Positions 1 through 20,693 of a stretch of 20,693 bases of DNA are shown here, piece by piece. The notes beneath the pieces were generated by a model that searched no databases, was not told the DNA's origin, and was given only the letters and a program-made list of their open reading frames with translations. The translations under genes and the position numbers were made by a program. Origin of the DNA: a virus; IMG/VR virus record IMGVR_UViG_3300020162_001799, positions 1 through 20,693 of that record; one strand, given 5' to 3'. The first letter of the stretch is position 1, and the number at the start of each line of letters is the position of its first letter.

Positions 1-127
1 AATTGCGGTAGGGGATAAATTTGATGGAGAAAAAACTTCAGCTAAAATCCTAAATGGTATTCTTTATTTAACTATTCCTAAAAAGGAAGAAGCAAACCCA
101 AAAAAGGTTACGATTAAAGTTGGTTAA
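1..127 (+). CDS. hsp20: Small heat-shock protein (Hsp20/alpha-crystallin), 3' end only
   Basis: The open frame enters from the left edge (first full codon at 2) and ends at TAA 125-127, leaving 41 residues. The tail reads as the last strands of an alpha-crystallin domain: an A-x-x-x-N-G-I-L-x-L-T-I-P-K segment, then a charged E-E-A-x-P-K-K linker and a final I-x-V-G. The family's I-x-I/V anchor, which docks on the neighbouring subunit, sits at the very C-terminus (I-K-V). Hsp20 proteins are ATP-independent holdases that bind unfolding proteins. They occur in many T4-like marine phages, so phage origin fits the setting, but the start and N-terminal arm lie outside the window. A terminator follows directly, so this is the last gene of its transcription unit. 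Confidence 0.85.
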   Translation, partial: IAVGDKFDGEKTSAKILNGILYLTIPKKEEANPKKVTIKVG

Positions 128-150
128 TTGAAAAATTATACCTATCTTTG
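120..150 (+). promoter_or_regulatory. Bacteroidetes-type promoter P1 (TTG-N20-TATCTTTG)
   Basis: TTG at 120-122 and TATCTTTG at 143-150 match the Bacteroidetes -33 TTG and -7 TAnnTTTG elements with a 20-nt spacer. The spacer holds AATTGAAAAATT (126-137), which recurs at the same offset in the promoter at 1634-1665. Initiation would fall near 155-158, inside the 5' arm of the terminator hairpin, so it could feed the gene at 222. The assignment rests on consensus match and repetition. Confidence 0.6.
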
Positions 151-151
151 T

Positions 152-186
152 AAGGAAGACTAATAATAGTCTTCCTTTTTTATTTA
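152..186 (+). terminator. Intrinsic terminator after hsp20
   Basis: A perfect 11-bp stem (152-162 paired with 167-177) closes a 4-nt ATAA loop and runs into six T (176-181, partly overlapping the stem), then ATTTAAT. This is a textbook rho-independent terminator for the upstream hsp20 transcript. Its 5' arm overlaps the expected start point of promoter P1. Confidence 0.85.
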
Positions 187-191
187 ATATA

Positions 192-203
192 TATTTATAA
201 TAT
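192..203 (+). promoter_or_regulatory. TATTTATAATAT motif, candidate late-promoter element
   Basis: The octamer TATTTATA at 192-199 lies 22 nt before the next start codon and is followed by an ACAAACAA leader. The same octamer precedes the genes at 8975 and 15844. It is the exact reverse complement of the T4 late promoter TATAAATA, and a gp55-like sigma factor is encoded in this window. It is AT-only, so chance occurrence is quite possible. Confidence 0.3.
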
Positions 204-221
204 ACAACAAACAAACGTTTT

Positions 222-398
222 ATGGCAAAATTTGAACAAAGAATTACAGACAACAATGATGCAATCAAGCAAAGACTTCGTATCGTTTTAGACATGATGA
301 AAGGAGCTAGACCAGCTGATAATGTAGAAGCAATCAGATTATTAGAAGAGGTTAAGTTTATGATTGATGCTAATAATGATTTAATTACATTAGGATAG
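222..398 (+). CDS. Small helical hypothetical protein, 58 aa
   Basis: ATG at 222 and TAG at 396-398 encode 58 residues (MAKFEQRITDNNDAI...). The composition suggests two amphipathic helices: a basic stretch around residues 14-29 (KQRLRIVLDMMKGAR) and an acidic/hydrophobic stretch around 35-50. There is no membrane segment and no family I recognise. The leader is A-rich (ACAAACAAACGTTTT) with no Shine-Dalgarno sequence, as for most starts here. It ends 2 nt before the membrane protein gene, so the two are probably co-transcribed from the promoter inside or behind the hsp20 terminator. The gene is real by spacing and codon pattern; the function is unknown. Confidence 0.7.
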   Translation: MAKFEQRITDNNDAIKQRLRIVLDMMKGARPADNVEAIRLLEEVKFMIDANNDLITLG

Positions 399-400
399 AA

Positions 401-1360
401 ATGAATTGGCTAAAAATTTTAGTGGGTTTTTCTGCAGTTATTATAGCAGGATGTGCTGCGTTCTTTTCCGTAACAGGATTGGGTGTTCTTTTTGCAGGGG
501 CATCTACTTCCGTTATGGTAATGGCGGGTTCATTAGAATTCGCTAAATTAGTAGCCGCAACCTACCTAAAACAGACTTGGGATGATATTAAGGGGTTTAA
601 TAAGTGGTATTTAACGATTTCGGTGGGCATCCTGATGATAATTACCTCAGCGGGTATATTTGGTTACCTTTCTAACGCATTCCAACAGCAATCCTTACAA
701 TTACAACAAGTGGATAGGGAAGTTGCGGTGTGGCAAACGAAAATAGACCAAAATAACACTCAAATTACCCAATTATCCACTCAAATTACCGAATCTAACA
801 CCAATCAAGGTAAAATATTGGATGGTGGGAAGGTAAATAGTAGATTACTTCGTTCTGTCGATAACAGAGATAGAGAAATCAGTAAATTAAATGATAAAAT
901 CGGTAAATTACAGACTGAAAACGCTAAAAATACCGAAGAAATCAACAAAATTAAGATTACTAACATCGATTTAGAGAAAGAAATAGGTGGATTCCGATTT
1001 GTAGCTGAAGCATTTGGTATAGAATTGAAAAATGTAGTAAAATTCTTCATATTTTTGATTGTGATAGTGTTTGACCCACTAGCAATCGCTCTTATTATCG
1101 CATTCAATGGATTGGTGATGAAAAGAGAGGAAGAAAAAGTACCTTCTATGTATGAAGTGTATGGAGAAAAACCAATATTAGCTTCTGAAAAGGATGCTGA
1201 GGTGTTTTTTAGTGAAATGGAGAATACTACCCCTCCAAATGAAGCTTTATTGGAAGCAAAAGAAAATTATGATGAAGTTTTTAAAAAAAAAGTTGAAATC
1301 ACTTCAACAAACTTGGAAGAAGTTGAATTGAGTGATGAACTTTTAAAAAAAAAGTCGTAG
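401..1360 (+). CDS. Multi-TM, coiled-coil phage membrane protein (zero-frame product)
   Basis: The 319-aa zero-frame product has a hydrophobic N-terminus (residues about 4-56, probably two membrane passes), a third segment at about 69-92 (WYLTISVGILMIITSAGIF), a long Q/N/K-rich coiled coil at about 95-200, a fourth hydrophobic segment at about 212-240 and an acidic cytosolic-type tail. Proteins with this N-terminal TM pair followed by a coiled coil occur as hypothetical proteins in marine T4-like phages; I know of no assigned function. The frame ends LLKKKS-stop immediately after nine A (1345-1353). A -1 shift at that run opens another 87 codons, so this may be the shorter of two products. 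It probably sits in the host inner membrane, but a role in lysis, superinfection exclusion or tail assembly cannot be chosen from sequence. Confidence 0.8.
   Translation: MNWLKILVGFSAVIIAGCAAFFSVTGLGVLFAGASTSVMVMAGSLEFAKLVAATYLKQTWDDIKGFNKWYLTISVGILMIITSAGIFGYLSNAFQQQSLQLQQVDREVAVWQTKIDQNNTQITQLSTQITESNTNQGKILDGGKVNSRLLRSVDNRDREISKLNDKIGKLQTENAKNTEEINKIKITNIDLEKEIGGFRFVAEAFGIELKNVVKFFIFLIVIVFDPLAIALIIAFNGLVMKREEEKVPSMYEVYGEKPILASEKDAEVFFSEMENTTPPNEALLEAKENYDEVFKKKVEITSTNLEEVELSDELLKKKS
1345..1354 (+). other. Candidate -1 ribosomal frameshift site (A AAA AAG)
   Basis: The zero frame reads CTT TTA AAA AAA AAG TCG TAG. It contains the heptamer A AAA AAG (1348-1354), the slippery sequence of E. 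coli dnaX. After a -1 slip the next codon is GTC at 1354 and the frame stays open to TAA 1615-1617. In the -1 frame the last upstream stop is TGA 1336-1338, so any slip must occur between 1339 and 1354, exactly over the A run. I see no clear stimulatory hairpin downstream. A purine stretch (GGAAGAAG, from 1315) lies about 25 nt upstream. A homopolymer sequencing error is the main alternative. Confidence 0.6.
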
Positions 1361-1617
1361 GAGAGGATGATGAATTACAAAATTTAGTTAGAGATACTGG
1401 TAAAAGAGGTATTGATTTAGATGGTGATGGTTCTATAGATGGATATGATACGAATGGAGATGGTATAATTGATAGATACACTTATGCTGGAGCTATAATG
1501 AATAAAGAAGGTAAGCTACCTTACTACGCTAGACCTGAGTTTGATTGGAGTGATAAATCACAATGGATTAATGACCAGAACGCGGTCAATTATTGGATAA
1601 CTTATAGAAAGTTTTAA
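1354..1617 (+). CDS. -1 frame C-terminal extension with EF-hand/dockerin-like loops
   Basis: This frame continues the membrane protein after a -1 slip and adds 87 residues, giving a product of about 405 aa. It contains two Asp-rich loops in tandem, DLDGDGSIDGY and DTNGDGIIDRY, spaced like Ca-binding loops of EF-hand, dockerin or thrombospondin type-3 repeats. An aromatic tail with several W and Y follows. There is no ATG, GTG or TTG in this frame before ATG 1498, which lies past both loops, so the Asp-rich part can be translated only by frameshifting. It is coding-like, with no stop for over 260 nt and a clear motif, so a real protein segment is likely. It may be a regulated extension or the true C-terminus separated by an A-run indel. 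Confidence 0.65.
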   Translation, partial: VVGEDDELQNLVRDTGKRGIDLDGDGSIDGYDTNGDGIIDRYTYAGAIMNKEGKLPYYARPEFDWSDKSQWINDQNAVNYWITYRKF

Positions 1618-1633
1618 ATTCTATCCTAATTTA

Positions 1634-1665
1634 TTTGTAAAATTGAAAAATTTTCGTTATTTTTG
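1634..1665 (+). promoter_or_regulatory. Bacteroidetes-type promoter P2 (TTTG-N20-TATTTTTG)
   Basis: TTTG at 1634-1637 and TATTTTTG at 1658-1665 fit -33 TTG and -7 TAnnTTTG with a 20-nt spacer. The spacer carries the same AATTGAAAAATT (1641-1652) at the same offset from the -7 box as in promoter P1. The expected start is near 1671, giving a leader of about 13 nt before ATG 1684. It would drive the run of genes from the deformylase-like protein through the late sigma factor and the carbamoyltransferase. Confidence 0.65.
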
Positions 1666-1683
1666 TATAATAACTAAAATAAT

Positions 1684-2235
1684 ATGAAATTAAAGAAAAT
1701 CGAATCAGTTCCATTCACTCTTCAAGATGAAGAGCTAATATTAAAAACACTTAAGCGATTTGCAAATAAGAATAATCTTTCTGCAGTTTGTACTAGAAGC
1801 GTTAACCTACCATTTAGAGCATTTTATCTCAATACAGAAAATCCACTTCTTTTAATTAATCCAGTTATATCAAACTATTCTAAAGAAGGATTCCAATCAA
1901 CTGAAACTTCTGAGTTTGATACAAACGGAAAATTTAGAATTGTAGTTAGAGCATTTTCAATAGATGTTCAGACCGATAATTTAGGATTGGTAAGATTTGA
2001 AGGTGATATGGAAGATAAGCAAACTGATTTAAACGAATGTATTTTTGCTCAACAAATGATTGACCTTTTAGATGGAATCACAGTTGCTGACAAGAATATA
2101 AATCAACCAGTTAAATCTACTATTCAATATGAAAGAAATCAATTAGTTATGGCTAAAGATGTTAATGGTAATATTGAACAAATAAAATATAAACATATAT
2201 CAAAGTATATGGAAAAGGGTTACGTTTTAATGTAA
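1684..2235 (+). CDS. Peptide-deformylase-like protein, catalytic residues lost
   Basis: The 183-aa protein follows the peptide deformylase fold plan. Residues 31-62 resemble the GLAANQ-to-LINP region, 67-72 (KEGFQS) the EGCLS motif, 85-101 the R-x-x-x-I-x-V-x-x-x-D-x-x-G strands, and 119-136 the long helix that normally carries Q-H-E-x-D-H. The active-site residues are absent: the Gln of GLAANQ aligns near C36, the metal-binding Cys is F70, and the HExDH positions read Q124-M-I-D-L128, so both His ligands and the catalytic Glu are missing. True deformylases remove the formyl group from nascent N-terminal Met and are common phage auxiliary genes. This one should not bind metal or deformylate. 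It may be a ribosome-tunnel or N-terminus binder, or a structural reuse of the fold. The fold call is by eye, and distant homology needs a profile search. Confidence 0.65.
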   Translation: MKLKKIESVPFTLQDEELILKTLKRFANKNNLSAVCTRSVNLPFRAFYLNTENPLLLINPVISNYSKEGFQSTETSEFDTNGKFRIVVRAFSIDVQTDNLGLVRFEGDMEDKQTDLNECIFAQQMIDLLDGITVADKNINQPVKSTIQYERNQLVMAKDVNGNIEQIKYKHISKYMEKGYVLM

Positions 2236-2236
2236 T

Positions 2237-2500
2237 ATGAAAATGAATCAAAAAGAATTGAACGATGTTCTAACTAATAAAATACTAGAACAAAGTAACC
2301 AGCTGATATCAATACAAATCTTATTGTATTCATTAGTAGATTTGGTTATAGAAAAAGAATTGATTTCAAAAGAAGATTTAGAGGAAATGATAGACAGTAA
2401 AAAAACTATTGTTGAACAATGGATATCATCGGAATTAAAAACTCATACTAAAGATGAATCTTCATATATGATGCATTTCGGTAAACCAGGAGAAGCTTAA
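2237..2500 (+). CDS. Acidic helical hypothetical protein, 87 aa
   Basis: The start lies 1 nt after the previous stop, so coupling is likely. The 87 residues are predicted helical: a hydrophobic helix at about 18-39 (NQLISIQILLYSLVDLVIEK), then an acidic helix with K-E-D-L-E-E-M at about 45-51, and a polar C-terminus (MMHFGKPGEA). No motif or family is recognised. The hydrophobic face looks like an oligomerisation helix rather than a membrane span, because E and K residues flank it closely. Position between the deformylase-like gene and the late sigma factor suggests the same transcription unit, not a specific role. Confidence 0.6.
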   Translation: MKMNQKELNDVLTNKILEQSNQLISIQILLYSLVDLVIEKELISKEDLEEMIDSKKTIVEQWISSELKTHTKDESSYMMHFGKPGEA

Positions 2501-2510
2501 AAAATAATTT

Positions 2511-2756
2511 ATGATAATAATAGCGGTATTTTTTTTACTAACAACTGTAGTAGGTGTAGTAGGATGTTTGAATTTACTAAAAAAAGTTGATGCCTACGAA
2601 GATTTTATATTAGATAGACAAGATGCATATGAATCTCTTTTAGAAAGAATAAGAAATATTGATTCTAGAGAGATATTTGAAAAGGATGATGAAGTTGGAG
2701 TTACATTCGATGAAATTAAAAACGAAATAGAAGAATTTAAAAACATTATAGAATAA
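2511..2756 (+). CDS. Small single-pass membrane protein, 81 aa
   Basis: Residues 1-22 form one hydrophobic segment (MIIIAVFFLLTTVVGVVGCL) with no preceding positive charge, followed by K-K and a long acidic, helical soluble domain (about 26-81). This is an N-terminal anchor with the body most likely on the cytoplasmic side, by the positive-inside rule. A Cys at the end of the segment (V-V-G-C) resembles a lipobox, but the n-region lacks the basic residues of a signal peptide, so I do not call it a lipoprotein. The function is unknown. It lies 10 nt after the upstream gene and 1 nt before the sigma factor gene. Confidence 0.6.
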   Translation: MIIIAVFFLLTTVVGVVGCLNLLKKVDAYEDFILDRQDAYESLLERIRNIDSREIFEKDDEVGVTFDEIKNEIEEFKNIIE

Positions 2757-2757
2757 G

Positions 2758-3477
2758 ATGCCAAGAAAACCAAAGACTCCTAAGAGTAAAATGTATTTCA
2801 CTATTGAAACAGAAGAAGCTATTATAGCATACAATAAATCTGATAATCAAAGAGAAAAAAACGTATTATATACGGAGAAGATTAAATATCCTTTTGAAAA
2901 GATAGCAGAGAATGTTTTAAATACTTATAAGTTTTCTTATTTTGATGATGGACCATCTGATGTTAAACGAGAAGTTGTATCACAGATGATTTATAAGATA
3001 CATATGTTTCAGGAGGGTAAAGGTAAAGCGTTCTCTTACTTTACTAGAATGGCTTTAAACCATTTAATACTTTTAAATAATTCAAACTACAAAAGGTACA
3101 AACAAAATGAATTGATGTCTGTAATGCCTGAAAGTTGGAATCCATCTGAGGATACATTGGCAATTGAAACGGATAGTACTCATGCTGAATTTAGAACAAT
3201 TATGTTATCATATTGGGATATAAAACTAAATGTGGTATTCGATAAAAAAAGAGATATACAAATTGCAGATGCTATATTAGAATTATTTAGGAGAGTTGAT
3301 TACATTGAGAATTTTAACAAAAAGAGTTTATACCTTTTAATAAGAGAAATGACAGGTCATAAAACTCATTACATAACAAAAGTGATTTCTACTATGAAAG
3401 TACATCAAGATAAAATCTTAGAAGAGTATTTGAACACAGGAGATATTACTATAGAAGAAGATATATTTTATAAATGA
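2758..3477 (+). CDS. 55: T4 gp55-like late-transcription sigma factor
   Basis: The 239-aa protein has a basic N-terminus (residues 1-11), a short helical segment and then a sigma-70 region 2-like core at about 43-115. That core holds a helix with K-I-A-E-N-V-L-N-x-Y, an acidic turn S-D-V-K-R-E, the I-x-K-I-H-x-F motif, and K-G-K-A-F-S-Y-F-T-R-M-A-L-N-H-L at 88-103. The last block is the gp55 signature (F-D...A-F/Y-x-Y-x-T-x-x-x-x-N). Region 4 is not evident, as in T4 gp55, which recognises only the -10-like late promoter and needs gp33 and the sliding clamp. The protein would redirect host RNA polymerase to late genes. It is longer than the T4 protein (185 aa), with a C-terminal extension from about 160. 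Its stop overlaps the next start by 4 nt (ATGA at 3474). Confidence 0.8.
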   Translation: MPRKPKTPKSKMYFTIETEEAIIAYNKSDNQREKNVLYTEKIKYPFEKIAENVLNTYKFSYFDDGPSDVKREVVSQMIYKIHMFQEGKGKAFSYFTRMALNHLILLNNSNYKRYKQNELMSVMPESWNPSEDTLAIETDSTHAEFRTIMLSYWDIKLNVVFDKKRDIQIADAILELFRRVDYIENFNKKSLYLLIREMTGHKTHYITKVISTMKVHQDKILEEYLNTGDITIEEDIFYK

Positions 3478-5162
3478 TACAAATAGGAATAAGTTGTTAT
3501 TATCATGATTCATCCGTATGTTTAATTAAGGATGGTAAGGTGATACTAGCAGTAGAGGAAGAAAGATTTAGTGGGATAAAGCATGATAGTTCATTCCCTG
3601 ATAATTCAATCAAATGGATAATGAAAGAATCTGGAATTGAATTTGAGCAAGTAAATGAGGTTTGTTTTTATGAGAAACCTTTAATTAAGACACATAGAGT
3701 TGTTACAACTTGTTTAAAGAATTTCCAAATTAAAGATGCATTTAAATTTTCGGCAAAAGGTATTAAACAATACACCGAATTGAAAAGTAAATTGAAATGG
3801 TTATTTTCTAAAGCAGAAATTAAATTCACATCACATCATGATTCTCACATTGGATATTCATATTTAACATCTCCATACAAAGAATCGGCGATATTAAGTA
3901 TTGATGGTGTTGGTGAATGGAATACGACAGTTTTAGCTCATGGAAAAGGAAATAGTTGGGAAACATTGGAGGCTACACAATTCCCACATTCGTTGGGAAT
4001 GTTATATTCCACTTTTACGGCATTCTTAGGATTCAAACCTAATGAAGGAGAATATAAAGTAATGGGATTAGCACCATATGGTAACCCAAAAACATTTTCA
4101 CATAAATTTAGAGAAATAATTTATCCTTCTAAGAAAGGTGGATACACTTTGAATATGGAAATGTTTGATTACCATAAGAGTGATGAAATTATGTTTACTT
4201 CTAAATTATCAGAACATTTAGGAATTCTACCCCGTTTACCGGAAGAAGAAATTACACAGGAACATAAAGATTTAGCTGCTACAATACAATTCATTTATGA
4301 AATGTATTTTTTTCGTTTATTAAAAGATTTACATCGTAGAACTAAATGTGATAATTTAGTTTTAGGAGGAGGATGTGCATACAACGGAACTGCTAATGGA
4401 AAAATTACAAAAAAGACAGGATTTAAGAATATTTGGATTCCATCTGCACCATCTGATGCGGGTTCTGCAATAGGAGCGTGTTTGATATCATATTATAATA
4501 CTACGATGCCTATTTATAGAATTGATAATACTAATCCTTATTTAGGTCCAGAATATTCAAACGATGTGATTAAAAAAGAATTACAGAATTATAATAAAAA
4601 ATTAATATATAATAAATTAGCAGATGATGAAATTATTACAGTCGTTGCTGGAGCAATATCAACAGGCAAAGTTGTTGCTTGGTTTGAAGGCAGAATGGAG
4701 TTGGGTGCTAGAGCCCTTGGCCATCGTTCTATTTTGGCTGACCCTACAAATGGGGAAATGAAATCTCTTATAAATAAAATTGTAAAGAAGAGAGAAGGAT
4801 TCAGACCTTTTGCGCCAATTGTAAAGTTGGGAGATGTTTCTACATATTTTGAATGGAATACATCGATACCTTATATGAATCAAATCGTTCCGGTTAGAAA
4901 GGAATTTAAGGATAAACTTCCTGCAATTACTCATGTAGATGGAACTGCACGAATTCAAACTTTAGAAAGAGACCAATGTGTTAGGATATATGATTTACTT
5001 ACGGAATTAGAGAAGCAAAATGAATACCCTATAGTTCTTAATACATCGTTTAATATTAAAGACCAAACGATGATTAGAGACCCTAAAACGGCAATCGATA
5101 CATTCTTAGAAATTGGATTGGATATGCTTGTATTAGAGAATTATGTTATAACTAAGAAATGA
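3474..5162 (+). CDS. NodU/CmcH/TobZ-family O-carbamoyltransferase
   Basis: The 562-aa protein is a full-length two-domain carbamoyltransferase that uses carbamoyl phosphate and ATP (via carbamoyl-adenylate) to carbamoylate a hydroxyl. The N-terminal Kae1-like domain starts GISCYYHDSSVCLI with E-E-E-R-F-S. It carries the metal-binding H-H-D-S-H (121-125), S-I-D-G-V-G-E (142-148) and L-G-G-G-C-A-x-N (297-304). The YrdC-like C-terminal domain holds F-E-G-R-M-E-L-G-A-R-A-L-G-H-R-S (404-419), R-P-F-A-P, and N-T-S-F-N (523-527). Signature residues look intact; one variation is GAR where many members have GPR. The acceptor could be a sugar on the virion or cell surface, or a modified nucleotide. It overlaps by 4 nt both the sigma factor upstream and the SGNH gene downstream, so all three are probably translationally coupled. 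Confidence 0.9.
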   Translation: MIQIGISCYYHDSSVCLIKDGKVILAVEEERFSGIKHDSSFPDNSIKWIMKESGIEFEQVNEVCFYEKPLIKTHRVVTTCLKNFQIKDAFKFSAKGIKQYTELKSKLKWLFSKAEIKFTSHHDSHIGYSYLTSPYKESAILSIDGVGEWNTTVLAHGKGNSWETLEATQFPHSLGMLYSTFTAFLGFKPNEGEYKVMGLAPYGNPKTFSHKFREIIYPSKKGGYTLNMEMFDYHKSDEIMFTSKLSEHLGILPRLPEEEITQEHKDLAATIQFIYEMYFFRLLKDLHRRTKCDNLVLGGGCAYNGTANGKITKKTGFKNIWIPSAPSDAGSAIGACLISYYNTTMPIYRIDNTNPYLGPEYSNDVIKKELQNYNKKLIYNKLADDEIITVVAGAISTGKVVAWFEGRMELGARALGHRSILADPTNGEMKSLINKIVKKREGFRPFAPIVKLGDVSTYFEWNTSIPYMNQIVPVRKEFKDKLPAITHVDGTARIQTLERDQCVRIYDLLTELEKQNEYPIVLNTSFNIKDQTMIRDPKTAIDTFLEIGLDMLVLENYVITKK

Positions 5163-5941
5163 AACGAATAGTTGCATACGGAGATAGTTGGACAATTGGA
5201 GAGGGCTGTAATCGAGAAATTGAGGATACTCTCTCTAAACACGAAAAAGTAATATACCAAAAAGAAAATAGCTGGGTTAGAATGTTAGGTGATAAACTTA
5301 ATCTTCCAATTGAAAATAATGGTATAAGTGGAAACCCTAATAACAAAATATTTAATCAAATTGTAGATGATATCAAAAATGGTGTCACTACAAAGCATGA
5401 TTTAGTAGTGGTTATGTGGAGTTCATCCTTAAGAGATTATTTACCTTTTCTTCCCCATGGGCCTAAAGGAGAGTGGTTAAGTTGGAGTACAAAACACCTG
5501 ATGGAAACTCCGGATAGATTCTTTACATCAACCCAAACAGAGAACCGATATTACGATTTCTTTATGGAAGATTATAAGAAATTCTTTTTAGTTAATATGC
5601 ACTCTGATTTATATTACTCCATTATAAACCAAAACTATGTTATATTTCTCCAAAACTTTTTTAAACATTATAAGATACAATATGTAATGTGTGATGGAAT
5701 TGAGGATATGTTTATGGGAATTGAACCCATATATGATAAAACTGATTTAATAGAAACGGAAACATATTGGCAGTATAGAAAAAAGACTATTAGGGATTGG
5801 TTGATAGAGTTTAATGATACATCGATGTGGGAGCATAAAGAAAGATGGGACACTAGAGGAACACAGCATCCTAACATAAAGGGATATGAACTTATAGCAG
5901 AAGAATTGGGCAAGTTTATAGATTCACAAAAAATTATTTAA
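5159..5941 (+). CDS. SGNH/GDSL-hydrolase-like protein
   Basis: The 260-aa protein begins IVAYGDSW, the SGNH block I with nucleophile S10. It continues with block II-like N-G-I-S-G-N (54-59, oxyanion Gly58). A hydrophobic strand DLVVVMWSSS (81-90) stands where block III G-x-N-D is expected, but the Asn is not in place. It ends with a block V-like D231...H237-P-N-I-K-G-Y. The Asp lies six residues before His instead of the usual three, so triad geometry is uncertain. Members act as esterases, acetyl or acyl transferases, or deacetylases on carbohydrates. Such proteins are frequent in marine T4-like phages with unknown substrates. Its ATGA overlap with the carbamoyltransferase suggests both act on one glycan or nucleotide-sugar substrate. 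There is no signal peptide, so it is cytoplasmic or virion-borne. Confidence 0.7.
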   Translation: MKRIVAYGDSWTIGEGCNREIEDTLSKHEKVIYQKENSWVRMLGDKLNLPIENNGISGNPNNKIFNQIVDDIKNGVTTKHDLVVVMWSSSLRDYLPFLPHGPKGEWLSWSTKHLMETPDRFFTSTQTENRYYDFFMEDYKKFFLVNMHSDLYYSIINQNYVIFLQNFFKHYKIQYVMCDGIEDMFMGIEPIYDKTDLIETETYWQYRKKTIRDWLIEFNDTSMWEHKERWDTRGTQHPNIKGYELIAEELGKFIDSQKII

Positions 5942-5957
5942 TAAGGTATTTATTAGC

Positions 5958-6389
5958 ATGGCAAAACAACAATCTACAGATTTTGTAATGTTTGGTGAAA
6001 AGAAGTTATCTGACTTATTCGGTGAGATATATTCTAACCAACATTCAAAAAAACAGAAAATAAGTGATTTGATTGAGGAATTCAAAAAACAAATCAGACA
6101 TGCAGGGGATATAGCATCTATTGGTCCGGTTATTAAGGATTTAGTTAAGTTCTCAGTAGAGAATGATGATATCCTAATTAGATTAGCAACAATTGGACAA
6201 AGATTCGTTGCTATGGAATATAAGGGAACTAATGATGGAGGATTATTATCCGACAAAGAAAAGGAAGAGTTACTGGGTGAATTGGAGAAGATTTCAAAAG
6301 ATGTTCAAGCTAAAACTATGGATAAAGTAGATGATATTGAATATGAATTGGAGGAAATCCAAAGGAAACTAGAGCAAACTAAAAAATAA
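5958..6389 (+). CDS. Helical structural-module protein, 143 aa
   Basis: This is the first gene of the baseplate block, 16 nt after the SGNH gene and overlapping the spike gene by 1 nt (TAATG). The protein is all-helical in appearance: charged helices up to about residue 85, a loop G-T-N-D-G-G-L-L-S-D (about 91-100), then a strongly charged C-terminal coiled coil (about 100-143, E/K-rich with heptad-like I/L spacing). There is no TM segment or catalytic motif. Position directly before gp5 suggests a baseplate-assembly or chaperone role, but I cannot assign it to a T4 gene. The leader contains TATTTATTAG close to the ATG and no Shine-Dalgarno sequence. Confidence 0.7.
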   Translation: MAKQQSTDFVMFGEKKLSDLFGEIYSNQHSKKQKISDLIEEFKKQIRHAGDIASIGPVIKDLVKFSVENDDILIRLATIGQRFVAMEYKGTNDGGLLSDKEKEELLGELEKISKDVQAKTMDKVDDIEYELEEIQRKLEQTKK

Positions 6390-7588
6390 TGGCAAACGGA
6401 GAACATTTAAATAATGTCGGTTCGTATAATGTTACTACCCCTAGTAATAAACCAAAGGGTAATAATGAAGCATATACCGCTCAAGTTACCGAAGTATTTT
6501 TAAAATTTGAAAAAGATGATGATGGTAAGCAAATACTTCCTGGAACAATAAGAGTTGAGGGAGCTGGTACAGGTAGAAGTATAGAAACACTTATCCGACC
6601 AATGGATGACCACTTTCATGGGATACCTGTGATAAATGAATTAGTAGAAATTGTTACTAGTTCAGGTATTAAATACTACAGACGATTCAATGTTAATAGT
6701 AATATATTTTCCACTACAGATGATGAAACTGAAGCAGGTAAAAACAAAAACGCTGAGCCAGTTAAACCTAGTTCTGATTTAAAAGATTTTAAAACAGATT
6801 TCCAACAAACTAATTCCGGTAAAGATACTAAGAAGAAATTAGGGGAATATTTTAAAATAGGTAAGAGTAGAAGACTTAAGTTATATGAGGGAGACCATAT
6901 ACTTCAGAGTAGATTTGGACAATCACTTAGATTTAGTGGGTTTAATAATGATAAGAAAAGTATAAGCCCTACACTTATAATCCGAAATGGAGAATCACCA
7001 TCTAATGCATCTATTCCAATTGATAAAGAAATTGAGGAGGATATCAATACAGATGGTTCTACTATAGCTATGACAAGTGGAGATTATATATCTAAATTCA
7101 CACCATCATATATAACTAATAAGAAAGAAGCATTAGAATCATATCCTTCCGAATTAAAGGGGCATCAGATTATAATCACATCCGAAAGATTAATTTTTTC
7201 TACTAGAACTGCTGAAACTATATTTTTTTCCAAAGGTAATTATGCTATAATAACCGATGGAGTTTATTCGGTGGATACTAATTTAGGGGTAACAATTGAA
7301 TCAAAAGGAGATATTGATATATCATCAGTTGGTAAAACAACTACATTTTACATAGGAGATGGTGGGAATATCAACTTAGGAGATAAAAATGTTCAACCTG
7401 CTGTATTAGGTACTACATTAGAGAATATTTTAAATGAAATAATAACTGAAATTATAAATCTCCAAGCAGGAGGATTATTAACACCAGCTGGACCTACAAG
7501 TGGAATGAATCCTGCAAACTTAAGTGCTTTGCAATCAATCCAACGAAAACTTGTAACTATGAAATCAAAGCGAGTAAACTTAGGATAA
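6389..7588 (+). CDS. 5: gp5-like baseplate central spike/hub protein without lysozyme
   Basis: In this 399-aa protein an OB-fold is placed at about 28-112 (Y-T-A-Q-V-T-E-V-F-L-K, G-T-I-R-V-E-G, G-I-P-V-I-N-E-L-V-E-I-V). A segment at about 165-205 (L-x-E-G-D-H-I-L-Q-S-R-F-G-Q-S-L-R-F-S and S-P-T-L-I-I-R-N-G) is typical of gp5 hub proteins of marine T4-like phages. The C-terminal third has short beta repeats ending I-N-L-G-D-K-N-V-Q-P-A-V-L-G, as at the base of the trimeric spike, and a helical tail. In T4, gp5 forms the membrane-piercing spike and carries an internal lysozyme domain. No lysozyme-like stretch fits here between OB-fold and spike, so wall digestion must come from elsewhere, most obviously the peptidase domain of the next gene, which starts 1 nt later. 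Confidence 0.8.
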   Translation: MANGEHLNNVGSYNVTTPSNKPKGNNEAYTAQVTEVFLKFEKDDDGKQILPGTIRVEGAGTGRSIETLIRPMDDHFHGIPVINELVEIVTSSGIKYYRRFNVNSNIFSTTDDETEAGKNKNAEPVKPSSDLKDFKTDFQQTNSGKDTKKKLGEYFKIGKSRRLKLYEGDHILQSRFGQSLRFSGFNNDKKSISPTLIIRNGESPSNASIPIDKEIEEDINTDGSTIAMTSGDYISKFTPSYITNKKEALESYPSELKGHQIIITSERLIFSTRTAETIFFSKGNYAIITDGVYSVDTNLGVTIESKGDIDISSVGKTTTFYIGDGGNINLGDKNVQPAVLGTTLENILNEIITEIINLQAGGLLTPAGPTSGMNPANLSALQSIQRKLVTMKSKRVNLG

Positions 7589-7589
7589 T

Positions 7590-8939
7590 ATGAGTTGGCA
7601 AATATTCAAAAATGAAGTATTGTCTGCAATGGCTAGTGGTCCACCTGATAGTGCGACCGTTGCCAAAGTTATAGCGAATTCATATAATAAAGTTGTTACA
7701 TCACCTTCTTCAGGTGATTTATTGTTTAAGAACCCAGTTGAGAGGGGTAACGTAGAAGCCTTAGAGAAATGGTTAGAAGTAGTATTTCAGCAACAATCTG
7801 TTAGTCCGGTTCAATTACCAATTATAAATCTTTTTGTAACTGGGTTTATTCAATATTGGACGGGTGCAACATTAAAAAAAACAAATATACCATATGTACC
7901 TGCTCCTGGTTCAGTTAAGAACTTACAGGTAGTTAGTATAATATGTACTAATCCAGGTGCTCCGGTTTCAATTTCGTATAGTTTAAATGGTATAAGTCAA
8001 ATTGAACCATTTATTGATAAACTGATTGATGCAGCTAGACAACATTTATTAACCGTAAGTGGTGTGTGTAATACAATGTCTTTATATGGTGCACCTCCTA
8101 CTCAGACAACGGGTCCAGGTGTAGTACCTTGGAATGGATTTAGTGCTGAACCTCAACAAGTTACCCCTGAAGAAAAAGATGCGTATGTATTTGATACTCC
8201 GGTAGAAGTATTAGAAGCAGATGCGGATGACAGTGTGGTAGATGTTAGAGTAGAGGCAAAAGAATTCCACTCAGCAAGACCAAATACCAATGATAATGAT
8301 TCAAATGGATATAGAGAAAATATACCTGATTCACAAGGTAAACCATTCCAAAAAGAAGATATACTAGAATATTATGGACAAGATGTTGGGTTTGCTAGTC
8401 AAAAAACAAACTGGGCATGTTTGGTTACGAGTATATCTAACTTATTGAAGAGATTTAAGATAAAGGATTCAAAGGGACAGGATGTAGTTAATGAATCAAC
8501 TTTTATCAAATTTAATGGTGGATATCAATATTCAGACTCAAATAGTGCTTATGGAAAGTATATGAATGGTAATAACTTCGATTCTGGTACATTCTTTGCA
8601 GATGCTCCTACATTATTAAATGGTAAATTTACTAGAATTAGAAAGAACATAGATACCGCTACTAGTCAAAAAGATGTTTATGATGCATATAAACGAACTT
8701 TATCCGCTATTAAGCAGCCTATGATTATTAGAGTAGCTGGGGCAAGTAGAAGAGGTAGAGGCCATTTTGTGGTAATGGTGGGTATAACTAAACAGGGGGA
8801 GATTATTGTGAGGGATTGTTCTAATTCTAAAGTAGCCAAAGCAGACAGAACTTATACGGTGGGTAGAATGTTAGCTAGTAAGGAGCAAGAGTCTGGGAAT
8901 AACTGCGATGTGATGTATTTTACCCCTAACAAAAAATAA
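7590..8939 (+). CDS. Baseplate/hub-associated protein fused to a papain/C39-like cysteine peptidase
   Basis: In this 449-aa protein residues 1-185 match the plan of a small structural protein common beside gp5 in marine T4-like phages: N-terminal MSWQxFK, a Y-W-T-G-A-T-L motif near 88-95, and a Pro/Gly-rich end with W-N-G-F. A linker rich in D, E, P and V spans about 186-255. Residues 262-449 form a cysteine peptidase: Q271 in the oxyanion position, C277 in N-W-A-C, H392 in G-H-F-V-V-M-V-G and D409 in I-V-R-D-C-S-N-S, in papain/C39-like order. The family cleaves peptide bonds and phage members usually act on peptidoglycan cross-links. Next to a gp5-like spike lacking lysozyme, it is the likely tail-borne wall-degrading enzyme. 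Processing of virion proteins is an alternative. Confidence 0.7.
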   Translation: MSWQIFKNEVLSAMASGPPDSATVAKVIANSYNKVVTSPSSGDLLFKNPVERGNVEALEKWLEVVFQQQSVSPVQLPIINLFVTGFIQYWTGATLKKTNIPYVPAPGSVKNLQVVSIICTNPGAPVSISYSLNGISQIEPFIDKLIDAARQHLLTVSGVCNTMSLYGAPPTQTTGPGVVPWNGFSAEPQQVTPEEKDAYVFDTPVEVLEADADDSVVDVRVEAKEFHSARPNTNDNDSNGYRENIPDSQGKPFQKEDILEYYGQDVGFASQKTNWACLVTSISNLLKRFKIKDSKGQDVVNESTFIKFNGGYQYSDSNSAYGKYMNGNNFDSGTFFADAPTLLNGKFTRIRKNIDTATSQKDVYDAYKRTLSAIKQPMIIRVAGASRRGRGHFVVMVGITKQGEIIVRDCSNSKVAKADRTYTVGRMLASKEQESGNNCDVMYFTPNKK

Positions 8940-8946
8940 AACTAAA

Positions 8947-8960
8947 TATTTATATTAATA
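8947..8960 (+). promoter_or_regulatory. TATTTATA motif before the 8975 gene
   Basis: TATTTATA at 8947-8954 sits in the 35-nt gap before the next start and is followed by the leader AACAAACAATGT, very like the leader at 192-221. It is a candidate late-promoter element of this phage, recognised only by recurrence, and AT-only sequence makes chance matches likely. Confidence 0.3.
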
Positions 8961-8974
8961 ATAACAAACAATGT

Positions 8975-9472
8975 ATGGACACGAACAAACTATTTAAAGC
9001 AATTCAAATAATCGTTCAGGAGGAAGTAAAAAAAGAAATTTCTCTTATTAAAGAAGAAATAAGAAAAGAGGTGTTAGCGGAGGTTAAAAAATCACAACCG
9101 ATTAAACAACAATCTTCTCTTAAATCATTAGTAGAGGAAAGTGCTGACCCTTTCGATTTAGCTAACAAAATCTTAAGTAGAGATAGAGCATCTCAACCAG
9201 AGGAGAAGATTTACACAAAAAACACAATGTTAAACCAGGTTCTTAATGAAACTGCAATGGCAGGAGTTAGACCTAATTACTCTACGGATGATGGTGGGTG
9301 GGGAACTATTACACCTGAAATGATTGGATACGGTGACCCTCAAATGGGATATCAATCAACTAATCAGTATGCAGCTTCTTCTGCTCCAATCAGTACCGGA
9401 AACGATATATTGGATAAAGCGATAGCGAGAAGTGCTAAGGTTTTGGCAGCGAGTAAGGATAAAAACAGATAA
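8975..9472 (+). CDS. Coiled-coil tail/baseplate accessory protein, 165 aa
   Basis: The ATG at 8975 is chosen because the earlier ATG at 8971 is out of frame and stops after eight codons. Residues 5-40 form a strongly charged helix (V-Q-E-E-V-K-K-E-I repeats), probably coiled coil. After a linker comes a motif-like region at about 97-135 rich in G, W and Y (G-G-W-G-T-I-T-P-E-M-I-G-Y-G). The C-terminus is a short Ala/Lys helix. No enzymatic motif is visible. Placed between the hub peptidase and gp25, it is probably a virion protein or assembly factor. I do not recognise the family with certainty. Confidence 0.65.
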   Translation: MDTNKLFKAIQIIVQEEVKKEISLIKEEIRKEVLAEVKKSQPIKQQSSLKSLVEESADPFDLANKILSRDRASQPEEKIYTKNTMLNQVLNETAMAGVRPNYSTDDGGWGTITPEMIGYGDPQMGYQSTNQYAASSAPISTGNDILDKAIARSAKVLAASKDKNR

Positions 9473-9478
9473 TAGATA

Positions 9479-9907
9479 ATGGCTATAGAGATAGATAAGA
9501 AAAATAGGTTAGACCTTGCTGATAAAGATAGGGTGGCAATTGGTATAACTCTACCTATACAGAGAGGTGCAACAGGATTTTTCAATCAATCTTTTCAAAC
9601 TAAAGACCAGGTTAAATCAAATATAAAAAATCTAATTCTAACTAAAAAAGGAGAGAGATTGATGCAACCTGATTTTGGTACAAATTTATATGAAGTTTTA
9701 TTCAACCCAAACACAGATGAGTTGGAACAAAGAATACAGAGTAGTATTGAAGATGCAATTGCATTTTGGATGCCGTATATTAATGTAGTTGAAATATTTG
9801 TAGACCAGAACAATACAAACATAGATAGTAATATCTTTGCGGTTTCGATGAAATATCAAATAGCAGGGCAACAAACCCTAGAAACAGTAACATTTAATGT
9901 TGGATAA
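9479..9907 (+). CDS. 25: gp25-like baseplate wedge subunit
   Basis: The 142-aa protein has the compact size of the GPW/gp25 family. The diagnostic central region is present: K-x-x-I-x-N-L-I-L-T-K-K-G-E-R-L-M-Q-P-D-F-G-T-N-L (about 47-70) followed by L-F-N-P-N-T-D-E-L. Then comes the helix that packs on gp6 (about 79-95) and terminal strands ending in V-T-F-N-V-G. gp25 is the conserved core of contractile-tail wedges. It forms a three-helix bundle with gp6 and gp7 and nucleates the sheath. It lies 6 nt after the previous gene and 2 nt before gp6, the same 25-6 order as T4. Confidence 0.92.
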   Translation: MAIEIDKKNRLDLADKDRVAIGITLPIQRGATGFFNQSFQTKDQVKSNIKNLILTKKGERLMQPDFGTNLYEVLFNPNTDELEQRIQSSIEDAIAFWMPYINVVEIFVDQNNTNIDSNIFAVSMKYQIAGQQTLETVTFNVG

Positions 9908-9909
9908 GC

Positions 9910-11949
9910 ATGGCATTTAAAATAACAAATAAAAAGATAGGAAGAAATAGTAGGGATATTTCATATCTTTCTAAAGATTTCTCTTCATTTAGAGATAATC
10001 TAATAGAGTATGCAAAAACCTATTTCCCTAACACATATAACGATTTTAATGAGACTTCACCTGGTATGATGTTCATTGAGATGGCTTCGTATATCGGAGA
10101 TGTATTAAGTTATTATACCGATTCCTCATTAAGGGAAGGTTTAATTCAATATGCAGCGGAAGAGAAGAATGTGTTTGCTTTAGCTAATTTATTAGGATAT
10201 AAACCAAAATCAACTTCACCGGCGGTAACAACACTATCCGTATATCAATTATGTAAAGCAGACTCAGCAGGAGAATTAGATACTCGTTATTTACTTCGTA
10301 TAAATCAAGGATTAAGTATAGCATCTACATCTAATAATGATATAACATTTAGAACTATAGAACCTTTAGATTTTAATGATGGTAATGATAGAGATATAAG
10401 TGTATATAGTATAGATGAAACTACTAAATTACCTGATTATTTTTTGGTTAAGAAAAAAATACAAGCGATATCCGCAACATTAGTTAGTACAACTAGAACC
10501 ATAGCTGCAACCGAATCATTTCAATCTATAAAATTAGATGATAATAATATAGTTTCAATAGAATCAGTTGTTGATGATAATAATAATAAATGGTACGAAG
10601 TTCCTTATTTGGCACAGGAAACAATTTATATTGATTATCCAAATGTAGAGGAAAACGACCCAGATTTATATCAATTCAAAGACACCGTTCCATATCTTTT
10701 AAAATTATTAAAGACAAGCAGAAGATTTGTAACTAAGGTTAATGAAGATTTTACTACATCAATTCATTTCGGTGGGGGAGATAGTTCCTTATCAGATGAG
10801 TTACTTATCCCTAATGTTAAAAATGTTGGATTAGGATTAAACAATTCTATAGATAGAATGGCGGAATCATACGACCCAACTAATTTCCTTAAAACAAAAA
10901 CATACGGACAATCTCCTTCAGCAGGAACGATATTAAATATAGATTACTTAGTGGGAGGAGGAGTTTCTTCAAACGTACCACAGGGTGATTTAACTGTTAT
11001 ACAATCTATCGCATTTGATGATGATTTGGTGAATGCTTTAGAATTAGATGAAACTGTTTATAATTACGTTAAGCGTTCAATAGCTGTAGAAAATGAAATA
11101 CCTGCAAAAGGTGGTAGAGGATTAGAAAACATAGATGAAATAAGAGAAGCTGCATTAGCTACCTTTGCATCTCAAAATAGAGCAGTAACCGCAAAAGATT
11201 ATCAGGTAAGAGCTTTATCAATGCCATCTAAACTTGGTTCAATTGCTAAGGTATATGCGATAGGTGATAATTCATTAAACGCTAATTCACCTGAAAGCAT
11301 TTTAAACTCAACAGATAATGTAACTGAGTTCGCCGAAATAGCTAAATCAATTGTACAAACTGCTATATCAAAAGGTAATAAAGTTCCAACTACAGATGAG
11401 GTTAAAAAAGAGGTAAGAAAATTTGTACAAAAGAATACTCAAAATGCGGAATTAATAAATCCTTTTGCAATTAACTTATATACACTAGGATATAACGCAG
11501 AGGGTAACCTTACGATTCTTAACAAAGCTGTTAAACAAAATTTAAAAACATATATTAACGAATATAGAATGTTAACGGATGGTATTAATATAATAGATGG
11601 ATTTATTATAAACATCGGTGTTAATTTCGACATAACAGTATATAAAAATTTCAACAATAGAGAGGTGTTATTAAGTTGTATTCAAGAAGTTAAGGATTTC
11701 TTTGATGTAACTAATTGGCAATTTAACCAAACTATAAATCTATCTGATATAGAATTGATTATAGCTATGGTTGAGGGAGTAGCATCTGTTCAAAAAGTTG
11801 AAATTGTGAATAAGTGTGGCGGTATATATGCGAGAAATAGTTATGATATAAAATCTGCAACAAAGAATAAGATTATCTATCCATCATTAGACCCATCTAT
11901 CTTTGAAGTTAAGTTTCCTGATAAAGACATTAAAGGAAGAGCAATATAA
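9910..11949 (+). CDS. 6: gp6 baseplate wedge protein (baseplate J family)
   Basis: The 679-aa protein is close to the T4 gp6 length (660). The N-terminus Y-L-S-K-D-F-S-S-F-R-D-N-L (19-31) and F-N-E-T-S-P-G-M-M-F-I-E-M (46-58) followed by Y-I-G-D-V-L-S-Y-Y are hallmark gp6 motifs. Baseplate-J signatures continue at about 400-440 (G-G-R-G-L-E-N-I-D-E-I-R-E-A-A and N-R-A-V-T-A-K-D-Y). In T4, gp6 forms dimers in each wedge and the inner ring that holds the hub and triggers sheath contraction. It overlaps the next gene by 1 nt (TAATG), so translation is probably coupled. Confidence 0.95.
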   Translation: MAFKITNKKIGRNSRDISYLSKDFSSFRDNLIEYAKTYFPNTYNDFNETSPGMMFIEMASYIGDVLSYYTDSSLREGLIQYAAEEKNVFALANLLGYKPKSTSPAVTTLSVYQLCKADSAGELDTRYLLRINQGLSIASTSNNDITFRTIEPLDFNDGNDRDISVYSIDETTKLPDYFLVKKKIQAISATLVSTTRTIAATESFQSIKLDDNNIVSIESVVDDNNNKWYEVPYLAQETIYIDYPNVEENDPDLYQFKDTVPYLLKLLKTSRRFVTKVNEDFTTSIHFGGGDSSLSDELLIPNVKNVGLGLNNSIDRMAESYDPTNFLKTKTYGQSPSAGTILNIDYLVGGGVSSNVPQGDLTVIQSIAFDDDLVNALELDETVYNYVKRSIAVENEIPAKGGRGLENIDEIREAALATFASQNRAVTAKDYQVRALSMPSKLGSIAKVYAIGDNSLNANSPESILNSTDNVTEFAEIAKSIVQTAISKGNKVPTTDEVKKEVRKFVQKNTQNAELINPFAINLYTLGYNAEGNLTILNKAVKQNLKTYINEYRMLTDGINIIDGFIINIGVNFDITVYKNFNNREVLLSCIQEVKDFFDVTNWQFNQTINLSDIELIIAMVEGVASVQKVEIVNKCGGIYARNSYDIKSATKNKIIYPSLDPSIFEVKFPDKDIKGRAI

Positions 11950-12914
11950 TGATACATTTTTTAACAGCATCAAAAGATGCATCGGTTTACTCTCTTTACC
12001 CAAATAAGAATACTGGGTTAGATGAAGTATTAACAATATCTAAACATTATTCTAGATATGCGGAAAGAGATAATGCTAGAACATTCATAAAATTTGATGT
12101 AGATAGCATACCATCTTATGTAACCGAATCATCCACCATATTACATCTTACTCTTACTCATCCAGAAGAATTATTGGATGGATTTACTTTATATGGGTAT
12201 CCCGTAACTGAAAGTTGGGATATGGGTAGAGGAACTTGGCCTGAAGATATAAACACAGATGGTATAACTTGGAATAATCAAAATGGAGTAAATTTTACAA
12301 TATCCTCATCACAGCAATTTACATATCAAGGTGGTGATTTAAATATGGATATTAAACCAATATATGATTATTGGACAAGTTCGGTTAACTATGGAATTAG
12401 ATTATCACATACATCATCTGCTGAAAGTTCTTCATTGGATTATGGTGTTCTTAAATTTTATTCAAAGGAAACGAATACTATATTCCAACCAATACTAAAA
12501 ATAAGCTGGGATGATTCTCAATTTGTAACAGGCTCGCTTACTGCTTTAACTGATTCTCAGATTATAGTAAGAAGTAAAGAATTAAGAAATTCATACAAAG
12601 AGGGTAATGTAGTTAATATAAAAATAATAGGTAGAAAATTATATCCTACTAAAACATTTACTAATTCATTTGCTTATGCAGATGTAAACTATATACCCGA
12701 AACTTCATATTATGCAGTTAGAGATGAGATAACAAAATTTAATCTAATTGATTTCTCAGAATACACTAAAATAAGTTGTAATTCTGAAGGTAACTATATT
12801 AAATTAGATACTTCTAATTTCCCAACTGATAGAGTGTATAAGTTATTATTTAAAGTAGTTAGAGATGGCGTTAGTGAATTTATTGAAGATGATTTAACAT
12901 TTATAATTAACTAA
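11949..12914 (+). CDS. DNRLRE-like beta-sandwich protein, candidate glycan-binding baseplate protein
   Basis: Residues 1-185 of the 321-aa protein resemble a DNRLRE/CBM-type beta-sandwich: T-A-S-K-D-A-S-V-Y-S and P-N-K-N-T-G at the start, R-T-F-I-K-F-D-V-D-S-I-P (44-55), V-T-E-S-W-D-M-G-R-G-T-W-P, D-G-I-T-W-N-N-Q, and a late Y-G-I-R-L. Known members occur in secreted and surface proteins, often near carbohydrate-binding modules. The C-terminal part (about 195-321) is another beta-rich unit. Its place just after gp6, overlapping both neighbours by 1 nt, suggests a baseplate-periphery protein that contacts the host surface. The domain call is by eye; an immunoglobulin-like or fibre-attachment protein is the alternative. 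Confidence 0.6.
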   Translation: MIHFLTASKDASVYSLYPNKNTGLDEVLTISKHYSRYAERDNARTFIKFDVDSIPSYVTESSTILHLTLTHPEELLDGFTLYGYPVTESWDMGRGTWPEDINTDGITWNNQNGVNFTISSSQQFTYQGGDLNMDIKPIYDYWTSSVNYGIRLSHTSSAESSSLDYGVLKFYSKETNTIFQPILKISWDDSQFVTGSLTALTDSQIIVRSKELRNSYKEGNVVNIKIIGRKLYPTKTFTNSFAYADVNYIPETSYYAVRDEITKFNLIDFSEYTKISCNSEGNYIKLDTSNFPTDRVYKLLFKVVRDGVSEFIEDDLTFIIN

Positions 12915-13921
12915 TGGAATTCGAATTAATTAAAAAGGATTTACAAAATAGTGGTTCATTGGCAGCCAGAGATAGACGAGGTGTATCTCATACAGCTGCT
13001 ATGGATAATGATAAGGAAGGATTTATATATGCACCTACTAAAAAAAGAATATATAATACCGATGAATTAAAGAAAGCTCTTAATATAGATATTACTGAAT
13101 TGATTCCTGAATCTTCGGCGACGGATTTAGATTTAGTTCCTAGACCATTATATAATGAAGCTACTCAATCGTTAAATGAAGCTTTGCAGATAATAGATGA
13201 CCAATCTGTGACTATATCAAATTTAGAATCGGATGTATCAGTTTTACTTGCAACATCAGCTGCATTAGATGTTAGATTAGATGGAGAAAGATTATTGAGA
13301 GTTACCGCTGAAGCAAATGGTGAGCAATTAAGAAAACAATTTTCATTAGTTAATGATTCACTTCAAACATCATTAGAGCGTTCTGTATTAGAAGGAATTG
13401 AAAGAGTATCATTAAAAGCAAGAACAGAGGGACAGGGTTCTACTATTTACTCGCTTCAAAAACAAGTGGATAGTTTAACACAACAATTAAATGGAAAGAC
13501 TGCACAAATCGCTGCGGGTGCAAAAGCGGGTGGTAATATAACTGCTAGAATAATTGAAAAAACTGATGCGAATGGAACTGATATTGGGTTTGATGTTAAA
13601 ACGGGTGCATCAACTGGTAAGTGGATTAATGGTCCAACTTTAGAATTATTCAATGCAGGATTGGAGGCAGAGAAGGTTGATATAGCAGTTAAAAATACTG
13701 AACCCTGGTTAACACCGGTATCTATAACACTTGCACCACAGGAAAAAAAGACTATCACATTAAGTGGTAATTTTACGGTTATTAACGGATTAGACCCTAG
13801 ACCTAGAACATTCTTATTCTTCGGAGGAGGCTCTGCTACTAATTACAAAGGAAGTTTAAGTGTTAAATCACCATCGGGTGAAATATCGTTTACCGCAAAT
13901 ATGTATAAACATAGAAGTTAA
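12914..13921 (+). CDS. Coiled-coil fibre-like baseplate protein
   Basis: The 335-aa protein has three parts. Residues 1-80 are polar and include R-R-G-V-S-H-T-A-A and Y-N-T-D-E-L-K-K-A-L. About 85-205 is a long coiled coil with Q-S-V-T-I-S-N-L-E-S-D-V-S-V-L-L and S-L-Q-K-Q-V-D-S-L-T-Q-Q-L heptads. About 210-335 is a beta-rich C-terminal domain (G-K-W-I-N-G-P-T-L-E-L-F-N, W-L-T-P-V-S-I-T-L-A-P, F-L-F-F-G-G-G). This stalk-plus-head arrangement is typical of trimeric short fibres and baseplate pins. Homology to a specific T4 protein is not evident. It starts inside the previous stop, so it is probably made in fixed ratio with it. Confidence 0.65.
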   Translation: MEFELIKKDLQNSGSLAARDRRGVSHTAAMDNDKEGFIYAPTKKRIYNTDELKKALNIDITELIPESSATDLDLVPRPLYNEATQSLNEALQIIDDQSVTISNLESDVSVLLATSAALDVRLDGERLLRVTAEANGEQLRKQFSLVNDSLQTSLERSVLEGIERVSLKARTEGQGSTIYSLQKQVDSLTQQLNGKTAQIAAGAKAGGNITARIIEKTDANGTDIGFDVKTGASTGKWINGPTLELFNAGLEAEKVDIAVKNTEPWLTPVSITLAPQEKKTITLSGNFTVINGLDPRPRTFLFFGGGSATNYKGSLSVKSPSGEISFTANMYKHRS

Positions 13922-13926
13922 AAAAT

Positions 13927-15192
13927 ATGAGTTTAGATAGATTTAAAAATATCGATGAGGTAATAAATAAAGGAACTTCCTTAACTGAGGAAATTTCGGA
14001 TATTGATTTAAAATTAATCGATAAGGGATTTATTCCTACACCTTTTGATATAGGTAATAATGATGTATTGGAATTTGTATTATATGACTCAGCTAACAAC
14101 GCTTTAGAGCAACTAAACTATGGTAATATAAGATATATCGATGCAATTCAAATGAACGATTATCTAATAAAAAGTGAAAATATCTTAGATAAAGAACAAG
14201 GTGGGGGATATTTGATTGATGTTAAGAAACTAATAAAGGATGCAGGATATAATGTAGGAATTTTCAGAGTTCAATTTAATTTTGTAAACAATAGAATTGG
14301 TAGTAATATAGATAGAGATAGAATGTGGATACATGAAATATCTCCATCTAGAACAGAATTGAGATTGATGCCTTTTAATAATTTCAATGAATCCGACCCA
14401 TTAGAATTAGATATAAAGAGAGATTTAAATCAATCTTATGATAGTTTTGTAGTCGGTAAATTTAGTGGAGACGAAGTTTATTATGAAATAGATGAGATTA
14501 TAAATAGATTGACTGTACCGGATTTAATCAATACTTTTAAAACAATAAAATCCAAATCGTACATAGATGCAATACAATCTGAGTTTGCAATAATTAATTA
14601 TGATTTATTCTTTGCAAATGTATTGGAATCTATGAAACAATCGGTTAGACATGCTTTATTACACAAAAATTCAATAATAGGAAGTGAAGCTTTTGGAAGA
14701 CCATTAGGAGATGAAATAGATTTTACTTATTATACAAAAAAAGATATTGTTAATTTACTTAATAATAAATTTACTGAAGCAATAGATTTCCATTTACCTA
14801 AAAGAACTTTATTAAACGAAGTACTAATAGATGAGAAAACACAGGAGAGTATAGACAAATTAGTAGATTTGATACAAAAATTAGATTCTAATGCAACAAA
14901 TCAAAATCTAAAGGTTAAGAAAAATTCTATTACACCACCTACGATAGGTGAAGTAAAAGATAGTTATGTTTATACAGAGAAGATTATAACTTTTCCTGAA
15001 CCCGAATTACCTCCAATTATAATAACTGTTCCAGAACCTAAACCTGAGCCTGTAATACCAACCCCTCCACCTGAAACCGGCGGCGGTGGCTACATTGGCG
15101 GTGGTGCAATCGGTAATCCTGAAGATGGTGGGCTAGGCAGACCTAATTTAGCAGATGGTGGGCAGGGTAGAGAACGAATAGAATATAGATAA
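13927..15192 (+). CDS. Tail-module protein with Pro/Glu-rich linker and poly-Gly C-terminus
   Basis: The 421-aa protein has a folded mixed alpha/beta region (about 1-300), including a segment with R-D-R-M-W-I-H-E-I-S-P-S-R-T-E-L-R (132-148), a probable coiled-coil stretch (about 305-325), and then an extended tail. The tail is P/E-rich from about 356 to 382 (repeated P-E-P and P-K-P), then Gly-rich (T-G-G-G-G-Y-I-G-G-G) and ends basic. No enzyme motif is visible. The Pro/Gly segment is GC-richer (GGCGGCGGTGGC) than the surrounding AT-rich DNA. The next gene ends in the same architecture. It is probably a virion surface or linker protein; the function is unknown. Confidence 0.7.
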   Translation: MSLDRFKNIDEVINKGTSLTEEISDIDLKLIDKGFIPTPFDIGNNDVLEFVLYDSANNALEQLNYGNIRYIDAIQMNDYLIKSENILDKEQGGGYLIDVKKLIKDAGYNVGIFRVQFNFVNNRIGSNIDRDRMWIHEISPSRTELRLMPFNNFNESDPLELDIKRDLNQSYDSFVVGKFSGDEVYYEIDEIINRLTVPDLINTFKTIKSKSYIDAIQSEFAIINYDLFFANVLESMKQSVRHALLHKNSIIGSEAFGRPLGDEIDFTYYTKKDIVNLLNNKFTEAIDFHLPKRTLLNEVLIDEKTQESIDKLVDLIQKLDSNATNQNLKVKKNSITPPTIGEVKDSYVYTEKIITFPEPELPPIIITVPEPKPEPVIPTPPPETGGGGYIGGGAIGNPEDGGLGRPNLADGGQGRERIEYR

Positions 15193-15208
15193 TATAAATT
15201 AAAGAACT

Positions 15209-15817
15209 ATGATACAAAGACCAGGAATGTACGAAGGAGAGGTGAAAAGAGATGAGGCCGGCGACATGCAATTCTATATTTGGAGGGGTAGTAGTTGGGA
15301 ATTATATTATGGATATGGAAGTTATGGTGGAGCAGCTAGTGCGGCAAGTTCAACCGGTCTATTCGAAGGATTTCCAACTCCATATACAACTGCACAGAGA
15401 ATATTATTCTTAACGGTAGATACTAGAATAGGTCAAAATAATGAACCTGTATTAGCAAAAGCATATTTGAATGGAAACGAAATCGCAGACCAATCTAACG
15501 CATTAGGTAGAACAACTTTTAATCTTACAGAAGAATCAATATTAAATGAATCTTTATTAACTTTTGTTAGCGGAGATTTGAGACCAATAAAAAGATTTAG
15601 GATACAATCTAGAAAGGATTCTGTAAATGATGTTACAATAATAGAAATAGATGAAAACGGAATAGAACCAATACCGGTTACACCACCTGTTACAGAACCT
15701 ACACCACCTTCCGGAGGTGGAGGCGGCGGAGGCGGCATAGGTGGTGGCGGAGGAGGAGGCCAGTTTGATACACAATCATTATACGCGAATACTGACCAGG
15801 CAATGGCACTACAATAA
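15209..15817 (+). CDS. Small tail-module protein with Pro/Thr-rich and poly-Gly tail
   Basis: In this 202-aa protein the N-terminal part (1-40) is aromatic and Gly-rich (Y-I-W-R-G-S-S-W-E-L-Y-Y-G-Y-G). A beta domain spans about 60-150 (R-I-L-F-L-T-V-D, L-N-G-N-E-I-A-D). Then comes a P/T-rich linker (155-167) and two poly-Gly runs, G169-176 and G178-184, split by one Ile, before a short polar end. The Gly codons mix GGA, GGT and GGC, so the run is not a simple trinucleotide slip. The folded domain could be Ig-like; the tail resembles polyglycine surface segments of some phage adhesins. No family is recognised. It lies between the similar poly-Gly gene upstream and the giant wedge gene. Confidence 0.65.
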   Translation: MIQRPGMYEGEVKRDEAGDMQFYIWRGSSWELYYGYGSYGGAASAASSTGLFEGFPTPYTTAQRILFLTVDTRIGQNNEPVLAKAYLNGNEIADQSNALGRTTFNLTEESILNESLLTFVSGDLRPIKRFRIQSRKDSVNDVTIIEIDENGIEPIPVTPPVTEPTPPSGGGGGGGGIGGGGGGGQFDTQSLYANTDQAMALQ

Positions 15818-15831
15818 CTTTGAAAAAACAT

Positions 15832-15843
15832 TATTTATAATAG
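15832..15843 (+). promoter_or_regulatory. TATTTATAATAG motif abutting the giant gene's ATG
   Basis: TATTTATA at 15832-15839 repeats the motif at 192 and 8947, but here it touches the start codon. If it were a -10-like box, the transcript would begin inside the coding region. It may therefore be an A/T-rich translation-initiation context, not a promoter. Confidence 0.2.
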
Positions 15844-18800
15844 ATGGCATCAGAAAGAAATATAATAGTTAAATGGACGGACTACAGAGCAGATGTAACA
15901 CTTAGTGCTACATTCGAAGGTAACGTGCCAATGGTTGACCCACTGCCACCATCTCCTGTAAGAGTTGTAGTTAAAAATACACTTGGGAAGGAATCTGTAA
16001 AGGTTTACTATAGAAATGAAGCGGGTGTAGATAGTCAAATAATAGTTTCTAGTGAAGTTCTTATAGATGTTCAATATAATTCAAAGGTATCTATTGGTAG
16101 AAATAATTCTATTAACTATAATATAGATGATATTAAAGTAACCGATAAAGATGGTAATGTTGTAAAACAATCAAAATCAAATTTATTGGATATAGAGGGT
16201 ATAACATCCCCTTATACAATTGATGTAAGTAGTGTAGAGATATTAACAATAGCAGATGTAGCTAAACTTTCATCAGGTGTTGCACCATTGTACGATTGGA
16301 ACACAGAAGAAAAATCAGAATTCTCTTTTGAGATAAACACTATAAATGCTACTTATGTAAAATACTATTTCCCAAATCAAACTGGAGCTGAAGAGGATGG
16401 TGGAAAAAAGGTATCAGTTGATGCAAATGGAAAAGCTATTATAACCGTTAAGAATCCAAACGCAATTGGTAAATACGAATTAATAGTTTTTGCGGGTAAT
16501 ACAAAATTAGGAGATGGTGAAGAAAGTAGAGGATATATAAATGTTTATAGACAAAGATTTTATGGTCAACCTGATGTAACCAATATAGTATATGATAGAA
16601 ATATCACGGAAGCAGACCTAAAACCATTAGAATTTAATTTTGAGTTTTCATTTAATACGGTTAATTCAGAAGGTATAGATTTTTATTTAGGTGATAATAA
16701 AATATCAAATTTACCATTGGTAAACGGAACAGGTGAAATAACTCTCTCTGCTAAAGAACTATATAATTCATACAAGAAATATTTTAATGAAACATCGAAA
16801 ACCTATGAAATAACGTTTTCGTTTGAACCATATTTTTATGGAATTGGTGGAAAGATAACCGGAAAGAAAGAAAGTGCAACTGTATTTGTTCAAAAGGCTA
16901 AATATTTAATATCTAAATCAGAAGTATTAGGAACTTTCACCAGCGTATTTTCTCAATTATTTTCTGGTGGCAATACTAAGCAAAATTTTGAAGATAAGAT
17001 TGTTTTTGAAGATGACAAACATTTATATTACAGCATAAGAATAGATGATGATAAATCATTTTTAATTTCAAATATTGGTAATGATACTAATACATTTTCG
17101 GTAGAGAATAATAAAGTAGTAGCTTCTCAATATGAATTAGACCCACAAAGTGGTAGTACACGAAGAAAAAGAAGTCAATCCGATTATAACTCATTAGTAG
17201 TTAAACTATTAGAAGCATTTCCAACCGATATACCAAATAATACATTAATCTGGGTAACTAAGCAGATTATACCAACTATAGTTGAAACTATTATCTTAAC
17301 GGATACGGATGAGGATAAGTGTATTCCACTTAAACCTAACTTTGGTGTAGATGTTATAGATGAAACAGGATATGAATTTTTTAATCAAATTATATCAAGT
17401 GGTTCATTAACATCGGAAGATATAGTTAATAAATATGTTTCTAAAAGCCAATTTTCATTAGATGAGTTAAACATTGAATATACAAGTGGTAGTGATACCG
17501 AATCATATAGCTTTATAAAGTTTGACAATTTTGTAAATTTCGGTAGTGCAGTTGGTAGAATACAAAACTTTCAATATAAAATAGAAACTATTGAGAATTG
17601 GGAAACTAAAATAATATCAACTACTTACACACCAACATCGTTAATACAGAATACATCTTCGGTTTCTCTCTTAACAAGTGCTTCGTATAATGATAAAATC
17701 AAAGGTATAAAAAATGGATTTGACGCATTTGAAAAAACAATGTATAATGAATTTAGTATAACTTCATCAAATTCAACATTCTTTGAAACTCAAATAGACG
17801 TAGCATCTGGATATGATAGAGTTAATAAAAATTATTTAGTAAGACATATACCACAATACCTTCAGCAAGATGAAGAAAGTGAAGAGTTCCTTTTATTCTT
17901 AGAAATGATTGGACAGCATTTTGATATTATATGGGCTTATATAAATGGTATAAGTAGATTAAGAAAAGTTTCACATAAATCTGTAGATGGTGTTTCTGAT
18001 AAGTTGGTTCACACTCTATTAGAATCATTTGGATGGGACCCGAAATCACCATTTAGTGGACAACAATTATGGAAACACGCTTTTGGTTTAAATGAAGATG
18101 GTTCTACTACAGGTAATGTAAATTCGTTAGGAAATAATGTATCACCTTCATATACGCCTGAAAGCGCTAGAAATGAAGTGTGGAGAAGAATACTTAATAA
18201 CTTACCATATCTTTTAAAGCACAAAGGTACTAGAAAAGCTATTAACGCAATTGTTGCATGTTATGGAGTTCCTTCTTCATTATTAACTATTGTAGAATTT
18301 GGAGGGCCTTCAAATGTAACTGAAAATGCAACTACTAAATTTACATATGAAGATAGAAGTGCTACATTAAATTTGGCACAGAATGAATCTATTATATTTG
18401 ATTGGAAAGAAGGAACTGGAGGAAATGACCCAGATTCATTAGAAGTTAGATTTAGAACTTCAAAATTATCTCTAGTATCTTCTTCTCAAACCTATTATCA
18501 AACACAATCATTATTAAGTATAGATGGTGGAAGTGGAATATGGAATGTTAAGTTGATACCATCGGCATCTTCTATATACGGAGATGTAGTGTTTGAAATG
18601 AGTTCTAGTGCTAATGTATTTCTTAGTCCTGGTAATATATCCTCTTCATTGGAATGTGTATCTATGAGTATTCAAAATGTTCCTATTTTTGATAACAAAT
18701 ATAGACACTTTACTATTCAAAGAGAAGTAACAAATGAGAATGTTTATGCGGGTAATGTAATAACGAGAAGTTTGGATTATGAAACATATCGTATGTACTA

Positions 18801-20693
18801 TAAACAAGCAGATGGGGATAGAATTGTATTAAGTGAATCGGATACGTTGAATTTATTAATAACAACAGGTTCGGGTTCATTAATACCTGGTTCAAAATAT
18901 TATACACAGATTGCTTGGTTAAGTGGTAGTAACATTGATATTGGTGCACAAGGTTCAAATGGAATTAGTGGTTCGATAGATGAAGTTAGAATTTGGGGAG
19001 GTGCATTAAGTGAATCGGTAGTAGATTCTCATACACTAAACCCTGATACAATAATGGGTAACACTGTTTATTCATCTACATCAGACCTTTTCTTCCGTTT
19101 AGATTTTGAATATCCTAAAAATAGACAAAGTGGAAGTATTGGTAGTGATAGATTTATAAAGAACGTAGCTCCATTTGTAACATATTCATCTTCATTAGAT
19201 ACCAATGGTAAACAAAAAGTAGTTAGTGGATATAGTGGTTACGCAACTGCTAGTATTTTTACGACCGCTAGTTCATATCCTTATCAATATGAGGTATATG
19301 AGAGATTTGTAACTGCTGAGATTCCATCAATAGGATTTGTAGGAAAAGATAAAGTTCGATTAGAAGCTATTGAGTTAAACGGTCAATTATCATATAAGGC
19401 AAGAGCAACTAAAAAAGCGTTTGATAGAGCACCTATTGATTCTAATAGATTAGGATTATTTTTCTCACCTGTTAAAGAAATTAACTTAGATATACTTCGT
19501 TCATTAGGCCCTATTAATATAGGTGATTACATTGGAGATTGGGATGAAGAGTATGGAACTGATACATATGGTGATTTAGATGAATTAAGAAATTACTATT
19601 TTGAAAGAACTCAATTAAATTTTGATGAGTATATTAAACTTATTAAATCTATAGATAAATCTTTATTTGAAATGTTAGACCAGGTAATTCCTGCTAGAGC
19701 TAATGTATCAAAAGGTTTATTAATCGAACCTTCTCTATTAGAAAGAAGTAAAATAAAAATCAATAGACCTGTGGCGGAAAAAATCCTACACACTGCTTCT
19801 ATTGATACTATGGAAAATAAAGTAATCGGAGGAGAATTATTGATATACTCAAGTTCATTGGATATGAATGAAAACCTTGTAATAGAAGGTTTAACTCCTT
19901 TTTATGAAGGTACATACTCGGTGAATGATAATATACAAATAGAATCGTTGTATCCAACATATGGGACTACATATGATGTGGTAGGTAATATCACACCTAG
20001 TGGAGGTATATTATCTAACTTAAATAATCAAGGTGGAATTGTAGTAGATATAGATTGTCGATTACAAGACCCAACCTTAATAGGAGAAGTAGATTTAGAG
20101 GATTCATATCAATCAGTTGGAAACGACCCAGATTCTCCATTTAATTTAGGATTCGGTTTATTTGGACAAGATGGTGCAGTTGATAGAACCTACATAAAAG
20201 AAAACGGGCAATATATCCTTACACAAAGGTACAACGCGTATATTATAAAAGTTAAATATACTAGAAGTGTACCTAGAAGAGTTCCTGAAAATGGAGTATC
20301 TAGTTCTTTATTTAGAAATACTAAACTTTCTGCTACTGATAAAGTAGTATTAGAGAAAATAAATAGATATGATAGGAAATTGATATTAATTGACCCGATA
20401 GATTATTCTCCTGCAGTTGTTCCACCGGCGTTTAGAGGCCCGTTACAACATTCATTTTATACAGATATATTAGCTAATTTAGGAACATATCCTTATAAAA
20501 ATGGTGTTATAGTTGGGATAGAACCTTTTACAGGAACTACATCTGGTCACTATAGTAATACAAAGGATACATCTAGGGGATTGGATAATAGTTTTTTCGC
20601 GGGCTCTAAGCAAACATCTAGAACGACATTAGATGGAACTCCTGCGGTTGAAACATTCTCAACAAACCCTAACAGATTAAGAGTTGGACCTAC
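15844..20693 (+). CDS. Giant baseplate wedge (gp7-like) protein with tail-protein-I-like and LamG domains, 3' end missing
   Basis: One uninterrupted frame runs from ATG 15844 to the window edge: at least 1616 residues, well above T4 gp7 (1032). About 1-560 is beta-rich, probably stacked Ig-like domains. About 660-820 looks like the P2 gpI/gp7 type: H-I-P-Q-Y-L-Q-Q-D-E, F-L-x-F-L-E-M-I-G-Q-x-F-D, then N-L-P-Y-L-L-K-H-K-G-T-R-K-A-I and a Y-G motif. About 826-1085 is LamG/concanavalin-like, with the diagnostic G-S-I-D-E-V-R-I-W-G-G-A-L-S-E at 1043-1057. About 1200-1310 is a conserved-looking block with D-Y-I-G-D-W, F-D-E-Y-I-K-L-I-K and I-P-A-R-A-N-V-S-K-G-L-L-I-E-P. gp7 clamps the gp6 dimer and carries peripheral parts; the LamG domain suggests added glycan binding. 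The gp7 equivalence is inferred from position and the gpI-like block. Confidence 0.75.
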   Translation, partial: MASERNIIVKWTDYRADVTLSATFEGNVPMVDPLPPSPVRVVVKNTLGKESVKVYYRNEAGVDSQIIVSSEVLIDVQYNSKVSIGRNNSINYNIDDIKVTDKDGNVVKQSKSNLLDIEGITSPYTIDVSSVEILTIADVAKLSSGVAPLYDWNTEEKSEFSFEINTINATYVKYYFPNQTGAEEDGGKKVSVDANGKAIITVKNPNAIGKYELIVFAGNTKLGDGEESRGYINVYRQRFYGQPDVTNIVYDRNITEADLKPLEFNFEFSFNTVNSEGIDFYLGDNKISNLPLVNGTGEITLSAKELYNSYKKYFNETSKTYEITFSFEPYFYGIGGKITGKKESATVFVQKAKYLISKSEVLGTFTSVFSQLFSGGNTKQNFEDKIVFEDDKHLYYSIRIDDDKSFLISNIGNDTNTFSVENNKVVASQYELDPQSGSTRRKRSQSDYNSLVVKLLEAFPTDIPNNTLIWVTKQIIPTIVETIILTDTDEDKCIPLKPNFGVDVIDETGYEFFNQIISSGSLTSEDIVNKYVSKSQFSLDELNIEYTSGSDTESYSFIKFDNFVNFGSAVGRIQNFQYKIETIENWETKIISTTYTPTSLIQNTSSVSLLTSASYNDKIKGIKNGFDAFEKTMYNEFSITSSNSTFFETQIDVASGYDRVNKNYLVRHIPQYLQQDEESEEFLLFLEMIGQHFDIIWAYINGISRLRKVSHKSVDGVSDKLVHTLLESFGWDPKSPFSGQQLWKHAFGLNEDGSTTGNVNSLGNNVSPSYTPESARNEVWRRILNNLPYLLKHKGTRKAINAIVACYGVPSSLLTIVEFGGPSNVTENATTKFTYEDRSATLNLAQNESIIFDWKEGTGGNDPDSLEVRFRTSKLSLVSSSQTYYQTQSLLSIDGGSGIWNVKLIPSASSIYGDVVFEMSSSANVFLSPGNISSSLECVSMSIQNVPIFDNKYRHFTIQREVTNENVYAGNVITRSLDYETYRMYYKQADGDRIVLSESDTLNLLITTGSGSLIPGSKYYTQIAWLSGSNIDIGAQGSNGISGSIDEVRIWGGALSESVVDSHTLNPDTIMGNTVYSSTSDLFFRLDFEYPKNRQSGSIGSDRFIKNVAPFVTYSSSLDTNGKQKVVSGYSGYATASIFTTASSYPYQYEVYERFVTAEIPSIGFVGKDKVRLEAIELNGQLSYKARATKKAFDRAPIDSNRLGLFFSPVKEINLDILRSLGPINIGDYIGDWDEEYGTDTYGDLDELRNYYFERTQLNFDEYIKLIKSIDKSLFEMLDQVIPARANVSKGLLIEPSLLERSKIKINRPVAEKILHTASIDTMENKVIGGELLIYSSSLDMNENLVIEGLTPFYEGTYSVNDNIQIESLYPTYGTTYDVVGNITPSGGILSNLNNQGGIVVDIDCRLQDPTLIGEVDLEDSYQSVGNDPDSPFNLGFGLFGQDGAVDRTYIKENGQYILTQRYNAYIIKVKYTRSVPRRVPENGVSSSLFRNTKLSATDKVVLEKINRYDRKLILIDPIDYSPAVVPPAFRGPLQHSFYTDILANLGTYPYKNGVIVGIEPFTGTTSGHYSNTKDTSRGLDNSFFAGSKQTSRTTLDGTPAVETFSTNPNRLRVGP

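Follow-up and report, generated by a model that had tools for sequence, protein, structure and literature searches.

Results and discussion

Organization of the locus

The window, that is the whole stretch of 20,693 nt of viral DNA that was analysed, carries near its start an ORF encoding a 319-aa protein (Table 1). Its last codons read TTA AAA AAA AAG TCG TAG. The preliminary description had placed the zero-frame stop right after a run containing the slippery heptamer A_AAA_AAG, and both the coordinates and the phase of these elements were confirmed. The heptamer is in the correct zero-frame phase and overlaps a second one, A_AAA_AAA, which occurs in phase in any A9 run. The -1 frame is open across the tract, as described before, and its first ATG, GTG or TTG codon is the ATG at position 1498. 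A -1 slip at this site would give a product of 318 + 87 = 405 aa instead of 319 aa, in agreement with the size proposed earlier. The residues downstream of the slip would be VVGEDDELQNLVRDTGKRGIDLDGDGSIDGYDTNGDGIIDRYT...WINDQNAVNYWITYRKF, and the tryptic peptides predicted directly after it are VVGEDDELQNLVR.

A further A9 tract, absent from the preliminary description, is present upstream in the same gene. A -1 slip at this tract leads to AGT TGA, with the stop at 1294-1296, and could only shorten the product; the tract is of the same type as those in the tract-bearing in-frame homologues described below.

Table 1. Coordinates of the features of the window
Feature	Position	Strand	Remarks
Zero-frame ORF	401-1360	+	319 aa, short product; ends ..DELLKKKS*
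Upstream A9 tract	1283-1291	+	same gene; TTT AAA AAA AAA GTT GAA
-1 open frame	1339-1617	+	stop TAA 1615-1617 included
TTTT	1341-1344		slip-site layout
Invariant 14-mer TTAAAAAAAAAGTC	1343-1356	+	contains the slip tract
Slip tract A9	1345-1353		slip-site layout
Heptamer A_AAA_AAA	1345-1351		overlaps A_AAA_AAG
Heptamer A_AAA_AAG	1348-1354		zero-frame phase
G	1354		slip-site layout
TCG	1355-1357		slip-site layout
Zero-frame stop TAG	1358-1360	+	one codon past the slip tract
Conserved C-terminal domain	1405-1614	+	acidic DxDGDGxxDGxDxNGDGxxD segment and PYYAxPxFDW...WINDQNAVNYW motif
TTTG-N20-TAnnTTTG	1634-1665		Bacteroidota promoter form
Next gene	1684-2235		weak polypeptide deformylase match (PF01327)
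Carbamoyltransferase gene	3474-5162		PF02543/PF16861
Weak GDSL match	5159-5941		adjoins the carbamoyltransferase gene

Conservation of the slip site

IMG/VR was searched separately with the extension and with the core of the protein. The same arrangement, comprising a zero-frame stop soon past the tract and the C-terminal domain in the -1 frame, was found in 31 contigs, giving with the window a group of 32 (about 20 distinct sequences of 52-100 % identity), referred to below as class 1. Conservation of the arrangement in so many contigs exceeds chance and supports the earlier proposal that a phage membrane protein is extended by a programmed change to the -1 frame. Neither of the observations named beforehand as refuting it, a different A count or homologues lacking the -1 continuation, was encountered in this group.

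The alignment of the site in 19 distinct sequences revealed 14 invariant bases, TTAAAAAAAAAGTC, surrounded by flanks that vary even at the amino-acid level. The tract comprised exactly nine A residues in 32 of the 32 class-1 contigs, many of them near-identical and derived from different samples. The conserved block exceeds the heptamer, since the A9 length and the preceding TT are also kept. Invariance of the 14-mer was unexpected because two of the codons involved are infrequent in these phages: GTC accounts for 1.6-2 % of Val codons and AAG for 18-24 % of Lys codons. The TC following AAAG (1355-1356 in the window) is likewise invariant in the homologues, though GTC is such a rare Val codon.

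Coding status of the -1 frame

In pairwise comparisons of the region downstream of the site pN was 0.01-0.25 versus pS of 0.08-0.56, and the substitutions clustered at codon position three when read in the -1 frame. This pattern indicates that the -1 frame is under purifying selection. No conserved start codon was found in the -1 frame among the class-1 members, two of which (L020 and L034) are devoid of any start codon in the entire -1 frame, and the conserved domain begins upstream of the ATG at 1498. The preliminary description had suggested comparing homologues for A AAA AAG with an early stop as opposed to a fused frame: the -1 continuation was present in class 1, and in other homologues the core and the domain are encoded in a single uninterrupted frame. 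The coding constraint, the lack of conserved start codons and the uninterrupted fusions together imply that the fusion is a functional protein, reachable here only by a change of frame.

The membrane core and the C-terminal domain

The 319-aa protein was found by reading to contain hydrophobic segments near residues 5-50, 68-92 and 213-240, with a K/R-rich stretch past the last of them. A long helix or coiled coil at about residues 93-200 is followed by a low-confidence acidic linker that extends to the C-terminus, a reading based in part on the poor, low-confidence full-length model of homologue L045 (pLDDT 64.7). The hydrophobic segments, the coiled coil and the K/R-rich stretch suggest a multi-pass membrane protein with its tail in the cytoplasm.

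The C-terminal domain has 23 invariant columns among 40 sequences and, when modelled alone, gave a confident fold (pLDDT 88.9). Searches of Pfam, PHROG and PDB as well as fold searches with this domain returned no significant match. The acidic segment has loops resembling those of an EF-hand or dockerin calcium-binding domain, but the EF-hand_5/dockerin matches were sub-threshold and were not accompanied by a fold match. An Rz-like spanin in PHROG (E about 1e-3) and DivIC in Pfam were also discarded, both matches being restricted to the coiled coil.

In INPHARED distant cores only were detected, in phages of Flavobacterium, Pelagibacter, Stenotrophomonas and Microcystis, and the C-terminal domain had no match among INPHARED phages. 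In the Flavobacterium and Pelagibacter phages, whose core proteins are devoid of the domain, the core gene has holin/chitinase or glucosaminidase genes in its neighbourhood. The scan of bacterial genomes gave a single partial match (52 % over 41 residues). That the protein takes part in lysis, or acts in the envelope of the infected cell, is a guess only. Literature searches of open-access papers found no description of the family.

Other tracts and frame-switch classes in the family

An A9 or A10 tract is present in the linker of 27 of the 65 distinct in-frame homologues. A -1 slip at these tracts leads to a stop within three codons in all 27, in comparison to 33-34 % after A6/A7 runs of other genes. 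The number of tracts, 27 versus 22.8 expected from codon usage, is slightly above expectation. The pattern is suggestive but does not amount to a clean test, because the sequences are related and the tract count is near expectation.

Three further frame-switch classes, with A10 or A11 tracts, were recognized in the same protein family, and two of them lead to a different C-terminal domain. L307 has an A10 tract (GTA AAA AAA AAA TTG) with a domain of the DGDG/INDQNAVNYW type in the -1 frame. In L277-L280 an A11 tract precedes an unrelated conserved domain, LYWEKDDxNPNQxxYDL, also in the -1 frame, and the same domain follows an A10 tract in the -1 frame of L274, L296, L301 and their relatives. 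Frame-switch classes with this domain were seen at L274 (6402-6652), L277-L280, L296, L301 and L320-L328; matches to a YWEKDD-type domain also occurred on contigs with no detectable core gene (L311-L317, L325 and L327).

Several members differ in how the domain is reached. In L284 and L303 the LYWEKDDxNPNQxxYDL domain is in frame and the A10 tract is still kept, and L090 has A10 in frame at the equivalent site. L276 (tract at 6429) carries A10 with the domain in the +1 frame, whereas the near-identical L277 and L278 carry A11 with the domain in the -1 frame. Across the members the domain is either in the -1 frame or in frame, L276 being the only case of +1.

The frameshifted members are scattered in the core tree and require 7 changes (9 when more classes are included), versus 4 changes in the tree of the C-terminal domain, which is based on few columns and has many unresolved forks. 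The simplest reading of the two trees would be that the slip site and the domain move together via recombination. It may be, although we propose it tentatively, that this membrane-protein family of large phages is built round a persistent poly-A recoding tract, with the downstream domain (DGDG/INDQNAVNYW or YWEKDDxNPNQ type) being swapped and the long form encoded in the zero frame, the -1 frame or, once, the +1 frame. Whichever frame encodes the long form, slippage of the host polymerase would give rise to the two lengths, and their ratio would be set by the length of the tract and the arrangement.

Mechanism of the frame change

We lean towards the A9 tract at 1345-1353 being a programmed recoding site at which transcriptional slippage is the likeliest step, with or without ribosomal slippage. 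Most of the mRNA, or of its translation, would yield the 319-aa membrane protein, and in a fraction a -1 shift at the tract would give the 405-aa form with the added C-terminal domain. RNA polymerase would insert one A, and the resulting A10 mRNA would be read straight through as TTA AAA AAA AAA GTC. Polymerase slippage may be supplemented or replaced by a -1 slip of the ribosome on A_AAA_AAA and A_AAA_AAG, which overlap, and the two processes can operate together. Comparison of the homologues establishes the conservation of the tract, the coding conservation of the -1 frame, the lack of alternative starts and the recurrence of the arrangement in the family. We infer that the phage produces and requires the short as well as the long form and that RNA polymerase is the main agent.

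The occurrence of A runs was analysed in 341 other non-redundant ORFs of these loci, in relation to synonymous shuffling. Runs of at least nine A were found 8 times versus 31 expected (in mid-gene 2 versus 16), and A10 and A11 runs were absent. Exact A7 runs were at expectation in all three phases (78 versus 80 for the A_AAA_AAA phase), and A_AAA_AAG was not significantly avoided (28 versus 35 expected). These genomes thus tolerate ribosomal heptamers but avoid runs of at least nine A, which would be explained by slippage of the polymerase (RNA) or by indel mutation of the DNA, an interpretation also given for the phase-independent avoidance of A7/T7 in E. coli (PMC4066793).

Besides this avoidance, the A10/A11 classes with their varied heptamers, the L276/L277 pair, the lack of a downstream RNA structure in simple folding and the tssM precedent described below point to polymerase slippage. 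The arguments against it are the ideal phase of A_AAA_AAG and the near-uniform direction of the shift; according to Antonov et al. (PMC3711429), a conserved direction is a sign of ribosomal frameshifting and a non-conserved one is a criterion of transcriptional slippage. In addition, the avoidance of long A runs could stem from DNA indel mutation, and the invariant TC after the tract is unaccounted for by the preferred explanation.

Programmed -1 ribosomal frameshifting of the dnaX/IS3 type on A_AAA_AAG, maybe aided by A_AAA_AAA and acting without a strong stimulator, is a less likely alternative. It accords with the in-phase heptamer of every class-1 member, with the direction of the shift, which is -1 in almost every frame-switched member, and with the invariance of AAG in spite of its infrequent use; A_AAA_AAG is also among the heptamers most prone to shift in E. 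coli (PMC4066793). However, simple, pseudoknot-free folding of 16 sequences revealed no downstream stem-loop (mean z about 0), and by inspection no consistent upstream SD-like stimulator (AGGAG/GGAG, 6-17 nt before the site) was visible. The conservation of A9 and the preceding TT reaches beyond the heptamer, the other frame-switch classes have A_AAA_AAA in place of A_AAA_AAG, and other genes tolerate heptamers but not runs of at least nine A. The data thus do not establish the dnaX-type ribosomal slip put forward in the preliminary description, and transcriptional slippage is at least equally probable.

A contingency (phase-variable) locus, in which DNA replication slippage would toggle the C-terminal domain in the population with A9 as the off state, could be reconciled with the natural length variants (A10 in frame in L090, one A of difference between L276 and L277) and with the avoidance of long A runs in other genes. 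It is nevertheless improbable: the uniform A9 of the class-1 contigs, including the near-identical ones from different samples, and the purifying selection on the -1 frame make a fixed off state implausible. Even less can be said for the view that the two frames are distinct genes or that the C-terminus has decayed, with the -1 frame internally initiated or untranslated. The overlapping frames and the ATG at 1498 would fit such an arrangement, but the start is not conserved and is missing from L020 and L034, the domain begins before it, the -1 frame is under purifying selection and fused homologues exist, so that this very unlikely reading was ruled out. A miscounted A in the nine-A run, raised in the preliminary description since a single additional A would make the frame continuous, has virtually no probability and was ruled out by the comparative data: A9 is shared by 32 contigs, although their identity falls to 52 % and synonymous changes are numerous, and L003, which is almost identical to the window, has it too.

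Comparison with known systems

In E. coli dnaX the ribosome slips on A_AAA_AAG with the help of an upstream SD and a downstream stem-loop, and the shifted product is short. The phage gene resembles dnaX in having A_AAA_AAG inside an A tract and two predicted products per gene. In contrast to E. coli, the shifted product is the long one and SD or stem-loop stimulators were not found at the phage site. The A9 length is that of Thermus thermophilus dnaX, in which transcriptional slippage takes place on A9 (PMC3711429).

The closest experimental precedent seems to be provided by tssM1 of Citrobacter rodentium and tssM3 of Yersinia pseudotuberculosis, inner-membrane proteins for which production of two lengths via poly-A transcriptional slippage was experimentally established; slippage leads to the long form in tssM1 and to the short form in tssM3, and both lengths of TssM1 as well as their ratio are required (PMC4256274). 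As far as the sequence can tell, the phage family resembles these genes, with no homology being claimed: a membrane protein is encoded, a long A tract lies near an early stop, short and long forms are predicted, and both mirror arrangements are found in the family. The differences are that the protein is unrelated, that tssM1 has A11 versus the phage A9, that slippage was proven there and is inferred here, and that conservation of the phage tract extends over a large family of phage genes.

Phage tail assembly chaperones (lambda G/GT and relatives) also have a -1 shift that extends a phage protein C-terminally, but the gene described here encodes a membrane protein and has a poly-A tract and uninterrupted-fusion homologues. 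IS transposase genes with poly-A transcriptional realignment share the A-tract frame change and a direction that is not kept in every relative, L276 being the one departure in the phage family; the phage gene, however, is no transposase and differs in stop context and domain architecture.

Significance and neighbouring genes

The conserved frame switch appears to act as a gene-expression switch by which a fraction of the product gains the C-terminal domain. Gene callers would cut the gene short in every such phage. The family is a new, well-replicated set of frame-switch genes distinct from tail chaperones and transposases, and its A9, A10 and A11 tracts, in shift-to-long and shift-to-short arrangements, form a natural series for gauging slippage of the host on A tracts. 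It also raises the question of what makes a second length of the same membrane protein necessary to a phage.

The hosts are probably Bacteroidota. A sequence of the Bacteroidota promoter form, TTTG-N20-TAnnTTTG, is present just before the next gene, which itself shows a weak match to polypeptide deformylase; the window contains three such sequences versus 0.85 expected, a number not significant alone. Further downstream the window encodes a phage-borne carbamoyltransferase, adjoined by a weak GDSL match.
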